Positions 1-64,000 of a DNA stretch of 64,000 nt are shown piece after piece. Within the stretch, counting starts at the first letter, position 1. Every line of letters starts with the position of its first letter. Made by a program: the position numbers and the translations under genes. A model generated the notes under the pieces. That model did not search any database. It had not been told where the DNA came from and saw only the letters and a list, made by a program, of their open reading frames with translations. Origin of the DNA: Spirochaetales bacterium (GTDB taxonomy: Bacteria > Spirochaetota > Spirochaetia > SZUA-6 > RPPD01). The stretch spans positions 62,001-126,000 of the forward strand of contig JAFGJO010000043.1 of assembly GCA_016929065.1 (NCBI GenBank). The letters run 5' to 3'.

Positions 1-1
1 G

Positions 2-595
2 CGTGAATTGGCAGTTCAATCAGCAAATGGTATTTACTCAGCTGAAGACCGTATGCAGATCCAGGTTGAAGTTTCCCAGCTGGTTGATGAAGTAAACAGA
101 ATTGCTTCACATGCTGAATTTAACGGCATGAAACTGCTTATGGGACAATTCGCCCGTGAAACTGGTGAAAACACCGTGAACAATTCAATGTGGTTCCAGG
201 TTGGCGCAAATGTTGACCAGCGTGAACGTGCTTATATCGGCACAATGACCGCTGAAGCACTTGGCCTGGCCGGCGCACAGGGTTCAGATGAAATGGTTTC
301 CATTGAAACACCCAATGCTGCGAACCAGACTATTTCTGCTGTAGATACTGCTTTAACAGTTGTATCAAAACAGCGTGCTGATCTTGGCGCATACCAGAAC
401 CGTTTTGAAATGGCGGCAAAAGGTGTTGCTGTAGCTGCAGAAAATATGCAGGCTTCAGAGTCACTGATTCGTGACACAGACATGGCCGATCAAATGGTAA
501 GTTTTGTAAAGAACCAGATTCTTATTCAATCAGGTTCAGCAATGCTTGCTCAGGCCAATATGAAAAACCAGGCTGTTTTACAGCTTCTTGGTTAA
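2..595 (+). CDS. flaB: Flagellin FlaB, C-terminal part (5' end outside window)
   Basis: This is the C-terminal part of a core protein of the spirochaete periplasmic flagellar filament. The frame is open to the left edge ([12 protein letters not shown] at the start), so the TTG at 8 is an internal leucine and not a start. The conserved N-terminal D1 block ([16 protein letters not shown], then FNGMKLL) and the C-terminal D0 helix ([19 protein letters not shown], ending AVLQLLG) are both visible. The short region between them is typical of FlaB, which lacks the large D2/D3 domains of enterobacterial flagellin. It is followed by stem-loops and then by flaG and fliD, so the local context is filament assembly. 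Which FlaB paralogue this is cannot be decided. Confidence 0.95.
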
Positions 596-630
596 TTTTA
601 GCGTTTTTAATCGTTCCCAAAGAATTGTCA

Positions 631-706
631 TTAAGAGGTCTCTGGACGTCACCTCTTAAAACAAGGTTGATGGGGAGGGGTTCGCGCCTCCTCCTTCATC
701 TTTTTT
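631..706 (+). terminator. Stem-loop plus probable intrinsic terminator after flaB
   Basis: A perfect 9-bp inverted repeat (TTAAGAGGT at 631-639, ACCTCTTAA at 651-659) is followed by a G-rich hairpin. Its arms run from GATG at 669 to CATC at 697-700, with wobble pairs and a bulge, and six T residues follow (701-706). The T-run ends just before the flaG Shine-Dalgarno (AAGGAGG, 710-716). The structure would end or attenuate flaB transcription ahead of flaG, fitting much higher flagellin than FlaG/FliD expression. That role is inferred. Confidence 0.65.
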
Positions 707-722
707 ACAAGGAGGTAGTCAT

Positions 723-1082
723 ATGGGCATTGAAGTCCCAAACGTGATTACACCAAATCACACAACATCTCCCGAAATTCAGCAGCAGGAAAAGAATATT
801 CCAAAGCCTCAAATTGTGCATAAAACCCCTGCCCCCCCACCCCTGGAAGAAGAAATGTCTACAGAAGACATGAAAATCGCGCTGGATGCGCTTGCCAGGG
901 CGGCAAGTGTTTTTAACAAACGGCTCAGTTTTTCGGTAAATGAAAGCATTGGACGGATCGTCGTAAAGATCATCGACAATGAAACCGATAAAGTAATCAA
1001 GGAGATCCCCGAACCTGCGATGCAGCGTCTTCTTGCACGGCTAAAGGAGGCTGTCGGGTTAATTGTTGATGAGACAATCTGA
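723..1082 (+). CDS. flaG: FlaG family flagellar protein
   Basis: The 119-residue protein has a low-complexity proline-rich N-terminus (about residues 1-45) and a compact C-terminal FlaG domain. The domain shows the usual pattern: a helix (MKIALDALARAASVFN), a beta strand with LSFSVNE, then RIVVKIID-NETDKVIKEIPE. FlaG proteins are small cytoplasmic or filament-associated proteins encoded next to fliD; they influence filament length, but their biochemical role is not settled. The ATG at 723 has a strong AAGGAGG Shine-Dalgarno 6 bases upstream. It lies between flaB and fliD on the same strand, separated from fliD by a structured 169-base spacer. Confidence 0.93.
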   Translation: MGIEVPNVITPNHTTSPEIQQQEKNIPKPQIVHKTPAPPPLEEEMSTEDMKIALDALARAASVFNKRLSFSVNESIGRIVVKIIDNETDKVIKEIPEPAMQRLLARLKEAVGLIVDETI

Positions 1083-1088
1083 TATGGA

Positions 1089-1212
1089 AAATCACCCGAA
1101 ATCCAAATCAGGATTACAGGTGATTTCGAGGAGTTTAAGTAATTTCATAGCATGCAATTACATAAACTCCACTGTATAGTGGAAGCCTTCTAAAAACTAC
1201 AGTTTTTAGAAG
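1089..1212 (+). other. Run of stem-loops in the flaG-fliD spacer
   Basis: Four inverted repeats follow each other: AAATCACC/GGTGATTT (1089-1096 with 1119-1126), GGAGTTTA/TAAACTCC (1130-1137 with 1163-1170, with inner TAATT/AATTA), CCACT/AGTGG (1169-1173 with 1178-1182) and CTTCTAAAAACT/AGTTTTTAGAAG (1187-1198 with 1201-1212). The second and third share bases 1169-1170, so they compete. There is no T-run after the last one, so this is not a standard terminator. It would form a structured leader ahead of the fliD ribosome-binding site. Confidence 0.6.
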
Positions 1213-1251
1213 ACGCCATGGGCCATTGCAGTGCGGAGGGGAACGAAAAAC

Positions 1252-3264
1252 ATGTCAGATATCACCATTCCAGGTGTAACAGGTAAAATAGACACAAAAG
1301 GGATGATCAAGGCGATCATGGACGCTGAACGTGTGCCTTTGGAGCGCATGCAGGGTGAAGTCGATACTTATAAAAAAAACAAGCGCGTCTGGCTTGATTT
1401 AAATCTGAATATATCCAAATTCAAGGAAAGTGCAGCAGACTTATGGGGACATAATAATCCCTTTAATGCGAAAAAAGCAAAAAGCAGCAACGAATCAATT
1501 CTTACGGCCATTGCGACCAGAAAAGCCATCATCGATGAAAAACAGCTCAAAGTTAAGCAAATCGCAACAGCAGACCGTTTTATGTCAATGAGCCTCCCCA
1601 GGGACTTTACGGTAAAGGCCGGCCAGTATACGTTTCAAATAGGCGACAAGGAATTCAGCTTTAAATTCAAAGGCGGTGATCTTGAAGATTTTGCAGAGGC
1701 AATCAATACAAAAGCAGACAAATACCTGAAAGCAACCGTAGTCAACAATACATCTGACACCAGGGTCATTCTCATTGAATCTTTGAAAACAGGCAGTAAA
1801 AACAAACTCACCTTTAAAGGGACCGCAGCTGAATTCGGCGAGGAAGCCGGCATGTTCAAACGCCAGCCAACGGTGAACCGGGAAATATCTTTGGAATCGT
1901 CATCAATTGAAAAGACAGGTTCTACAACAAATAACGGGATATTCAGGGTTCAGGATGGTGAACTCACCGTCGATCCCGGGACCTCTGTCACCATTCCGGT
2001 GAAACCGCCGTTTACGGTTACCAGGAATATGGTGCTTGAATATGAAGTAAAAACATCAGTATTAAAAGAAGGAGATGTGGCAGCACCTGAAACTCCCCCC
2101 GGCCCTGATGTTCCGGATGTGGGATTTATCGAATACAAGGGGATCAAGGTTTACAATGAAAAATCAATCGTGATTTTGCCCGACGAGGAAGTGACCCCTC
2201 CTCCGGCAAGGGTTGATGACCTGAATGTTATTGCCATCACATCAAAAGGAAACAGAATAAAACTACCGGCGATTGTTGATACACAGAACTTTCAGAAGGT
2301 AACTGTTCCGATCGGTGAACTTGCCGATTCTATTGACAGCATTATTATCGACAATAAAAACACCCATCGGACTGTGTCAGCAAGAAATTTCAAAATCACC
2401 GACCCGACACAGCGCGGCGACTATGTTCCAACCAACGCACTTTCAGAATCGAAGGATGCAATTATCGAACTCAACGGCATTGAAATTATCCGTGAAACAA
2501 ACGAAATTGACGATGTAGTGCCGGAAGTCACTCTCTATCTCCATGATGCAGGTGATGAAAAAATAAAACTGCAGATTAAAAATGATGAAGAGGCAATCAA
2601 AAGCTCGGTCATCGCGTTTGTCGGAAACTACAACCGGCTTTTAACCGAGATTGACATTCTGACCCGCAACGAGCCAAGTGTTATCGAAACCGCCCGGTTT
2701 ATGACCGATGCAGAACGGGAAAAAGCCTATGAACGGCTGTCAATGCTGAATGGCGATTCCACATTGAGGCAGCTGAAATCAAGACTGCAGACATACATTA
2801 TGAATTCGTACAGAACTTCCGCCGGACAGGCAATGACGCTGCTCGCACAGATGGGTGTCTCCACAAACAGTTCTGCCGGCGGCAACATCGACAAGACTCT
2901 GCTGCGAGGATATCTGCAGATTGACGAGGACCAGCTCGATAATGCGATTGCCACAAAAGCGGACGTCATGAAAGAATTGTTCGGCTCGGACACGGACAAT
3001 GACCTCGTGGTTGATTCCGGCCTCGCGTATTCTGTTGATCAGTACCTGAAATCTTACACGCAAACAGGCGGCATTGTTGCCACGCGTGTTTCGACCATTG
3101 ATATCAGTATTGAGCGCAAGCAAAAAGATATTACATCGTATGAGCGGCATCTGGAAGATTATGAACTGCAGTTAAGAAAAAAATACGGGGCAATGGAAGG
3201 CATGCTCGACCAACTGGATAAAAGCTCACAATCCCTTAAAAATCTTAGTCCGCAGGGAAAATAA
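1252..3264 (+). CDS. fliD: Flagellar hook-associated protein 2 / filament cap FliD
   Basis: FliD caps the growing filament and helps fold exported flagellin at the tip. The N-terminal D0/D1 segment (SDITIPGVTGKIDTKGMIKAIMD, residues about 2-24, followed by a coiled-coil-prone stretch) and the C-terminal helical segment (SIERKQKDITSYERHLEDYE near the end) are the conserved ends of the family. The 670-residue length exceeds the roughly 470 of enterobacterial FliD; the middle contains a large variable region with a proline-rich linker (PETPPGPDVPDVG), as in other spirochaetes. I chose ATG 1252 because GGAGGGG (1236-1242) lies correctly before it; the GTG at 1231 in the same frame lies upstream of that site. 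The next gene starts 12 bases after the stop. Confidence 0.95.
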   Translation: MSDITIPGVTGKIDTKGMIKAIMDAERVPLERMQGEVDTYKKNKRVWLDLNLNISKFKESAADLWGHNNPFNAKKAKSSNESILTAIATRKAIIDEKQLKVKQIATADRFMSMSLPRDFTVKAGQYTFQIGDKEFSFKFKGGDLEDFAEAINTKADKYLKATVVNNTSDTRVILIESLKTGSKNKLTFKGTAAEFGEEAGMFKRQPTVNREISLESSSIEKTGSTTNNGIFRVQDGELTVDPGTSVTIPVKPPFTVTRNMVLEYEVKTSVLKEGDVAAPETPPGPDVPDVGFIEYKGIKVYNEKSIVILPDEEVTPPPARVDDLNVIAITSKGNRIKLPAIVDTQNFQKVTVPIGELADSIDSIIIDNKNTHRTVSARNFKITDPTQRGDYVPTNALSESKDAIIELNGIEIIRETNEIDDVVPEVTLYLHDAGDEKIKLQIKNDEEAIKSSVIAFVGNYNRLLTEIDILTRNEPSVIETARFMTDAEREKAYERLSMLNGDSTLRQLKSRLQTYIMNSYRTSAGQAMTLLAQMGVSTNSSAGGNIDKTLLRGYLQIDEDQLDNAIATKADVMKELFGSDTDNDLVVDSGLAYSVDQYLKSYTQTGGIVATRVSTIDISIERKQKDITSYERHLEDYELQLRKKYGAMEGMLDQLDKSSQSLKNLSPQGK

Positions 3265-3276
3265 ACAGGAGTAGGC

Positions 3277-4185
3277 ATGAACATCCTCATTAATGATGAA
3301 CGTATTGAATTTACATTGGAAAATGAAAAAAATCTTCAGGATATACTCAATTCAATTGAAAAATGGCTTCAGCAGTCAAAAATGACCATTACCCGTGTCA
3401 AGCTTGATGGAAAATATATCTCCCCTTCGGATTTGCCAAATGATGCAGCCCGTTCTGTAAAAGATATTCAAACCATAGAATTTAATGCATCCCCCATGAC
3501 GACATTCAGAATTGAAGAAATTCAGTCTCTTTTACAATATCTTGTAAACCTTAAGGAAGCAGTTCAAACACTCGACAAAAAACAGCTTGAGGTTCTTCTT
3601 CCGGTGTATCCCGATGCACGGGACAGCTTGTATCAGTATTTTCATCCCAAAAAAGAGCCCGGAAAGGAAAATATTATTGATATACTTACCAAATATATTG
3701 AAGGTTCAACCATGGACATGATTGTCCTTTTAAACGATAAAGACCGGGAAGAGATTATTTCTTCGATAGATATGCTTGGTTCTGCACTTTATGACATTGC
3801 ACAAAAACTTTCCCCTAAAAAAACGGAACTCTCCCTTGATTATCTTGAAGAACTAAAACCAACTGTCGCACAGCTCAACGAAATTCCCATTCTGCTGCAA
3901 ACCGGCAAAGACGCACAGGCGATGGAATCGCTCGCCCTGTTTTCTGAGGTTGCCCAAAATTTCCTCGTCATGGTTTCCGGCATTATCGGAAAAAACAAGA
4001 TGGACATCTCCATTGACGGCCAGTCATTTGAAGAGTTTTCCGTCGCCCTGAATGATCTGTTACGGGAATTGATATCCGCCTTTGACAAAAAGGATTATAT
4101 TCTGATCGGCGACCTGTGCGAATACGAAATTGCACCCCGCATTGAAAAGCTTATCGAAAGCGTCCAGAAAGAATTGAGTGTATAA
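3277..4185 (+). CDS. Conserved protein of the flagellar cluster, function unknown
   Basis: This 302-residue acidic protein has no signal peptide or membrane segment, so it is probably cytoplasmic. The start at 3277 has AGGAG at the right distance, and only 12 bases separate it from fliD, so it is almost certainly co-transcribed. The first 70 residues resemble a small beta-rich domain (MNILINDERIEFTLENEKN, then ITRVKLDGKYI). The rest is mainly helical and leucine-rich. I do not recognise a catalytic motif. Position directly after fliD suggests a spirochaetal flagellar accessory protein, possibly a regulator or chaperone for filament proteins; that is inference from position only. Confidence 0.7.
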   Translation: MNILINDERIEFTLENEKNLQDILNSIEKWLQQSKMTITRVKLDGKYISPSDLPNDAARSVKDIQTIEFNASPMTTFRIEEIQSLLQYLVNLKEAVQTLDKKQLEVLLPVYPDARDSLYQYFHPKKEPGKENIIDILTKYIEGSTMDMIVLLNDKDREEIISSIDMLGSALYDIAQKLSPKKTELSLDYLEELKPTVAQLNEIPILLQTGKDAQAMESLALFSEVAQNFLVMVSGIIGKNKMDISIDGQSFEEFSVALNDLLRELISAFDKKDYILIGDLCEYEIAPRIEKLIESVQKELSV

Positions 4186-4250
4186 ATTACCCGTTGCCCG
4201 CAAATCCGCATCAGTTAATTTCTCCATTCAATAAATATATTCACTGCCAT

Positions 4251-4283
4251 ACATTGGACAAACACAGTCCAATGTTTTAACAT
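4251..4283 (+). promoter_or_regulatory. 9-bp inverted repeat over a possible promoter of the WYL gene
   Basis: ACATTGGAC (4251-4259) and GTCCAATGT (4267-4275) form a perfect inverted repeat with a 7-base spacer. The left arm contains TTGGAC (4254-4259), a fair -35 box. TAACAT (4278-4283) lies 18 bases on and could be a -10. The ATG at 4290 is only six bases after that -10 and has no Shine-Dalgarno, so the transcript may be leaderless. The palindrome is a plausible autoregulatory operator. It could instead be a weak terminator of the flagellar operon. Confidence 0.4.
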
Positions 4284-4289
4284 TATTGG

Positions 4290-5261
4290 ATGAAATACAA
4301 GTTAAAAACCCAGTATTACCGGTGGCTGAATATCCATGACACCTTGAAGCAGAAACATTATCCCAGCGCGGGGAGTATCGCGCAGTCGCTTGAGGTATCG
4401 GTAAAAACAATACGCCGTGATATAGAATATCTCCGCGACATGCTCAACGCACCCATAGAATACGACCCGCACCGCAAGGGGTTTTTCTATACGTCTGACG
4501 ACTTCGAACCGGGAAAGATGCGGCTGACCGGAAAAGAGTATCTTGCCATGCTGTTGTTCTCAAAAGTATTTTCGCAGTACCGTAATACACCCTGGTATGA
4601 AAACCTCGCTGCACTGTACAGCCGTATGAAGGATTTTCTGGCTGATGAGGTAGAAATTGATCCCGACCTGCTTGACACCACTGTTCTTATATACGGCTCT
4701 CCGATTACAAACATATCCGCTTCAACCTGGGAAGAAGTAATGAAGGCCCTCCGGGCAAAAAACACACTTCACTTTAAATACCGAAAACCCGGAAAAAATG
4801 AAGATGAAGCCATTTCTCTTCACGTATACCGGGTTGTCGGATACCGTGGAGACTGGTACTGCGTGGGATATTGTCCTGCAAGAAAAGTAATACGTATTTA
4901 CTCCATGGCACGCATGAAAAAGTTCTCGCAGAGCGATTCCTATCGTATTCCCAAACGATTCAGGCTTGAAGACCATATTCAGGGAAGCTTCGGCATGTTT
5001 CTGGAAGATCACGACTACAAGGTTCACATTGAATTTGACCGGACCATTGCACCATTTATTAAAGAACGCGTCTGGGGCCGCGGTCAAAAGCTTGTTCCTC
5101 TTAAAAACAACGGTGTAAAGCTTATTTTTTCGGCATCGAGTCTTGTGGAACTCTCCGCATGGGTACTGTCATGGGGAGGGCATGCAAAGGTAACATCCCC
5201 CAAAGAACTGATTGCCCGGGTGGCCGAAGAAATAAAAAAGCTGGGGAAAATGTACCGTTAA
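4290..5261 (+). CDS. Helix-turn-helix / WYL domain transcriptional regulator
   Basis: The protein has 323 residues. An N-terminal winged HTH of the HTH_11/DeoR type (about residues 5-60; SAGSIAQSLEVSVKTIRRDIEYL) is followed by a WYL domain (about 140-225). Its signature region reads LHFKYRKPG, then HVYRVVGYRGDWYCVGYC. A C-terminal WCX-like extension (KVHIEFD...IKERVWG...) follows. WYL regulators sense ligands, often nucleic-acid or nucleotide signals, and control stress, defence or DNA-damage genes, but no target can be assigned here. There is no defence island next to it. No ribosome-binding site precedes the ATG, but a palindrome and promoter-like boxes do. Confidence 0.9.
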   Translation: MKYKLKTQYYRWLNIHDTLKQKHYPSAGSIAQSLEVSVKTIRRDIEYLRDMLNAPIEYDPHRKGFFYTSDDFEPGKMRLTGKEYLAMLLFSKVFSQYRNTPWYENLAALYSRMKDFLADEVEIDPDLLDTTVLIYGSPITNISASTWEEVMKALRAKNTLHFKYRKPGKNEDEAISLHVYRVVGYRGDWYCVGYCPARKVIRIYSMARMKKFSQSDSYRIPKRFRLEDHIQGSFGMFLEDHDYKVHIEFDRTIAPFIKERVWGRGQKLVPLKNNGVKLIFSASSLVELSAWVLSWGGHAKVTSPKELIARVAEEIKKLGKMYR

Positions 5262-5284
5262 AATGTACCAGGGGAATATATCAG

Positions 5285-5767
5285 TTATTCTTGAGTGGGC
5301 TCGATTGTCAGCTTGCGTAGACCTTTTGCAGGCGGATTAACAAACTGCAGCCGCCATAACGGATTATCTTTTGTTGGTACGATTACTGCCGGGTATTCAA
5401 TTTCAACCATATGGATCCCAACCGGACCTGCGACCATCAATTGGCAGATACCCGGCGCCAAATCACCATATATATACGGGATACTGAATGAAACGCTCCC
5501 GTCTTTATGGCTTTTAATATTTTTATCTTCGGTGACAACGCCAAGGGTCTTCCCTGCCCGGTCGATCACATATATTTCGATAATTGTTTCAGATCCCCAG
5601 TTGAAAATTGATATGAGATATCCGGGATATCCATTTTCGAGCTGTATCCCCTCTTCAAGGTATATTTCCACTTTTTTGGAATCATACTCTTTATTTTCCT
5701 GTGAAAACACAAATGAATTGACCGCAATAAAAATCAGTATCATCATTATCATACGTTTATATTTCAT
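5285..5767 (-). CDS. Secreted protein of unknown function
   Basis: A 160-residue protein with a clear Sec signal peptide (MKYKRMIMMILIFIAVNSFVFS, cleavage likely before QENKEY). There is no lipobox cysteine, so it is probably soluble in the periplasm or exported further. The mature part is short and beta-rich (YLISIFNWGSETIIEIYVID...). This would suit a single immunoglobulin-like or C2-like sandwich, but I do not recognise a family. GAGGAC precedes the ATG at the right distance. It converges on the WYL gene. Three copies of ATTGAAT or its complement lie just upstream (5782-5817). Confidence 0.65.
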   Translation of the reverse strand: MKYKRMIMMILIFIAVNSFVFSQENKEYDSKKVEIYLEEGIQLENGYPGYLISIFNWGSETIIEIYVIDRAGKTLGVVTEDKNIKSHKDGSVSFSIPYIYGDLAPGICQLMVAGPVGIHMVEIEYPAVIVPTKDNPLWRLQFVNPPAKGLRKLTIEPTQE

Positions 5768-5863
5768 TATTTTGTCCTCACATTGAATTTATTCAATTAA
5801 TTCGTCTCAATTGAATCATCAAAAAAAACAGCAGGAACAGTTTTCACACTTCCCTGCACATTT

Positions 5864-6310
5864 CTACTCCGGCAGCTCTTTTTCAGCCCAGACATGCTCT
5901 TGTTCTGGTGTTCCTCCGTCGTGCCAGGCCATGTAATTGGCATTCCAGTCAAGATTGCTTTCGAGTTTTTCCGGAGTAATGTTTAACAACCCGGCACACA
6001 GGGAGATGACAACCTTGCGCGGCAGGATCCCTTTATATTTTCTTTTTGCCAGCCTGACAAGACTTTCACTCAACCAGGAACCGGGGTCGGTTTTGCTGTG
6101 CCAGTAATTTAAAGAAGAATACATTGATTTCAGTTCCTCAAGAGTGAGCCTGTATTCTTTATTGTTGTAATCCACACAGGCTTCGGCATTGAAGTTGGCA
6201 AACCATTTGTCAAACTCGTCTTTTTTATCTGTTTTCATCTCATTCGAATAATAATCGGTTTCCCACGGGGATTCAATAAATAAAACAATCCGCTGTATTT
6301 TATTTTTCAC
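5864..6310 (-). CDS. Protein of unknown function
   Basis: A 148-residue predicted cytoplasmic protein with no signal peptide or membrane segment, rich in aromatic and charged residues. I recognise no domain. The start at 6310 lacks a good Shine-Dalgarno, so a later ATG (residue 25, MKTDKKDEFDKW) is possible. It lies on the minus strand between the secreted protein and the sugar-1-phosphate transferase gene, with about 75-bp gaps on each side. Codon use looks like that of its neighbours and the frame is clean, so I take it as real. Confidence 0.55.
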   Translation of the reverse strand: MKNKIQRIVLFIESPWETDYYSNEMKTDKKDEFDKWFANFNAEACVDYNNKEYRLTLEELKSMYSSLNYWHSKTDPGSWLSESLVRLAKRKYKGILPRKVVISLCAGLLNITPEKLESNLDWNANYMAWHDGGTPEQEHVWAEKELPE

Positions 6311-6384
6311 GGCATGAATATGAGAGAGAGTAACCGCTTTTCACTGAAATTATTGATGATGAAAGTGTCTGTCACGTTTTTCAG

Positions 6385-7521
6385 CTATCCGATACGCGTG
6401 TTTTCCTTGTCATCGTGTTTTTCGTGTGCTTCTTTTTTCTTTGACTGAACAAGGTGCAGGATTCCATATCCCATGACCAGCCCGATCCAGACTACAAATA
6501 CAATAAGTACATGGAGGGCTTTGTTCGGCAGAATATCCGAAGTAAGTGTCACGGAAACAATACTCAAATACAAACAGACAGAGTAAACCACAGCGAGAAT
6601 TTTTTTCTCGCTTAATCCAAGATCAAGAAGTTTATGATGGATATGTTCCTTGTCTGGTGCTGCAATAGACTGCTTTCGCCTGATCCTTCTGAAAATGGCA
6701 GCAAGCGTATCAATAATGGGAACAAGCAGCACAGTAATGGGAATCAGCAGCGAACCGAATGTGCCTGCCGCAGATATCCCTTTTTGTGTCAGCCCCATCA
6801 GCGGAAAAACTGCAAGTGCAAATCCCAGAAAAAGGCTCCCGGAATCCCCCATGAATATTTTTGCGGGCGGGAAATTATACCGCAGAAAGCCGGCGAGGGC
6901 GCCCAGCAAGGCAAAGGCCATGATTGCCGTTGCAACCTGCCCCCCGCCGCCCAAAAGCGCGATAACGCCCATTGTAAGTGCGGCAAAAGAGGCTATACCG
7001 GCACTCAGGCCGTCCATTCCATCAACCAGATTCATGGCGTTGGTAATACCGACAATCCAGATAATGGTCAGCGGGTATGCAAAGAAGCCGAACTCAATAG
7101 TCCCCAGGCCCGGCAGCCATATTGACTTGACAACAAATCCGCCTGCCGTGACCACACCGGCAGCGAGTATCTGAATAAGAAATTTTAATGCTGCCTTCAG
7201 ACTGTAAAAATCATCAATCAATCCAAGCAGATAAATCATGAGAAATCCGGAAAACATCCAGACAAGCCTGATATTGAGAAATGTATATGACTGGGCACCG
7301 AATACGGTATTGAAAATAATCGGAACAACGATGATACTGACAAAAAAAGAAGTAAAAATTCCCACACCGCCGAGACGCGGGATGAGAACGGTATGAATTT
7401 TTCTGTGGTCAAGCCGGTCATACCAGCGGAACCGGTGGGAAATTCTAATAATACTCGGAGTCAAAACAAGATTAAGAATTGTTGCAGAAAGTGCAACACA
7501 AAAAACCAATAACAGATTCAT
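6385..7521 (-). CDS. Polyprenyl-phosphate sugar-1-phosphate transferase (WecA/TagO/MraY family)
   Basis: A 378-residue integral membrane protein of glycosyltransferase family 4, which transfers a sugar-1-phosphate (GlcNAc-1-P in WecA/TagO) from UDP-sugar to undecaprenyl phosphate. This is the first membrane step of many surface glycans. Visible motifs are LGGVGIF near the N-terminus, the aspartate pair LIDDFYSL, NAMNLVDGMDGLSAG (the NxxNxxDGxDGL signature) and FMGDSGSLFLG. A cytoplasmic HIHH motif (KEHIHHKLLDLG) is of the WecA/TagO type. About ten transmembrane helices are apparent. It is closer to WecA/TagO than to MraY because of HIHH and the tail. No other glycan genes adjoin it, so the product cannot be specified. 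Confidence 0.88.
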   Translation of the reverse strand: MNLLLVFCVALSATILNLVLTPSIIRISHRFRWYDRLDHRKIHTVLIPRLGGVGIFTSFFVSIIVVPIIFNTVFGAQSYTFLNIRLVWMFSGFLMIYLLGLIDDFYSLKAALKFLIQILAAGVVTAGGFVVKSIWLPGLGTIEFGFFAYPLTIIWIVGITNAMNLVDGMDGLSAGIASFAALTMGVIALLGGGGQVATAIMAFALLGALAGFLRYNFPPAKIFMGDSGSLFLGFALAVFPLMGLTQKGISAAGTFGSLLIPITVLLVPIIDTLAAIFRRIRRKQSIAAPDKEHIHHKLLDLGLSEKKILAVVYSVCLYLSIVSVTLTSDILPNKALHVLIVFVVWIGLVMGYGILHLVQSKKKEAHEKHDDKENTRIG

Positions 7522-7722
7522 ATTTTCCCGTCATGCATAATTCATTTAAAAAAACAAACCATACATCCTTTCCTTCCTCATCACTGTCATCTCAACAGCT
7601 TTACTATTGCCTTCTCTATACCAATGTAACACATTTTTTGAAAAAAACGTTTCTATTTATTACAAAACCATACCTGAATTGAATCAGCTCTGTCAACCAA
7701 ATTTACTTTCGACACAATCAGG

Positions 7723-8184
7723 TCACCTGTTTCCCGTTTTTTTCAAATAATCTTCGATATTCTGGTATGACTGATTGATTTTGGAAGTAATTTCCGTGGC
7801 CATTTTGAATTTCTCGGGATCCCTTGCATGACGGTCAGGATGGTACTGCCGCAGCAGTTTTTTATAGGCTTCCCTGACGTCTTTGAGAGAAGCACCAAAC
7901 GGTACCTTGAGATTGGCATAATCCTGTTTTAGCGTATTGGGCACCTGTTGCCGTTGTGAACCCTGAGAGGATGATTTGTCTGAGTGTGAAGAAGAGGAAG
8001 ACTCCGATGGCCGCTGTTTTTTCTGATAATTTCCTTTTCCCTCATTGAGATAATCCTCAAGCTCATCCCATGCGTCCTGCATATCATCATCATAATACCG
8101 CCGCCCGCCTTGAGAACCGGTATTATCCCCTTCATTAAATATCGATTTGAAAAAAGTTCCTAGCTGGTCAAAGAAATCCGACAT
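7723..8184 (-). CDS. J-domain (DnaJ-like) protein
   Basis: A 153-residue protein with a C-terminal J domain (about residues 88-150). It contains a helix II like REAYKKLLRQY, the essential HPD (QYHPDRHARDPEKF) and a helix III ending EITSKINQSYQNIEDYL. The N-terminal half is short, charged and serine/glutamine-rich, without zinc-finger or G/F region, so this is a class III J protein that would stimulate DnaK ATPase on a specific client. I set the start at 8184 (MSDFFDQLGTFF) because GAGGG lies 5 bases upstream; a longer in-frame reading has no such site. It follows the dapF-like gene on the same strand. Confidence 0.88.
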   Translation of the reverse strand: MSDFFDQLGTFFKSIFNEGDNTGSQGGRRYYDDDMQDAWDELEDYLNEGKGNYQKKQRPSESSSSSHSDKSSSQGSQRQQVPNTLKQDYANLKVPFGASLKDVREAYKKLLRQYHPDRHARDPEKFKMATEITSKINQSYQNIEDYLKKTGNR

Positions 8185-8288
8185 GCTTACCCTCGGGTTT
8201 GTTACAGAAATATATACTGTTAAAATACACCACAAACAGCATATTGGCAATTACTTTGGCGTCATGAGACGGTTTTTTGGGGAAATAT

Positions 8289-9146
8289 TTATTTTTTTTC
8301 TGAATTCGACTCATCAAAATAATAATTCCCGGAAAAAACGTATTCAGCAAATCCGGTAAAAAAAAGCTTCCCGGATGCTTCTTCCCACTCAATGAAAAGT
8401 TCGCCGCCGCGAAGCCTCACCACCACTTCGCGGTCGCTGAACCCGTTGATGGTTGCTGCAACGACCGCAGCACAGGCGCCGCTTGCGCAGCCATATGCCT
8501 CATTCTCTTTTTGAATCCAGGTCTTCACCTGTATTTCCTCCCGTGAAATCACTTTTACAAAATCCAGCGACAACCCTTTACTGACCCCTGATTTCTGCTC
8601 GAATTTTTTTGCAAACTGCAGCGGGGGAAAACTGTGTTCACCGACAAATAAAACAGCATGGGGAGTGTCCACAACGAGCGGAGTATAGGAATATTCACGT
8701 TCATCGATAATAATGCTTTCAGTATAATTTTTGTCACTTTTTTCAAGGATGACCGTTTCCCCGTTTGGAAACAGGGGAAAGCCGATTTCTGCCCGGATCG
8801 TATTGCTGTCAATAATCTCGCAGGAGAGTCGGGTTTCGCCTGTTATAATATAAAAAGTTTTTTTTGAAGTAATCCCCATGTCGAACACATACTGGGCCGC
8901 GCACAGGAGCGCATTGCCGCATTTTATTTCCTCTTCCCCGTTCGGAAGAAACAGACGGATCACCGCAGTATCATCCGGTTGCGGCATGACCATCAACATT
9001 CCGCTTCCGCCGATGCCAAAGCGTCTGCTGCACATTTTCTTGGCAAGCTCCGGAAAATGCTGTTCCTTGAGCGCATTGTTTTTGGATGCGTCAATAACAA
9101 TATAATCATTACCTGTATTCTGCAGTTTTATAAATTCAATATCCAT
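8289..9146 (-). CDS. dapF: Diaminopimelate epimerase-like PLP-independent racemase
   Basis: The 285-residue protein has the two-lobed DapF fold signatures: IKLQNTGNDYIVID at the N-terminus and two catalytic cysteines, C76 in IKCGN and C220 in YGCASGACAA. DapF interconverts LL- and meso-diaminopimelate for lysine and peptidoglycan. Several residues that bind diaminopimelate in the E. coli enzyme are changed. The Gly-Phe-Asp-Gln segment reads GGSGM, the Asn of RIFNADG is Leu (RLFLPNG), and the Glu-Arg before the second cysteine is Ile-Gln. It may therefore act on another amino acid; many spirochaetes use ornithine in place of diaminopimelate. AAGGAA precedes the ATG well. No other dap gene is adjacent. 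Confidence 0.8.
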   Translation of the reverse strand: MDIEFIKLQNTGNDYIVIDASKNNALKEQHFPELAKKMCSRRFGIGGSGMLMVMPQPDDTAVIRLFLPNGEEEIKCGNALLCAAQYVFDMGITSKKTFYIITGETRLSCEIIDSNTIRAEIGFPLFPNGETVILEKSDKNYTESIIIDEREYSYTPLVVDTPHAVLFVGEHSFPPLQFAKKFEQKSGVSKGLSLDFVKVISREEIQVKTWIQKENEAYGCASGACAAVVAATINGFSDREVVVRLRGGELFIEWEEASGKLFFTGFAEYVFSGNYYFDESNSEKK

Positions 9147-9244
9147 AATAATTCCTTATCGAAGATCTGTGTTGTGCATAAATCCTGCTGTTTTTTCCCA
9201 AGAAATATGTTCACTTCACCTTTACATAATAATTTTTATTATAA

Positions 9245-9273
9245 TTGAATCCGCAATATTTTACACTTATAAT
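9245..9273 (+). promoter_or_regulatory. Sigma-70-type promoter of the glpA-like operon
   Basis: TTGAAT (9245-9250), exactly 17 bases, then TATAAT (9268-9273), about 39 bases before the ATG at 9312. The region is AT-rich and lies between divergent genes, as expected for a promoter. Confidence 0.7.
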
Positions 9274-9311
9274 TTTAAATAATAAAGAAAAAAAGGCGGG
9301 ACAGGTACTGC

Positions 9312-10775
9312 ATGAAACATTTTGATGTGATCATTATCGGTGCGGGAGTCACCGGCGCGGCAATCGCACGGCAGCTGTCACGATATTCCATAAAAACAGC
9401 GATCATAGAAAAAGAAACAGATGTGTCATTTGGAACGAGCAAGGCAAACTCGGGAATCATCCATGCAGGGTTTCACTCTCCCCCCGGCATGCTCAAGACA
9501 GAACTCTGTATAAAGGGAAACCGGAGTTTTGATATACTGAAAGAGGAACTGGGATTTTCATTTGAGCGGAGGGGTGAACTCGTCGTAGCCTTCAACGATG
9601 AGGAATTGCAAATCCTCAAAAATTTATACGCTCAGGGAATTAAAAACAGGGTCCATTATCTTGAATTGATTGGAACTGCACGGCTTCGCGAGATGGAACC
9701 AAATCTGAGTGAGGATATTATCGGAGCTTTATATGCCCCGACAGCAGGCATCGTTGAACCGTATGAATACTGTTTTTCCCTCATTGAAAACGCCCGGCAG
9801 AACGGTGTCGCAATGTTTGTCAATGAAAAAGTCGCGGTCATTGCAAAACAGCTTTTCGGCAATTTTGTTATCGAAACAGATTCCGGACTAAAGGTTTCCG
9901 CCCGGTTTATTGTGAATGCCGCAGGGCTTCACGCTGATGAAATTGCTTCCCTGGCTGGAATCACTTCCTTTGCCATAACCCCCCGTAAAGGGGAAGAATA
10001 TCTGCTGGACCGCCGCGTGGGCAACCTCGTTACCCGCATTATTTTTCCCGTACCGACAAAAGACTCTAAAGGGATGCTTGTCATCCCCACAGTGGAAGGA
10101 ACGGTGATGGTGGGTCCCACTGCAGAAAACATCAATGAGAAGGACAATTTCTCGACGACACGTGAAGGACTGCGGTGTGTTTTTGAAAATGCAAAAAAAA
10201 TGATTCCAGGCATTCGCCTCCATGATGTCATCACCTCTTTTTCAGGACTTCGTCCGGTTGCGACCGGCGATGATTTTATTATCGGGACAACTTCCGTACA
10301 GGGATTTATCAATGCAGCGGGAATTCAGTCTCCCGGCCTCACCGCCTCTCCTGCAATTGCCCAGCATGTGGAAGATATACTGGTCAAGGAAGGCCTCTCC
10401 CTGAAGGTAAAATCATCCTGGAACCCAAAAAGAACTCCGTTTATCAAACTTCGGCACTCTATTGCAACCCGCGATTATGCCGGATATATAAAAAATACAG
10501 CAGGGAATCCCGGATACAACAAACTTGTCTGCCGATGTGAAAACATCACCGAGGCTGAGGTAACAGAGGCGGTCTCCAGGGGACACACGACCCTTGACGG
10601 CATTAAATTTGCGACGCGGGCCGGCATGGGCAGATGTCAGGGAAGCTTCTGTACCTACAGAGTGCTCAAACTCCTTGAACAGCAGACCGGGATACCGATA
10701 GAAAAAATAACAAAAAAAGGTGGTGGATCAGAAATCATAAAGTTTCCCATGGGAAAAGGGGCACCACATGAATAA
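9312..10775 (+). CDS. FAD-dependent glycerol-3-phosphate dehydrogenase-like oxidoreductase with [2Fe-2S] domain (GlpA-like)
   Basis: The 487-residue protein starts with an FAD-binding Rossmann motif (DVIIIGAGVTGAAIARQLSR), followed by a DAO-type oxidoreductase domain to about residue 370. The C-terminal region is a BFD-like [2Fe-2S] domain with cysteines in LVCRCEN and GRCQGSFC. This domain order matches anaerobic glycerol-3-phosphate dehydrogenase subunit A and related two-subunit enzymes. It overlaps the next gene by 8 bases and forms a three-gene operon with a GlpB-like flavoprotein and a DUF1667 protein. Similar trios are often annotated as glycerol-3-phosphate dehydrogenase, but hydroxyglutarate- or amino-acid-type substrates are also possible. 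No glycerol kinase or facilitator lies in the window. Confidence 0.85.
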   Translation: MKHFDVIIIGAGVTGAAIARQLSRYSIKTAIIEKETDVSFGTSKANSGIIHAGFHSPPGMLKTELCIKGNRSFDILKEELGFSFERRGELVVAFNDEELQILKNLYAQGIKNRVHYLELIGTARLREMEPNLSEDIIGALYAPTAGIVEPYEYCFSLIENARQNGVAMFVNEKVAVIAKQLFGNFVIETDSGLKVSARFIVNAAGLHADEIASLAGITSFAITPRKGEEYLLDRRVGNLVTRIIFPVPTKDSKGMLVIPTVEGTVMVGPTAENINEKDNFSTTREGLRCVFENAKKMIPGIRLHDVITSFSGLRPVATGDDFIIGTTSVQGFINAAGIQSPGLTASPAIAQHVEDILVKEGLSLKVKSSWNPKRTPFIKLRHSIATRDYAGYIKNTAGNPGYNKLVCRCENITEAEVTEAVSRGHTTLDGIKFATRAGMGRCQGSFCTYRVLKLLEQQTGIPIEKITKKGGGSEIIKFPMGKGAPHE

Positions 10776-12021
10776 CAATATCAATGTGGCGATTATCGGC
10801 GGCGGCCCGGCAGGACTTGCCGCAGCATGTACCCTTTATGAACAGGGGATTTGTGATGTGCATATTTTCGAACGTGAACACGTTTTGGGCGGAGTGTTGT
10901 TTCAATGCATCCATAATGGTTTCGGCATTCATCATTTCAAGGAAGAACTTACCGGTCCTGAATACGCAGAACGGTACATACAGAAAGTGAACAAGACTGA
11001 TACTTTTGTCCATACTGATACCGCTGTGATTGACCTGTATCGTGAAAATGAGGCACTCACCCTTGTACTGCTTGGCAGTAAGGAAGGTTTGCAGGTTTTT
11101 ACAGCCCGTGCAGTGATTCTTGCCATGGGATGCCGGGAACGAAACAGGGGAAACATCAACATTCCCGGCAGCAGACCTGCCGGCATCATGACAGCAGGTT
11201 TCGCCCAGCGCATGGTTAATCTTGAGGGATATCTGCCGGGAAAAGAAATCATCATCCTGGGATCAGGAGACATCGGCCTCATCATGGCACGGCGCCTTTC
11301 GCTTGAAGGGGTCAATGTCCAGGGCGTAGTGGAAATACAGCCGTTTCCCGGAGGGCTTACCCGAAATATTGTCCAATGTCTGAATGATTTTCATATTCCT
11401 CTCTATCTTTCGCACACAATCAGTAATATTTTTGGAAAACAGCGTATTGATAGTGTGGAGATTACTGCCATTGACAATCAGCTCGAGCCGGACACAAAAA
11501 ACAGGTTCACCCTCCCGTGTGACACGCTGCTTCTTTCTGTCGGACTGGTTCCGGAAAATGAACTCTCTGTAAAAGCAGGCGTCATCCTTGATGAAGCAAC
11601 CCGAGGCCCTGTTGTGGACGCCAACTGCATGACCACGGTGCCGGGAATCTTTGCCTGCGGGAATGTTCTTCATGTGCATGACATTGTCGATTATGTTTCG
11701 GAAGAAGCAGCCCGTGCAGCCAGAACAGCCGCACAATTTGTGAACAAATCACTGACAGACAAAGACGGGATACGGATGCTTGCAGGCAACCTTGTCCGGT
11801 ATATGCTCCCGACAAAAGTATATACCGGAAAGCCGACCATTGTGTCGCTGCGCCCCATCACACCGGTTGAAGATATTGTATTGTATGCCAAAAGAAATGG
11901 AGAAATCGTCTATAAAAAGAAATACCAGAAAATTCTGCCGAGTTCCATGATCCAGTTCGAATTGCCTGCTCTCTCCGGCATTGAGCCGGTTGAAGTATTT
12001 TTTGCCGGGGAGGAAACATGA
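10768..12021 (+). CDS. NAD(P)/FAD-dependent pyridine nucleotide-disulfide-type oxidoreductase (second subunit)
   Basis: The 417-residue flavoprotein has two dinucleotide folds. FAD binds near the start (VAIIGGGPAGLAAACTLYEQG) and NAD(P)H in the middle (IIILGSGDIGLIMARRLSLEG). A downstream GIFACGNVLHVHDIVDYVSEE segment is the second FAD motif. It lacks the redox CxxC of disulfide reductases, fitting an electron-transferring partner of the GlpA-like subunit. It overlaps the gene before it and shares ATGA with the DUF1667 gene after it, so the three are translationally coupled. The pair probably passes electrons from an organic substrate to NAD(P) or quinone; the substrate is not shown by sequence. 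Confidence 0.87.
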   Translation: MNNNINVAIIGGGPAGLAAACTLYEQGICDVHIFEREHVLGGVLFQCIHNGFGIHHFKEELTGPEYAERYIQKVNKTDTFVHTDTAVIDLYRENEALTLVLLGSKEGLQVFTARAVILAMGCRERNRGNINIPGSRPAGIMTAGFAQRMVNLEGYLPGKEIIILGSGDIGLIMARRLSLEGVNVQGVVEIQPFPGGLTRNIVQCLNDFHIPLYLSHTISNIFGKQRIDSVEITAIDNQLEPDTKNRFTLPCDTLLLSVGLVPENELSVKAGVILDEATRGPVVDANCMTTVPGIFACGNVLHVHDIVDYVSEEAARAARTAAQFVNKSLTDKDGIRMLAGNLVRYMLPTKVYTGKPTIVSLRPITPVEDIVLYAKRNGEIVYKKKYQKILPSSMIQFELPALSGIEPVEVFFAGEET

Positions 12022-12395
12022 CTGATACCATCATTTGTACGGTCTGTCCCCTCGGCTGCAGTCTGATTGTTGAGCATAAAAACAAAACTATTCAGTCAAT
12101 CTCGGGAAACCGCTGCAAGCGGGGGATTGCCTACGGCGAGCAGGAAATCCTTGATCCAAAACGGGTAGTGACCACTACGGTAAAAATCGACGGGGGAATA
12201 ATCCCGATGCTCTCTGTCAAAACATCGGCCCCTGTTGAACGGGGGAAGATGACAGAAATCGTCCGTTCCGCATCCCAAATGAGGCTTCACGCACCTGTGG
12301 AAATCGGGACGGTTATTGAAAAAAACATCTGTTCCAGCGGGGCAGACCTGATTGCGACCAGAAATGTCGCCAAAATATCCGATTCAGCGTGCTGA
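12018..12395 (+). CDS. DUF1667 domain protein, partner of the GlpA/GlpB-like dehydrogenase
   Basis: A 125-residue cytoplasmic protein beginning MTDTIICTVCPLGCSL. The CxxCxxGC-like cluster, a later cysteine in GNRCKRGIAYG, and the strand pattern RVVTTTVKIDGG are typical of DUF1667 proteins. These are regularly encoded third after the two flavoproteins upstream. The cysteines could bind an iron-sulfur cluster, so it may be the electron-transfer module of the complex, comparable in place to GlpC but unrelated to it. Start and previous stop overlap by four bases. A tRNA promoter follows closely. Confidence 0.85.
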   Translation: MTDTIICTVCPLGCSLIVEHKNKTIQSISGNRCKRGIAYGEQEILDPKRVVTTTVKIDGGIIPMLSVKTSAPVERGKMTEIVRSASQMRLHAPVEIGTVIEKNICSSGADLIATRNVAKISDSAC

Positions 12396-12423
12396 TTTTT
12401 TTCTGAAACTTTTAATGTTCCCC

Positions 12424-12452
12424 TTGCCATTCATTTAGTTTTTCTATATATT
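12424..12452 (+). promoter_or_regulatory. Promoter of tRNA-Gly
   Basis: TTGCCA (12424-12429), 17-base spacer, TATATT (12447-12452). The tRNA begins 16 bases after the -10, so the 5' leader to be removed by RNase P is short. Confidence 0.65.
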
Positions 12453-12467
12453 ATCGAAACATAATTT

Positions 12468-12539
12468 GCGCCTGTGGTATAATGGTTATTACCTCAGCCT
12501 TCCAAGCTGAAGATGTCGGTTCGATTCCGATCGGGCGCT
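12468..12539 (+). tRNA. tRNA-Gly (anticodon TCC)
   Basis: A full cloverleaf can be drawn. The acceptor stem GCGCCTG pairs with CGGGCGC (one G-T pair). The anticodon stem TCAGC/GCTGA carries the loop CTTCCAA with anticodon TCC. The T arm has the standard TTCGATTCC loop. The 3' CCA is not encoded: TGA follows the acceptor strand. It reads GGA, and GGG by wobble. It sits alone between its own promoter and a strong terminator. Confidence 0.96.
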
Positions 12540-12541
12540 GA

Positions 12542-12585
12542 TTTAAAATAAAAAGGACTGCTTCGGCAGTCCTTTTTATTTTAAA
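12542..12585 (+). terminator. Strong intrinsic terminator after tRNA-Gly
   Basis: AAAATAAAAAGGACTGC and GCAGTCCTTTTTATTTT form a perfect 17-bp stem closed by a TTCG tetraloop. Three further A-T pairs at the base give about 20 bp. A and T runs on both sides would let it work in either direction. Confidence 0.92.
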
Positions 12586-12893
12586 ATTGGAGTTTTTTTC
12601 AAGCTTCCTTATTTTTAACAGTACTGCCCTTTTTAAATATATTTATAAAAAATCACTAAAAACTCCATGCGGTTGATTAACAGTACTCTCCCTATATAAC
12701 AACCGTTCCTATTTGTATACTTTCAGGCAATTTAGCTGTAATTCATTAATGAGATAAATTTATACCAAAAGGCACATGGATTCCGCTGTCAGAAAAAACG
12801 ATATTAAAATCAAAAGCAAAAAATAATTGGAAAAAATATGGTTTTTTCCGAGAATATTATTATACATAATTAAATTTATGAAAGAGGATTTTG
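12586..12893 (+). other. AT-rich intergenic region with a direct repeat and a palindrome
   Basis: I see no protein gene here. Two copies of TTAACAGTACT occur at 12615-12625 and 12677-12687. GGAAAAAA/TTTTTTCC forms an 8-bp inverted repeat at 12829-12849, just before TATTAT/TATACAT sequences that could be the -10 of the small gene at 12894. The repeats may be binding sites or part of a small RNA; neither can be shown. Confidence 0.4.
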
Positions 12894-13061
12894 ATGGATG
12901 CAGTACGTTTTGTAAAAGCTTTGGAAAACGTGAAACGGGTGAATGAAGAGTTTAACAGAACAATCGATGAATTTCTGAGAAATAACAACAATTCATCGCA
13001 TTGCTCTGAACTTCAGCACACCGGTTATGCACCAGTACTTCAAGAGAGTAATTCTCTCTGA
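12894..13061 (+). CDS. Small protein candidate, 55 residues
   Basis: ATG at 12894 is preceded by AAAGAGGA at 12881-12888, a good Shine-Dalgarno, and by -10-like TATTAT. The product starts MDAVRFVKALENVKRVNEE, an amphipathic helical stretch with charged residues, and ends in a polar tail. It stops at TGA 13059-13061. There is no signal peptide or membrane segment. I do not recognise it. The case for a real gene rests on the ribosome-binding site, the promoter-like sequence and the otherwise empty region; conservation in relatives would decide. Confidence 0.45.
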   Translation: MDAVRFVKALENVKRVNEEFNRTIDEFLRNNNNSSHCSELQHTGYAPVLQESNSL

Positions 13062-13139
13062 CAGTTTCAAAGCAGTCAGCCCGATTTTCCATATTCTCCC
13101 TTCCCATACATTTTCAATTACAAAAAAAACAGTTTTCAG

Positions 13140-13168
13140 TTGATGATTCCATACAATTGCTGTATAGT
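13140..13168 (+). promoter_or_regulatory. Promoter of the PUR-domain protein gene
   Basis: TTGATG (13140-13145), 17-base spacer, TATAGT (13163-13168). The predicted 5' untranslated region is about 40 bases and contains a purine-rich GGAAGGATGGAA segment before the ATG at 13216. Confidence 0.6.
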
Positions 13169-13215
13169 ATCTTTCAATTTATTATATCAAGTGAATTTGG
13201 GAAGGATGGAAACAA

Positions 13216-13443
13216 ATGGGCCAGAGGGGCGAGTTATTTTCTTCACGGGCGATTACCGGGCGAAGGACCTATTTTTTTAATGTCAAGGAAAACAGAAACG
13301 GCGATGTCTTTCTGAATATCGTCGAAAGCAAAAAAAGCGGTGAAAACGAATTCGAACGCCACTCAATTATCGTATTTCAGGAGGACCTGGAGAGTTTCAT
13401 CCAGGGATTCCATCAGGCAACCGATTTTGTTAAAAAACAGTAA
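13216..13443 (+). CDS. bpuR: PUR-domain (DUF3276) nucleic-acid-binding protein, BpuR-like
   Basis: A 75-residue single PUR repeat. The start MGQRGELFSSRAITGRRTYF, the middle FNVKENRNGDVFLNIVESK and the FERHSIIVFQEDLE segment match the Borrelia PUR-domain protein BpuR in order and spacing. Such proteins dimerise and bind single- and double-stranded DNA and RNA; in Borrelia BpuR represses several genes and its own transcript. The protein ends soon after the domain (FVKKQ), lacking the C-terminal tail of BpuR. The gene has its own promoter and is followed by an unusually repeat-rich spacer. Autoregulation is possible by analogy but not shown here. Confidence 0.85.
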   Translation: MGQRGELFSSRAITGRRTYFFNVKENRNGDVFLNIVESKKSGENEFERHSIIVFQEDLESFIQGFHQATDFVKKQ

Positions 13444-13450
13444 CTGTAAA

Positions 13451-13577
13451 TAAACGGCAGGTAATGGTAAAATTTCTTCTAAAGCCCTTCAGCATGAGCA
13501 TACCGCTACTATGACGCGATATGCTCATGCATTACGGGCTTCAGAGTACCACAAAAACCCACATTACCTGCCGTTTA
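13451..13577 (+). repeat. Nested inverted repeat, copy 1 of the hairpin element
   Basis: Outer arms TAAACGGCAGGTAATG (13451-13466) and CATTACCTGCCGTTTA (13562-13577) are perfectly complementary over 16 bp. Inside, AAGCCC...GCATGAGCATA (from 13482) pairs with TATGCTCATGC...GGGCTT (to 13541). The outer stem starts eight bases after the bpuR stop, so it may protect or end the bpuR transcript. Confidence 0.8.
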
Positions 13578-13802
13578 ATTATTTTATTGACAGTTTGAAA
13601 TCGGGCACCTATTCCATTGAGGGCAGCAGCTTTTAAGTCGCGGTCATCTGCGACATATCGGGCTTTTTTTGACACTCCTTGACATTCAGCATCCTTTTAG
13701 ATTTATTAAAAACCACAATATAATTTACTGGTTTTTTAAATAAAATAGGTTGCCTATTCCATTGAGGGGAATTTACTGAAAGATGCTGAATGAAGTTTAC
13801 AG

Positions 13803-13864
13803 AAAGCCCTTCAGCATAAGCATACCGCTAATATGACGCGGCATGCTTATGCACTTCGGGCTTT
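13803..13864 (+). repeat. Copy 2 of the hairpin element
   Basis: AAAGCCCTTCAGCAT-A-AGCATACCGC begins the copy and CGGGCTTT ends it. It matches copy 1 (13481-13541) almost throughout. Where copy 1 has a G-C pair (GCATGAGC/GCTCATGC), copy 2 has an A-T pair (GCATAAGC/GCTTATGC), so both sides of the stem changed together. The apical CCGCTA[C/A]TATGACGCG is retained. A T-rich stretch follows, so the copy may also serve as terminator on the plus strand. Confidence 0.75.
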
Positions 13865-13919
13865 TATCTTTTTTCTTTGACATCCAGCATCATTTTCAAA
13901 AAAATAATAAATGGAGGAA

Positions 13920-14471
13920 TCAGCTTACCCGGAAGGTTCGGCGGTGGATGGGCGAGAAGCCGTGCTCCTTTATTAGCTCCCGGTGGAGTTTGCTGGGATA
14001 CCCTTTGTGTTTTTCAAACTGAAACACCGGTTCAATCCGTGCATACCGAATCATCCACCGGTCACGGCTGGTTTTTGCGATAATCGATGCAGCCTGAATC
14101 TCCGGAACAAATGAATCGCCCTTGATTACCGGAAAACATTTATAGGGTGAACACGGTATGTATTTTCCGTCCACACAAACGCAGTCCGGCGATGCGTGCA
14201 TATCACGCAGAGCCCGCTTCATGGCAAGAAGTGTTGCGCAGTGAATATTGTACCGGTCGATTTCTTCGTTCCACGCCCAGCCGATACCGACAGCACTCGC
14301 CTTGGACAAAATTATTTCAGCAGCCTGCTCCCGTTTTATCGCTGACAATTTTTTGGAATCATCCAGAATTTCTATGGGAAAATCATCCGGCAGGATCACC
14401 GCGGCTGCAGTCACCGGCCCGGCAAGAGGGCCGCGTCCGGCTTCATCAACCCCGCAAACAATAGTCTTCAT
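13920..14471 (-). CDS. rnhB: Ribonuclease HII
   Basis: A 183-residue enzyme that removes RNA from RNA-DNA hybrids and incises at single ribonucleotides. The N-terminal VCGVDEAGRGPLAGPV contains the first Asp-Glu pair of the DEDD active site and the GRG motif. CVCVDGKYIP, then VIKGDSFVPEIQAASIIAKTSRD supply the remaining acidic residues and the substrate-binding lysine region. The C-terminal HKGYPSKLHRELIKEHGFSPIHRRTF is standard. I place the start at 14471 (MKTIVCG); the longer in-frame reading runs back over the upstream gene. Only one base separates it from the M23 peptidase stop, so the two are co-transcribed. Confidence 0.96.
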   Translation of the reverse strand: MKTIVCGVDEAGRGPLAGPVTAAAVILPDDFPIEILDDSKKLSAIKREQAAEIILSKASAVGIGWAWNEEIDRYNIHCATLLAMKRALRDMHASPDCVCVDGKYIPCSPYKCFPVIKGDSFVPEIQAASIIAKTSRDRWMIRYARIEPVFQFEKHKGYPSKLHRELIKEHGFSPIHRRTFRVS

Positions 14472-14472
14472 G

Positions 14473-15726
14473 CTAAAACGCCGTCTTCCATGGGTGTTCA
14501 AAGTTGGTTTCTTCCCATTGTACCGGATTTGCTTCACGGCCGTTAATCCGCAATTCCCAATGCAGGTGCGGACCGGTTGCAAGTCCGGTATCACCCATCA
14601 CACCAATCTGCTGGTTTCTGGTGACATATTCACCTTCCTGGACAACCAGATAATCCATGTGGCCGTACAGGGTGACAATCCCCTGCCCGTGATCAATGAT
14701 CACCGTATTTCCATACACAAGGAATTCCCGTGCAATAATCACTTTTCCGTAATTCGCAGCATAAATTGGCGTACCGGTCTTGTTCGCGATATCCATTCCC
14801 TTGTGACAGGACGCGACTGAACCGGTTGAATAAACCCGCTGACTCGCAAATGAGGAACTCACCACACCCTCTGAGGGCCGGATAAATTTATCGTACCAGA
14901 ATTTTAATGTGGAATGCGTCGAGATTGCTTCGGCGATGATCCGGCCTTCGGTTTTTCTGCGCTCTGCATTTTTATCCGAGAAAATGGCAACCTTTCCCGA
15001 GGGCACTTCTATCCGCTCTTTTTCAAATGTTCCGGCGGTGACCGACACAAGAAGATTTTCCTCCACCCTGTTTCCGGCAACATCGCTGAACTGGCACAGG
15101 ACAGGTTCTTTTTTCACTGTACTGAATACGGAAACAGGAATGAGGGCCACATAGATGTACTCGGCTTCATCGACCACATCAACAGGGTATTTCATGGTTT
15201 TGAATATCACTGCCGGTTCCCTCAGCTGTTCATCGGCATTGAAATACAGTGCCAGTGTGTCGCCCTGTTTTATGTTCGCTGCGATCATTTTGGTTTCGAT
15301 TTTCGGCGGCGTCCTGTCAATCCAAAACCGTGCCGACCATTCAGTCTTGTGGCTGAAAAGAGCACGGTCATGGACCCTGACCGCCAGTGTATGCGCACCT
15401 TCCGGAAGATCTGCTGTGAGTATCTGTGCCATCCCGTCAAAACTGGTGTCCGAAATTTCAGAGGAGTATACTTGTTCGTTATTGACCAATATTTCTGCCG
15501 AGGCCAAAGATGTTTCTTTATCTTCTGCAGAAAACCTGATTTCATAGGCATCATAAAACCGGTCATTTTCCTGTATCCCCTCGATTTTCAATACAGGAGG
15601 CTGCCCGTCTCTTACTTCCGGAAACAACAAATATGAAGTACCGACAAGCAGAATCAGGCTGAGAACCACTGCGGCGATGACAATAATTTTTCGATTTTGC
15701 AATAAGGCATGTATAGACAATTCCAC
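14473..15726 (-). CDS. Membrane-anchored M23 (LytM-type) peptidase
   Basis: The 417-residue protein has an N-terminal membrane anchor (about residues 13-33, IIVIAAVVLSLILLVGTSYLL). A long beta-rich periplasmic stretch of immunoglobulin-like character follows. The C-terminal M23 domain has the zinc ligands in SCHKGMDIA (His, Asp) and the GPHLHWELRING segment (HLH), plus ILYGHMD-like TLYGHMD. It would cut peptidoglycan cross-links or act as a scaffold for other hydrolases. The start is GTG at 15726, with GAGGGAAG before it. It is followed immediately by rnhB. Confidence 0.92.
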   Translation of the reverse strand: MELSIHALLQNRKIIVIAAVVLSLILLVGTSYLLFPEVRDGQPPVLKIEGIQENDRFYDAYEIRFSAEDKETSLASAEILVNNEQVYSSEISDTSFDGMAQILTADLPEGAHTLAVRVHDRALFSHKTEWSARFWIDRTPPKIETKMIAANIKQGDTLALYFNADEQLREPAVIFKTMKYPVDVVDEAEYIYVALIPVSVFSTVKKEPVLCQFSDVAGNRVEENLLVSVTAGTFEKERIEVPSGKVAIFSDKNAERRKTEGRIIAEAISTHSTLKFWYDKFIRPSEGVVSSSFASQRVYSTGSVASCHKGMDIANKTGTPIYAANYGKVIIAREFLVYGNTVIIDHGQGIVTLYGHMDYLVVQEGEYVTRNQQIGVMGDTGLATGPHLHWELRINGREANPVQWEETNFEHPWKTAF

Positions 15727-15809
15727 GGCTTCCCTCTCCCGAGTTTCAGTATGCTCAGAATACTATCACACTTTTCATGGTTCTGAACAGAATCAAATTC
15801 AGTTTCCCC

Positions 15810-15837
15810 TTGATATTTTCATAAAAATAGGTATATG
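15810..15837 (+). promoter_or_regulatory. Candidate promoter of the small-multidrug-export gene
   Basis: TTGATA (15810-15815) and TATATG (15832-15837) with a 16-base spacer, about 60 bases before the ATG at 15897, in the divergent spacer next to the M23 gene. Confidence 0.45.
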
Positions 15838-15896
15838 ATTCCCGCTATACCGCATTTTTATTTTTCTCACACGACATGTGAAACTGGGAGTCTTTT

Positions 15897-16400
15897 ATGA
15901 CATTTGAAATATTTTTATTGTCCGGCCTGCTCTCGATATTTCCGTTAAGTGAACTGCGCGGCGGCCTTCCAGTCGCTGTGTTAAACGGTATGGACCCGGT
16001 TATCGCCTACCTGTTCTGTGTGATGCTTAATTTGCTGGTGAGCCCTGCGGCATTTTTATTCATGAACACACTGCATAAAATACTGCTGCGGTTTACCTGG
16101 TATAAAAACATCTCCGAGAAACTGCTGAACCGTGCACGGAAAAAAGTGGAACAGGGCGTCTCCAAATTCGGTTATATTGGTCTCACGCTTTTTGTATCAA
16201 TCCCTCTGCCGTTTACGGGAGCGTATACCGGAACGCTCGGCGCGTGGGTTCTCGGCATGGATCCAAAAAAATCGATTATCGCCGTTTCCATTGGCGTCAT
16301 GATTGCCGGAGGACTGATCATGCTGTTTATGTGGCTGGCTTCCCTTGGCTATGGATTTGCAGAATTTTTCTTTCAGAATCAACAGGGATCGCACGGATAA
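15897..16400 (+). CDS. Small multidrug export protein family (COG2426) membrane protein
   Basis: A 167-residue integral membrane protein with about four to five helices. The conserved N-terminal LSIFPLSELRGGLPVAV motif and the central FVSIPLPFTGAYTGTLGAWVLGM motif identify the family. Members are named after an early export report, but their substrate is essentially unknown. GGGAG lies eight bases before the ATG. The Rep/PcrA-type helicase gene begins two bases after its stop, so they form an operon. Confidence 0.87.
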   Translation: MTFEIFLLSGLLSIFPLSELRGGLPVAVLNGMDPVIAYLFCVMLNLLVSPAAFLFMNTLHKILLRFTWYKNISEKLLNRARKKVEQGVSKFGYIGLTLFVSIPLPFTGAYTGTLGAWVLGMDPKKSIIAVSIGVMIAGGLIMLFMWLASLGYGFAEFFFQNQQGSHG

Positions 16401-16401
16401 T

Positions 16402-18405
16402 ATGAAAACACGATACGATGCAATCCTCAATCCGGAACAGCAAAAGGCCGTTGCCACCATACACGGCCCGCTGTTGATCATCGCCGGCGCTGGCTCGGGC
16501 AAGACACGGGTCATCACTTACCGGATTTCCCATATGTTCGACAGCAAGATTCCGCAGAAAGACATCCTGGCGGTCACCTTTACCAACAAAGCCGCAGCCG
16601 AGATGCGCCAGCGTATCCGCGAACTCACACAAAAAAAACTTGGCGACCTCACCATGTGCACCTTTCACGCTTTGGGGCTGAAAATAATACGGGAACACCA
16701 CAAGATCCTGGGCTACAAACGAGATTTCACGATTTACGACGAGTCCGACAAGGAAACCCTGATCAAGGAAATTGCCCACGACCTGAAAATAAGCATCGAT
16801 TCCCAAACTGCCTATGGCATGTCTTCCCTGTTTTCCAGACTGAAAACCGGACGCCTCGGCTGGGGCGGAGGCCATGACGCTTACCAGCGTCTTTATGAAG
16901 ATTACAACCATCATTTAAAGCTGTACCATGCGGTTGATTTTGATGATCTTATTTGCATTCCCCTCAAGCTCTTCACCGATCATCCGGAAATTCTTGAGAA
17001 GTATCAGGAACAATACAAATACATCATGGTCGATGAGTTTCAGGATACCTCGGATATTCAGTACCGGTTTATTACCGGTATCGCGAAAAAGCACAGGAAT
17101 ATCTGTGTGGTCGGAGATGACGACCAGTCGATCTATGCGTTCCGGGGCGCACACTTTGAAAACCTTCTGCGCCTTGAAAAAGACTTCCCCGATGTCTTCG
17201 AAATAAAACTTGAGCTCAATTACCGTTCCACAAAGACAATTCTTGAAGCGGCAAATACCGTGATCACCAACAATACAAACAGGAAACCAAAAACGCTCCA
17301 GTCGGTGAGTGCGCAGGGGGAAAAAATCGCCGTGGTGTATCCATCAAACGAACGCGAAGAAGGTGATTTTATTGCCCGCGAGATCCGTTCCCTGGCAATA
17401 AAAAAAAGCATCCGATACAGCCAGGTGGGCATTCTGGTGCGCACAAACCATCTGACCCGTTCCATTGAAGAGGCCCTCCTCGCTCACAATATTCCCTATA
17501 TTGTCTCCGGCGGCATCAGCTTTTTTAACCGCAAGGAAGTAAAAGACATCCTCTCCTATCTGCGCGTCATAGCCAACCCTGATGACGACATCAATCTGTT
17601 GCGGATTATCAACACACCGCGCCGGGGAATCGGAAAAACTACCATCCTTGACCTTTTCAAGGTGGCAGAACAGCATTCATGTTCCCTGTATTCAGCCATG
17701 GCAGCAGTCCGCGCAGCCAATGATTCACCATTTTCCGGTAAGATAAAGGTTGAGATTGTCAGTTTTCTCCAGCTTCTGGAACGCTTTGCCGATGAGTTTT
17801 CAAAACCGAAAAAACTCGGCGCTTCGCTGAAGTCACTGGTGGAAGCAATCGATTACTGGGGATTTCTGCTGCAGCAGCATAAAAAGGAACAGGTGTGTAG
17901 GTACAAATACATGAATGTGGAAAACCTGGTAAACTCCATATCAGAATATGAATCTGATCCTGACAATTTTAATCCGACACTGGTTGATTACCTGCAGCGC
18001 ATCACCCTGGTGAGCCTTGAGGAGAACAAGGAAGAAGAAAACAAAGAAAAAGTCAATGTCATGACGGTTCATTCGGCAAAAGGGCTTGAGTTTGACGCAG
18101 TGTTTATTGCCGCGGCCGAGGACGGCCTTTTTCCCCATGCACGGTCAATCGAGGAACATGAAGAAAACATGGAAGAAGAACGCAGGCTTTTTTATGTGGC
18201 AATCACCCGGGCAAAGAAAAAGCTGTATATTACCTCAGCCACCACCCGCCGGAAAATGGGAACCGTGACAGAATCACACCCCTCTCCGTTTCTTGAGGAA
18301 ATTCCCGAAGAACTGACCGAAGTGACTTTTGACCAGCCGCTGGTGGAAGATGAAGAGGCAGTTGATTATTTTGCGAAGATGAAGGCAAAGTTCGGGACGA
18401 AATGA
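16402..18405 (+). CDS. Superfamily 1A DNA helicase of the Rep/PcrA/UvrD type
   Basis: A 668-residue 3'-5' helicase. Domain 1A begins LNPEQQKAVATIHGPLLIIAGAG and has the Walker A GAGSGKTR. Motif Ia is AVTFTNKAA, Walker B VDEFQDTS, motif III DDQSIYAFRGA, motif IV NYRST, and motifs V/VI are VNVMTVHSAKGLEFD and FYVAITRAKKKLYI. The length is closest to Rep; the short C-terminus lacks the longer PcrA/UvrD tail. I chose ATG 16402 (MKTRYDAILN), which follows the upstream stop; an earlier reading overlaps that gene. Likely roles are replication restart and removal of protein roadblocks. Confidence 0.94.
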   Translation: MKTRYDAILNPEQQKAVATIHGPLLIIAGAGSGKTRVITYRISHMFDSKIPQKDILAVTFTNKAAAEMRQRIRELTQKKLGDLTMCTFHALGLKIIREHHKILGYKRDFTIYDESDKETLIKEIAHDLKISIDSQTAYGMSSLFSRLKTGRLGWGGGHDAYQRLYEDYNHHLKLYHAVDFDDLICIPLKLFTDHPEILEKYQEQYKYIMVDEFQDTSDIQYRFITGIAKKHRNICVVGDDDQSIYAFRGAHFENLLRLEKDFPDVFEIKLELNYRSTKTILEAANTVITNNTNRKPKTLQSVSAQGEKIAVVYPSNEREEGDFIAREIRSLAIKKSIRYSQVGILVRTNHLTRSIEEALLAHNIPYIVSGGISFFNRKEVKDILSYLRVIANPDDDINLLRIINTPRRGIGKTTILDLFKVAEQHSCSLYSAMAAVRAANDSPFSGKIKVEIVSFLQLLERFADEFSKPKKLGASLKSLVEAIDYWGFLLQQHKKEQVCRYKYMNVENLVNSISEYESDPDNFNPTLVDYLQRITLVSLEENKEEENKEKVNVMTVHSAKGLEFDAVFIAAAEDGLFPHARSIEEHEENMEEERRLFYVAITRAKKKLYITSATTRRKMGTVTESHPSPFLEEIPEELTEVTFDQPLVEDEEAVDYFAKMKAKFGTK

Positions 18406-18687
18406 CAGCTATTTCTCACAGAGTCACAGAGAACAAGAAGAACACAAAAAAAACAATCCAACGGATTACATTGCTCAAATATTCCCTTCTCTTTCCTGTT
18501 GATCCTGCATGCCGTGCATACAGTTTACTGTGTGCGCTGGTAAATCCTGTCTTCTTCCATCTGAGTTACTCTCTTTATCCCCGTTCATCTTTAATTATCT
18601 TTGGTTTCTTTTTTTTCCTGTTTTCCTGATTTCCTTATATATACAATTCCTGATATAACTTTCCTCAGCCAAATTCGATAGACAAAT
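18406..18687. other. Intergenic region, no gene supported
   Basis: This stretch begins with CACAGAGTCACAGAGAACAAG, a repetitive purine-rich motif seen in intergenic DNA of many bacteria, followed by pyrimidine-rich sequence. A 75-codon frame exists here, but its product is low-complexity (GFFFFLFS end) and has no ribosome-binding site. TATATAT and GATATAA near 18640-18656 could contribute to a plsC promoter. Confidence 0.4.
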
Positions 18688-19494
18688 ATGCCCAAAAAGT
18701 GTACCTTTACGTATATGTTAGTATACTACAGAGCAAAATCGCTCGCCCGGCTTTTATCCCAGCCTATAGACGGGATGTCCTTTACAGCCAGACTGCTTGT
18801 TCGTTCGGTGCTTTTTCTTTCCGGCGCGCTCGTAGAGATACACAGCGACCAGCCGTTACCTAAAGATATGCCGCAGGCGATATACGCAGTAAATCACTCC
18901 AGTGCATTTGATGCATTTTTAATCCCCTGTTTTCTTGCTGCCTATACCGGCCGGGGAATCAGTTTTTTTATTCACTGGATGTATAAATACATTCCCCTTG
19001 TCGGGTGGCTCATGAAGCATATCGATCCGGTATGGGTCTACAACAGGGAAACCAGCATCAAATGGCTTGCTGCGCGCAAAAAAAGAAATCCTGAAAATCC
19101 GGTAGAAGAAGCAATCGGGAAACTCAATGCGGGGCGTTCTATCGGTATTTTCCCTGAGGGTACACGCAACCGCGACCCTGAAAAATTACTGCGCGGACGG
19201 CTCGGCACCGGAGAAATGATGCTTTCAACCGGTATGCTCGTTGTTCCCGTGGGTGTTGATTTTCCAAAAAGAATCAAACGGGGAAAAATCCCCAAGATCG
19301 GACGCTGTATTATCCGTGTGGGAAAACCGATTTCTTTCAGTGAAGAACAGAAAACCAGGGAACAGCTGCTCTCCGATGCAACCATTCCCGCCCGTGAACG
19401 CAAACGGAAAATGATGGATATTTACCACGCAGTGTCCAACCGGGTCATGTCAGCAATCGCGCCGCTCTGCGGAAAACGATATGATGCGTATTAA
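18688..19494 (+). CDS. plsC: 1-acyl-sn-glycerol-3-phosphate acyltransferase (PlsC family)
   Basis: A 268-residue membrane-associated enzyme that acylates lysophosphatidic acid to phosphatidic acid. The catalytic NHxxxxD motif is NHSSAFD. The acceptor-binding FPEGTRNRD and VVPVGVDF motifs follow at normal spacing. A hydrophobic N-terminal segment (FTARLLVRSVLFLSGALV) would dock it to the membrane. The start is uncertain: ATG 18688 has no clear Shine-Dalgarno and a second ATG lies at 18715. It is not in an evident operon; the neighbour downstream is convergent. Confidence 0.9.
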   Translation: MPKKCTFTYMLVYYRAKSLARLLSQPIDGMSFTARLLVRSVLFLSGALVEIHSDQPLPKDMPQAIYAVNHSSAFDAFLIPCFLAAYTGRGISFFIHWMYKYIPLVGWLMKHIDPVWVYNRETSIKWLAARKKRNPENPVEEAIGKLNAGRSIGIFPEGTRNRDPEKLLRGRLGTGEMMLSTGMLVVPVGVDFPKRIKRGKIPKIGRCIIRVGKPISFSEEQKTREQLLSDATIPARERKRKMMDIYHAVSNRVMSAIAPLCGKRYDAY

Positions 19495-19569
19495 TTTTTC
19501 ATAGCTGTTTTTATTTCTCTTCCCTGATAAAATCCTCATGAAAGCCCGAAGAGCGCGGCATCTGACAGT

Positions 19570-21225
19570 TCAGCCGCCTGGTACATGAATTATCCTCTCT
19601 TTTACAGGGGAAACAGGACGTGTTGATTTTATCTCAACTTTTGTCGTTCTCTCCCGTTTCCCTCCTGAATAATTCCGATAAATAAAGTAATTTGCCCCAA
19701 GCAAAGAATCATCCGGCGAGCCGATCCGTGAGAGTATAATTTCATGTCCGCTTTTCCCAAATAAATATTCATAATCGTATGATTCACGCGTTGATGAATC
19801 AATTTTGGTTACATCGACAGGGACCCACCCGGTACCCGGATAGTACACCTCGGTCCATCGGTGAAATGCCCCGTTTGTCTGCACACCGCCGGCCAGCCGG
19901 GTCGGAATGTTGTTGATTCTGGCAAGCGTTGAAAATAAAAACGAGTATTCCGAACAGGACCCGGTTTGATTTGCAATCACCACGGCTGCGCTTTCCCATT
20001 TGTCATCGTCAATATATGACAAACGGTCTGTAATATAATGCACCAGATTTTCTATCAGTGATTTCACCCCGGCAGGTTCGCGCCCAAGACTGTCAACCCG
20101 TGCTTTTTTGGCATAATCAACAAGAACGGGATCCATCGTTTGAATATAGGTATCATTTCCCAGATACAGTTCTTTGATTTCACCGGGTATTTTATCAAGA
20201 GAATCAAGAGCCACCTCATCAAGGAGATACTGGACAGCTGAATGCTGTATGGTCGCGTTATATGATAAAATATGTTCATCACCGGGTAAAATACTGATAT
20301 TCCGAAAGGAGGCGAGCTTTTGTCCGAACCGGTCGTCAATTATTTCATCGGGTTTTCTGTTCCATTGAAGTGAAGAGACAGCAATATCAGGAGTGTTCGC
20401 CGGAAACGGCACCCGAAACTCCGCTTTGGTTGTTTCGGTACTGCTGTTGTTTTTGGACGCATTGACAAAGGTGAAAAACGTTTCTTCAAAACTGGAATAA
20501 AAAGCCCTCCCTTCCTGTTTCCACATGATCGGAACAAGGGATGCAGTCGGCCGGTCGTGCACATACAACTGATCTTCAATAAAAACAATTCCCCGCGACC
20601 AGCTGTTTCCCACAGGAGCAAGAATCCGTGCGGTCAGTTTTTGAGTCAATATGTCCAAACGGTACACGCATTTATCAGCCTGGTCATATATCCACAAGTT
20701 CTCTTCGTGCCAATACAAATCAAGCGGATTGCGGAGCGGACAGTCAAGCTTTTTTTTCACAGACAAGTTCCTGTCGAGTATCAGAATTTGCGACGGTTTT
20801 CCTTCATCGTTTTTATCCAGAAGAAACAGGTTTTTGCCGCTGGCTGTTATCGATGAAAGATCCCTTGCTCCCGCGATTGATACTGTCTTTACCTTATCCT
20901 GCTCTTTATACAGGATTCTGTCACGGGAGCAAAAAACTATTTTCCCCTGAAACATTGCAGCATCATTTGCCGCCCAGCCAGCCACATCCAGTATTTTTTC
21001 GCATTCATTTGAAGAGGTTATTTTATACATTGCCCGGTCGGGATAATTCCCGATATGCAGGAAATTGTTGTCGTAATAAAAATACCGTGCATCGCCGTCA
21101 GGAAACGGAAGTTTGTATACCACAGCTGGTTCCTGAGCATGGCAAAGAAAAGAGACACAAAACCCGAGAAGCAGAAACAATGCCGTTTGAGTAAAATACT
21201 TAAAAAACGATGAATGTTCTCCCAT
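19570..21225 (-). CDS. Secreted transglutaminase-like protein with N-terminal propeller-like region
   Basis: The 551-residue protein has a signal peptide (hydrophobic residues about 13-30, ending CHAQEP). Residues about 35-250 contain short repeated beta motifs (FLHIGNYPD, IVFCSRDRIL, NLWIYDQADKCVYRLD) resembling a beta-propeller. The C-terminal transglutaminase-like domain has the Cys-His-Asp triad at C424 (TGSCSEYS), H455 (FHRWTEVY) and D471 (VPVDVTK). Such domains are usually peptidases or cross-linking enzymes acting outside the cytoplasm. The substrate is unknown. Single gene, minus strand. Confidence 0.85.
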   Translation of the reverse strand: MGEHSSFFKYFTQTALFLLLGFCVSFLCHAQEPAVVYKLPFPDGDARYFYYDNNFLHIGNYPDRAMYKITSSNECEKILDVAGWAANDAAMFQGKIVFCSRDRILYKEQDKVKTVSIAGARDLSSITASGKNLFLLDKNDEGKPSQILILDRNLSVKKKLDCPLRNPLDLYWHEENLWIYDQADKCVYRLDILTQKLTARILAPVGNSWSRGIVFIEDQLYVHDRPTASLVPIMWKQEGRAFYSSFEETFFTFVNASKNNSSTETTKAEFRVPFPANTPDIAVSSLQWNRKPDEIIDDRFGQKLASFRNISILPGDEHILSYNATIQHSAVQYLLDEVALDSLDKIPGEIKELYLGNDTYIQTMDPVLVDYAKKARVDSLGREPAGVKSLIENLVHYITDRLSYIDDDKWESAAVVIANQTGSCSEYSFLFSTLARINNIPTRLAGGVQTNGAFHRWTEVYYPGTGWVPVDVTKIDSSTRESYDYEYLFGKSGHEIILSRIGSPDDSLLGANYFIYRNYSGGKRERTTKVEIKSTRPVSPVKERIIHVPGG

Positions 21226-21505
21226 GAATAGTCACCCCGTCTTCTGCTGGTGCAGTACGCACCTTCTTTTTATTTCATACGATAAAGCATCCGGCAGGGG
21301 AAATCAAATAATCCGCAAACTGTTATTCTTGTAGAACAATCTCGTCGAACCATGAAACATGGCCGGGACTTCCAGACACTCAAATCGAAAATCCATATAA
21401 TCAATCAGCTTGTGACAGACTTGAAACGGTTCTTGAAAAAGCTGAAGACAAATAATTTTCCTGGAACCCGCGCAGCTTGCGCTTTCTCTTTCGGGAGGAA
21501 CTTTT
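21226..21505. other. Intergenic region, no gene supported
   Basis: No good ribosome-binding site or recognisable product lies in this stretch. A minus-strand frame enters it from inside the kinase gene, but its translation resembles nothing and it is out of phase with the kinase. A short GCGCA/TGCGC stem near 21469 precedes pyrimidines and could end the thiamine-operon transcript weakly. Confidence 0.3.
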
Positions 21506-22039
21506 TTATAATGAAAAATGGCTGCGGATACGGGTAACCGCACAGTCGAAACGTGAACGGCCTGCTCCCTGTACCAGCTGCCAGGGAAGTCTGTATTCAT
21601 CAAGTTCCTGTTTGTACAGCTCAAATAAAACATCCCGGGCCTTTCCGCCGTGCTGGCGGGCAGAATCAGGATGCCAGGGAATATCCGGAAGACACAGCAG
21701 ATACAGCGAACAGGGATTTTTGTTTAGTTCAATGTCTATCCAGTCGGGACACCGGCGGTGTTCCCGAAGAAACCATACCTTGAAAATGACCAGATGCGTA
21801 TCGATAAACAGAAACCTGTTCGCCAGGGTTTTCTGTTTTTCGATTGCTTCAAGGTGCATCCGGGCAATCCCTTCGATCTCCTCATACGAGTAGTGTTTCC
21901 GCCCTCTTTCCCGCTTGTGTTTTTCCGCATAGTCACGCGCAGTTTCAGGAACAAAAACGGTTCCGTATTCTGCGGCAAGGCCCCGGGCAAGTGTCGATTT
22001 CCCTGTACACTCAGGACCGGTCAGCACCACTGTGTTCAT
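21506..22039 (-). CDS. NadR-type P-loop kinase in the TPP-riboswitch operon
   Basis: The 177-residue protein matches the kinase half of NadR (COG3172, AAA_28). Walker A is LTGPECTGKSTLA, then VPETARDYAEKH, FLFIDTHLVIFKVWF and LYLLCLPDIPWHPDSARQ. In NadR this domain phosphorylates nicotinamide riboside; the NMN adenylyltransferase half is absent here. Its ATG overlaps the stop of the ABC ATPase gene (ATGA), placing it last in an operon controlled by a TPP riboswitch. Context therefore points to phosphorylation of thiamine or a pyrimidine precursor instead of nicotinamide riboside. That is inference; the fold assignment is solid. Confidence 0.85.
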   Translation of the reverse strand: MNTVVLTGPECTGKSTLARGLAAEYGTVFVPETARDYAEKHKRERGRKHYSYEEIEGIARMHLEAIEKQKTLANRFLFIDTHLVIFKVWFLREHRRCPDWIDIELNKNPCSLYLLCLPDIPWHPDSARQHGGKARDVLFELYKQELDEYRLPWQLVQGAGRSRFDCAVTRIRSHFSL

Positions 22040-22788
22040 ACAGCGCCATTCATGGAAAGGTGCTCCAGCACGCGCCGTTTCAGGGAAATAAAATCCGGTA
22101 GCAGGGTCTGTTCCTGAATTCTCGGATGCGGAAGTTGTACGGAAAGCTCTGCGACAATAGATGCCGGCAGAGGTGAGAAAATCAGAATCCGGTCAGAGAG
22201 AAGCAGCGCCTCGTCGATGTCATGCGTCACCATCAAAACCGTGGTCCCCAGTTTTTCAATCATGGCAGCAAGCCATTTCTGCATTTGTTCACGGGTAATC
22301 GCATCGAGTGCTCCGAGCGGCTCGTCCAGCAGCATAATATCGCTTCGGTACAGGTAAGTCCGAAGCAGGGCTGCACGCTGGCGCATCCCTCCGGAAAGCT
22401 GTGACGGGAAATATCCGGAAAAGCCCTCAAGGCCGAACTCCGGCAGAAAGGATGCGGCCTTCCCCAGGGCATCCGGCCTGCTCATACCTTTCAGCATCAA
22501 CGGGATTCCGGCATTTTGAACAACCGTACACCAGGGAAGAAGCAAGTCTTTCTGCTGCATATAGCTGACTGTCCCCGGCATACAAACAGCATCGTTTCCA
22601 TCGATGCGAACAGCCCCGGAATCCGGCCTGCTCAAACCGGCACAGAGATGAAGCAATGTACTCTTCCCGCAGCCGGACGGGCCAAGGATGCTGACAAACT
22701 CCCTCTCCCGCACAGAGAACGAAATGGGCGTAAGGATGGGTAATCCGTCAAAAGATTTCTCTATATGTTCCACAACAAGCTTGTCCAT
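22036..22788 (-). CDS. thiZ: ABC transporter ATPase for thiamine precursor uptake (ThiZ-like)
   Basis: A 250-residue ATP-binding subunit of the nitrate/taurine/HMP importer group. Walker A is LGPSGCGKSTLLHL, the Q-loop lies in VSYMQQKDLLLPW, the signature is QLSGGMRQRAAL, Walker B is IMLLDEPLGALD, and the switch histidine is in MVTHDIDEALLLSD. It sits between the binding-protein gene (3 bases upstream) and the NadR-type kinase (4-base overlap). The TPP riboswitch at the operon head supports thiamine or pyrimidine precursor import. Confidence 0.92.
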   Translation of the reverse strand: MDKLVVEHIEKSFDGLPILTPISFSVREREFVSILGPSGCGKSTLLHLCAGLSRPDSGAVRIDGNDAVCMPGTVSYMQQKDLLLPWCTVVQNAGIPLMLKGMSRPDALGKAASFLPEFGLEGFSGYFPSQLSGGMRQRAALLRTYLYRSDIMLLDEPLGALDAITREQMQKWLAAMIEKLGTTVLMVTHDIDEALLLSDRILIFSPLPASIVAELSVQLPHPRIQEQTLLPDFISLKRRVLEHLSMNGAV

Positions 22789-22791
22789 GGT

Positions 22792-23769
22792 CTATTCCGG
22801 CAGAAATTCGTTGGTAAACGCATCTTCGGCTGTAAATTCCCCTGATAACAGATTGTATTTTTCAAGCCATTCTGCATAATTTTTCCATACATCAAGCTTC
22901 ATCTCTCCCCATCTCGGCGCATCGGCAGTATACTGTCCAGATAGAAAACGCTGGCTTGCCATTACGAGTTCCCGGTCAAGTTCCGGTGCGTAGTGTAAAA
23001 GAATTTCACCGGCCGCTTCAGGATTGGCCGCTGCCCACTTGTATCCCTTTGCCGCTGCGCGAAGAAACTGCTGAATCAGTTCCGGATCCGAAGAAACAAG
23101 GCCACCGGTCACTGCAAGCACGGGTGTGTAATAATCCAGGGCGGGTTCAATTTCCGAAAGACTGATAAAATTGATATCAATCCCCTTCAATTTTGCGGCC
23201 ACCCCGTCCCAGCCCTTGAATATCCATGCAAAATCAACACTGTGTTCGGTTGCGGCAAAAAAATCCATCGAGCCGATACTGAGCATCTTTACTCTTGAAA
23301 AGTCGCCTTTGTCACGCTCCATGAGCGCACGAATCATTGCCTCTTCCAATGGAGAGCCCCAGCCTCCGTACCGTTTCCCCTCAAAATCATGCGGGGAAAC
23401 AATTCCCGATGATTTCCTTGAGGCAAAACCGGACGTATTGTGCTGGATCACCGCAGCAATCGCAACAAGCGGATGCCCCTGGGAACGCGCCATGGTAATT
23501 TCTTCCTGATAGCTGAAACCGAACTGCGCACGGGAAGACAACAAAAGCCCTGCCGCTCCTGTTGCCGGCGGAGGAATAATGGATACATCGAGCCCTTCAT
23601 CCGTAAAATACCCTTTTTCCAAGGCTGCATAGACTCCGGCATGATTGGTATTAATCGTCCAGTCGAGAACGACAGTTATTTTTTCCTGTGTCCCGCATGA
23701 AAAAATGGAGACACCGGCAGCGGCAATCACCAAACACAGAATCGATTTTTTTAATAAGCGTATTGTCAT
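22792..23769 (-). CDS. thiY: NMT1/THI5-like substrate-binding lipoprotein (ThiY-like)
   Basis: A 325-residue lipoprotein: the N-terminal hydrophobic segment ends at IFSCGTQEK, with the lipidated cysteine in a lipobox-like sequence. The mature part begins with the NMT1/THI5 pattern (VVLDWTINTNHAGVYAALEKGYFTDEGLDV), then GAAGLLLSSRAQFGFSYQEEI. Proteins of this group bind N-formyl-4-amino-5-aminomethyl-2-methylpyrimidine or related HMP precursors. Its ATG overlaps the permease stop. The ligand is inferred from family and riboswitch. Confidence 0.9.
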   Translation of the reverse strand: MTIRLLKKSILCLVIAAAGVSIFSCGTQEKITVVLDWTINTNHAGVYAALEKGYFTDEGLDVSIIPPPATGAAGLLLSSRAQFGFSYQEEITMARSQGHPLVAIAAVIQHNTSGFASRKSSGIVSPHDFEGKRYGGWGSPLEEAMIRALMERDKGDFSRVKMLSIGSMDFFAATEHSVDFAWIFKGWDGVAAKLKGIDINFISLSEIEPALDYYTPVLAVTGGLVSSDPELIQQFLRAAAKGYKWAAANPEAAGEILLHYAPELDRELVMASQRFLSGQYTADAPRWGEMKLDVWKNYAEWLEKYNLLSGEFTAEDAFTNEFLPE

Positions 23770-24542
23770 TGCATTTCTCCTTTTTTTATATGCCAGGGTA
23801 CAAATATCCGTTCAACGATCATTACAATTCCCACGGTCAACAGACTGATAATGACGACCGCACCAATCGCGGCAAAAACCTGGGGTGTCTGAAAAGCCCG
23901 GTAGGAGCGCAGCATATACACTCCCAGGCCGTATTCGCTTCCCAGCCATTCGCCGATCACTGCACCGATAATACTGTACGTTGCGGCGATTTTCAGCCCC
24001 GAGAAAAAATACGGCAGCGCTGCCGGAAATCGAACCCAGAAAAATGTCCTCAGTCTTCCTGCATTCATGGACCGGAACAGATTTATCAAATCTTTATCGG
24101 TCCCGGCCAATCCATCGGCAAAATTCACACAGAGAGGAAAAAAGCAGACAAGCACCACGACTACAATTTTCGGAATAATCCCGTATCCAAACCACAGGAG
24201 CATCAGGGGATAAATTGCAATGACGGGGATTGTCTGTGAAACCACGAGGGAGGGATAGATTATTTTTTTGATCAGGCTGAATCTGTCGATGGCCACAGCA
24301 AGGACTGCTCCGACAGCAATCGAAACAACAAGTCCGCTTATTGCGGCAAGGACTGTCATCAGGGCATGAAAACCAATCAAGGAAATCCGTGAAACAAACG
24401 CACCGGCGATGACAGACGGAGCCGGAAGAAGATAACTGCTTATCCCTGAAAAATCAGCGGTTAATTCCCACAGCAGTAAAAGAAAGACACCAGCAGCTGC
24501 AGCAGGAATGTACTTATCAAAGCGGAGCGGTTTTCTCTTCAA
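23766..24542 (-). CDS. thiX: ABC transporter permease for thiamine precursor uptake (ThiX-like)
   Basis: A 258-residue BPD_transp_1 permease with about six helices. The first lies at residues 14-29 (AAGVFLLLLWELTADF). The cytoplasmic EAA-like loop is FRSMNAGRLRTFFWVRFPAALPYFFSGLKIA, with the conserved Gly-Ile/Leu-containing turn that contacts the ATPase. It overlaps the thiamine-binding protein gene before it by 26 bases and the lipoprotein gene after it by 4, indicating tight coupling. Confidence 0.92.
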   Translation of the reverse strand: MKRKPLRFDKYIPAAAAGVFLLLLWELTADFSGISSYLLPAPSVIAGAFVSRISLIGFHALMTVLAAISGLVVSIAVGAVLAVAIDRFSLIKKIIYPSLVVSQTIPVIAIYPLMLLWFGYGIIPKIVVVVLVCFFPLCVNFADGLAGTDKDLINLFRSMNAGRLRTFFWVRFPAALPYFFSGLKIAATYSIIGAVIGEWLGSEYGLGVYMLRSYRAFQTPQVFAAIGAVVIISLLTVGIVMIVERIFVPWHIKKGEMQ

Positions 24543-24813
24543 TAGTCACCCCCTGCAAACGAAAGTCGGTTTTGATCATTGCCGCGACGCGTTCGGCCCC
24601 TGCTTCAATACAGATATAATGCGCCTGCTTGACGATTTCAAAAAGCTCGTCCATGTATCCCTGCATTGTGGTTTCCATGGGGCCAACGACATACGTGACC
24701 CCGCTGGCCTTTATTGCGGCAATCACCCGGTCGACCACCGGATACAATTGGTTTTCGGGGACCAGCGGCAAAATCTGAAGACTGACATTCATTATCGGGC
24801 CCTTCTTATCCAT
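24517..24813 (-). CDS. Thiamine-binding protein of the MTH1187/YkoF-like family
   Basis: A 98-residue cytoplasmic protein with the family core: MNVSLQILPLVPENQLYPVVDRVIAAIKASGV, then YVVGPMETTMQGYMDELFEIV. Relatives bind thiamine or its pyrimidine moiety and tetramerise. The start is a choice: ATG 24813 has GGAAGG 8 bases upstream; ATG 24792 (MNVSL) has AGAAGG and fits the family start more closely. It is the first gene behind the TPP riboswitch. Confidence 0.88.
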   Translation of the reverse strand: MDKKGPIMNVSLQILPLVPENQLYPVVDRVIAAIKASGVTYVVGPMETTMQGYMDELFEIVKQAHYICIEAGAERVAAMIKTDFRLQGVTIEEKTAPL

Positions 24814-24879
24814 ATGCATCGCCTTCCTTATTTACGTAAAGAGAAAGATATTCTGTTGTAAAGGGAGTTAAAAATGACA

Positions 24880-24962
24880 TTCCCTGCGCCGGCATTACCC
24901 GTATCAGGTTCGAAGGTCGGAACCACCCATGGTTCCCTCTCAGCCGTTTTCACAGCTCCCTT
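24880..24962 (-). ncRNA. TPP riboswitch (THI element)
   Basis: Read on the minus strand, the element contains GGCTGAGAGGGAACC, the pyrimidine-sensing P2/P3 core, then GAACCTGATACGGGTAATGCC and GCGCAGGGAATG. These are the conserved CUGAGA, CCUGAU and UAAUGCCRGCG-UAGGGAA blocks of the thiamine pyrophosphate aptamer, in the right order. It precedes the thiamine-uptake operon. The 5' strand of the aptamer (AAGGGAG, minus strand 24962-24956) is complementary to CTCCCTT downstream (24867-24861), which gives a plausible switching partner. Confidence 0.96.
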
Positions 24963-25143
24963 ATGCAGTATTTTAATGTCCTCAATTTTCGTCGCTGTGT
25001 CAAGTACAGACCGCGTGAGCTGCCGATGATTTTTGCCTGCTTCACAGGGCGTCTTCCGGAGTCTTGTTTCCCGAAACCTTCACTACAGCAACTGTAATGC
25101 CATGGACGTTTGAGCAGAGCCGAAATTCCTTGCACAACGAGCT

Positions 25144-26493
25144 TCAGTTCGTTTCAGTCATTTCATAGAATACCATTCCGGACATCGGTTTTGGGTAAAA
25201 GTAGGTGGATTTCCGCGGCATTTTTTCTTCAGAGTCAGAGACTGCAAGCATCGCATCAAGCGGCGTATTGTTCAGAATAAACGCGATTTGCTTCCCGCCA
25301 GAGCGGACAAGCTGGCATGCTTCGGCAGCATCTTTGATATACACGACATTGGTTCCCGCAGCCATGTCATCCTCGGAAATCCCGGTAATATGGGAAAGTA
25401 CCAGCGTATTCAGCACATTGACATCCAGCAGCTTCCAGGTATCCGTTGAATTCGGATTGCACATTGAAAAATACCCTTTTCTGTCTTTCAGTTCGATCAG
25501 AAAAAAAACATTTTCATTTTGAAACAGGACACCGAAGGAAGGCTGCTTCCTCAATGCCAGCTCTGCGGTCAGCTTTTTCTGCACCGCATCATACTCTGGA
25601 TCGGAGAACGGATACTCCAGGACAGTAAAATATTCAGACAGGCTGGTCCGGAGTTTTTTTATTTTATCATCCGGCAGGTTATAAATTACCCGGTGTGTGG
25701 GAAGGATCTCCAGCCCTTCATGGGCTGCATTGACCAGGAACATCATGATAAATTCCCATGGAGCGTTGTCACCCGCTGCGGGATTTTCTTTTCTTTTCCT
25801 GTCACGGATAGTGAGCATTGTCTGATAGCGGTGATGCCCGTCGGCAATATATATTTTCTTTGATCGCATGGTGTTTTCAATCGTACTGCACAGATCCGGA
25901 TCAGAAAGCCCCCACACCTTGTGCCGTACACCGGTTTCCTGTTCAATATGGTCAATAATGGGCCCTGATTTTTTCACCGCTGCAAGAATGGCATCGATAG
26001 TACTCTCCGGATCGCGGTATACTCCCCATATATATTCAAACTGTGTATTTGCAGTTTCTGTGAGTTTGACTCTGTCTTCGACCGGATTTTTCAGCACTTT
26101 TTCATGCGGAAGCACTTTGCCCTCTTTATATTCAGACAGATGAACCAGCCCGACAAATCCGGTGAGTGTCATATCTTTTCCATTTACAGCAAATGATTCT
26201 TCATAGACAAAAAACCATGGATGAGTTGACTGGGTGAGGATTCCCCCGGCTTTCCACTTTTGCATGAAATCACGGGCCCGCGTATACCGGTTGTCGGTAT
26301 CGGTGTCGGAATCCTCGATTTTGCCGAGAATCAGACGGATCACATTATTCGGATGCTTTTTATAGTATGCATCCTGCTGTGCCGGTGAAATGACATCGTA
26401 GGGTTCTGAAAGGCAATCTCCGATGTTTTCAATCTTTTCCGGGTTATAATGCAGGGCCTTGAATGGTTTTACCGTGTTTATGTGTTCACTCAT
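25144..26493 (-). CDS. DUF1015 family protein
   Basis: A 449-residue cytoplasmic protein with the features of DUF1015: KPFKALHYNPEKIE near the start, LSEPYDVISPAQQDAYY, RLILGK, LPHEKV-type VLPHEKVLKNPVEDR, and IADGHHRYQTML. The biochemical role of the family is not established; it occurs widely in anaerobes and spirochaetes, often near serine or glycine metabolism. Here it is divergent from the glycine cleavage operon. AAGGAAA precedes the ATG. The 181 bases between its stop and the TPP riboswitch contain no feature I can name. Confidence 0.88.
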   Translation of the reverse strand: MSEHINTVKPFKALHYNPEKIENIGDCLSEPYDVISPAQQDAYYKKHPNNVIRLILGKIEDSDTDTDNRYTRARDFMQKWKAGGILTQSTHPWFFVYEESFAVNGKDMTLTGFVGLVHLSEYKEGKVLPHEKVLKNPVEDRVKLTETANTQFEYIWGVYRDPESTIDAILAAVKKSGPIIDHIEQETGVRHKVWGLSDPDLCSTIENTMRSKKIYIADGHHRYQTMLTIRDRKRKENPAAGDNAPWEFIMMFLVNAAHEGLEILPTHRVIYNLPDDKIKKLRTSLSEYFTVLEYPFSDPEYDAVQKKLTAELALRKQPSFGVLFQNENVFFLIELKDRKGYFSMCNPNSTDTWKLLDVNVLNTLVLSHITGISEDDMAAGTNVVYIKDAAEACQLVRSGGKQIAFILNNTPLDAMLAVSDSEEKMPRKSTYFYPKPMSGMVFYEMTETN

Positions 26494-26862
26494 GCGTTGT
26501 TTCCTTGCCTGTTATTTGATGATTTTATCAAATGATATTGATGAAACTTTATTGTAAATAACTTTTTAATACTGTCAAGTGACCATACTGAATTCATTTG
26601 TTAAATCGCCTGAAGCATTAACTTATCCTGGCCGTTCAGGTTTCTTTTCAATCATGACACAAAGCCAATGCCACGGATTCTCCCCTCTCTCTTCCTGATT
26701 TCCTGTTTTCCAAATAAATTCTTTTCCTGCTTCATGGTTTCCTTATTAATTTTTCTTTCTGGTTTCACAATAATTACCCTTTTCCTGTCTTCATTGATGG
26801 TATTTACCAATTTCAATTTTCCTAGTATTATCATTGCATAAAATCGAAAGCACAAGAAAGCA
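26494..26862. other. Divergent spacer between DUF1015 gene and gcvT
   Basis: These 369 bases hold no convincing gene. ATTTGAT/ATCAAAT (near 26516-26535) and CCTGAA/TTCAGG (near 26610-26640) are short inverted repeats. I looked for a glycine riboswitch because a gcv operon follows and saw no aptamer core. A 73-codon minus-strand frame gives a lysine-rich product with no ribosome-binding site and is not called. Confidence 0.4.
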
Positions 26863-27984
26863 GTGACAGACAATCAGACTCTACTATACACACCCTTAGC
26901 AAAACTTCATGAAAAACTCGGCGCCCGCATGGTCGATTTCAGCGGGTGGTATATGCCGGTACAGTACACATCAGTAATCGATGAACATGTGCACACCCGC
27001 CAAAAAGCCGGGCTGTTTGATATTTCTCATATGGGCGAGATTGAAATCACCGGCCATCAATCCTTTCAGTTTTTACAGTATATGCTGACCGTCGACCTCC
27101 ACCGGCTGAGCCCGGACCGCTGTATGTACAGCCTGTTATGCAACCCCGGGGGCGGGACAATCGATGACTGTTTTTTATACTGTTTTTCCAGTCATAAATA
27201 CTGGCTGGTGGTCAACGCTGCCAATATTGACAAAGATGTCATATGGCTGCGGAAGCACGCAGCAATGTTCCAGGTGAGTATCCGCAATATTTCCGTTGAA
27301 ACAGCCAAGATCGATATCCAGGGGCCTCTGTCTGAAAAAGTTCTCTCATCTATGATGACATTCCCCGTGTCAATTGTCGAGCGGTTCAACGTTGTTGAGG
27401 CCCGCGTCGCAAATATTCCCGCAATCATCTCCAGAACCGGATACACCGGCGAGGACGGCTTTGAAATTTACTTTTCAGCGAACCATGCGGAAAAGCTGTG
27501 GCTCGCATTTCTGGAATTCAAGGATATTGTCAAACCGGTGGGACTTGGCGCCCGGGACACACTCCGCCTTGAAGCATGTTATTCGCTGTACGGGCATGAA
27601 TTATCAGAGGAGATCTCTCCCATAGAAGCAGGTCTTGCATGGGCAGTGCATGGCAAGGAAGCCGATTTTCAGGGAAAAGCTGCACTTTTAAAACAAAAAA
27701 AACAGCCCCCGGTAAAAAAACTGTACGCCTTTGAAATGCTGGAAAAAGCCGTGCCGCGAACCGGATATGATATTTTTATTGATACCAAAAAAGCTGGAAC
27801 GGTCACGAGCGGAACGTTCGCCCCGACTCTGAACAGAATGATCGGACTGGGATACATCGAAGCCCCGGGGTTAAAACCGGGAGACAAAATTGCAATCAAG
27901 ATCCGTGAAAAACTATACCGTGCTTCGATTACGAAGCGCCCATTTTATACTTATCAAGGGGGAAAGACTGATGTCAAATCCTGA
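26863..27984 (+). CDS. gcvT: Aminomethyltransferase, T protein of glycine cleavage
   Basis: A 373-residue enzyme that moves the aminomethyl carbon of glycine from lipoyl-H protein to tetrahydrofolate, releasing ammonia. The N-terminal LHEKLGARMVDFSGWYMPVQY, FDISHMGEIEITG, and the folate-binding GYTGEDGFEIYF segments are characteristic. LGARDTLRLEACYSLYGHEL follows as expected. The start is GTG at 26863, with AAGAAAG before it. It overlaps gcvH by 14 bases, so the gcv genes are translationally coupled. Confidence 0.95.
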   Translation: MTDNQTLLYTPLAKLHEKLGARMVDFSGWYMPVQYTSVIDEHVHTRQKAGLFDISHMGEIEITGHQSFQFLQYMLTVDLHRLSPDRCMYSLLCNPGGGTIDDCFLYCFSSHKYWLVVNAANIDKDVIWLRKHAAMFQVSIRNISVETAKIDIQGPLSEKVLSSMMTFPVSIVERFNVVEARVANIPAIISRTGYTGEDGFEIYFSANHAEKLWLAFLEFKDIVKPVGLGARDTLRLEACYSLYGHELSEEISPIEAGLAWAVHGKEADFQGKAALLKQKKQPPVKKLYAFEMLEKAVPRTGYDIFIDTKKAGTVTSGTFAPTLNRMIGLGYIEAPGLKPGDKIAIKIREKLYRASITKRPFYTYQGGKTDVKS

Positions 27985-28360
27985 AAATCTGAAGTTTCTT
28001 GAATCCCATGAATGGATTGATGCATCGCACGAACCGGCTGTCTGCGGAATAAGTGATTTTGCACAACAACAGCTTACCGATATTGTATTTGTTGAATTGC
28101 CGGAACCCGGAAAGAAGGTCGCTAAAGGCGACCGTGTCGCGGTAGTGGAATCGGTAAAATCGGTATCCGATATTTATGCGCCTGCCAGCGGTGAAATCGT
28201 CGAGGCAAACACCGCACTTTCAGATTCACCGGAACTAATCAATGGCGATGCATTCGGAAAAGGCTGGATTTTCAAAATAAAGTTATCCGGCACCGAAGAG
28301 CTGAACAGTCTGCTTTCAAAACAGGAATACGACGCAGCAACAGCCGGAGGCGCACACTGA
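27971..28360 (+). CDS. gcvH: Glycine cleavage system H protein
   Basis: A 129-residue lipoyl carrier that shuttles intermediates between P, T and L proteins. The start MSNPENLKFLESHEWID and the lipoylation site VAVVESVKSVSDIYAPASGEIVE (lysine in ESVKS) are textbook. I set the start at ATG 27971, inside the end of gcvT; the longer in-frame reading overlaps gcvT needlessly. GGAGG near its end serves as the ribosome-binding site of gcvPA. Confidence 0.96.
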   Translation: MSNPENLKFLESHEWIDASHEPAVCGISDFAQQQLTDIVFVELPEPGKKVAKGDRVAVVESVKSVSDIYAPASGEIVEANTALSDSPELINGDAFGKGWIFKIKLSGTEELNSLLSKQEYDAATAGGAH

Positions 28361-29682
28361 ACTTTATCCCCCACAACCAGGCCGACACAGATGAAATGCT
28401 GCATACCATCGGGAAGGCATCCATCCAGGATTTATTCCGTGATATCAAGGGCTCTCTTCGGCACGACATCGACGAATCACTTCCCGAGGGCATGCACGAA
28501 CGTGATGTGTTCAGGCATCTGAAAAATATTTCAGCACAGAACATCCTTCCGCGAACAAGTTTTGCCGGAGGCGGGATGTATCATCATTTTATTCCCGCGA
28601 CAGTGGATGCAGTCATTTCCCGCAGCGAGTTTTTTACCTCCTACACACCGTATCAGCCCGAAGTATCGCAGGGGAATCTGCAGGCGATCTATGAATACCA
28701 GACCATGATCTGCCGGCTTTTGGGCATGGAAGTCTCGAACGCATCGTTATACGACGGTGCAACCGCAGTTGCAGAGTCCCTTCTGATGAGTGTGCATATC
28801 ACGGGAAAACGCGAAGTGTGTATTGCCGAAAATCTGAACCCGGAATATCTCGCTGTCTGCAAGACCTACTGTGAAGCAGTGGATATTTCCATCAACATAA
28901 TCCCGACAAAAAATGGAAGTGTCGACATCAAGGCATTGCAGGGGATGTTGTCAGAGCATACTGCGGGTGTTATTGTCCAGAGCCCCAATTTTTTTGGTAT
29001 TATCGAAGATCTTGATACTGTCCGCAAATGTGTCAGAACAAGCCCCGCGATGTTTATTGTGGCATTCAGCGAAGCGCTTGCCTGGGGCCTGCTGGAACCG
29101 CCCGGCTCCTTCGATGCGGACATTGCCGCAGGCGAGGGCCAGAGCCTTGGCATACCCGTACAATTCGGCGGCCCTGGACTCGGGATCATGGCCTGTAAAC
29201 AAAAATATATGCGCAAAATGCCCGGAAGAATCTGCGGGGCCACCGTTGATACTCAGGGCAACCGGGGTTTTGTTCTTACCCTTCAGGCCCGCGAACAGCA
29301 TATTCGACGCGAATCAGCCAACTCGAATATCTGCTCGAACCATGCACTCTGTGCACTGGCTGCGAGCGTCTATATGGCGACGCTGGGAACGCAAGGCATG
29401 CTGGATGCCGCACACCAGTCCATGCTATTGGCCCACCATGCCCATGAACAGCTCTGCGGTGTCAGGGGAATCGAACCGTTGTATGCACATGATTTTTTCA
29501 ATGAGTTTGTCATCAAGGTTCCGGATATTCGCGGCAAATACACCCGCCTCGCGGGAGAAGGGATTGTTCCCGGGATTCTGCTTGAGGAAATGTATCCGAA
29601 TATGAAAGACTGCCTCCTTGTCTCCTGTACCGAAATGAATACCGGGCAGGATATCCTTGAGCTGGCAAAGGGGCTGTCATGA
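28357..29682 (+). CDS. gcvPA: Glycine dehydrogenase (decarboxylating) subunit 1; CTG start inferred
   Basis: N-terminal half of the two-subunit P protein, which decarboxylates glycine with PLP and loads H protein. From the CTG at 28357 the protein reads (M)NFIPHNQADTDEMLHTIGKASIQDLF, matching the usual GcvPA start, and totals 441 residues. Starting at the first ATG (28396) would remove the conserved NFIPH segment. GGAGG (28346-28350) lies 6 bases before the CTG, and CTGA overlaps the gcvH stop as ATGA overlaps do elsewhere in this operon. Typical motifs further on are RTSFAGGGMYHHFIP, NASLYDGATA and GGPGLG. Confidence 0.92.
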   Translation: MNFIPHNQADTDEMLHTIGKASIQDLFRDIKGSLRHDIDESLPEGMHERDVFRHLKNISAQNILPRTSFAGGGMYHHFIPATVDAVISRSEFFTSYTPYQPEVSQGNLQAIYEYQTMICRLLGMEVSNASLYDGATAVAESLLMSVHITGKREVCIAENLNPEYLAVCKTYCEAVDISINIIPTKNGSVDIKALQGMLSEHTAGVIVQSPNFFGIIEDLDTVRKCVRTSPAMFIVAFSEALAWGLLEPPGSFDADIAAGEGQSLGIPVQFGGPGLGIMACKQKYMRKMPGRICGATVDTQGNRGFVLTLQAREQHIRRESANSNICSNHALCALAASVYMATLGTQGMLDAAHQSMLLAHHAHEQLCGVRGIEPLYAHDFFNEFVIKVPDIRGKYTRLAGEGIVPGILLEEMYPNMKDCLLVSCTEMNTGQDILELAKGLS

Positions 29683-31112
29683 AACTGTTGTTTGAAAAAT
29701 CAAAAAAAAACAGGCCGGGAACCCGGTTCACTTCTTCCTTCGAATCCGACAGACCGGGTTTGGCACAAAAATATTTCCGGTCATCCCTTGATCTTCCGGA
29801 ACTTTCGGAACCGGAAGTGATGCGTCACTATACAGCGCTTTCCAAACAGAATATCGGTGTTGATAATGCATTTTATCCGCTCGGCAGCTGTACCATGAAA
29901 TACAATCCGCGCATCAACGAACAGACGAGCAGATTTGAAGGGTTTGCATCTTCACATCCATTGTTTGATGCATCCCTTGTTCAGGGGAATCTTGCACTTA
30001 TGGTACATCTTGCCGATGCCCTTTCTGCGATCACCGGCCTGCCCGGGATCACCCTTGCCCCGGCAGCGGGTGCACACGGCGAACTCACCGGACTCATGAT
30101 CATGAAAAAATATTTTACAGACAAAGGCGAAAAACGGACCAAAATAATTGCGCCTGATTCAAGCCATGGCACCAATCCCGCTTCGGCCTCCATGTGCGGG
30201 TTCACGACAATCTCCTTAAAAAGCAATAAAGACGGCATGGTGGACATTTCTGCACTCAGGGAATTAATGGACAAGGATGTAGCCGGGCTGATGATGACCA
30301 ATCCGAACACCCTTGGCGTATTCGATAAAAACATAGAAGAGATTACCCGGATCATCCATGAGGCAGGCGGCCTGGTCTACGGGGATGGTGCAAATGCAAA
30401 TGCATTATTGGGAAAAACACTTTTTTCAAAAATGGGATTTGACATCATTCATCTGAATCTTCATAAAACATTTTCCACACCGCACGGCGGCGGCGGCCCG
30501 GGTGCCGGCCCGGTGGCCGTAACCGAAACACTGAAAGAGTTTCTCCCCGGCCCGCTCCCTGTGAAAAACAGCGGGACATATTCTTTTCAGATGCCCAAAA
30601 AATCAATCGGCCGTATCCGCAGTTTTTTCGGCAACTTCGGGGTCCTGGTACGTGCATACACCTACATCTGCAGCCTTGGCCGTGACGGTCTTTCGGCAGT
30701 GAGTGATCATGCTGTTTTAAACGCGGAATATGTAAAAGCATTGCTTAAAGATTATTATCATATTGCTTATGACTCCCCCACCAAGCATGAGTTCGTTCTT
30801 GATGATACAGGATTACCGAACGGGGTGACGACCATGGACATTGCCAAACGTCTGCTTGACTATGGGTTCCATCCGCCGACAGTATATTTCCCGTTAATCG
30901 TCCATGGCGCCCTCATGATTGAACCTACCGAAACCGAGTCAAAAGAAACCCTGGAAGAGTTCGCCGATGCACTGATTGCCATCAGGCAGGAAGCCGCGAC
31001 AAATCCGGATATGGTAAAAAACGCACCGCATACAACACCAGTGTTTCGTCTCGACGAGGTCATGGCTGCACGCAAACCCGATCTCTGTTATACTGTTCAA
31101 CAGAAAGGATAA
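29679..31112 (+). CDS. gcvPB: Glycine dehydrogenase (decarboxylating) subunit 2
   Basis: C-terminal half of the P protein, 477 residues, carrying the PLP lysine in NLHKTFSTPHGGGGPG. Other family marks are FYPLGSCTMKYNP, AGAHGELTG, DSSHGTNPASA and GANANALLG. It starts with ATG overlapping the gcvPA stop (ATGA) and is followed 6 bases later by lipA. With GcvPA, GcvH and GcvT it lacks only dihydrolipoyl dehydrogenase in this window, which must be encoded elsewhere. Confidence 0.97.
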   Translation: MKLLFEKSKKNRPGTRFTSSFESDRPGLAQKYFRSSLDLPELSEPEVMRHYTALSKQNIGVDNAFYPLGSCTMKYNPRINEQTSRFEGFASSHPLFDASLVQGNLALMVHLADALSAITGLPGITLAPAAGAHGELTGLMIMKKYFTDKGEKRTKIIAPDSSHGTNPASASMCGFTTISLKSNKDGMVDISALRELMDKDVAGLMMTNPNTLGVFDKNIEEITRIIHEAGGLVYGDGANANALLGKTLFSKMGFDIIHLNLHKTFSTPHGGGGPGAGPVAVTETLKEFLPGPLPVKNSGTYSFQMPKKSIGRIRSFFGNFGVLVRAYTYICSLGRDGLSAVSDHAVLNAEYVKALLKDYYHIAYDSPTKHEFVLDDTGLPNGVTTMDIAKRLLDYGFHPPTVYFPLIVHGALMIEPTETESKETLEEFADALIAIRQEAATNPDMVKNAPHTTPVFRLDEVMAARKPDLCYTVQQKG

Positions 31113-31118
31113 TGCCTC

Positions 31119-31970
31119 ATGACCGGCCGCCGATTACCAGACTGGCTGCGCACCTCAATTCCCTTTTCGAACACCATGGCAAAGGTAGAATCCCTGATAC
31201 GGGAAAACGGCCTGAATACGGTATGCGTCCATGCAAAGTGCCCCAACAGGGCAGAATGCTACGGCAGGGGGACCCTCACCTTCATGATCCTGGGCAATAC
31301 ATGCTCACGGAACTGCCGCTACTGTAATGTGACTCCGGGAAAACCACAGAGGCTCGATCCAGATGAACCGGTTAAAATCGGCCGCGCAGTGTCTGCGCTC
31401 GGGTTGTCCTATGCTGTGGTGACCTCAGTAACACGCGATGACCTTCCCGACGGCGGAGCTGCCCATTTCGCAGAGACCATTCAACAGATAAAAACATGCA
31501 GTCCGTATACTAAAACGGAAGTACTTGTTCCCGATTTCCGAAACACCATCAAATCGCTGCAATGCATTGTTGATGCCGATCCTGAGGTCATCGGCCATAA
31601 CATTGAGACCGTATTCCGGCTTTTCCCGGAGGTGCGCCCACAGGCCGATTATCATCGCTCCCTGGAAGTTCTTTCCTGGTTTGCCAAGAACAGTACGGCC
31701 GTTATAAAATCAGGATTGATGGCCGGACTCGGCGAATCTGATGAGGAAATAGCTTCAACACTGCGTGATCTGCATAACAACGGCGTGCGTGCACTCACTA
31801 TCGGGCAGTACCTCTCCCCCTCCCCGGAACATGCAGCAGTACAGAAATATTATACACCGGAGGAATTTGCATCGCTTGAAGCGATCGCGCGGAGCATTGG
31901 ATTTTCCCATGTCGAAAGCGGGCCGCTGGTTCGCTCAAGCTATTATGCGGAACGGACATTATGCAGCTGA
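31119..31970 (+). CDS. lipA: Lipoyl synthase
   Basis: A 283-residue radical SAM enzyme that inserts two sulfurs into protein-bound octanoyl groups. The auxiliary [4Fe-4S] ligands are in CVHAKCPNRAEC (CX4CX5C), the radical SAM cluster in CSRNCRYC (CX3CX2C). The C-terminal RSSYYAE contains the serine that ligates the auxiliary cluster. AAAGGA precedes the ATG. It is embedded between gcvPB and the octanoyltransferase gene, so lipoylation of GcvH is the obvious job. Confidence 0.96.
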   Translation: MTGRRLPDWLRTSIPFSNTMAKVESLIRENGLNTVCVHAKCPNRAECYGRGTLTFMILGNTCSRNCRYCNVTPGKPQRLDPDEPVKIGRAVSALGLSYAVVTSVTRDDLPDGGAAHFAETIQQIKTCSPYTKTEVLVPDFRNTIKSLQCIVDADPEVIGHNIETVFRLFPEVRPQADYHRSLEVLSWFAKNSTAVIKSGLMAGLGESDEEIASTLRDLHNNGVRALTIGQYLSPSPEHAAVQKYYTPEEFASLEAIARSIGFSHVESGPLVRSSYYAERTLCS

Positions 31971-32665
31971 CCATTATCCGGGATGATGCCATGACCGGCA
32001 AAGCAAACATGGAGAAGGATGAATGGCTTCTCGCACAGGGGGCTCCGGCATTGCGGTTCTACTCATGGGAACCTTCCTGTGTCAGTGTGGGATATTTTCA
32101 GAACATTGAACGGGATATCGATACTGAATTCTGCCGTCAAAACAATATTGATATTGTCCGCAGGCCAACCGGCGGGCGCGCTGTACTGCATGACCGGGAA
32201 CTTACGTATTCTGTTGTTCTTCCTGAAAAATATCTGCCTGCCGGAGTGATCGCATCCTATAAATTCATTGCCGGTATGTTTGTCAATGCACTGAAATCAT
32301 TCGGCATTACAGCAGAGGTAAAAGGCCCCGAAGGCCGCGGTGGCAGATCGGGGGTCTGTTTTGCCGAACCGAGCGCCTATGAAATTTCCGTAGACGGGAA
32401 AAAACTGATCGGCAGTGCACAGGTCCGCCGAAACGGCACGGTATTGCAGCACGGGTCCATACTGCTCGATGTTGATTATGAAAAACACAGCAAATGCATG
32501 AAGGGCAGAAGTTTCATTCAGTCTGAAAAATTAAAAACAATGATGATCGGGCTTTACAGCCTTGCAGTTTCCCGCCCTTCTTCTGCGGCCGTCGCAGATT
32601 CCATAATTAAATCCTTTCTGTTGGATGTTAATGCATTCGGCATAAAGCCATTATCCTCCCGATAG
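31961..32665 (+). CDS. lipM: Lipoate-protein ligase / octanoyltransferase family (LipM-like)
   Basis: A 234-residue protein of the BPL/LplA fold. Signatures are YFQNIERDID, VRRPTGGRAVLHDRELTYSVV, and the stretch from C133 (GVCFAEPSAYEIS) to K148 (GKKLIGSAQ). A cysteine in exactly that place is the acyl-thioester nucleophile in LipM octanoyltransferases, whereas ATP-dependent LplA ligases lack it, so transfer from octanoyl-ACP is more likely. It overlaps lipA by 10 bases. With LipA it completes local lipoate synthesis for GcvH. Confidence 0.85.
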   Translation: MQLTIIRDDAMTGKANMEKDEWLLAQGAPALRFYSWEPSCVSVGYFQNIERDIDTEFCRQNNIDIVRRPTGGRAVLHDRELTYSVVLPEKYLPAGVIASYKFIAGMFVNALKSFGITAEVKGPEGRGGRSGVCFAEPSAYEISVDGKKLIGSAQVRRNGTVLQHGSILLDVDYEKHSKCMKGRSFIQSEKLKTMMIGLYSLAVSRPSSAAVADSIIKSFLLDVNAFGIKPLSSR

Positions 32666-32682
32666 ACGGTTTTTTTTTGCTT

Positions 32683-32719
32683 TTTAATTGTATTCATTCC
32701 TGAAATCAATACAATTAAA
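32683..32719 (+). other. 12-bp inverted repeat before the histidine kinase gene
   Basis: TTTAATTGTATT (32683-32694) and AATACAATTAAA (32708-32719) are perfect complements with a 13-base spacer. The arms are very AT-rich and no T-run follows on the plus strand, so an operator is as likely as a terminator of the gcv-lip operon. Confidence 0.45.
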
Positions 32720-32770
32720 GGTGTAAAGAACTTATACATCACCCATTGCTTCCTTAAATAAAAGGGAATT

Positions 32771-34216
32771 ATGGATATACAACAACTTGTTTTCAATACC
32801 TTCATTAATTACTCTATTACCCTTACCCCAATTATTATTGCCCTGATAATCAGCGGCCAATTCAAACTGAATTTAACGACCACAAGAAACTGCATCCTCG
32901 GAGTTGCGCTGGCGATTGCCGCGGTTATCTCTGCTTTTTCTCCGCTTCAGGTAGCGGAAGGTGTTGTCCTTGATTTCAAACATGTGCTCACCGCTCTCTC
33001 TGCCTTTCTGGGCGGTCCGCTCAGCGGCCTCATTACATTGACCGCAGCACTTGTCGTTAGATTTATTGCAGGCGGAGGCGGTATGTGGGCGGGACTGGTG
33101 AGTATTCTGTTCTGCGGAATTGCAGGGTATCTTTTTCGTCATCTGTACTTCAACAAAATGAAGACCCTCAATCTCAATATATTTATTCTTTTCCTCGGTA
33201 TGACAGCGGCAAGTGTGGAAATCATGTCAGGTTTCATTAATTTCCTGTTTATTCCGCCGGACGTAATGATCGCCTTGCTGAAAAACCATATCGTTCCCAT
33301 TTATATTTCAAATACCCTTGCAATGATTTCATTTGGTGCTGTTATTGCAATAATCGAATCACGCCGCAGATATCAGGAAGAGTTGTTGCAAAGCGAACAT
33401 CGTTATGCAGAGTTGATTAATATGGCGCCTGACGGGATTGCCGGCATCCAAAACGGAAAAATATTTTTTGTCAACAATGCCGCTGCAGCTATTTTACAGT
33501 TTTCGAAAGAAGAGCTTATCGGCCGAACCGCACTTTTCCTTATTGCGCCGGAATACCGTGGTGAGATAATCAAAATGGTACGAAAACATATAAAACAGAA
33601 AGAACGGCCGTCCCTGCTTGAGTCAAAAGTCCTTTCACGAAATAAAACCCCTCATGATGTTGAATTCTCCATTGGATTAATTGAACACAACGGCCTGCCG
33701 GCAATTATTGCCTTTGCACGGAATATATCCAAACGAAAACATTCCGAGGACGAAAGAATCAAACTTGAGCAGCACCTGCGTCAATCACAAAAAATGGAAG
33801 CCGTGGGAAGGCTTGCCGGAGGCATTGCCCATGATTTCAATAATCTGCTTCAGATTATTTTGGGGTATCTTGACATCCTGATCGATAAAAATCAATCCTC
33901 ATCCCCGGCCATTCCGCCTGATCCCGAACTGTATGAAATTGAGCAGGCTGCAAATCGCGCGGCAGATTTGACCCAGCAGCTGCTTGCCTTCAGCCGCAAA
34001 CAGGTGATGCAGCAGACAAACCTTAATCTGAACGATGTGATCCAGGGCATGATTAAATTAATTACAAGGGTGATTGGTGAACATATTGACCTGGTATTTC
34101 ACCCCGGTGATGATCTGGGAACTGTCTGCGTGGATAAAAATCAATGTGAACAAGTCCTCATGAATTTATGCGTCAATGCACGGGATGCCATGTGCCCTCA
34201 GGAGGCCGACTGTTAA
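32771..34216 (+). CDS. Hybrid sensor histidine kinase, N-terminal part (frame broken near 34193)
   Basis: The first 481 residues of a membrane sensor kinase. The N-terminus (about 1-195) has six hydrophobic segments with ...TALSAFLGGPLSGLI, resembling the 5TMR sensor of LytS-like proteins. A PAS domain (about 205-320, YAELINMAPDGIAGI) and a HisKA domain follow, with the phospho-accepting histidine in GGIAHDFNNLLQ. The reading ends inside the ATP-binding N box: after NLCVNARDAM it runs to a stop at 34214. An extra TG (34193-34194) explains the break. AAAGGG precedes the ATG. Confidence 0.85.
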   Translation: MDIQQLVFNTFINYSITLTPIIIALIISGQFKLNLTTTRNCILGVALAIAAVISAFSPLQVAEGVVLDFKHVLTALSAFLGGPLSGLITLTAALVVRFIAGGGGMWAGLVSILFCGIAGYLFRHLYFNKMKTLNLNIFILFLGMTAASVEIMSGFINFLFIPPDVMIALLKNHIVPIYISNTLAMISFGAVIAIIESRRRYQEELLQSEHRYAELINMAPDGIAGIQNGKIFFVNNAAAAILQFSKEELIGRTALFLIAPEYRGEIIKMVRKHIKQKERPSLLESKVLSRNKTPHDVEFSIGLIEHNGLPAIIAFARNISKRKHSEDERIKLEQHLRQSQKMEAVGRLAGGIAHDFNNLLQIILGYLDILIDKNQSSSPAIPPDPELYEIEQAANRAADLTQQLLAFSRKQVMQQTNLNLNDVIQGMIKLITRVIGEHIDLVFHPGDDLGTVCVDKNQCEQVLMNLCVNARDAMCPQEADC

Positions 34217-34920
34217 TTGAAACATCAAATACGGTCCTGGACATTGGGGAAAAAGACGGGGATGCCGGAATACAAAAACCATATATTGAGATGACGGTCA
34301 GCGATACCGGCCAGGGAATGGATGAAACTATTCTCGCGAATCTGTTTGAACCATTTTATACGACAAAGGACCCGGAACACGGGACCGGTCTTGGGCTATC
34401 GACTGTATATGGAATTATTCAACAACATGGCGGAAAAATAAATGTATACAGCGAACCAGGACACGGGAGCAGTTTCAAGATTTATTTCCCCCGCATATAC
34501 CAGGATGCAGAAGAATTGCTCCCTGAACTTGAGATACCGGTTACAGGTGGAAGCGAATCCATTCTGGTTGCGGAAGATGATCCTTCTGTTCTCAAGCTGG
34601 TTACAAAAATACTGCGCACAGCAGGGTATGCGGTGACAGGCGCAGTTGACGGACTTGAAGCCTTTGAAAAATATTCAAAAAGCAAAAACCAATTTGATTT
34701 GATTATTCTTGACATTATCATGCCGAAAATGAGCGGCATAGAAGTAATTGAAAAAATAAGAAAAACCCGGCCTGATATGAAATTTATTTTTTCAAGCGGG
34801 TACAGCCCGACGATTCTTGATATTGATTTTTTTAAAAAGAACAACTGTATATTTGTCCATAAACCCTATCAGTCGAGAAAATTATTACGGACTCTCCGGG
34901 AAACACTTGAGCAGGAATAG
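34168..34920 (+). CDS. Hybrid sensor histidine kinase, C-terminal part (ATPase and receiver)
   Basis: Continuation of the upstream kinase in a shifted frame. Genuine homology begins at about 34195 (PSGGRLLIET), directly after the upstream NARDAM. The HATPase G boxes are VSDTGQGMDE, FEPFYTTKDPEHGTGLGLS and PGHGSSFKIYFPR. A receiver domain follows (ILVAEDDPSVLKLV, phospho-acceptor in LIILDIIMPKMSG, lysine in VHKPY). The few residues before PSGG are frame artefact. No separate promoter or ribosome-binding site is evident, so this part would be made only if the shift is a sequence error or is bypassed. Confidence 0.8.
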   Translation: MRQCTGCHVPSGGRLLIETSNTVLDIGEKDGDAGIQKPYIEMTVSDTGQGMDETILANLFEPFYTTKDPEHGTGLGLSTVYGIIQQHGGKINVYSEPGHGSSFKIYFPRIYQDAEELLPELEIPVTGGSESILVAEDDPSVLKLVTKILRTAGYAVTGAVDGLEAFEKYSKSKNQFDLIILDIIMPKMSGIEVIEKIRKTRPDMKFIFSSGYSPTILDIDFFKKNNCIFVHKPYQSRKLLRTLRETLEQE

Positions 34921-34958
34921 TCCAGGCTTCATGACTACAATTATGTAACATCTATTAG

Positions 34959-34982
34959 TATAACTACATTTTTGTAGTTATA
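34959..34982 (+). terminator. AT-rich hairpin after the kinase gene
   Basis: TATAACTACA and TGTAGTTATA form a perfect 10-bp stem with a TTTT loop, followed by TTCTTATATTTT. It is a weak but plausible intrinsic terminator between the kinase and amtB. Confidence 0.5.
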
Positions 34983-35119
34983 TTCTTATATTTTCAACAC
35001 TTAATGCTGAACCGGTTCCATTGGAATCCTGAATATTTTTTCCCAAACAGCATATTATTTTCCGTCACAGTAAGAAATTACGATTACATGCGCAATCCTT
35101 CACCACAATTTGAAAAAAA

Positions 35120-35136
35120 TTGGCACGATTCCTGCT
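35120..35136 (+). promoter_or_regulatory. Sigma-54 promoter of amtB-glnK
   Basis: TTGGCACGATTCCTGCT matches the -24/-12 consensus (TGGCACG-N4-TTGC). GG at 35122-35123 and GC at 35134-35135 are separated by the required 10 bases. The start of transcription would fall near 35147, about 15 bases before AAGGAGGT and the amtB ATG at 35174. Control of ammonium transport by sigma-54 with an NtrC-type activator is well known. Confidence 0.82.
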
Positions 35137-35173
35137 ATATACAATGCAGAGACTTATAGTAAGGAGGTATTCC

Positions 35174-36586
35174 ATGAAGAGTACTATGTTGAAAAAATTG
35201 ATAATCATACTTGTGTTAATTGTTGTTTCAACTGCAGTGTTTGCAGAAGACGCAGCCCTGGCTGCGCCTCCAGACACTGAAGTTGTTGCCGAAGAACCGG
35301 CAGGCGTGGATCCGGGCGGGAGGCCGGTTGATTTTATCTGGCTGATTATCGCAGCCGTGCTTGTATTTTTTATGCAGGCGGGATTTGCGATGGTAGAAAC
35401 CGGTTTTACCCGTGCGAAAAACTCGGCAAATATTTTAATGAAAAACCTGCTTGACTATTCGATTGGTTCGCTGGTGTTTTTCCTGTTCGGCTGGGGGATC
35501 ATGTACGGCCCCGATCTTGTTGGAGGAATTATCGGCTGGGGAGACTTCGGGGTCACCAGTGCAAATCCCCTCGCGGAAGCAGGATATTACCAGTATGCAT
35601 CATGGCTGTTCCAGGTTGTTTTTGCTGCAACTGCGGCGACGATTGTTTCCGGCGCCATGGCGGAACGCACAAAGTTTAAGTCATATTTAATCTATAGCGT
35701 GGTGATTGCGGCATTTATCTACCCGGTCACCGGACACTGGATATGGGGCGGCGGCTGGCTCTCTGGAATGGGATTTATCGACTTTGCCGGTTCAACCGCA
35801 GTTCACTCTGTCGGCGGATGGGCAGCGCTTGCCGGTGCGATTATGCTTGGACCGCGCATCGGGAAATACGGCCCGAACGGAAAACCGAAGGCAATTGCAG
35901 GCCACAACCTGCCGCTTGCAGCACTTGGTGTGTTTATCCTGTGGTTTGGATGGTTCGGATTCAATGCCGGAAGCACGCTTGCCTTCTCTGAAAATATCGG
36001 CCACATCGCCGTAACAACGAACCTGGCCGCAGCGGCCGGTGCAGTTTCTGCCCTGATCACCATCTGGATTATTTCCGGAAAGCCGGATGCATCCATGGCC
36101 TTAAACGGGGTGCTTGCCGGCCTTGTGGCAATAACGGCGCCCTGTGCTGATGTATCACCGAACAGCGCGATTATTATCGGGTTAATTGGCGGTGTGCTTG
36201 TAGTGCTGTCTGTACTTTTTATAGACAGGGTTCTGAAGATTGACGATCCGGTTGGCGCAGTCTCTGTTCATGGCGTTTGCGGTGTGTTTGGAACACTGGC
36301 TGTGGGATTATTCGCAGAACCTGTTTATGCCAACGGCATCACCGGCCTTTTTACCGGAATCAGTGCAGGAACAGCAGAAGCATTCACTGCCGGTATCAAT
36401 CAGCTGGGATCCCAGGCACTCGGCGTGGTCACCGTTGCCGCCTATGTACTGGGCACCATGTTCCTTGTTTTCTTTGCGATAAAGAAAACAGTTGGACTGC
36501 GGGTGAGCAAGGAAGAAGAAATCAAGGGTCTGGATATCGATGAACACGGGATGGAAGCCTATTCCGGATTCCAGATACTCGACTAA
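35174..36586 (+). CDS. amtB: Ammonium transporter Amt
   Basis: A 470-residue polytopic protein with a cleavable-looking signal (KKLIIILVLIVVSTAVFA|EDAA), as in E. coli AmtB, then 11 helices. Visible family marks are FMQAGFAMVETGFTRAKNSANILMKN, YPVTGHWIWGGGWL, DFAGSTAVHSVGGWAAL and DDPVGAVSVHGVCGVFGTL; the last two contain the pore and signature histidines. I chose ATG 35174 because AAGGAGGT lies 5 bases before it. It is followed 18 bases later by glnK, the usual regulator gene. Confidence 0.96.
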   Translation: MKSTMLKKLIIILVLIVVSTAVFAEDAALAAPPDTEVVAEEPAGVDPGGRPVDFIWLIIAAVLVFFMQAGFAMVETGFTRAKNSANILMKNLLDYSIGSLVFFLFGWGIMYGPDLVGGIIGWGDFGVTSANPLAEAGYYQYASWLFQVVFAATAATIVSGAMAERTKFKSYLIYSVVIAAFIYPVTGHWIWGGGWLSGMGFIDFAGSTAVHSVGGWAALAGAIMLGPRIGKYGPNGKPKAIAGHNLPLAALGVFILWFGWFGFNAGSTLAFSENIGHIAVTTNLAAAAGAVSALITIWIISGKPDASMALNGVLAGLVAITAPCADVSPNSAIIIGLIGGVLVVLSVLFIDRVLKIDDPVGAVSVHGVCGVFGTLAVGLFAEPVYANGITGLFTGISAGTAEAFTAGINQLGSQALGVVTVAAYVLGTMFLVFFAIKKTVGLRVSKEEEIKGLDIDEHGMEAYSGFQILD

Positions 36587-36604
36587 TTGCAGGAGGGAAT
36601 GGAT

Positions 36605-36946
36605 ATGAAACTGATAGTTGCGTTAATTCAGCCCCACAAGCTGGAGGATGTGAAAAAGGCGCTGTTTGATGCCGACGTGCACAAGATGACCGTGTCAACA
36701 GCACTTGGCTGCGGACAGCAGAAGGGATTCACCGAAAGCTACCGCGGTGTTATTACAGAAATTAATTTGTTGAAAAAAACCCGGCTTGAAATTGCAGTAA
36801 ATGACAATTTTGTCAAACCGACAATTGCCGCGATTATTGCGGGAGCAAAAACCGGAAACATCGGAGACGGGAAAATATTTGTCTTGCCGATGGAAGAGTG
36901 TATCCGGATCAGAACCGGAGAAACCGGCAGCGATGCCATAGGATAA
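36605..36946 (+). CDS. glnK: PII nitrogen regulator GlnK with Thr in place of Tyr51
   Basis: A 113-residue trimeric signal protein that senses ATP/ADP and 2-oxoglutarate and blocks AmtB. It aligns without gaps to E. coli GlnB over the first 58 residues: [30 protein letters not shown], then [10 protein letters not shown], with [12 protein letters not shown] and IRIRTGE later. Tyr51 at the T-loop tip, the uridylylation site of proteobacterial PII, is Thr here (YRGVIT). Lys58, Gln39 and Lys90-type residues are kept, so ligand binding should remain. Start at 36605 is set by GGAGGG. A strong terminator follows. Confidence 0.94.
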
Positions 36947-36964
36947 GATTCTTTCCTTCTTTGT

Positions 36965-37006
36965 AAGGGGGTGTCCGATACGAAACAGGACACCCCCTTT
37001 TTTTTG
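36965..37006 (+). terminator. Strong intrinsic terminator after glnK
   Basis: AAGGGGGTGTCC (36965-36976) pairs perfectly with GGACACCCCCTT (36988-36999), followed by an uninterrupted T-run to 37005. Confidence 0.93.
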
Positions 37007-37084
37007 CAGTAATTCCTTTAAAAGCCATGTTGAGGGCGAAATATTTTTTGTGCCCGGTGCCTGTAGTAAGGAATTACTGCAAAA
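37002..37084. repeat. 83-bp element with 17-bp perfect terminal inverted repeats
   Basis: TTTTGCAGTAATTCCTT (37002-37018) and AAGGAATTACTGCAAAA (37068-37084) are exact complements, separated by 49 bases. The left arm overlaps the T-run of the glnK terminator. The spacer contains no frame of note. Size and long perfect ends suit a small non-autonomous insertion or a structured RNA, but I see no clear target-site duplication. Confidence 0.65.
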
Positions 37085-37169
37085 CATTTAAAAGGGAATT
37101 TACAAACCTCATTGAATCTTATAGAATTCATTCTGACAAAAGAAAAAAACATGTCATAAAAAACACCTG

Positions 37170-37709
37170 TTAGAACAGAACAGCTTTGCCTTGTTTTCCT
37201 GCTTCTTCTTTCGAAACAATAATTTCGACCAGTTTAAGAGCGGCTTTCAGAGCAGTTCCCACCCCCTGTGACGTAATGACTGTTCCATCCACAACAACAT
37301 CGTCACTGATATAATTCCCGGATTCAATTTCTGTTCCCGGATAACAGGTATAGGATTTTCCTTCAAGGATACCTGCTTTGTCCAGCAGTAGCGGTGCAGC
37401 GCAAATCGCGAAGACAAGTTTTCCTGCATCATAAAATTTCTTTATCATGTCAAGCAGGGGCTGATTGCCTGTGAGTGCGTACACTCCCGGTCCGCCGGGG
37501 ATGAGAATTCCTGCGTAATCCGGGACAGATATATCCTGTCCGGAGAGAAACTCATGTTCCACCAAATAAGTTATTTTGCTTCTGCTTGTTATTTTTTTTC
37601 CGCCGATACCAAAGACATCGAGTTCCACATTTACACGGCGCAGCAGATCGATAAATGATGTTGCCTCGATGTCCTCAAAATTATTGTGCAACATGACACA
37701 GTACTTCAT
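37170..37709 (-). CDS. DJ-1/PfpI family protein
   Basis: A 179-residue cytoplasmic protein of the DJ-1/ThiJ/PfpI superfamily. The N-terminal MLHNNFEDIEATSFIDLLRR contains the conserved glutamate (E14-type). The nucleophile elbow is VFAICAAPLLLDKAGIL with the reactive cysteine. AGILIPGGPG and YPGTE fit as well. Closest in pattern to YajL/DJ-1 rather than to PfpI proteases. Roles reported for relatives include protection against oxidative or glyoxal damage. AGGAGA precedes the ATG. It is monocistronic, downstream of pckG on the same strand. Confidence 0.9.
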   Translation of the reverse strand: MKYCVMLHNNFEDIEATSFIDLLRRVNVELDVFGIGGKKITSRSKITYLVEHEFLSGQDISVPDYAGILIPGGPGVYALTGNQPLLDMIKKFYDAGKLVFAICAAPLLLDKAGILEGKSYTCYPGTEIESGNYISDDVVVDGTVITSQGVGTALKAALKLVEIIVSKEEAGKQGKAVLF

Positions 37710-37860
37710 AAATATTATCTCCTACACCTTGAAGAAGGGAATTGATGACAGCATTTTAATTTTTTTCCCGCTGATATTCCTCTTCCGAGATTGCATTCAC
37801 CTCACAGAACGTATGCAGCCTCCTCAGATCAGCACAGTTTATACCATTGAATTTTCCTTG

Positions 37861-37889
37861 AAAAAAGTCCTCTGCATTTGCAGAGGACC
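37861..37889 (-). terminator. Intrinsic terminator after pckG
   Basis: GTCCTCTGCA and TGCAGAGGAC (37867-37888) form a perfect 10-bp stem; on the minus strand six T residues follow. It lies 8 bases beyond the pckG stop. Confidence 0.88.
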
Positions 37890-37896
37890 CAATAAT

Positions 37897-39693
37897 CTAT
37901 TTTTGTAAATCTTTTTCAAGTGCATCGAGTTGGTCAATCAGCGTCTTCGGCAGTTTCCCTTCATACATCGTATAATATTCACGAATTGAGGCAGCCTCGT
38001 TTTTCCATTGCTCTTTGTCAAAGTATACAAGCTCCTGCATGTCCTCTTTGGAAATGTCAAGACCGGATACATCGATTGCATCAACAGTGGGAAGATTCCC
38101 GATCGGTGTTTCAACGGCTTTTGCTATATTCATCACCCGTTCAATCACCCATTTCAAAACACGGCTGTTTTCACCGTATCCCGGCCACAGCCATTTCCCC
38201 TCGCTGTTTTTCCGAAACCAGTTTACATAATACAGCCGGGGCAGTTTTGACCGGTCTGTCCGCTGCGGCATTGAAAGCCAGTGCGCAAAGTAATCAGCCA
38301 TATGATACCCGCAGAACGGCAACATTGCAAACGGGTCGCGGCGCAGTTCGCCGACCTTGCCGGCGGCCGCAGCGGTTTTTTCAGAACCCATCACCGAACC
38401 CAGAAATACACCGTGCTCCCATGATTTCGCTTCATTGACCAATGGAATGACCGACGGGCGTCTTCCGCCGAACAAAATCGCATCAATCGGGACTCCGTTC
38501 GGGTCTTCCCATTTCGGGTCAATCACCGGACACTGTTCGGCCGGTGCGGTAAATCGTGCATTCGGATGAGAAGCCTTCTCTGTTGAAGCAGGTGTCCAGT
38601 CATTCCCCTTCCAGTCGGTCAAATGAGCCGGAACATCCCCGTCAATTTCTTCCCACCACACATCGTTGTCATCTGTTTGTGCAACGTTCGTGAAAATGGA
38701 ATTCTTTGTCAAGGAGAGCATCGCATTCGGATTTGAATACATTGAGGTTCCAGGGGCCACGCCAAAAAAGCCGGCTTCCGGATTAATTGCATACAGCCGT
38801 CCGTCTTCGCCGATTTTCATCCAGGCGATGTCATCACCGATGCACTCAACCTTCCAGCCCGGAATGGTCGGGATAAGCATGGCAAGATTTGTTTTTCCGC
38901 ATGCACTGGGGAAGGCCGCAGCGATATATTTTTTTACTCCTTCAGGATTGGTAATGCCAAGGATAAGCATGTGTTCTGCCATCCACCCCTCTTCACGGGC
39001 CTGCACGCTTGCGATCCGGAGTGCAAAACATTTTTTACCGAGCAGCGCGTTCCCTCCATAGCCTGACCCATATGACCAGATCATCTTTTCTTCCGGGAAA
39101 TGTGATATGTATTTGCTGTCCGGATTACACGGCCAGGGAGCATCCTTTTCGCTGTCCTTCAAGGGAGCACCCACCGAATGCAGACATTTGACAAAATGCC
39201 CGTCACCAAGCGCATCGATCACTTTTTTTCCCATACGGGTCATAATTCGCATGTTTGCAACCACATAAGGAGAATCGGTTATTTCAATCCCGATATGTGC
39301 AATGCTGGATCCAATAGGGCCCATGCTGAAGGGAATGACAAACATTGTCCGCCCTTTCATGCAGCCCTTGTATAAATCAAGCATGATTCTCTTTAATTCA
39401 TCAGGATCGGTCCAGTTATTGGTGGGGCCTGCCTCTTCCTTTGTTTTGGATGCAATAAATGTTCTGTTCTCGACACGGGCAACGTCAGCAGGATTTGAGC
39501 GGCACAAGTAGCTTCCAGGCCGCTTCTCTTCGTTTAATTTGATAAACGTACCCGATTGCACCATCAGATTGCACAGCCGGTCATATTCCTCCTGCGAACC
39601 GTCACACCATTCAACGGAATCCGGTTCACACAATGTTTTTATCTCATCTACCCATGTGAGCAGTTTTTTATTCATGACCTGATATACACCCAT
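37897..39693 (-). CDS. pckG: Phosphoenolpyruvate carboxykinase (GTP)
   Basis: A 598-residue enzyme interconverting oxaloacetate and phosphoenolpyruvate with GTP. The GTP-type signatures are clear: the kinase-1a loop [15 protein letters not shown], the [13 protein letters not shown]-like [25 protein letters not shown] and [24 protein letters not shown] placed the start at ATG 39693: AAGAGGT abuts the upstream ATG at 39699, leaving the correct 6-base spacing only for 39693. In anaerobes this enzyme often works towards oxaloacetate and succinate. Confidence 0.96.
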
Positions 39694-39847
39694 AATCATA
39701 CCTCTTTTCTGTAAATTTCATATTTTCAGCAATTGTTGTATCGCCGTATTATGTTTGGGGAAGCATATTTAATTATATTTTCCAAAAATAATCAATTACC
39801 TGTACGGGGAAAAAAGCTTGCCTTCAAAAAAAAGAAAAGAATAAAAT

Positions 39848-41569
39848 TTATCGGGTAATTTCGAGCGCAACCGAGGAATTATTCGCATACATAAACTCGC
39901 TTACCGGATAATATCTGTTTCTGCCGATCATGCTCAATCCGTCCCCGTAACGCACACCATTCACTCCCCAGTCACTGGGCAGCGGGTCATACATAATAAT
40001 GTACTTTTTATCCCGGGTATACCCCTTCAGAATCGCGTAATGCCCGGTTGAATCCGAATAATACGCACCGAATAAATCGGTCTGGGGGTCTCCTGCTGTA
40101 TGCGATATTTTACCGCAGTGATAGCCCACCACGGCAATATTCTGGCGGTCAATAATAGCAAAAAGATCCTCTGCAGAAAAAATATTGGTATAGGATGATT
40201 TCACCCCGTTTTCTGCCATTGCGAGCTGCAGATCCTTCAGGCTGGTCGAACCATTCCCGTACCAGCCGATAAAATCCCGGACTTCGGGAACCGGGATATA
40301 TCTTCCCCTGGCCCAGGCGATACCAATTGAAACAGTTGTCGGCCCGCAATTTGACAGCCCGGTGCCGTATTGAGTTTGATACCAGTCAATGTCTACACGG
40401 TCTGAATGTATTGAATCCAGCGGGCTGACAAAAAGACTTACAAGAATTGTTCTGTATTTTTCCTTGTACTTGAGCTGAAAATATCCGGAGGCTTCAGTCT
40501 GATAATAATACACTCCATCAGATTTTTCGATAAACCGCACCGGCCGCTTGATTTTTCCGGTCATATCCTTTGCTTCGGTTATTTCGCCGTCAAGCGGAAA
40601 AATATCACCGACATTATTCACTGTTAAAAACAAACGGTCGGATTTGTATTCATATCCATAATGCGGAACATATACATAGAGCTGATTTGATTCAACACGG
40701 GTCCCCTCACTGTCACGGACCGTCAGCATGACTTTATACAATCCCGGAACCGAATAGGTATACACGCAGACTTTCTGCATGATTTTCTGTCCGTCCCCCA
40801 AATCCCATTGATAATTAAAATTCTTCCCGAGAATTTTTGTATCAATTGAGAAAAACGCAGTAATGCCTTTTCCCCTCGACTGTGTCTGGACGGATATGTT
40901 CAATTCTTTGGGGAGCGCATCACTCACTGCCGCAGATGCGCCTTCTGTCGATACCAGATGACCAACTGCCTGCCGGCGGGCTGAATTCATAAACCGCCGG
41001 ATATTTACCATCGACGGTATTTTGATCATTTGGCCGGGAACAAGAGTATCTGACGGCCCCAGGTTGTTATAAACACGCAACTCTGCAGCCCGCACATTGA
41101 ACACATATGAAATACCATGGAGTGTATCTTTTTCCTTTACAAAATAGTCAATATCTTCAACGCGGTTGATGGCAAGCTGACCGATCCCATTTTCTATAAA
41201 TGGAATCTGGGGAATATTTTCATAAATATTTTGTTCAGAGGCAATTACAAGCAGTGATTTTATATCGTATGGAAAATAGTTGCTCATCACGGAAAATGCA
41301 ACAACCGAGGCAAAAAGCACTGCAACAGAACTGACAATGATATATTTTTTATAGGGAATCATCCTGGATAGAACATGTTTTTTTATGAGCTTGCGGAATT
41401 GTTTTGAAAATATTTTCAGCCATAATTTTGCTGATTCAAGAAGTCCCAACATGACGTCTTTCCATTCACGAAATTTGGGTTCCATTATTCTGTTTTTAAA
41501 GACATTGATTAATTCCAGCATCTCTCGCCCATCGTGTGAAAGCTCATGCCAATCTGCCCGAGCATTCAA
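39848..41569 (-). CDS. Membrane-anchored LysM-PKD-C39 peptidase-like protein (paralogue 1)
   Basis: A 573-residue protein with a long basic cytoplasmic tail (1-74), one transmembrane helix (about 76-95), a LysM peptidoglycan-binding domain (about 141-186, YFVKEKDTLHGISYVF...), a PKD-like domain (about 230-300, YQWDLGDGQK) and a C-terminal papain-like C39 domain. Triad candidates are C408 (SNCGPTTVS), H510 (GHYAILKGY) and D528 (YDPLPSDW). Predicted location is the periplasmic side, tethered to the inner membrane and to the wall. The start is uncertain: TTG 41569 has no ribosome-binding site; ATG 41521 is an alternative. A clear paralogue lies at 45805-47433. Substrate unknown. Confidence 0.82.
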   Translation of the reverse strand: MNARADWHELSHDGREMLELINVFKNRIMEPKFREWKDVMLGLLESAKLWLKIFSKQFRKLIKKHVLSRMIPYKKYIIVSSVAVLFASVVAFSVMSNYFPYDIKSLLVIASEQNIYENIPQIPFIENGIGQLAINRVEDIDYFVKEKDTLHGISYVFNVRAAELRVYNNLGPSDTLVPGQMIKIPSMVNIRRFMNSARRQAVGHLVSTEGASAAVSDALPKELNISVQTQSRGKGITAFFSIDTKILGKNFNYQWDLGDGQKIMQKVCVYTYSVPGLYKVMLTVRDSEGTRVESNQLYVYVPHYGYEYKSDRLFLTVNNVGDIFPLDGEITEAKDMTGKIKRPVRFIEKSDGVYYYQTEASGYFQLKYKEKYRTILVSLFVSPLDSIHSDRVDIDWYQTQYGTGLSNCGPTTVSIGIAWARGRYIPVPEVRDFIGWYGNGSTSLKDLQLAMAENGVKSSYTNIFSAEDLFAIIDRQNIAVVGYHCGKISHTAGDPQTDLFGAYYSDSTGHYAILKGYTRDKKYIIMYDPLPSDWGVNGVRYGDGLSMIGRNRYYPVSEFMYANNSSVALEITR

Positions 41570-41696
41570 ATAAGTTTATTCTGTAGTAGTAATATGGAAA
41601 TTCTGCCGAATCTCCGTATCACTATACAAAATTATCAAAGTTTTGAAAAGAGGGAATCATATTTATTTCATATATTGTATAATTGCTATATTATTG

Positions 41697-42770
41697 TCAA
41701 TATGCCTGGCCTTTTTTATCACGAAACGGAATAAAACTCACACTCATTCCGGAATAGACATCCCGTCGGGTCAGTTTTATTTTTTTATCTTCTGTCTCTT
41801 CCTTGCGCATCTGCATGATATACTGCCGCCCGGGAGGGCCAAGCGGTGCAACAATAATCCCGTCATTGCTCAGCTGCTGTATCAGCGGCGGCGGGACGTG
41901 GTCAATTCCGCAGGTAATGATGATGCGGTCAAAGGGAGCATACTCTTCCCACCCGTAAAAACCGTCATCAAGCTTTCGATGAATATTTTTATATGTCGGG
42001 TAATCCGCCTCCAACGACGTATACAGCTCATCAGTCTCTTTCGCCAGCGGTTCAATAATTTCAATACTGAACACATAATTTGAAAGATGCGAAAGGATTG
42101 CAGACTGATACCCTGATCCGGTTCCGATTTCAAGCACCCGGTGCTGCGGTTCAATTTCAAGAGACGTCGTCATCATTGCAACAACATCCGGGTCGGTAAT
42201 GGTTGCCCCGTGTCCGATCGGCAGCCAGCTGTCATCATATGCCCGGGCAATATTCGGTTTTCTTACAAAATGTTCACGCGGGGTAAGTAAAAACGCCTCG
42301 ATGACGCGGTCGCCGACAAGTTCCTTGGATTCAATATATTTACTTGCAAGGCCCCAACGAGCGGTGATAAAATCGACTTCTTCAGCAGTATTTTCATGCA
42401 TCCATTTCAAATATCCGTTCAAATCACGAATCGGGGGCCTGTTTGTCTGCTTTGTTATATCATACGCAACAGCCAAATTCCCTGCCTTACTGTTGTTCCC
42501 CGAAATTCCAGCCTTCACGCTCACTGCACCGGCATTTTCAAGCACAGTGTTCATTCCTCTCAGGCCCTCTGATTCAAGCATCTGATTGAAAAAGAAAAAC
42601 CCAAAGAGAAAAAGAAAAAGTACTGCTACAAGTGAAGAAAAAACAATCAACGTCTTTTTGTTTATTTTCATGGCAACCGAGGATGATGGACCGGTGTTTC
42701 CCTGGCTGCTACATTCCTGACAAATATCGCCTTCTTCAACATCAAGGCCGCAAATTCTGCAACTATTCAT
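41697..42770 (-). CDS. Zinc-ribbon, TM helix and protein-L-isoaspartate methyltransferase fusion
   Basis: A 357-residue protein. The N-terminus is a four-cysteine zinc ribbon (C4, C7, C17, C20). A basic stretch (KINKK) precedes one transmembrane helix (about 40-63). After a linker, about residues 120-350 form a PCMT-type domain with IGHGATITDPDVVAMM and the SAM-binding VLEIGTGSGYQSAIL. PIMTs repair isoaspartyl residues in damaged proteins and normally are soluble and cytoplasmic. By the positive-inside rule the methyltransferase here would face the periplasm, where SAM is not known to be available, so orientation or function is open. GGAGAGG precedes the ATG. Confidence 0.85.
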   Translation of the reverse strand: MNSCRICGLDVEEGDICQECSSQGNTGPSSSVAMKINKKTLIVFSSLVAVLFLFLFGFFFFNQMLESEGLRGMNTVLENAGAVSVKAGISGNNSKAGNLAVAYDITKQTNRPPIRDLNGYLKWMHENTAEEVDFITARWGLASKYIESKELVGDRVIEAFLLTPREHFVRKPNIARAYDDSWLPIGHGATITDPDVVAMMTTSLEIEPQHRVLEIGTGSGYQSAILSHLSNYVFSIEIIEPLAKETDELYTSLEADYPTYKNIHRKLDDGFYGWEEYAPFDRIIITCGIDHVPPPLIQQLSNDGIIVAPLGPPGRQYIMQMRKEETEDKKIKLTRRDVYSGMSVSFIPFRDKKGQAY

Positions 42771-42941
42771 TTAAAAACCTCTCCATGGTAATACAGCTTA
42801 TTCCCTTTTCAAGAATTGCACATACTTTATAAAAATGTCGGGAATTAATCAATTCACTCGATACGAGTATTTACAATACAACAAAACTATTTTTCAATCA
42901 ATACCGAATCTTTCCTGGTATGTATTCATGCAGAATAAATC

Positions 42942-42970
42942 TTGTGATATTCAGAATTCCCTGCTATAAT
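42942..42970 (+). promoter_or_regulatory. Promoter of the spermidine-synthase-like gene
   Basis: TTGTGA (42942-42947), 17 bases, TATAAT (42965-42970). It lies in the divergent spacer and reads towards the polytopic gene. Confidence 0.72.
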
Positions 42971-43008
42971 GCGAACCATTCACCATCTGCGGGAAAAGCA
43001 TTTTTTCC

Positions 43009-45618
43009 ATGATTTCCGCGATGCATCAAAGGGGGAAAAAGGATACTTCCGGCTCTTGTACGGACAGATCCTTTCATTATACGTGTATGAAGAATATCAA
43101 CTTTAAAATGATTTCGCTCGCCATATTCTCGGCAGTATCAATCGCATATGAGCTGTTCATCATGAGAGTTTTTTCAATCGGCAGCTGGTCAAATTTCGGG
43201 TTTCTGGTCATCAGTACCGCGCTGCTGGGCTTTGGACTCGCAGGAACGCTGCTTTGCTTTCTAAATAAAAGCATTAAAAAATCACCCCAGCGGTGGATCA
43301 GTGTCACTGCAATTGTCTTCATCCCCACCATGGTGCTGGGATTCGTTCTCACACAACAAATCCCGTTTAATCCCATTTTTGTAACATCGGATTTGTTCCA
43401 GCTTTTCTGGATAGCTGTCTATTACATATTGTTCGGAATTCCCTTTTTCATGATTGCCCTTTTTACCGGACTCATCTTTATCACATTGAGCTCCAGGATT
43501 AACCAGTTGTATTTCTGGAACATGGCCGGGTCGGGACTCGGCGGCCTCATCATTATTTTGTGCATGTATGTGATTCCGCCGCAGCACCTTCTACTCCCGT
43601 TATTGCTGTTGTCGCTAATCGCCGCTTTCCTGAGTTTCCTCAATTACAGTCCGGCCAATAACCGGGTTATGGTAAAACGGGAATATCTCATCTCTCTGGG
43701 ATCTGTGGTTGTTGCCTCATTGATTGTGCTTTTGCTCTTCGGGAACATTAAGGTATCCGAATTCAAATCGATCAGCTATGTGCGAAAATACCCTGATGCC
43801 CGGCTTGTCCATCATTCCTTCTCGCCAATGGGAGAAATTGACGTGTTCAACAGCTCAAGGTTTCATTCCGCACCCGGCTTGAGCGATATTGCCATCATTG
43901 ACCTCAAAGAGATTCCCAAACAGGATTTCTGGGGACTGTATACTGACGGCGATGGTCCGTTTCAGGTAATGGGAAAGCTCGAGGAATCGAGTGCTGCTTA
44001 CATGGACTACCTGCCCCTTTCTGCCCCCTATACAATTCTTGACAAGCCGGATGTGCTGCTCGCCAATTTAAACGGCGGAATCAGCGCCCAGCTTGCATTG
44101 TATAAAAACGCCCGGAAGATTACCATCGTTGAACCGAATTACGAGCTCGTCGGGCTTCTGCGGGATGATCCGGTTTTGAGCAAATTCAATGATCATCTGC
44201 TGCTGCGCGGCAATGTTTCCGTGGTGACCACCAATCCGCGCGCGTATTGTGCATCACATCCGGATTCCCAGGACCTTATTGAAATCAGCCTCATTGACTC
44301 AATTGGCTCGAATGGGGCCTGGGGTCATTCAATAAATGAAAATTTTACCTATACAAAAGAAGCAATCGCAGATTACATGCAGGCATTAAAACAAAACGGC
44401 ATTCTCGCAATTACTGTCTGGAACGGCCTGATACCTCCTCGGAATGTTCCCAAAATACTCTCTTCGATTATTGTTTCTTTGCGTGAACAAAATATACGTA
44501 ATATTGACAAGCGGCTTTTTGTGTTTGACCTGCACCGGTCCACCGCGACGATCCTGATCAAAAATACCGATTTTATCCCCGGCGAAATCAACAACCTTGT
44601 TTCATTTATCCGCGACAAGGCCTTCGACCCGGTATACTATCCCGGGATCCCGAAAAATCCCAGGAGCTATGAGAGCATCATGGCAACTTACAGAAATTAC
44701 TTCACCAACGAAGTAAATATGAACGAAGTGAAACGGGACACATCCATACTTGATTTCAAGTCGAGTGATTTTTATCATCACATGATTCTTGAAATGCTCG
44801 CCGGACGCGAAGAAGCACTGTTTCGCAATTACATTTTTGACATTTCACCGATGACCGACGACCGGCCATACTACAGTGTGTATCTGAAACCCGTACAAAT
44901 GAGTTATTACCTTGATCAACTCCCCGATATAATGGAGGAATGGGGGCTGCTTTTGGTCATCGGCATATTCATGCAGTCTATACTGTTCGGTGCCATCATT
45001 ATTCTTCTGCCGCTTTTCGGCCGTTTCAAGGTACTGCTCGTGGATAAAAAAGCGGCCGTCAAAACGATTATTTATTTTTCATGCCTGGGTCTGGGATACA
45101 TGTTCATGGAAATGTTTCTGATCCAGCGGCTAGTGTTCTTTATCAGTGATCCCATTTTCTCTGTATCAATCGTCCTTACCTCGATGCTGATCATTTCCGG
45201 CATCGGCAGTATTATCAGCGGACGTTTTCAGTATAAACGGAGTACCGTTGTCCTGATTGCGGTCGGCGGCATTGTAGCATCATCGCTGTTTTATCTATTT
45301 GGCCTCTCCCCTCTTTTGCGTTCACTTCAGGAAATTCATTTTGCCCTGAAAGTTATCATCTCGATCATCATCATTGCACCGTCTGCTTTCTTTTTGGGGA
45401 TGCCGTTTCCAAACGGATTGCGCGCTATCAGCGACCATATGCCCGACCTGTTACCCTGGACCTGGGGAATGAACGGAGCGCTCTCGGTTACGGGTGCTGT
45501 ACTGTGCAGACTCATTTCCATCACCTTCGGTTTTTCACTCGTGCTGGTGCTCACCATGGCAATCTATATTACTGCTGCTCTCACGTTCCCGACGTTTGCA
45601 AAAAAACTTTTACGGTAA
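43009..45618 (+). CDS. Polytopic spermidine-synthase-like membrane protein
   Basis: An 869-residue protein with about seven to eight N-terminal helices (to about residue 245), a soluble Rossmann-like domain (about 250-630) and several more helices to the end. The central domain resembles membrane-bound spermidine synthase-like proteins (SRFHSAPGLSD, TDGDGPFQVMG). The glycine-rich SAM loop is degenerate (LLANLNGGISAQLALY), though the acid at the end of strand 2 remains (TIVEPN). Classical aminopropyl transfer is therefore doubtful. Start is uncertain: ATG 43009 or ATG 43087 (MKNINFKM, just before the first helix); neither has a strong ribosome-binding site. Divergent from the PIMT fusion gene. 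Confidence 0.8.
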   Translation: MISAMHQRGKKDTSGSCTDRSFHYTCMKNINFKMISLAIFSAVSIAYELFIMRVFSIGSWSNFGFLVISTALLGFGLAGTLLCFLNKSIKKSPQRWISVTAIVFIPTMVLGFVLTQQIPFNPIFVTSDLFQLFWIAVYYILFGIPFFMIALFTGLIFITLSSRINQLYFWNMAGSGLGGLIIILCMYVIPPQHLLLPLLLLSLIAAFLSFLNYSPANNRVMVKREYLISLGSVVVASLIVLLLFGNIKVSEFKSISYVRKYPDARLVHHSFSPMGEIDVFNSSRFHSAPGLSDIAIIDLKEIPKQDFWGLYTDGDGPFQVMGKLEESSAAYMDYLPLSAPYTILDKPDVLLANLNGGISAQLALYKNARKITIVEPNYELVGLLRDDPVLSKFNDHLLLRGNVSVVTTNPRAYCASHPDSQDLIEISLIDSIGSNGAWGHSINENFTYTKEAIADYMQALKQNGILAITVWNGLIPPRNVPKILSSIIVSLREQNIRNIDKRLFVFDLHRSTATILIKNTDFIPGEINNLVSFIRDKAFDPVYYPGIPKNPRSYESIMATYRNYFTNEVNMNEVKRDTSILDFKSSDFYHHMILEMLAGREEALFRNYIFDISPMTDDRPYYSVYLKPVQMSYYLDQLPDIMEEWGLLLVIGIFMQSILFGAIIILLPLFGRFKVLLVDKKAAVKTIIYFSCLGLGYMFMEMFLIQRLVFFISDPIFSVSIVLTSMLIISGIGSIISGRFQYKRSTVVLIAVGGIVASSLFYLFGLSPLLRSLQEIHFALKVIISIIIIAPSAFFLGMPFPNGLRAISDHMPDLLPWTWGMNGALSVTGAVLCRLISITFGFSLVLVLTMAIYITAALTFPTFAKKLLR

Positions 45619-45629
45619 TTGACACTCAA

Positions 45630-45692
45630 TTTACCGGTAAAAGTATGAATATTTATATAAGCTGTCCGGTTTTATCGGACAGCCCTTATATA
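45630..45692 (+). other. Palindrome and hairpin between the polytopic gene and paralogue 2
   Basis: TTTACCGGTAAA (45630-45641) is a perfect 12-base palindrome. GCTGTCCG/CGGACAGC (45661-45668 with 45676-45683) is flanked by TATATAA/TTATATA pairs (45654-45660 with 45686-45692) with a two-base bulge. No T-run follows, so termination would be inefficient. CGGTAAA recurs twice more at about 45719 and 45730. Confidence 0.5.
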
Positions 45693-45804
45693 TTGGTATT
45701 GCGGTTATCTTGAATTCACGGTAAATTAGCGGTAAAGAATCTTTGAAAATAGTAAGATAATAATAATAGAGACCCAAAACACGGGAGGGGTTACCATTAA
45801 TACA

Positions 45805-47433
45805 ATGAAAAAGATACATTCCATTCTTTCAGTCCAATCAGTAGGAAAACGAAGCAGGAAAAGAAAAAAACATTCAAAAAAGAAAGCTGCTTTTTCCTTT
45901 TCAATCATATTCGATTTTATAAAAAATAATCGTGAAATGTCCCTGTATATCACTACCGGAACCTTTGCTGCAGTGGGGCTGGCTATACTTTTACTCCTCA
46001 CTTTTGTCGTATTTCCCGGCACAAACCAGGATGCCCTTACCGATCAGGAAATTTTTCTGCACGAAGACGGCGATGAAGTGGGAACCGGGTATGCGCAAAT
46101 AAAACGCGACACGGACATTGAATATACAATAAAGAAAAAAGACACCCTCTATGAACTGGCATACCTCTACGAAGTCGATGTGGACGAACTGGTCAGCTAT
46201 AACGATATAAAAGATGTGACAAAACTGATGCCGGGGCAAAAAATCCTCATTCCGTCAAATGACAATGTCTCGAAACTGCAAAAAGAACAGAAAATTGCGC
46301 GTGAAAAGGAAGCGGCAGTGATCGCTTCGAAACCGCCGGTGCCAAAACCGAAAAGCGTGCTGCCTTCATCCGTTCAGATCAGTGCAGAACAACAGTCTGA
46401 CGGACAATCCCTGACGGTCAATTTTACCATCGATACAGACATCGATGAAAAAAACACCTATACCTATATCTGGAATTTCGGCGACGGAAAAAAAGCTTTT
46501 CACAAGACAACTCGCTACACCTATGAAAAACCGGGCACCTATAATGCCTATTGTACGATTGTTGACAAGTACGGGTACAAGAAAGATTCAAACCGTATTT
46601 TTATTGATATTCCACATACCGGAACGACAAAAAATACGAAATACCAGTTTCTGACATTAAACTCAACAGGCCTTTCATTCAAAACCAGCGGCCCGGTCAT
46701 CAGTATCAACGGGCAACCAGCCGAAGATGCTGCCGTGGTGACCCTCATCGCAGAGAATGAAAACCGCTTTGTCTACCGTGCGGACAAGGCCGGATATTTT
46801 TTTCTGGTTGTTGAAACTGCCGATACAGTCCAGAAAATAAATTTGTTCGTCAGCCCGGTCGCATCCGTGCATTCAGAGCGTACCGATGTCAACTGGTACC
46901 GGACGCAGTTCAATACGGGGACCCCTTCAAACTGCGGCCCGGCAACCGTATCCATGGGAATCAGCTGGGCAACCGGCTCCTATGTTCCGGTTTCGACGAT
47001 CCGGCAGGAAGTCGGCTGGTCCGGCAACGGGGGGACGAACTTCAGCTCCCTCGGCCAGTCCCTTAAAAATCACGGGGTTGCCTATAATGACCGTGAAATC
47101 ACCGGTGCCGACGATATTTTCCCCATGATTGACCAGGACCACATTGTCATCATCCTGCATAACAGCGGGAGGATAACCTCACGGGGAGAATCGGTTTCCG
47201 CAAGCAATTTCGGCAGGTATTATACAGATTCGGTGAGCCACTATATTATCATTAAAGGGTATTCAACAGACAAAAAATATTTTATTGTGTACGATCCCCT
47301 CCCGAGTGACTGGATTTCAAACAGTCTCCGGTATACCGACGGGATCAGCATGCTCGGCCGCAACCGGTATTATCCGGTAAGTGAAGTAATCCGGGCCCTC
47401 CGCACCCACCGCGTGCTCGAAGTCATCCGGTAG
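45805..47433 (+). CDS. Membrane-anchored LysM-PKD-C39 peptidase-like protein (paralogue 2)
   Basis: A 542-residue protein with the same architecture as the protein at 39848-41569: very basic cytoplasmic tail (1-45), one helix (about 48-70), LysM (about 105-150, YTIKKKDTLYELAYLYEVD), a charged linker, PKD (about 195-270, YIWNFGDGKK) and C39-like domain with C377 (SNCGPATVS), H479 (SHYIIIKGY) and D497 (YDPLPSDW). The C-terminal GRNRYYPVSE is shared with the paralogue. GGGAGGGG lies 14 bases before ATG 45805, too far; an in-frame ATT at 45796 would have ideal spacing. Probably a wall-associated periplasmic cysteine peptidase or amidase of unknown target. Confidence 0.84.
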   Translation: MKKIHSILSVQSVGKRSRKRKKHSKKKAAFSFSIIFDFIKNNREMSLYITTGTFAAVGLAILLLLTFVVFPGTNQDALTDQEIFLHEDGDEVGTGYAQIKRDTDIEYTIKKKDTLYELAYLYEVDVDELVSYNDIKDVTKLMPGQKILIPSNDNVSKLQKEQKIAREKEAAVIASKPPVPKPKSVLPSSVQISAEQQSDGQSLTVNFTIDTDIDEKNTYTYIWNFGDGKKAFHKTTRYTYEKPGTYNAYCTIVDKYGYKKDSNRIFIDIPHTGTTKNTKYQFLTLNSTGLSFKTSGPVISINGQPAEDAAVVTLIAENENRFVYRADKAGYFFLVVETADTVQKINLFVSPVASVHSERTDVNWYRTQFNTGTPSNCGPATVSMGISWATGSYVPVSTIRQEVGWSGNGGTNFSSLGQSLKNHGVAYNDREITGADDIFPMIDQDHIVIILHNSGRITSRGESVSASNFGRYYTDSVSHYIIIKGYSTDKKYFIVYDPLPSDWISNSLRYTDGISMLGRNRYYPVSEVIRALRTHRVLEVIR

Positions 47434-47583
47434 CAACAACACACACTCTTCATATTTTTCACAGAAACTATTCACAGCCGGGTTGTACGCTTACTGGATG
47501 GATGCGGGAAGCAAAGTGTATAAAATTCACTTTGTGTTGAAAAAAAAACCTGCAAACCTTATTATTTTAATTGAATCACCGCT

Positions 47584-47595
47584 GTACAATTGTAC
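47584..47595. promoter_or_regulatory. Perfect palindrome GTACAATTGTAC before the NapH-like gene
   Basis: A 12-base palindrome 30 bases before the ATG at 47625, containing TACAAT that could be a -10. It is a candidate operator. Confidence 0.4.
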
Positions 47596-47624
47596 GGCAC
47601 ATTCAATTTCAAAAAGGAGGATTT

Positions 47625-48467
47625 ATGGCAAAAAAACCAAAAACTGCATGGATCCGGCTGACCGTGCAAATTATCTTTTTTGCACTGGTTGCCCTGATTA
47701 CATTCAATCACACCATGTCGGAAGCAGGAATATCCATTCCGTTTTTTGAATCGGCATCGATCCATGCGATTTGTCCATTCGGCGGGGTTGTTTCCATTTA
47801 TCAGTACATTACCGGCGGGACATACACCCAAAAAATACATCAGAGTTCGTTTATTCTGATGTATATTGTCCTGGCTGCTGCATTATTGGCTGGACCCGTT
47901 TTCTGCGGATGGGTATGCCCCTTCGGCAGTTTTCAGGAATGGATTGGGAAAATCGGCAAAAAGATTTTCAGGAAAAAATACAACAACTTCATTCCAAAAA
48001 AAATCGATTCGATCCTGCGGTATCTCCGCTACGGAGTGCTTGCCTGGGTAGTGCTCATGACCGCGCTTACCGGCAAGCTCATTTTTGAGAATGTTGACCC
48101 GTATGCAGCACTTTTTCACTTGTATTCCAGCGAACTTGCAATCGGCGGGCTTATCGCCCTTGCTGTCGTGTTTGTTCTCTCCTTCTTTATTGATCGACCC
48201 TTTTGCAAATATGCCTGTCCGTACGGCGCACTGCTCGGGATATTCAATTTGTTCCGTATTTTTAAAATCAAGCGGAATGAAGCAACCTGCATCAGCTGCA
48301 GCAAGTGCGACAAGGAATGCCCGATGAATATTGAGGTTTCATCCAAAAAAAATGTCCTTGACCATCAATGCATCAGTTGTTTAAAGTGTACTTCCGAGCA
48401 GGCCTGCCCGGTAAAAAATACTGTTGAACTGATGACAGGTAAAATGGAGGCAAAAGATGAAGCTTAA
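47625..48467 (+). CDS. NapH/YccM-like membrane iron-sulfur protein
   Basis: A 280-residue membrane protein with about five helices. Cytoplasm-facing cysteine motifs are ICPFGGVVS, CGWVCPFGSFQEW and CKYACPYGALL, as in NapH and NosR. A C-terminal two-cluster ferredoxin domain follows (CISCSKCDKECP and CISCLKCTSEQACP). Such proteins pass electrons from quinol or ferredoxin across or along the membrane to a partner enzyme. AAAGGAGG lies 5 bases before ATG 47625. It overlaps the next gene by 11 bases. No nitrate or nitrous oxide reductase is in the window, so the acceptor is unknown. Confidence 0.9.
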   Translation: MAKKPKTAWIRLTVQIIFFALVALITFNHTMSEAGISIPFFESASIHAICPFGGVVSIYQYITGGTYTQKIHQSSFILMYIVLAAALLAGPVFCGWVCPFGSFQEWIGKIGKKIFRKKYNNFIPKKIDSILRYLRYGVLAWVVLMTALTGKLIFENVDPYAALFHLYSSELAIGGLIALAVVFVLSFFIDRPFCKYACPYGALLGIFNLFRIFKIKRNEATCISCSKCDKECPMNIEVSSKKNVLDHQCISCLKCTSEQACPVKNTVELMTGKMEAKDEA

Positions 48468-49191
48468 TTCCAGAATTATCGCGCCTGCAATCATCATTTT
48501 GTTTGCTGTTGGCATATCGGGTTCTATCGCATTCAACCTGTGGCAGACAGCGGGTTCAAAATCCGCAGCCGACATCAAAACTCCGGCAGATATAAAGGGT
48601 TCCAAAGAATTTTCAATCATTGCAGAAGGGCTTGGCATTCCCCTTGCGGACATGCTCGCTGCATTCGCCATAACCTCAAAAACCGACCTCAAATGCATGG
48701 AACTGGAGAAGTTTTACAGCGGGGTTGAAGGTGGTGAAATCGGCACCGATTCGGTAAAGCTGTTTGCATCACTATATACCGGCCTCCCCCATAACCCGGA
48801 GGAAGATACAAGACTGCCCATGCAGGCCTATGACGTACTGAAGCAACACATCGACCCTGTAGTACTGGAATCCAATAAATCACGTTTTATTGAGGTAAAA
48901 GCCGCCGCTGTTTTACCAGCCGAACCGCAGACAATCGAAACAAATACGGCATCTTCCGGAGCGGTCAAGAGTGAATCAGAAACCCACGACTCCACTGCGA
49001 CTGATGCGGAAATAACGGGGAAGACCACTTTTCAGGACCTTGTCAACCGGGGTGTATCAAAACAGGAAATAGAGGCAGTCACAGGGCCAATCAGTTCCTT
49101 ATCTGATACAATAAAAAGTACAGCAGAAGCCAAAGGAGTAGAATTCAGTGAATGGAAGACTCCTCTGCAAGCACTGATGAACTCAAAATAG
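48457..49191 (+). CDS. Membrane-anchored partner of the NapH-like protein
   Basis: A 244-residue protein with an N-terminal signal-anchor (IIAPAIIILFAVGISGSIAF). Residues about 45-110 read DIKGSKEFSIIAEGLGIPLADMLAAFAI, and residues about 185-215 read EITGKTTFQDLVNRGVSKQEIEAV. Both fit the short repeated helical module (ITG-T-x-D-L..GI...) often found at the ends of NapH/4Fe-4S membrane proteins. A serine/threonine-rich linker joins them. GGAGG precedes the ATG inside the upstream gene. Role is likely to be assembly or docking for the NapH-like protein; that is inferred from linkage. Confidence 0.7.
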   Translation: MKLNSRIIAPAIIILFAVGISGSIAFNLWQTAGSKSAADIKTPADIKGSKEFSIIAEGLGIPLADMLAAFAITSKTDLKCMELEKFYSGVEGGEIGTDSVKLFASLYTGLPHNPEEDTRLPMQAYDVLKQHIDPVVLESNKSRFIEVKAAAVLPAEPQTIETNTASSGAVKSESETHDSTATDAEITGKTTFQDLVNRGVSKQEIEAVTGPISSLSDTIKSTAEAKGVEFSEWKTPLQALMNSK

Positions 49192-49212
49192 AAAAGAAAG
49201 CTATATGATATG

Positions 49213-49239
49213 CCGCTGCGCTGTGCAGCGGTTTTTTTT
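49213..49239 (+). terminator. Intrinsic terminator between convergent genes
   Basis: CCGCTGC and GCAGCGG form a 7-bp stem with a 5-base loop, followed by eight T residues; it lies 21 bases after the upstream stop. The T-run abuts the stop of the MFS gene on the other strand. Confidence 0.9.
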
Positions 49240-50467
49240 AATTCTCAGACCGGCCCTGTTCCCAGGCATTGAGTTTACTCTGGAAAAACGGAACGACCAT
49301 CAGCATCAATGACAGCACAGTACCGGCAATTGCAAAAAAAGCCAAAGATAATCCGCCGTGCAATGCAATAAAACCGACAATCGGCCCGATAACGGTGTAG
49401 GATATCCGAAACAGAAAACTTGCAATTGACAATACTGTTGCACGCTTGTCACTATAAGTCTCTTCATGGATATACCGGGTAATAATGGGCGGAGCAATAC
49501 CAAACAAAATATTTACGAGATATATCGGGAAGACGGCCCAGTACCCCGGCAGAAAACCGGCAAGGATATAGCCAGCGACCGGAAAAACCGGGAAAAGCCA
49601 GATAACCAGTTTTTTTCCGACAAGCTTCTCCACATGATGACTGAGCTGGCTGCCGAAACTCGAAGGCACAAACAGCAGGGCCCACAGAATACCAAACAAC
49701 CAGAGCGGCACTTCCCGCTCGGTCCACAACGGCTGGTACAGCCAGATCCCAAGCATGGTTGCAAGAGAGCAGACCGCAAATAAAGGCACCGCAGCACGGA
49801 CTATTTTACTGCGCAGGAATACATAGCGGAATATTTTATAAAATCCGTATAACGTACCTTTTGGATGCGAATAGACGTTCCGTTCCGGTTCTGTAATAAA
49901 AAATGAGGCAATAAAGCTGATGCACATTATCAATGCCGAACCCAGCAAAAGCACCCAGATAGAAACAGCTTCTGCAAGAATACCGCCGATAACACTCGAT
50001 ACTGCAGCCCCGATAAAATAAATACTGCGGATTCTTCCTTCGATTTTCGTATAATCGGTTTCACGCTGTAATGGTTTCAGGCTTTCATACACCAGTGAAG
50101 AATCTGTTCCGGAAAGAAATGCCATGGACAATCCAAGAATTATTTCTGCAGCAACAAAACCCCAGAAAAAAGGCGCATTCGCGTACACTATCCACCCGAT
50201 TATTTTGATCCCGGCCGCAAAAATAATTGTCTTTTTTCTTCCCAGCAGGTCTCCAATATACCCGGTGGGAATTTCAAAGATCACGACAGAAAAAGAGAAT
50301 ATTGCCTGCAGCAGAAAAATATCAAAAATAGTCAAACCGTGGTTTTGCCAGTACAGGGTAATGACCGGTATGGCAAACATGAAAGAAAAGCAAACCCGGA
50401 TGAGGGTAATAAGACGGATATTTCTTTTCCAGAGTGTATCTTGCTGAAGTATTCTCTCTGCTTCCAT
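49238..50467 (-). CDS. MFS transporter
   Basis: A 409-residue, 12-helix major facilitator. The loop 2-3 signature is GYIGDLLGRKKTIIFAAG, close to the family GxLaDrxGrkxxl motif. It most resembles the group annotated as drug- or sugar-efflux MFS transporters (DxxxLqAifSfsvVifEiPTGyigD). Substrate cannot be told. It stands alone, convergent with the NapH-like pair, and is followed upstream by 211 bases without a supported gene. Confidence 0.88.
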   Translation of the reverse strand: MEAERILQQDTLWKRNIRLITLIRVCFSFMFAIPVITLYWQNHGLTIFDIFLLQAIFSFSVVIFEIPTGYIGDLLGRKKTIIFAAGIKIIGWIVYANAPFFWGFVAAEIILGLSMAFLSGTDSSLVYESLKPLQRETDYTKIEGRIRSIYFIGAAVSSVIGGILAEAVSIWVLLLGSALIMCISFIASFFITEPERNVYSHPKGTLYGFYKIFRYVFLRSKIVRAAVPLFAVCSLATMLGIWLYQPLWTEREVPLWLFGILWALLFVPSSFGSQLSHHVEKLVGKKLVIWLFPVFPVAGYILAGFLPGYWAVFPIYLVNILFGIAPPIITRYIHEETYSDKRATVLSIASFLFRISYTVIGPIVGFIALHGGLSLAFFAIAGTVLSLMLMVVPFFQSKLNAWEQGRSEN

Positions 50468-50678
50468 GAAATACAGTTATGAAATAATTTACCCCACAGG
50501 TCAAGAGGATACAGGAAATAAATCCGTACGATCAATTTTGTTCATCTATGCGCGATAATCTTTTTGCATATTGCGGACTTGTACGAGGGGATGATATGAA
50601 TAGTAGAAGCGCTGAAGAATTTGGTATAAAGTTAGATGACGGTCTTCTCCCCCTGCATTTCCGGCGAGATACTCTTCT

Positions 50679-52784
50679 TTATCTTTGCTCCCTCAAGTCT
50701 CCTGCAACATCAATAATCTGGCGCAAGGGAGTTTCGATTTCTTCCCATTTTCTCGTCTTTAATCCGCAGTCGGGGTTTACCCAGAAGTTTTCGGCCGGAA
50801 TCTGAGCAATTGAGCGGGTAACCACTTCCTTCATCGCTTCCACAGTCGGTGTGACAGGGGAATGAATATCCCACACACCCAGTCCAATCTGGCGTTTGTA
50901 TTTGTAGGATTCAAAGGCCTTGATAATTTCACCCCTGCTTCGGGATGCTTCAACACTGATCACGTCCGCATCCATTTTTTCTATTTCCGCAATAATCTCA
51001 TCAAAATCAGAATAGCACATATGCGTGTGAATCTGAACATCAGAGGGAGCATACGCAGCCACTTTAAACGCCTTGACCGCCCAGTCAAAATAGGCAGGCC
51101 AGTCCGCCCTTTTTATCGGGGCTTTTTCGCGAAAAGCCGGTTCATCGATCTGAATCACCTTTATCCCGGCATTGATGTAATCTTTTACTTCTTCCTGGAG
51201 TGCATCGGCGATCTCATGAGCCAGCTTCTCGACAGGGACATTCGGATTTGTAAAACTCCAGGCAATGATAGTGACCGGGCCGGTGAGCATTCCCTTCATG
51301 GGTTTTTTTGTCAGGCTCTGGGCAAATGCAATTTCTTTTACAGTCATCGGGGTCGGCCGCTTGACATTTCCCTCTATTATCGGCGGGCGGTATCCCCGGC
51401 TGCCGTAGGAAATAATCCATCCGTTTTGGGTGGTATATATCCCCTCAAGTTTTTCGGCAAAATATTCGACCATGTCGGTACGCTCAAATTCACCATGCAC
51501 CAGCACATCATATCCCATTTCTTCCTGCTGCCGCACTACCGCAGTTATTTTCTTATTGATAAAATCACCGTATTCCGCTTCTGAAATTTCATTATTACGA
51601 AAACTGTTTCTCATCTTCCGGACATCGGCTGTCTGCGGATAACTGCCGATCGTCGTCGTCGGGAACAGCGGCAGTCCAAGCCATTTCTGGTCTTCTTTTC
51701 GCTGTTCATAGGGTGTGCGGTCCACCAGCGGAATGGAGTATAATCCAACAGCCGGAAATGCAGTTGTGCCGGTGTTTGCGGTTCTGCTGTTTTTTTCACG
51801 GGATTTGTATTCCCTGATTTCTCCCAGTTTTTCCTTTGCAAAAACAAACCGTGAAGCGATATTTTTATCCGGTTCATTTTCTATAGAGAAGGGTAGATGC
51901 GACAACGGCGCGGCATTTGAAATCCATACTTCATTATCAATTGCTGTCATAATAGCACCCAGCGATGACTGTATTACGTCATCATTTTTGGGAAACACGT
52001 TTCTTCCGTCAATCAGGCCAGCGATAAGTATACTTTCTTTATTCAAGAAAGATAATTTTTCCAGATTCGACCTGCCTGCGACAAAATCGAGCCCCCAGGC
52101 CCTGAATCCAATTCCCAGGAGTTGGGGCGCATCCATTGCCTCATAATAGGTGATACAATGAATCCTCTTCAGATATTTTCCCAGTGCGGTGTACAGTTGT
52201 TCCGCAATATCGATTTCCAGGGGTGTCAGCTCCAGGACGAACGCGGGTTCTTCAACATGAAAAAATGAGTCTGGATATTTTTTAAAGAGTCCGGCATACG
52301 CTTTGGCCAGGGGAGCAATGCAATCCTGCAGCGGAATCGTGACATGGGACAATTTCAGAAGTGTGAAGGGGCCCACTACCGGCAACAGCGACGTTTGTGT
52401 TGTCTTGAGGTATTCAAATTTGTCCCATGCAAAAGAAAAATCGGTATTATTAATTTCCGGCCGCATATAATGATAGTTGGTATTAAAATATTTTTTCATG
52501 GGGAGTGCGTTATTCCCCCGGCAATAGCTGTAATAGGAGTCAAGATTTTCAAACGGAAGAATCCCCATCATAAAGGCAGTATCAATAAACGGGTCATAAA
52601 AGGAGATTTCACAGTCCGGGTGCATATCCACCGCACTGTAGAGGAAAACTCTTTCGTCTTCTATTCCATGAAGCGAAGAAATAAATTCTTCTTCTGTTGA
52701 ATGGTTCGCCCATAAGGCCTCAAGGGTTTTCTTGTATTCCCTGTTTTTTCCGATTCTGGGAAATCCGTATGCGTATGTTTTCAT
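50679..52784 (-). CDS. metE: Cobalamin-independent methionine synthase
   Basis: A 701-residue enzyme that methylates homocysteine with methyltetrahydrofolate polyglutamate. The start MKTYAYGFPRIGKNREYKK, the catalytic-domain opening FPTTTIGSYPQT, and the zinc ligands in HTHMCYSDF and NPDCGLKTR are visible, with VLVHGEFERTDMVEYF between. It is about 50 residues shorter than E. coli MetE, mostly in the linker and N-terminal half. ATG 52784 is set by GGAGAG; an earlier reading begins upstream without one. No SAM or B12 riboswitch is evident before it. Confidence 0.95.
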   Translation of the reverse strand: MKTYAYGFPRIGKNREYKKTLEALWANHSTEEEFISSLHGIEDERVFLYSAVDMHPDCEISFYDPFIDTAFMMGILPFENLDSYYSYCRGNNALPMKKYFNTNYHYMRPEINNTDFSFAWDKFEYLKTTQTSLLPVVGPFTLLKLSHVTIPLQDCIAPLAKAYAGLFKKYPDSFFHVEEPAFVLELTPLEIDIAEQLYTALGKYLKRIHCITYYEAMDAPQLLGIGFRAWGLDFVAGRSNLEKLSFLNKESILIAGLIDGRNVFPKNDDVIQSSLGAIMTAIDNEVWISNAAPLSHLPFSIENEPDKNIASRFVFAKEKLGEIREYKSREKNSRTANTGTTAFPAVGLYSIPLVDRTPYEQRKEDQKWLGLPLFPTTTIGSYPQTADVRKMRNSFRNNEISEAEYGDFINKKITAVVRQQEEMGYDVLVHGEFERTDMVEYFAEKLEGIYTTQNGWIISYGSRGYRPPIIEGNVKRPTPMTVKEIAFAQSLTKKPMKGMLTGPVTIIAWSFTNPNVPVEKLAHEIADALQEEVKDYINAGIKVIQIDEPAFREKAPIKRADWPAYFDWAVKAFKVAAYAPSDVQIHTHMCYSDFDEIIAEIEKMDADVISVEASRSRGEIIKAFESYKYKRQIGLGVWDIHSPVTPTVEAMKEVVTRSIAQIPAENFWVNPDCGLKTRKWEEIETPLRQIIDVAGDLREQR

Positions 52785-52854
52785 GACACTCTCTCCTTTA
52801 TAAAATAAAGTACTGACAACCGGATTTGTAGTAAAGCAGCAGAGGTGATTTCTT

Positions 52855-52913
52855 GAAAAAAAATCCCGCACCTGAATACTCTATCATTAAAGATATCGCA
52901 GCCATGCACGGGA
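52855..52913 (-). terminator. Possible terminator or attenuator between rpmE and metE
   Basis: On the minus strand TCCCG (52913-52909) can pair with CGGGA (52868-52864), followed by eight T residues. Only weak inner pairs (TATC/GATA) support the long loop. It may end the rho-rpmE transcript or regulate metE. Confidence 0.35.
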
Positions 52914-52936
52914 CCTTTGTATGTTTTCTGTTTCTT

Positions 52937-53140
52937 TTAGTCTTTGATATTGTATTTTTTCTTGAACCGTTCAACACGGCCTGCGGTATCAACAAGTTTC
53001 TGTTTCCCGGTATAAAATGGATGACATTCTGAACAAATTTCAACGCTCAAATCTTTTTCTGTGGAACGTGTTTTGATTTCATTTCCGCATGCACATTTAA
53101 TCACCGTATTTTCATACTTCGGGTGAATTCCCTTTTTCAT
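52937..53140 (-). CDS. rpmE: 50S ribosomal protein L31
   Basis: A 67-residue L31 of the zinc-binding (C+) type: [44 protein letters not shown]. Four cysteines in CACGN and CSEC would hold zinc. It lies 58 bases after rho on the same strand; the rho-rpmE order is common in bacteria. Confidence 0.97.
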
Positions 53141-53198
53141 ACTCTTTCCTCCAAATCTATGAATCCACGAGGCAATTGTCTCGTTCGAATTATTTCAT

Positions 53199-54827
53199 TT
53201 ATGCGTCACCAACCGATGAGGTATTCATCGACCGTAAAAACGCTTCATTATTCTTGGTTTTTTTCATTCTGTCAATAAGCAATTCAATAACTTCCAGGTC
53301 ATCCATGGGGTTGATCACCTTTCTGAGTACCCACATTTTATTGAGTTCTTCTTCGGATAACAGGAGTTCTTCTTTTCGTGTTCCCGACCGTTTGATGTTG
53401 ATTGCCGGGAAAAGCCGCCGGTCTGACAGTCTTCGGTCGAGATTGATTTCCATATTGCCGGTACCCTTGAATTCTTCAAAGATAACTTCGTCCATTCTGC
53501 TTCCGGTATCAACAAGAGCAGTGGCTACAATCGTCAGACTGCCGCCGTTTTCAATATTTCGGGCTGCTCCGAAAAACCGTTTCGGCTTGTGCAGGGCATT
53601 GGAATCAACACCGCCGGAGAGTATTTTTCCCGAGGTGGGAACAGTCTGGTTATAGGCGCGCGCAAGACGGGTGATCGAGTCGAGCAGAATCACCACATCC
53701 CGCTTGTGCTCCACCAGCCGCTTGGCTTTTTCAATAACCATTTCAGCTACCTGAACGTGCCGGGTTGACTGTTCATCGAATGTCGAGGAGACCACTTCCC
53801 CATTGACATTCCGCTGCATATCAGTCACTTCTTCAGGCCGCTCGTCAATCAACAAAACAATAAGAAACACTTCAGGGTTGTTTTCAGTGATGGCATTCGC
53901 GATGCGCTGCAAAAGAATTGTTTTTCCTGTCCGCGGCGGAGAGACAATCAGTCCACGCTGCCCTTTTCCAATTGGACAAAACAAATCGATAAGCCGGGCA
54001 GAAATATTTCTGGTTTCGGTTTCAAGACGGAACTGTTCATTCGGGTACAATGGAGTAAGGTTGTCAAACGGAATACGTGTCTGCGCAATGGAAGGATCGT
54101 CAAAGTTGACCGTCTCCACCCGAAGCATGGCAAAAAAACGCTCGCCTTCTTTCGGCGGCCGAATTTGCCCGGCCACAGTATCGCCGGTTTTAAGATTAAA
54201 CAGACGGATCTGCGACGGAGAAATATAGATATCATCGGGTCCCGGCAGATAGCTGTAGTTCGGAGACCGCAGAAACCCGTACCCGTCGGGGAGAATTTCG
54301 AGTGCACCGTAGGCAAAAATAACTCCGCCTTTTTCAGTGTGTGCTTTAAGGATAGAAAAAATAAGTTCCTGCTTCTTGAGATTGATCAGGTTTTCCTGGT
54401 TTATCTCAAGACTGAGAGCAACCTCACGCAATTCCGCCACGCTTTTCCGCGTAAGATCATTGATGTTCAGGCGGTCATCATTTTCCCCGACAATGCTTGC
54501 TGCAGCATCCCCGTAAATATTGTTCTGCCCGTTGTTTTTCTGGGGAGTTTCCTTTTTTTCTTTCATTCCTCCTCCATTCTCCTGGTCAGAGAGTGAACCG
54601 GAGTCGTTTGATTTGTCCTCGAAGGCATCTGCACCATTCCCGTTCTCGCCTTCCTTGATGAGCTGGACTTTGAGCTTGCGTTTCCGCACAACACTTTTTC
54701 CAGCCTGATTTTCACCTGATCCGTTCGCATCATCAAGATTAAAGTCTTTGCGTTCCGCTGGGTTGTCCCCGGTATACAAGTCGCTCCCGTTCTGTGAATT
54801 ACTGAGCTTTTTTCTTATTATTGCCAT
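53199..54827 (-). CDS. rho: Transcription termination factor Rho
   Basis: A 542-residue hexameric RNA helicase ending untranslated transcripts. The first about 120 residues are charged and Asn/Gly/Glu-rich, likely disordered. The Rho N domain begins near [18 protein letters not shown]. The RNA-binding fold ([17 protein letters not shown]) and the ATPase follow, with Walker [16 protein letters not shown] and Walker [16 protein letters not shown]. The Q/R-loop motif GGVDSNAL is present. The acidic/basic N-terminal extension exceeds that of E. coli Rho, as in several other phyla. GAGAGGG precedes the ATG. Confidence 0.97.
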
Positions 54828-54927
54828 GTTCCCTCTCCAGATTTATATCTCTGTGATTATGTTTTGCTTTGATTTTAGATTTGAAATCCTATCAGGAGAT
54901 TTATGATTAGCTTCTCTGTTAAGTATA

Positions 54928-55713
54928 TTACCAATCATAAAAAGAGTCAAGTTTATATTCGGCTCCCAGCAGTGAACCACTGGCCTCTCCTGTTTTTTGT
55001 ATGGAAACCAAATTGGCGGCAGAAAGCATTGCCACATGAGCTGCTTTCTTTCGAACCTCATTGCGTGTTCCTGAAAATTGATACCTGCCGGAATACACAG
55101 GGCCATTTGCCAGGCCGACCGCAATCCAGACAGTCCCGACGGGTTTTTCTGCTGTCCCCCCGTCGGGTCCTGCAATTCCTGATACTGCCATGGAAACACC
55201 GGCACCGGATATATCAAGCATCCTTTTTGCCATCAGCTCCACAACATCTCCGGAAACAGCACCTTTCTGTTGAATAATATCTGATGGAATGTTCAACAGC
55301 GTCGATTTTGCTTCATTTGCGTAGACTACCACACCGCCCCAGAATACTGCAGAACTCCCTGCAGATGAAGTCAGTTCCTGCGCAATCTGTCCGCCTGTGC
55401 ATGATTCCGCTGTCGCACAGACAGTTTTGCATTCCCGCAGTACTGTCGTGAACACCTGCGGGGCAGTGACATGTCCCGAATATACCGCATTCCTCCCAAA
55501 ATGCGCTCTGATTTCATTGAATAACATCTCTTCATTCATTCCGGAACAGGAGGTAATCCCGAACCGAATCGATGAATCATTTGCTGTTACAGAAACTGAA
55601 TCATCAGCCTGCAAACGGTTTTTTAAAAATAATTGAAAAGCGGATTCCTTGATAAAAAACAGTGTTCCGCTGTACACATTTACCCCGTATTTTTTTCTTT
55701 GTGTATCAGGCAT
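54928..55713 (-). CDS. pncC: CinA-related nicotinamide-nucleotide amidase (PncC domain) without MoaB domain
   Basis: The C-terminal about 160 residues are a PncC/CinA_C domain (CATAESCTGGQIAQELT, GGVVVYANEAKS, GAVSGDVVELMAKRML, VSGIAGPDGGTAEKPVGTVWI). The enzyme deamidates NMN. About 90 residues before it resemble the KH-like middle domain of full-length CinA (IRFGITSCSGMNEEML..), but the N-terminal MoaB-like domain is missing. I chose ATG 55713; the frame is open to 55785 but a small Cys-rich reading in another frame covers that part. The gene follows bactofilin on the same strand. Confidence 0.82.
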   Translation of the reverse strand: MPDTQRKKYGVNVYSGTLFFIKESAFQLFLKNRLQADDSVSVTANDSSIRFGITSCSGMNEEMLFNEIRAHFGRNAVYSGHVTAPQVFTTVLRECKTVCATAESCTGGQIAQELTSSAGSSAVFWGGVVVYANEAKSTLLNIPSDIIQQKGAVSGDVVELMAKRMLDISGAGVSMAVSGIAGPDGGTAEKPVGTVWIAVGLANGPVYSGRYQFSGTRNEVRKKAAHVAMLSAANLVSIQKTGEASGSLLGAEYKLDSFYDW

Positions 55714-55826
55714 GCTCTGTACAAGGTTATTTGCCGGCATTGCCATTCTGCAGGTATTACTGCTTCGTATGAACAGTTTGCACACAGACCGTCTGTTTCA
55801 GGGTCGATCTGGACCGGACATTTCAT
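55680..55826 (-). CDS. Possible 48-residue four-cysteine protein
   Basis: A short frame beginning MKCPVQIDPETDGLCANC and continuing to WQCRQI; its cysteines are spaced CX11CX2CX11C, suggestive of a zinc ribbon. It overlaps the start of pncC in a different frame and could be coupled to it. The ribosome-binding site is poor (GAGAA). The cysteine pattern is the main argument; chance is possible. Confidence 0.35.
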   Translation of the reverse strand: MKCPVQIDPETDGLCANCSYEAVIPAEWQCRQITLYRACLIHKEKNTG

Positions 55827-55859
55827 GATGTTCTCGTATAAAATATATCACATTTTGTA

Positions 55860-56291
55860 TCAGGAAACTTGAAGGGTTTCAATTATTTTGGTATTTTTTT
55901 TAATGTCTTCAGTATTTTCCTTGAAAATATCGATCGTGTCCGGATCCTTGATCATCTCACACTTTCCTTCAAAAAGCACACCATCAGCAATGATCAGTTT
56001 TGCCGTTTTTATATTGCCGAACACTTTGCCGCTCCCCAGCATTTCCAGCTTGTCTTTTGCGATGATATTTCCGCGGACTATCCCTCCGACAATGATCGAC
56101 CCGACCCGAATATCTGCCTTTATGTCGGCTCCATCCGCAATGATAAGCGTCCCGGGAGAAACAATTTCACCGTGAAACGCACCAAGTATTTTCAGGGAAT
56201 CTTTAAAACGAAGCACCCCGTTGAATTTCGTGTTTTTCCCCAGTGTAGTCCGCGCTTCTTCGTTTTTTTGGTTTTCAAGTATTTTTGCCAT
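55860..56291 (-). CDS. Bactofilin family cytoskeletal protein
   Basis: A 143-residue polymerising beta-helix protein: short disordered N-terminus, then repeated strands (FNGVLRFKDSLKILGAFHGEI, GTLIIADGADIKADIRVGSIIVGGIVRGNI, KLIIADGVLFEGKCEM). Bactofilins self-assemble without nucleotide at the membrane and influence cell shape; in spirochaetes they are linked to helical shape and wall enzymes. It lies in a minus-strand group with a response regulator and a TPR protein. Confidence 0.92.
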   Translation of the reverse strand: MAKILENQKNEEARTTLGKNTKFNGVLRFKDSLKILGAFHGEIVSPGTLIIADGADIKADIRVGSIIVGGIVRGNIIAKDKLEMLGSGKVFGNIKTAKLIIADGVLFEGKCEMIKDPDTIDIFKENTEDIKKNTKIIETLQVS

Positions 56292-56309
56292 AATAAAGGT
56301 TCCCCGGAT

Positions 56310-56531
56310 TTATTTTGTTTTCATTACAAAGACGCCGTCCCAATCCTCCGGCGGCGGATTTTTTATATATATTTCACACCGCTCCAGATACACTTTTGCC
56401 GGTCCGTCATCGGGATGTATTTCGAGCGCTTTCTGGAAACATTGTTTTGCGTCAACAAATTTCATTTCATTATACAGTTTTCTTCCCTGAGAGAAAAGTT
56501 CAACCACCTGTTTCATTTCCTGGCTGATCAA
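56310..56531 (-). CDS. Small TPR protein
   Basis: A 73-residue protein with one to two TPR helical pairs (FSQGRKLYNEMKFVDAKQCFQKALEIHPDDGPAKVYLERC) and the tail NPPPEDWDGVFVMKTK. The same TPR plus PP-x-x-WDGV tail commonly ends spirochaetal adenylate cyclase-type proteins, so this looks like that module as a separate gene. It overlaps the response-regulator stop by four bases (ATGA). Confidence 0.8.
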   Translation of the reverse strand: MISQEMKQVVELFSQGRKLYNEMKFVDAKQCFQKALEIHPDDGPAKVYLERCEIYIKNPPPEDWDGVFVMKTK

Positions 56532-57274
56532 TTATGGACTCCCTCGAGATTGATTTCTTTTTCTTTCCACTGCTGGAGATTTTTCTGATATTTCCTTTCC
56601 AGGTCGTCCAGAGTGAGATCACCCCGCTTCAAATCGTCACCCTTTCCCTGAAGTTCCTTGATTTCATCTTCCAGGCCGCTGATGGAGGCAAGAATCATGT
56701 CGCTTTCCTCTTTTATCAGCGTAATCAATTCTTTTACCTCGTCAGGTTTTGAAATGTCAATTTTATCAGCTTTTTCGGAAAGCTTTGTAAACGGCTTTTT
56801 GATGTGCTGGGTAAAATAGATAAGTGATTTATTCAGTGATTCAATCACGGATATTCGGCTTTCCCTTCTGGTGACTTGACGGGAAAGTTCACGGTTCCTC
56901 AATACAACGCGGATGCGCGCAAGGACTTCGGAAAAATTGAACGGTTTGGTGATATAGTCATCCACCCCAAGTTCAAGCCCTTCAATTTTGTCTTTGACTT
57001 CATCCATGGCCGAAAACATGATAATCGGCGTATAGCGGAAATCTTTATAATGTTTGTCATTTTTCAGTATTTTTGTCACTTCCCAACCGGAAAGTTTCGG
57101 CATGACATTGTCAAGAATAATAAGATCAGGATCACATTCTTTTATCTTTTCAAGCGCAACATCGCCATCCTCGGCCTTTTCCACGGCAAACCCGAGTTTG
57201 GAAAGCATCACATCAAAAAATTCAAGATTAATGGGTTCATCATCGACGATGAGTATTTTCGCTTTCGACTTCAT
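56528..57274 (-). CDS. Response regulator with C-terminal coiled coil
   Basis: A 248-residue protein. The receiver domain (1-125) has IVDDEPINLEFF, the phospho-acceptor D55 in LIILDNVMPK and the lysine in ITKPFN. The rest is a long charged coiled-coil region (about 130-245) with no DNA-binding or output enzyme motif. It probably signals by protein contact, perhaps through the TPR protein encoded directly after it. No cognate kinase is adjacent. Confidence 0.9.
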   Translation of the reverse strand: MKSKAKILIVDDEPINLEFFDVMLSKLGFAVEKAEDGDVALEKIKECDPDLIILDNVMPKLSGWEVTKILKNDKHYKDFRYTPIIMFSAMDEVKDKIEGLELGVDDYITKPFNFSEVLARIRVVLRNRELSRQVTRRESRISVIESLNKSLIYFTQHIKKPFTKLSEKADKIDISKPDEVKELITLIKEESDMILASISGLEDEIKELQGKGDDLKRGDLTLDDLERKYQKNLQQWKEKEINLEGVHN

Positions 57275-57371
57275 GGATGTCTCCTTATATAATTTCTATT
57301 CTTGTTTATTCTCTGACTTTTGTCAATTCCCAATTTGTCTTTCGGCCCCTCACCGGGAGTGTTGGTTCATT

Positions 57372-59441
57372 TCAAGCTTCTTCATTCCCCGAATACACTG
57401 CCTTTTTGACGAATAATCTGTTTTTTAGCAGTAAAATCCCGCCTGCAAGGAAGAGAATTCCGGTTATAATACTGGCAAAAAGTCCGAACCAGTCGCCCCA
57501 AAGGGTATATAACGTCGTTTCATCATTTACAATGGGAACTTTTACCACAATAGAGCTTTCAGTCATTGGTTCTGCCATGGCGAGAATTTTCCCGTTCGGA
57601 TCAAACGCGGTCGTTATTCCGTTTGCCGAACTGCGGATAGTCGCCCTGCGTGTTTCCACACTCCGGAACACTGCAATACAGATATGCTGCATCAGCTGAA
57701 CCCTGGATTTTGACCAGGCGTCATTGGTAATATTGACAATCACCTCTGCACCGTTTTCAACAAACCGCCTGGTGATATACCCGAAACAGTCTTCAAAACA
57801 GACCGGGGTTGAATACCTGACACCATTTGATTCAAAAACATGGGACTTGTCCATTTCTCCGCCCTCTTCCCAAAAATGCGTATCAGCGTTTAAAAGCCAC
57901 TGATAAATTTCCGGAAACAGATCTTTAAACGGGAAGTGCTCGGTATAGGGAACAAGGTGTGTTTTCCGGTACACCCCTTTGATCTCCCGGCCTTCAAACA
58001 AAATTGCCGCATTGTAATCTTTCCGCTCGTAATTTCCCCGTGCATCCCTGCCAATCAATTCACCGTCAACGTTCCCGGTCAGATAGGGTATTTTCTGCGT
58101 ATCCAAAAACTCAAGGAACGGTTTGACAACCCGGTTATACCGGAACTGGTCAAAACGGTATTGAGAGTGAAAACGGACCGAAGGGACAACTGCTGTCTCG
58201 GGCCATACGACGATATCCGGCTCCTGCTTTATTGCCTCTTCACTGAGTGCGATCAGTGTCTTCAGCGAAGATTCATATACTGCATTTCCGCCCTTCCATG
58301 GATCGATATTCGGCTGAATCAGGGCAGCTTTCCATTCCGGATTGCTGCTATAGTCTTTTTGTATTACAAATCCAAAGACAAGCAGAAAACAAAAAATTCC
58401 TGCAAAGACAACACCGCCTGTTTTAATCGTTTTAAGACGTTGTTTTATCTGTTTCAGGCCTTTCGTGAGTACTGCCGCGGCGAATGCTGCAGGAAAAATC
58501 ACCAGAAACGACACAAGCCAGACACCGCCAAGGGATGCCGATTGCATGAGGGGGGAAAACAGATACTGTGTGTATCCCATAAATCCGTAGGGGTATCCGG
58601 AAAACCCCAAAGAAGTGAGGTATTCATACGCCACCCAGACGACACACTGAAAGATAAACCCCCATCGGGGAAAAAACAGCACGACAGCCTTCAAAGCAGT
58701 AAACGCAATTGCAAAAAAAACTGCCCGGTATGCAAGTGCGACGATGATCGCAAGCGGGTGGAACGTGGCCAGCCAGTAATTCAGCAAAAAATGTGCGAGG
58801 ATGCCGAAAAAAATGCCTGCGAGCGGTGCAAAGCGGAGCTTTACCCTGTTTATCACCAGGAATACTGGAACGAGGGCAATAAAGGCGAAGGGAAACATGC
58901 CCCATTCATTCGCAAATCCTGGAAAAGACAATGCATAGAAAAACGAGCCCAGGGACAATAAAAAAATCGCTTCAATCGTACGAACAATAAATCTGTAGAC
59001 AGGTGAAATATGCGGCCGGGTCTCCCGACAACGGAATAAGACAATCAGGGCGGTACCGGATATAAAAAAAACCGCTGCATACAGTACGCTGACGATCATC
59101 CTGGTTGAAAACTCAACATCAATTACCAGCAGAGTAAACAGACACCCGACAAGCCCTGTCGTTATACTTGCGGTAATGAGCCCCGCAAGAGTACGTGTAT
59201 CTTTAAGACTGAGGCTGATTCGTTTCAGGGTGAATACAAGACCTGCAGCTGAAACGCCGGTGAACGCGAACAGCATAAAAACAGAAAAAAGTATATTGAT
59301 TCCCATAAATAAAGGAAGCAGGCCAGCGGCTACGGAGACAGCCGGAATTCCGGCAAGACAGAACAGCCGGACAGCAAGGGGGAAAGAGGCATCAGGCGGT
59401 TCCTGAATGTGTTGTCTGTTGCTTTTTTTCATTGAGTTCAT
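57372..59441 (-). CDS. lnt: Apolipoprotein N-acyltransferase with extra N-terminal membrane domain
   Basis: Lnt adds the third acyl chain to lipoproteins at the outer face of the inner membrane. The nitrilase domain has the triad E415 (VVWPETAVVPS), K493 (YRKTHLVPYTE) and C548 (TPVCFEDCFG). The usual Lnt membrane region starts at about residue 160 (GSFFYALSFPGFANEWG). Before it about five further helices (about 22-137) make the protein 689 residues against roughly 510 in E. coli. The start could also be the ATG three codons in. HU and rpsT genes lie upstream. Confidence 0.93.
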   Translation of the reverse strand: MNSMKKSNRQHIQEPPDASFPLAVRLFCLAGIPAVSVAAGLLPLFMGINILFSVFMLFAFTGVSAAGLVFTLKRISLSLKDTRTLAGLITASITTGLVGCLFTLLVIDVEFSTRMIVSVLYAAVFFISGTALIVLFRCRETRPHISPVYRFIVRTIEAIFLLSLGSFFYALSFPGFANEWGMFPFAFIALVPVFLVINRVKLRFAPLAGIFFGILAHFLLNYWLATFHPLAIIVALAYRAVFFAIAFTALKAVVLFFPRWGFIFQCVVWVAYEYLTSLGFSGYPYGFMGYTQYLFSPLMQSASLGGVWLVSFLVIFPAAFAAAVLTKGLKQIKQRLKTIKTGGVVFAGIFCFLLVFGFVIQKDYSSNPEWKAALIQPNIDPWKGGNAVYESSLKTLIALSEEAIKQEPDIVVWPETAVVPSVRFHSQYRFDQFRYNRVVKPFLEFLDTQKIPYLTGNVDGELIGRDARGNYERKDYNAAILFEGREIKGVYRKTHLVPYTEHFPFKDLFPEIYQWLLNADTHFWEEGGEMDKSHVFESNGVRYSTPVCFEDCFGYITRRFVENGAEVIVNITNDAWSKSRVQLMQHICIAVFRSVETRRATIRSSANGITTAFDPNGKILAMAEPMTESSIVVKVPIVNDETTLYTLWGDWFGLFASIITGILFLAGGILLLKNRLFVKKAVYSGNEEA

Positions 59442-59516
59442 CCTGTGCTTTTTTCCGCAATTACTGGTAAAGAAAACAGTTTACACAAGGTTCAGGCGGA
59501 AAAATGAATATATATA

Positions 59517-59855
59517 CTATTCTCCGGCCGAATCTGAAGCATGTCTATTGGCCATATCCTCATCCGATAGATCCCAGACAAGTTTTTTCAATTCCTGTCC
59601 GGCCCGGAAAAAAACTACCCCGTGCGCTGTGGTATTTACTTTTTCCCCTGTTTTTGGATTTCTGGCTTTTCTGCCGAGACGTGTGTGAACCTCAAAGGTG
59701 CCGAACCCGCGAAGCTCAATTATCCGGTTTTCCTGCAAAGCTGATTTTAGTTCTTCAAACAAAGATTCAATAACTGTTACTATTTCACGCTTATTGACAT
59801 CAATCTTCTGAAAAATATTTTCTACAATTTCTGCCTTCGTCAGCTTTTTCTGCAT
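59517..59855 (-). CDS. HU/IHF family DNA-binding protein
   Basis: A 112-residue nucleoid protein: KLTKAEIVENIFQKIDVNKREI, then IELRGFGTFEVHTRLGRKARNPKTGEKV, the DNA-wrapping arm with RNPKTGE. A 20-residue acidic tail (DLSDEDMANRHASDSAGE) extends beyond the usual 90-95 residues. HU in spirochaetes is the main chromosome-compacting protein. AAGGAAA precedes the ATG. Confidence 0.95.
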   Translation of the reverse strand: MQKKLTKAEIVENIFQKIDVNKREIVTVIESLFEELKSALQENRIIELRGFGTFEVHTRLGRKARNPKTGEKVNTTAHGVVFFRAGQELKKLVWDLSDEDMANRHASDSAGE

Positions 59856-59908
59856 GACTACTTTCCTTCTCCTGCTTTACACGCGGACGATGGGAGTACC
59901 TGGGATGA

Positions 59909-60175
59909 TTATGAAAGAGTATTGATCTTTTTCTGTAAACGGGATTTTTTACGTGCTGCGGTATTTTTATGTACAATGCCTTTTTTAGCCGCACGATCCA
60001 CTATGGAAGAAAACGATACCAATGACACAACAGCTTCATCTTTCTTTTTTTCGGTAACAAGGCCGTTGATTTTTTTTGCAGTATTTTTAATCTTTGTTCT
60101 GACTGCCTTGTTCTCTATTTTTCGTTTTTCACTCTTCCGCAGATTTTTTAATGCTGAACGCGAACCTTTTGCCAA
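59909..60175 (-). CDS. rpsT: 30S ribosomal protein S20 (TTG start)
   Basis: An 88-residue basic protein: (M)AKGSRSALKNLRKSEKRKIEN, VRTKIKNTAKKI, SIVDRAAKKGIVHKNTAARKKSRL. There is no ATG at the correct place; TTG 60175 has GGAGG 8 bases upstream and gives the normal S20 start. E. coli rpsT also uses TTG, which matters for its autoregulation. Earlier in-frame codons give a hydrophobic extension not seen in S20. Confidence 0.95.
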   Translation of the reverse strand: MAKGSRSALKNLRKSEKRKIENKAVRTKIKNTAKKINGLVTEKKKDEAVVSLVSFSSIVDRAAKKGIVHKNTAARKKSRLQKKINTLS

Positions 60176-60308
60176 GTGAGTATCCTCCGGAATTCTCCAA
60201 AATATTATGAGGACTAAAAATAGCAAAATCAGCCAGCTCTGTCAAGGAGGAAGAGCAGAGAATCGGTGTTTTTATTTCCCCGCGCCTTCTTCGGCCGCAC
60301 GTGAATCA

Positions 60309-61151
60309 TTATTTGTACTGATTTTCGAAAAACTTCCTGTATTCATGTACAAAAACATGGGAGATCCTGTTCCGTTTTGCAGCCTCATCTTCCACCCGGC
60401 GGCGGAAAACCTGCCACACTTTTGCGTAATATTCCGGTTCCGCCTGCATTCTAAGGTATTTTTTCAACAGTTCCGGATCTTCTTTGCCGATCAGGTCAAA
60501 TACTGCTCCGATCCTCGAAAGGTGAAAATTCAGGCATTCACAGTCCAGCCTCGGAGCGTTTTTCAATCTCTCAAACACGGTGTCACAGTCGGTTATCCAC
60601 GGCAATGCCGGGGAGAGGTACGGAATAACAGGAATGCTGTTCTGAAGCAGTATATCAACCGCGTCAAAGCGGGCATCAAATGCAGGACTGCAGGGCTCTA
60701 ACTTCTTTTTCAGCCGGTCAGAAAACGAGTTCACCGTAAAATAGACTGCATCACAAAAGCCTTTTTTCAGAATATCAATATAATCAAGAATGACCGGTGA
60801 GCGGGTAAGAATGACATAATGAACAGTATATGCATTCAGCAGCTCAAGAATCTGCCCGGTCAGCCGGCGAGTGCGTTCGACAGGCTGAAACACCTCGGTG
60901 GTCGATCCCAGGAGTACAGTGCGCGGCCTTTTTTTTTCAATCTCTTTTTTCAGCTGCTGGACCGCATTCACCCGGATATCGACCCAGGAACCCCATGGAT
61001 CCTTGCGGTTTTGGACAACCCTGTTTGAGCGGACATAGCAGTATTCACAGCCAAAAACGCATCCCTTGTAGGGATTGATGACAAACTCTCCAAGATCTAT
61101 GGAAGTGGGATTGAGTATCCTCTGTATGGTCACTTCATTGTACTTGATCAT
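60309..61151 (-). CDS. Radical SAM protein of the SplB-like family
   Basis: A 280-residue radical SAM protein: NPYKGCVFGCEYCYVRS carries CX3CX2C, followed by LLGSTTEVFQPVERTRRLTGQIL and VILTRSPVILDYIDIL. The pattern is that of the Rv2578c/SplB-like group rather than true spore photoproduct lyase. The substrate is unknown; relatives are sometimes linked to DNA repair. Single gene, divergent from the nitroreductase. Confidence 0.88.
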   Translation of the reverse strand: MIKYNEVTIQRILNPTSIDLGEFVINPYKGCVFGCEYCYVRSNRVVQNRKDPWGSWVDIRVNAVQQLKKEIEKKRPRTVLLGSTTEVFQPVERTRRLTGQILELLNAYTVHYVILTRSPVILDYIDILKKGFCDAVYFTVNSFSDRLKKKLEPCSPAFDARFDAVDILLQNSIPVIPYLSPALPWITDCDTVFERLKNAPRLDCECLNFHLSRIGAVFDLIGKEDPELLKKYLRMQAEPEYYAKVWQVFRRRVEDEAAKRNRISHVFVHEYRKFFENQYK

Positions 61152-61311
61152 TGCCGCTCCAAATTCCGTACATACGATAAAAACATGCGGCAGCCGGCCT
61201 GTTTCACTGCTGAGGCCATTTTTTCCACTTTATCGTCTCCTGAATCCTCATGCATTTCCGTGCCGGATATACCGTTGAAAAAACTGCCTGAACCGGATAT
61301 GCTGGAACTCT

Positions 61312-62190
61312 ATGTATTTGAATATCAATTCTGTTACCACCCATCGCTGCACACGCTGCAGGGCGTGTATAAAGGACTGCCCGCAGCATTTGTTTGCCTG
61401 CAAGGACGATACTTCGGTGGTGTTTTACGACCCGCTTGATCAATGTATCCGCTGCGGTCATTGCATCGCGGTGTGTCCGGTCGATGCGATTGATTTTACC
61501 TCGGATCAGCTGCCGTTCCTGCTTCCAAAATCTGCACCTCCGGATTCCATCCTGGATAAAAACGCATTATATACCTTTTTCCGTGCCCGAAGATCGATTC
61601 GGCAGTACAAAGATAAAGCCGTTGATCCTGCCCTTGTTTCACGAATCCTCGAGACGATGCGGCATGCACCCACCGCAAGCAACAGGGAACGGATCCACTA
61701 TACCATAGTAACCTCTTCTGTTCTGCGACTCCGTCTCCAGAAAAAGGTCCTGGGGATGTTCCGTTTTATAAAACTGCTTTTGACAATAATACGGGCTGTA
61801 ATCCCGTTCGGCAGGAACGGTCCCGGCATTCTGGGCAACGGCCTTTTTAAAAGTCTTGTTGATACGCTGAAACGGGCAAAGGACGGCCATGATCCTGTTT
61901 TTTTCCATGCACCCTGCATCATTATTCTGTCATCTCCCAAATACAGCAAACAGGGAGCGGTTGATGCGGGCATTGCCTTAACCCATGGCATTTTTTGTGC
62001 CCAGGCCGAAGGCCTGGGCAGCTGCCTGATTGGGTTTGCTCATGAAATGCTTTCAAGAAACAGGAAAATGCGGGCAACCCTGCAAATCCCGAAATCTCAT
62101 ACAGTACAGGGTGTGATGGTTGTCGGCTATCCCGCTGTGTTTTACACCAAAGCCCCGCCGCGCAAACCGCTTTCCGCAACGTTTCATTAA
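61312..62190 (+). CDS. Ferredoxin-nitroreductase fusion protein
   Basis: A 292-residue protein. The N-terminal two-[4Fe-4S] ferredoxin (CTRCRACIKDCPQ and CIRCGHCIAVCPVDAI) is fused to an FMN-binding nitroreductase domain (FFRARRSIRQYKDKAVDPALVSRILETMRHAPTASNRE, later GLGSCLIGFA). Such fusions are common in anaerobes and feed electrons from low-potential donors to FMN; substrates are mostly unknown. No strong ribosome-binding site precedes ATG 61312. Confidence 0.92.
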   Translation: MYLNINSVTTHRCTRCRACIKDCPQHLFACKDDTSVVFYDPLDQCIRCGHCIAVCPVDAIDFTSDQLPFLLPKSAPPDSILDKNALYTFFRARRSIRQYKDKAVDPALVSRILETMRHAPTASNRERIHYTIVTSSVLRLRLQKKVLGMFRFIKLLLTIIRAVIPFGRNGPGILGNGLFKSLVDTLKRAKDGHDPVFFHAPCIIILSSPKYSKQGAVDAGIALTHGIFCAQAEGLGSCLIGFAHEMLSRNRKMRATLQIPKSHTVQGVMVVGYPAVFYTKAPPRKPLSATFH

Positions 62191-62211
62191 TGCAACAGGC
62201 ATAAAAAACTT

Positions 62212-63999
62212 CTATCCGGCAGGCTTTCCGTCAGCACCCTTTTTTTGGCGTTCATTTTCATATTTGAGCATTCCCTCAACAAGCACCTTGTGATTCATGG
62301 AAGCATTCCAGAAAATATAATCAGTATTGCCGCTGTCAAATATTCCGTCAAGCTCCCAACCGATGTAATCAACGCCGAATTTATCCCAGTCATCCTTGTA
62401 ATAAAAAGCCTGGATATACGGCCGAAGAATGGTCTCTCCGATCAACTCTTTTGTGCGTTTGCAGCTGAGCAGGATAATGTAATACACCTGTCTGTCTCCA
62501 AAACCATGGCCATATGACCGTGAATAATGTGAAGGATAAAACATCGGGCTGACAACATCGACATACTGTGCCATTTCGGCGATGTCCTGGCCGATAGAAT
62601 TCCCGTATTTGTACACTGCCATGTACCCAAAAATATCTATGGAGATCGGCACATCCAGTTTTTCCTGCGCTTTTTTCAAAAAAGATGCAAGCGCCTCGCG
62701 CATAATCTGTCCTTCGCGGCGGTGATCATACCGCGTGGTGGTAATGCTCACCCTGTCCGGGAACCGGATATAATCGAACTGTATCTCATCGACGCCCACA
62801 TCAACCATTGCCTGTGCGGCCCGAATATTATAATCCCAGACAAACTCCGAGTATGCATCAACCCATTTTTCCGGCCCCTTGGGAAGAGGATTGCCCGCCT
62901 GTGTTTTTACCGCATATTTGAAGTTGTCAAGTTTAAAGACAACACTGTCCTTGAACACCACATGCCGCCCGACTACATAAATCCCGTCTTTTTTCAGCTT
63001 GGCAATGGTCGCCTTGATGTTTTTGTATGGATATTTTATTCCGCCTGCCTGTACCAGCACCGGATCATCCGAGGGAACCCGGATATATCCTTCATCATCC
63101 TTTAAATCAATCACCACTGTATTCATATTGAGCAGTTTGAGTTTTTCGATCAGCCGGGGATAGTTATCACCCTGGGTCAACGCATGACTGATGTATAATC
63201 CACGTTTGTTCATCGCACGGGAATCGGGTTCAAATGCCCGTTTCGGCATGTAATTTTTTATCAGCGGGAATACGGTATGGTCGGTGTACATTGATACCGC
63301 ATCTGTCTGCTGCAGAAACGCGGTCAGGAAAGATTCATCCGGCTGATCCGCCGATGTATCAATTTTAAATATTTTTTTTGTTCCGCGGTTTGTCCCGGCC
63401 AGCAGACAGCCGCGGTAATAGTGAAGATATTCAATATAGTAAAAATCTCCGTCCGGATAGGTGACCAGTTCTTTTTCCTTGAACCGTGTTGTCTTTTTAT
63501 CGCGGATATTCCCTTCAAGAATTCCCTGTCCGTTTCCCATACCGGCATAAAACGTATTCGTATCTCCCCCGAAACACAGTGACCGTACTTCGTCAAGCTC
63601 GGCTGGATGATACACCGGCTCCCCGGGGATCCCGTTATCGATATCATCCCATGTTTTTCCCTCATCGCGGGAAAAATAAATTCCTGAAAACGATGTTCCG
63701 ACAAGAAACAGATTTTTATCATCGGGATGCCATGCCACTGAAAGCGGCTCGGCATATGAGGACATCCCCTCTATTTTTTGCTGCTTGAAGGTAATTCCTC
63801 CGTCATAGGAGAGGAACAGACCGTGTGCAAAAAGAATGGCAATGCGATGAAAATCCCTGGAGACCGAAAGGCTGACCACCGGCTTGGTGATCCCGTTATT
63901 TTTAAAGGGATAGACCATTTCCCTTGGCAGGTCGGTGTCGATCCGTGTCCACAATCCTTTTAATTCACTGACACTGAAAATGCCATGCCGGCGTGTGAT
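62212..63999 (-). CDS. BNR-repeat plus DUF4015 putative glycoside hydrolase (5' end outside window)
   Basis: At least 596 residues; the frame is open to the right edge (…GIFSVSELKGLWTRIDTDLP), so the TTG at 63954 is internal. The N-terminal part has BNR/sialidase-like repeats (HGLFLSYDGGITF, SGIYFSRDEGKTWDDI). From about residue 265 onward a DUF4015 TIM-barrel begins (RGLYISHALTQGDNYPRLIEKLKLLNMNTVVIDLKDD). Likely acidic catalytic residues are in VDEIQFDYIRFPD and SIDIFGY. DUF4015 proteins are predicted glycosidases of exported location; substrate unknown. The BNR part may form a propeller for glycan or protein binding. Confidence 0.87.
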   Translation of the reverse strand: MTRRHGIFSVSELKGLWTRIDTDLPREMVYPFKNNGITKPVVSLSVSRDFHRIAILFAHGLFLSYDGGITFKQQKIEGMSSYAEPLSVAWHPDDKNLFLVGTSFSGIYFSRDEGKTWDDIDNGIPGEPVYHPAELDEVRSLCFGGDTNTFYAGMGNGQGILEGNIRDKKTTRFKEKELVTYPDGDFYYIEYLHYYRGCLLAGTNRGTKKIFKIDTSADQPDESFLTAFLQQTDAVSMYTDHTVFPLIKNYMPKRAFEPDSRAMNKRGLYISHALTQGDNYPRLIEKLKLLNMNTVVIDLKDDEGYIRVPSDDPVLVQAGGIKYPYKNIKATIAKLKKDGIYVVGRHVVFKDSVVFKLDNFKYAVKTQAGNPLPKGPEKWVDAYSEFVWDYNIRAAQAMVDVGVDEIQFDYIRFPDRVSITTTRYDHRREGQIMREALASFLKKAQEKLDVPISIDIFGYMAVYKYGNSIGQDIAEMAQYVDVVSPMFYPSHYSRSYGHGFGDRQVYYIILLSCKRTKELIGETILRPYIQAFYYKDDWDKFGVDYIGWELDGIFDSGNTDYIFWNASMNHKVLVEGMLKYENERQKKGADGKPAG

Positions 64000-64000
64000 A

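Follow-up and report, generated by a model that had tools for sequence, protein, structure and literature searches.

Hairpin elements between bpuR and rnhB in a Spirochaetales genome, a candidate family of structured single-stranded elements

What are the two long hairpins that lie between a bpuR-like gene and rnhB in this Spirochaetales genome, and does the protein encoded beside them bind them? The first-pass annotation of the window (the whole stretch of DNA analysed, 64,000 nucleotides) described two copies of a stem-loop with compensatory base changes, took them to reflect selection on an RNA or cruciform structure, and raised BpuR as a possible binding partner; a local duplication with no further copies in the genome would speak against it. 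We propose, with moderate confidence, that the hairpins belong to a small paralogous family of structured elements acting as single-stranded, rnhB-sense nucleic acid, most likely as 3'-UTR RNA of the upstream gene.

The bpuR-rnhB locus

The features of the locus, in window coordinates, are as follows.

13216..13443, plus strand: bpuR-like gene, the neighbour (DUF3276, PF11680; relatives PDB 3nm7 and 3n8b)
13444..13919, no strand: putative insertion or expansion holding all element parts, 476 bp between bpuR and rnhB
13447..13466, no strand: first arm of the copy 1 outer stem, 20 nt with 95% complementarity to 13562-13581
13480..13542, minus strand: core of copy 1 (A), with basal stem GAAGCCC/GGGCUUU, 15-bp upper stem and apex CGC-GUCAUAGUA-GCG
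13562..13581, no strand: second arm of the copy 1 outer stem, pairing with 13447-13466
13608..13698, minus strand: decayed third unit (B), with left part and downstream block as in copy 2, without the rod
13782..13792, no strand: first arm of the copy 2 outer stem, pairing with 13881-13891
13802..13864, minus strand: core of copy 2 (C), laid out as in A, with apex CGC-GUCAUAUUA-GCG
13881..13891, no strand: second arm of the copy 2 outer stem, pairing with 13782-13792
13920..14471, minus strand: rnhB (RNase HII), with the element in its 3' flank and in the same sense

The two genes are convergent, and rnhB adjoins bpuR in this convergent arrangement in 24 of the 25 other bpuR-bearing genomes. 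Their reading frames overlap at the 3' ends by 4-41 nt in 19 of 24 relatives, and the remaining five have 0-139 nt between the frames, against 476 nt in the present genome. This stretch is apparently a lineage-specific insertion with local duplication. As separate observations, the 3'-3' overlap is unusually stable among related genomes (19/24), and the 139-bp gap of genome G009 (L065) also holds palindromic stretches, by eye unrelated in sequence.

The two copies form direct repeats of 61 nt each (13481-13541 and 13803-13863, spacing 322) that are identical at 54 of 61 positions (89%). The 63-mers of A and C fold with z of -7.4 and -6.2, far beyond chance, and on the minus strand no other 63-nt stretch of the 64-kb window folds more stably, while across 444 kb of the same genome they come third and fourth, in agreement with the long common stem-loop first described. 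The further statement that both sides had changed wherever the stem differs was too strong. Of the seven differences between A and C, two make up one doubly changed pair (G-C to A-U), but two others are one-sided stem changes that give G.U on the minus strand and mismatches on the plus strand, and the remaining three are located in loops. With two copies, random substitution produced at least one double change in 12% of simulations (P 0.12), and two-copy covariation was accordingly rejected as proof. The same figure favours a functionless origin in chance palindromes and mutational symmetry, with the hairpins kept matched by template-switch (quasipalindrome) correction; such switching is known to give rise to paired changes. 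We consider this origin very improbable.

Copy 1 lies, as annotated, within a further inverted repeat that is perfect over 16 nt and was matched in none of 2000 shuffles. The outer stem of copy 2 is weaker, with 11 pairs on the minus strand including one G.U (equalled by 36/2000 shuffles), and is not significant when perfect matches only are counted (340/2000). Two accompanying blocks had also been noted, and each does occur twice: CCTATTCCATTGAGGG at 13608-13623 and 13753-13768, and TTGACAT[T/C]CAGCATC at 13679 and 13877. They belong to the decayed unit at 13608-13698, which is homologous to the flanks of copy 2; local alignments of B with C scored 48 and 32, each unmatched in 500 shuffles, and the downstream block common to both is CCCTCAATGGAATAGG. 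Since there are two cores and, in B, a unit with C-like flanks that has lost the rod, the locus is a local, partly decayed duplication.

A third copy and the folded form

Searching the own genome with a plus-orientation covariance model brought up nothing beyond A, C and their reverse strands, and a DNA search with the whole 461-bp stretch found no further copy. The model in the minus orientation, run over the whole genome, identified a third intact copy, D, on the minus strand of contig C58 (C58:25937-25997, 42 bits, E 9.8e-8). The covariance-model search suggested by the annotation has therefore yielded one further intact copy, and the competing account, local duplication with no further copies, is half right: the local duplication is visible, yet D exists. 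Because the assembly is 95.8% complete and in 69 contigs, other copies in this genome may be missing.

D retains the apex CGCGUCAU..GCG and, at the base, GCCC/GGGCUUU, whereas its upper stem, still paired, has for the most part been rewritten; one C.A mismatch falls at the site of the internal loop in copies 1 and 2. When A, C and D are taken together, 66 of 66 scored cells are paired and 7 of 22 pairs have changed on both sides, compared with a mean of 2.3 in shuffles (0/500 as high) and at most one in slid controls. Covarying pairs beyond controls, as looked for in a structured RNA, are thus present as these seven double changes, in a count that draws on three sequences only and on an alignment (A3) fitted to the structure, and so leans towards structure. 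Because of that fitting, the homology of D was tested separately: D is identical to A at 40 of 61 letters, whereas 100,000 palindromes of the same layout gave a mean of 16.5 and a maximum of 36. Across the three copies, conservation is located at the base and apex and not in the upper stem. The full-length elements fold on the minus strand with z of -9 to -14.

Selection on the folded form is supported by these sequence comparisons, and only through the third copy. Chance and mutational symmetry fit this copy poorly, as the apex and basal stem are kept in all three copies with the stem between them rewritten, the identity is far above that of same-layout palindromes, and the mismatches, as described below, are non-random by strand.

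D also has an outer stem of its own, perfect over 17 nt (0/2000 shuffles); with G.U allowed it is slightly longer on the opposite strand (19 vs 17). An outer stem particular to each site is clear in copies 1 and 3 and weaker in copy 2. By eye we had suspected homology between the linkers, which was not significant against shuffles; neither linkers nor outer stems of the three copies aligned above shuffles (outer stems P 0.18-0.58). The shared unit is thus the core, each in a different outer stem, and as the A and C cores are 89% identical while their outer stems and linkers are unalignable, the element in its full length of 123-135 nt may not have been inherited as a single unit. On this evidence the putative family is made up of two intact units and one decayed unit in the window and one intact unit on C58.

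Strand sense, gene context and proposed role

All 22 pairs are intact on the minus strand in both A and C, and their G.U wobbles turn into A.C mismatches when the plus strand is read. For the 61-mers the folding energy is about -37 kcal/mol on the minus strand vs -30 on the plus, and the full elements contain 13 G.U and one A.C mismatch on the minus strand vs five G.U and seven A.C on the plus. The lack of any broken pair on the minus strand has P 0.009-0.035, depending on the transition share, which is modest evidence given that the strand was picked afterwards. Because the non-Watson-Crick pairs are mostly G.U on the minus strand and A.C on the opposite one, a single-stranded minus strand fits better than a DNA cruciform. 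The polarity points to single-stranded nucleic acid of the minus strand, that is, of the rnhB sense, and would fit RNA and single-stranded DNA alike, including a protein that reads single-stranded DNA. Of the earlier suggestion of selection on RNA or cruciform, the folded form has gained support through D, and the cruciform fits less well than a single strand.

All copies lie 3' of a gene and in the sense of that gene. The outer stem of C starts after 28 nt past the rnhB stop codon; D is downstream of a chemotaxis receptor gene (MCPsignal), also with 28 nt from stop codon to outer stem, and 22 nt past its outer stem stands a terminator-like hairpin that has a T tract and the same orientation as the chemotaxis gene. 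Being between a stop codon and a separate terminator-like hairpin, D is probably in a 3' UTR and probably not itself the terminator.

This arrangement bears on the possibility that the window elements are transcription terminators of the convergent rnhB and bpuR, locally duplicated, which we judge to be quite improbable. Their location between convergent genes would suit such a role, as would the T-rich tail of copy 2 on the plus strand (GGGCTTTTATCTTTTTT) and the T-rich tails of the copy 1 outer stem on both strands. The terminator-like site after the C58 copy nevertheless weakens terminator duplication as the sole explanation; a terminator needs neither a fixed apex nor a 60-nt rod, and copy 2 is the one copy whose core alone could serve on the plus strand. 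As read on the minus strand, the cores do not have the GC-rich stem running directly into a U tract that marks an intrinsic terminator, and no long U tract follows them. The terminator scan, whose rule takes loops of 3-8 nt, is silent on the window copies with their 9-nt loops.

A further feature of C58, close to copy 3, is a very long near-perfect hairpin upstream of a sulfotransferase gene (L113 9706-9777), noticed through weak Rfam matches to miRNA precursors.

Read 5' to 3', the element consists of a site-specific outer stem of 11-17 bp, a largely unpaired 5' linker of 16-19 nt, the basal stem GCCC/GGGCUUU, a freely changing upper stem, the fixed apex CGC-GUCAU(N)-GCG, a 3' linker of 9-13 nt and the closing outer stem. 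It would be transcribed in the rnhB sense, and a protein or RNase may read the conserved apex and base, the stems being mere spacers. The element could thereby alter how stable the upstream mRNA is or how it is processed, or release a 3'-UTR or small RNA. The element has probably spread as a foldback repeat, with added local duplication at the bpuR-rnhB locus.

The proposal that BpuR binds the hairpins is not supported. D is not beside bpuR, and relatives that have bpuR are without a convincing element. Bpur of Borrelia is described as binding purine-rich RNA best, with a KD of 13 nM (PMC3764826), and the copies do not have a purine-rich linker in common (only copy 2 has one). With no association with bpuR at D or in relatives, BpuR was rejected as the ligand.

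Distribution and comparison with known repeats

Searches with three covariance models found no convincing copy outside the own genome: R1 in 394 genomes of the class, R2 in 39 relatives and 392 genomes of the phylum, and R3 in 39 relatives and 394 genomes of the class (overlapping sets, each count including the own genome). Among the genomes of the order that were searched, the own genome alone has convincing copies. Each of the three larger model searches had matches with an E of 0.01 or lower in one or two genomes besides the own one, with weak scores (G119, up to 36.6 bits; G343, 23 bits; G493, 25.9 bits), and R3 at a limit of E 1 gave matches of 17-24 bits in six relatives of the order or class. 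The matches of G119 and G343 are AT-flanked terminator-like hairpins that have only the apex in common with the element and are without the GCCC/GGGC base, and those of G493 and the six relatives do not have the shared base-plus-apex layout. All of these were left out because that layout is missing, and a 14-bit match in the own genome was dropped on the same grounds.

The terminator-like hairpins of G119 (L043, L127-L130) are multi-copy, with the apex CCGC-GYCAUUUUA-GCGG, almost that of the present element, and are often preceded by a second hairpin with GAGTTTTC/GAAAACTC arms.

A DNA search of 98 genomes gave seven matches elsewhere (25-55 nt, E 9e-4 to 8e-3), taken as chance, and a pattern scan of named genomes gave five stretches in unrelated taxa that score at most 19.5 bits by the model and were likewise dismissed as chance. 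The viral scans gave no convincing copy of the element; 14 stretches contain the 16-mer block, and one viral match was discarded as lying inside a long ORF and without the rod. The phages searched contained no copy, and the plasmids searched gave a single match, of 46 nt and within phage genes.

A family with three intact copies, all in one genome and with none convincing elsewhere, looks more like a repeat than like a cellular regulator. The main rival to 3'-UTR RNA is non-autonomous foldback mobile DNA of the REP or MITE kind, whose single-stranded hairpin would be read by a transposase or recombinase, any RNA role being secondary; we regard it as possible, if somewhat unlikely. The lineage-specific insertion between genes that overlap in relatives, the dispersed copies and the nesting of the cores in unrelated inverted repeats are all consistent with it. 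The genome also has one Y1 (IS200/RAYT-type) transposase gene, and the wobble polarity, as G.T, is compatible with single-stranded DNA too. Against it, the intact copies number only three, and no two at distant sites are nearly identical; no target-site duplication was recognised by eye, and the ORF list around the C58 copy has no transposase-like gene (by eye, with three proteins searched).

Comparison with particular systems refines this. Like the REP elements of RAYT (Y1) transposases, these are dispersed hairpins in a genome with one Y1 gene, though the cores are longer and the upper stems variable. That single gene (G000:C20:31345-31683, L076) is surrounded by unrelated GGGGACGGAGG repeats, and no model match lies near it. 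MITE/ERIC-type inverted repeats downstream of genes act in RNA, and MITE termini are conserved between copies. Similarly, the present elements are short non-coding foldbacks near stop codons with lineage-specific insertion, but unlike MITEs they differ in outer stem in every copy, only the inner 61-63 nt being common, and terminal inverted repeats common to the copies were not found. A check for empty sites found the gap absent in 19 of 24 relatives, which are too distant for the flanks to be joined, and again no duplication by eye. Integron attC sites, with the boxes R'' RYYYAAC and R' GTTRRRY, share a folded single strand, variable stem sequence and conserved structure with the elements; neither box occurs on either strand of the three.

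The nearest description is of Borrelia plasmids, where Delihas (2009, PMC2674063) describes intergenic stem-loop repeats with compensatory changes. The inverted-repeat motif Sequence #2 lies there <35 bp downstream of genes and is compared by the author to MITEs, and for another motif pair a putative 3' UTR holds a stem-loop that adjoins a terminator-like one; in that account the motifs are plasmid-borne and reported from no other bacteria (PMC2674063). The present elements resemble those described in being intergenic repeats of a spirochaete, with long stems and compensatory changes, a likeness at the level of description. They differ from them in that this locus is beside housekeeping genes on long contigs, and in having a conserved core in site-specific outer stems. 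On Treponema repeat RNA motifs the literature searched held nothing useful, a statement confined to that literature with no wider absence from print claimed.

A stronger form of the 3'-UTR reading, which we think fairly unlikely, is that the elements represent a class of structured 3'-UTR RNA not described before. Its apex (CGCGUCAU..GCG) and basal stem, both fixed, would be carried on freely exchangeable stems within a self-complementary outer stem that differs by site, and would be read by a dedicated RNA- or single-stranded-DNA-binding protein that also spreads the element. If the family is as we propose, it would be a small example of an element selected for its fold while its sequence is replaced, caught in mid-spread and apparently having pushed apart two genes with overlapping 3' ends in most relatives. 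In a lineage that has been little studied, it would also offer an entry to 3'-UTR control or to mobility based on hairpins. If it is no more than a repeat, it is an ordinary one.

Permissive Rfam searches covering 12000-15000 and the C58 locus had, where the elements lie, no matches other than ones far short of the gathering score. At the gathering score, Rfam 15 matched only a tRNA and a TPP riboswitch in the whole window and not the element. The TPP riboswitch lies at 24864-24972 on the minus strand and scores 67.1 bits.

Follow-up and report, generated by a model that had tools for sequence, protein, structure and literature searches.

An exported-type isoaspartyl methyltransferase is paired with a polytopic SpeE-like membrane protein and, in one lineage, with LysM-PKD-C39 proteins

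Introduction

Isoaspartate damage builds up in long-lived proteins. The known isoaspartate-repair enzyme, the isoaspartyl methyltransferase PIMT (Pcm; PF01135), and the SAM donor are regarded as cytoplasmic, and we know of no established SAM pool outside the cytoplasm. In spermidine synthase, an aminopropyltransferase (PF01564), the Asp of the DxxD motif is catalytic. RPA2580, a PIMT of R. palustris, is reported to be required for growth-arrest survival and, according to the authors, is missing substrate residues (PMC5705917). In graspetide clusters, PIMT-type methyltransferases (TIGR04188) occur together with C39 peptidases (PMC8939145).

Here we analyze a four-gene block in a 64,000-nucleotide stretch of DNA (hereafter, the window) from contig C65 of a 3.49-Mb draft genome (G000) of a Spirochaetales bacterium. 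The window PIMT shares with Pcm/PIMT the catalytic domain and intact SAM and substrate motifs, but it is predicted to be exported and membrane-anchored, has a cytoplasmic zinc ribbon, and is paired with the gene for a 14-TM protein; the cytoplasmic PIMTs of the order form a clade apart from that of the window PIMT. The 14-TM protein contains a SpeE-like domain that resembles spermidine synthase by profile similarity over the SAM-type fold, but this domain is set between two 7-TM blocks, is predicted to be extracytoplasmic, and lacks the catalytic Asp at the aligned position. Other membrane SpeE-like proteins, which bear the annotation "SAM-dependent methyltransferase" or "spermine synthase" (for example, those of Legionella adelaidensis and Alkalihalophilus pseudofirmus), have the same polytopic layout, with an alignable TM1 and C-terminal TM region; unlike the window pair, they have no adjoining PIMT and have other partners. 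The two outer proteins of the block have in common with C39-like cysteine peptidases (PF13529) the Gln, Cys, His, and Asp residues, but they add LysM and PKD domains and a TM anchor and are not fused to an ABC transporter. Finally, the block has the PIMT and C39 gene types of graspetide/RiPP clusters, but it differs in that its PIMT is of the predicted exported type and no ATP-grasp or precursor gene was found among the neighbors scanned with Pfam.

The unit of interest is the PIMT/SpeE-like pair and not the whole four-gene set. Searches of an open-access full-text library found no description of an exported-PIMT pair. If our reading is true, bacteria repair envelope proteins too, by way of a recurrent exported PIMT with a membrane partner of its own. 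The pair raises the question of how the methyl donor is supplied to a repair enzyme outside the cytoplasm, and it would provide a defined gene pair for testing SAM availability there.

Results

Two LysM-PKD-C39 genes flank a divergent PIMT/SpeE-like pair

An earlier reading made from the letters alone (the sequence-only reading) had described four genes in a divergent arrangement, and all four open reading frames are present with the ends it gave. The features of the block are as follows:

39848 to 41569, minus strand: C39_B, a LysM-PKD-C39 protein of 573 aa (Pfam; 39% identical to C39_A)
41697 to 42770, minus strand: PIMT fusion, 357 aa (Pfam PCMT, intact motifs)
42771 to 43008: divergent intergenic region between the PIMT and SpeE-like genes, 238 bp
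42942 to 42970: promoter-like site towards the SpeE-like gene, TTGTGA-17-TATAAT, 10/12 (consensus scan only)
43009 to 45618, plus strand: SpeE-like polytopic protein, 869 aa (36-sequence alignment, loop charges, profile match)
45661 to 45683, plus strand: hairpin of 10 pairs with a weak T tail, between the SpeE-like gene and C39_A
45805 to 47433, plus strand: C39_A, a LysM-PKD-C39 protein of 542 aa (Pfam, residues invariant in 23 homologues)

The consensus scan that gave the promoter-like site found 18 such sites against 12.9 expected. The hairpin is a possible terminator or attenuator. The start of C39_B is a TTG, with ATGs further 3′ as possible starts, and a purine-rich GGAGAGG lies 5′ of the PIMT ATG. 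Homologues of the SpeE-like protein start near Met27 (43087), so its true start may lie 3′ of the ATG at 43009. A NapH-like gene and the next ORF, 3′ of C39_A, were considered as extra members and rejected, since neither was seen next to it in the relatives that we inspected. A scan of viral contigs gave no matches. Apart from the membrane helices and the tails of the PIMT (its zinc ribbon) and of the two C39s, all parts of the four products are predicted to be outside the cytoplasm.

The window PIMT has intact motifs and a predicted extracytoplasmic catalytic domain

The PIMT fusion consists of an N-terminal zinc ribbon (CRICGLDVEEGDICQEC), a TM helix (~40–62), and an isoaspartyl methyltransferase domain (150–349) that is predicted to lie outside the cytoplasm. 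It passes Pfam PCMT (E 1.9e-45, 155.6 bits against a cut-off of 20.3), and the best solved relative of the domain is 3lbf (E = 5e-35). Models of ordinary bacterial PIMTs gave it the highest score (185 bits; cut-off 188), and it also fell below the cut-off with TIGR04188 (96 bits against 380) and TIGR04364 (77 against 320). Both the SAM motif, VLEIGTGSGYQ, and the substrate-side GHGATITDP (the GATITDP motif) are intact, and many of the paired PIMT relatives have GxGQTISxP as the substrate-side motif. The exported-type PIMTs retain both motifs and should therefore be active enzymes.

The window PIMT differs from the ordinary form seen in the unpaired PIMTs of the order, which are cytoplasmic, unfused, and about 200–225 aa long; a further PIMT copy in the same genome (on contig C52) is of this ordinary form. 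Among paired PIMTs, nearly all N-termini that could be judged have a Sec signal peptide, a lipobox, a Tat-type signal (for example, MKRRDFLAGTT in the R. jaguaris PIMT), or a TM anchor. Under a strict hydropathy rule, 41 of 48 exported-type PIMTs passed, compared with 2 of 25 unpaired PIMTs of the order (p = 8e-11). When read by eye, five of the seven failures have a lipobox, a Tat signal, a signal peptide, or a later TM; for two of the seven (L112 and L216), the script had picked a late start. The two unpaired PIMTs that passed, as well as that of L159, are without a normal SAM motif. In the PIMT tree, the unpaired PIMTs without an export signal form one separate clade. From these sequence features, we conclude that the window PIMT is very probably located outside the cytoplasm.

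A degenerate SpeE-like domain lies between two 7-TM blocks

Searched alone, the window SpeE-like protein matched nothing in Pfam, and nothing in NCBIfam above the cut-off. A 23-member profile of its family, however, picks out aminopropyltransferases of solved structure (1uir being the best match, at E = 2.8e-12), and 13 of the 23 members, though not the window protein, match PF01564 (Spermine_synth) at E ≤ 0.01. Thus, the degenerate SpeE fold that the sequence-only reading had seen is genuine, although it takes the family profile to reveal it. A 36-sequence alignment gives a layout of seven TM segments, the ~400-aa SpeE-like domain (~250–640), and seven further TM segments. In all 36 sequences, K+R content is higher in the predicted-inside than in the predicted-outside loops; the shift is clear at TM8 and weak at TM7 (3.06 versus 2.72 K+R). 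These loop charges point to a placement of the SpeE-like domain outside the cytoplasm. (AlphaFold models of C39_A with C39_B and of the SpeE-like protein were unusable, with pLDDT values of 37 and 40.)

Within the domain, the glycine motif (Gly-Gly), R411, D422, T449, and D617 are near-invariant, while position 427, the counterpart of the catalytic Asp, is occupied by S, A, G, or P or falls in a gap in every one of the 36 sequences. The match to 1uir and a catalytic position that is never Asp together indicate a protein that is SpeE-like in fold and unlikely to be an aminopropyltransferase. Charged or polar residues are also conserved within the TM segments (E48, R53, E701, and N822). A canonical spermidine synthase (PF01564) is absent from the genome.

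PIMT and SpeE-like genes are paired within and beyond the order

SpeE-like proteins are present in 24 of the 26 genomes examined of the order, and in 21 of these 24, a PIMT gene directly adjoins the SpeE-like gene, on the same strand or divergently. Where the two are at separate loci (G021, G016, and the window-type copies of G015, G017, and G018), both are kept. Across the phylum, 28 of 296 sampled genomes have SpeE-like matches (the window's own counted). Outside the order, a PIMT adjoins the SpeE-like gene at 11 of the 20 loci fetched; the pair recurs in other orders and classes (L205–L210 and L212–L216) and on plasmids of Microvirga, Phyllobacterium, Sinorhizobium chiapasense, Rhizobium jaguaris, and Paraburkholderia. 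In several pairs, the genes overlap by 4 bp, and genomes with multiple SpeE-like copies mostly have one PIMT beside each copy. Over 38 paired loci, the PIMT and SpeE-like trees correlate with r = 0.76, a value that includes shared species history; the highest value among 2000 permutations was 0.28. One genome (G018) holds three distinct pairs (L102, L103, and L104), and each of its PIMTs clusters with its counterpart from the corresponding pair in other genomes. Gene order and paired inheritance thus make a functional linkage of the PIMT and the SpeE-like protein highly probable.

The order alone had suggested that export means pairing. We rejected this rule because most of 20 PIMTs sampled in the phylum's other classes have an export-like N-terminus and no SpeE-like neighbor, and come from genomes that gave no SpeE-like match at E ≤ 1e-15. 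Pairing implies predicted export, and predicted export without pairing also occurs. A blast clustering of the neighbors of solitary PIMTs found no recurrent partner and local synteny only, and the C39 cluster in that clustering held chained false members.

LysM-PKD-C39 proteins accompany the pair in one lineage

The two outer proteins had been described as alike, and Pfam bears this out, with LysM, PKD, and a weak Peptidase_C39_2 match in both (PF13529; 27.1 for C39_A and 18.3 for C39_B against a cut-off of 24). C39_A has a basic cytoplasmic tail, a TM segment (~47–70), LysM (107–150), PKD (191–264), and a C39-like domain (366–498); C39_B has the same architecture, with LysM at 144–185, PKD at 234–299, and the C39-like domain downstream. 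The Cys-His-Asp set proposed for the papain-like fold is also conserved, together with a Gln: none of Gln368, Cys377, His479, and Asp497 (numbered as in C39_A) varies among the 23 homologues compared. The identity of C39_A and C39_B (over 452 aa) is only 39%, so the duplication is old, and the C39 beside the PIMT in G021 is closer to C39_B (support 0.964; all supports given here are from FastTree). A recent tandem duplication, which would have weakened the link with the inner genes, is therefore not what we observe.

Among the 26 genomes of the order, 10 carry the C39 family. It occurs in 10 of the 12 with a window-type SpeE-like protein and in 0 of the 14 without (p = 1.2e-5, phylogeny ignored). 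Seven C39s linked to a PIMT or SpeE-like gene (two from the window, two from G021, and one each from G012, G014, and G167) group in a single clade (support 1.000), and sixteen unlinked C39s fall outside it; a partial linked copy in G013 (L112) was left out of the tree. Outside the order, the family is found in 1 of 295 other sampled genomes of the phylum. This genome, G167, is also the sole one of the 295 with a window-type SpeE-like protein (46%), and its block reads SpeE(−), PIMT(+), C39(+). In G021, the block is split, with PIMT+C39 and SpeE+C39 on different contigs, and each half has kept a C39; set against the refuting condition named in the sequence-only reading, this speaks for linkage. 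In family f5, the C39 paralogues are scattered. A scan of named genomes with weak N-terminal C39-pair patterns returned one irrelevant LysM-region match only.

In related genomes, the genes are linked far beyond chance. The proposal that the four genes form one envelope system stands insofar as they are neighbors beyond chance and predicted to act outside the cytoplasm; the four parts are not equal, however, because the PIMT and SpeE-like genes are older, are far wider in distribution, and also occur in bacteria without such a C39. From the linkage and the tree, the C39s likely belong to the module, in which the LysM-PKD-C39 proteins are a lineage-limited accessory. The block may process or repair wall-linked proteins.

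Discussion

We propose that the block is an envelope isoaspartate-repair module, and we assign this explanation as a whole a probability of roughly 0.4. The PIMT would be held by its anchor in the inner membrane and have its catalytic domain outside; there it would methylate isoaspartyl residues of envelope proteins and so lead to their reversion to aspartate, as the cytoplasmic PIMT does inside. An intact PIMT outside the cytoplasm suggests such repair, and we regard isoaspartate repair by this PIMT as somewhat more likely than not. The 14-TM protein would be a dedicated PIMT partner, its SpeE-like domain facing outward with most nucleoside-binding features kept, and would hand SAM to the exported PIMT, take SAH from it, or at least dock it. 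That the membrane protein handles SAM or SAH is a tentative suggestion. A fuller version, in which the pair is a self-contained system for extracytoplasmic SAM-dependent methylation whose TM domain exports or exchanges SAM/SAH and whose outward SAM-fold domain presents SAM to the PIMT, is more speculative still. The membrane protein cannot be the sole SAM route, since unpaired exported-looking PIMTs occur without a SpeE-like protein; it may serve the PIMT as an aid or a dock and not as the only source of SAM. The LysM-PKD-C39 proteins, presumably peptidoglycan-bound and cysteine peptidase-like, would in this lineage act on the same envelope protein targets as the PIMT, a step that we consider equally as tentative as SAM handling.

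The strongest competitor, which we consider less likely than not, casts the SpeE-like protein as scaffold, substrate receptor, or regulator for the exported PIMT and not as a SAM transporter or presenter, with SAM arriving by another route. The aminopropyltransferase Asp is lost from the family, and exported-looking PIMTs with no such partner are frequent in the phylum, where SAM must therefore reach them by a general route or not at all. A SAM-type fold with near-invariant Gly-Gly, Arg411, Asp422, and Thr449 would nonetheless be odd for a scaffold, and the conserved E48, R53, E701, and N822 inside TM segments look transporter-like. The SpeE fold and the genome's lack of a canonical spermidine synthase (PF01564) would also suit a second enzyme, a methyl- or aminopropyltransferase with an envelope substrate and the PIMT as its co-expressed companion; we consider this improbable, given that the catalytic-position Asp is found in 0 of 36 homologues and that the domain is predicted to lie outside, away from decarboxylated SAM and polyamines.

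Slightly less probable again is deliberate modification of proteins or peptides, in which methylation of Asp or isoAsp by the exported PIMT yields aspartimides or isopeptides, as with RiPP-type PIMTs, and maturation of the product falls to the C39 peptidase. Graspetide loci do pair TIGR04188 PIMT-type methyltransferases with C39 peptidases (PMC8939145), and TIGR04188 and TIGR04364 resemble the window PIMT below their thresholds, but its best score is with the ordinary bacterial PIMT models; the Pfam-scanned block neighbors include no ATP-grasp or precursor-like gene, and the window C39s are LysM-anchored single proteins, not transporter domains. Least credible of all is that four envelope genes are chance neighbors held by inherited synteny without joint function. 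Family f5, with several PIMT and SpeE-like genes at different loci and its C39s unlinked, would fit this idea; the pairing recurs, however, in different phyla, single genomes can contain several paralogous pairs, split genomes retain both genes, and the sole C39-bearing genome of the phylum outside the order has the same block.

Membrane SpeE-like proteins also occur without a PIMT (L138–L140 and L217–L224), and one subfamily of these adjoins a gene for a metallo-beta-lactamase-fold lipoprotein.

Probably exported PIMTs and degenerate copies

Export of isoaspartyl methyltransferases (PIMTs) seems to be widespread across the phylum: its other orders and classes include PIMTs that carry a lipobox, a signal peptide or a TM anchor and lack a SpeE-like membrane partner (loci L226-L245).

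The genome that contains the window (G000) encodes a third PIMT-like protein on the same contig (G000:C65:11029-11619, minus strand; loci L003 and L168:4964-5743), which has a signal peptide and a degenerate SAM motif, VLVVGLNTGYL, and whose gene adjoins a CAAX-protease-like (Rce1-like) gene. Exported degenerate copies resembling it occur in G021 (L158) and G020 (L159). Additionally, we observed a window-type PIMT (51% identity) on a plasmid of Mesorhizobium sp. INR15 (L161, 4887-5765). Its N-terminus is export-like. No SpeE-like gene adjoins it, and its neighbours encode a methyltransferase of class I and a protein of glycosyltransferase family 87.

Neighbouring genes and other SpeE-like proteins

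Downstream of the LysM-PKD-C39 protein C39_A lie two overlapping genes:

47625-49191, plus strand, NapH-like 4Fe-4S membrane protein (start probably the ATG at 47625) and overlapping 244-aa protein

The 244-aa protein is TM-anchored and belongs to no known family; neither gene was found beside C39_A in the relatives examined.

A larger membrane SpeE-like protein of about 1083 aa is encoded on another contig of G000 (G000:C10; L169:2509-5760), followed by a metallo-beta-lactamase-fold lipoprotein (L169:5697-6566), and these two neighbours recur as a pair in G015 (L172). In G188 (L218) and G172 (L220), membrane SpeE-like genes are duplicated in tandem, without a PIMT.
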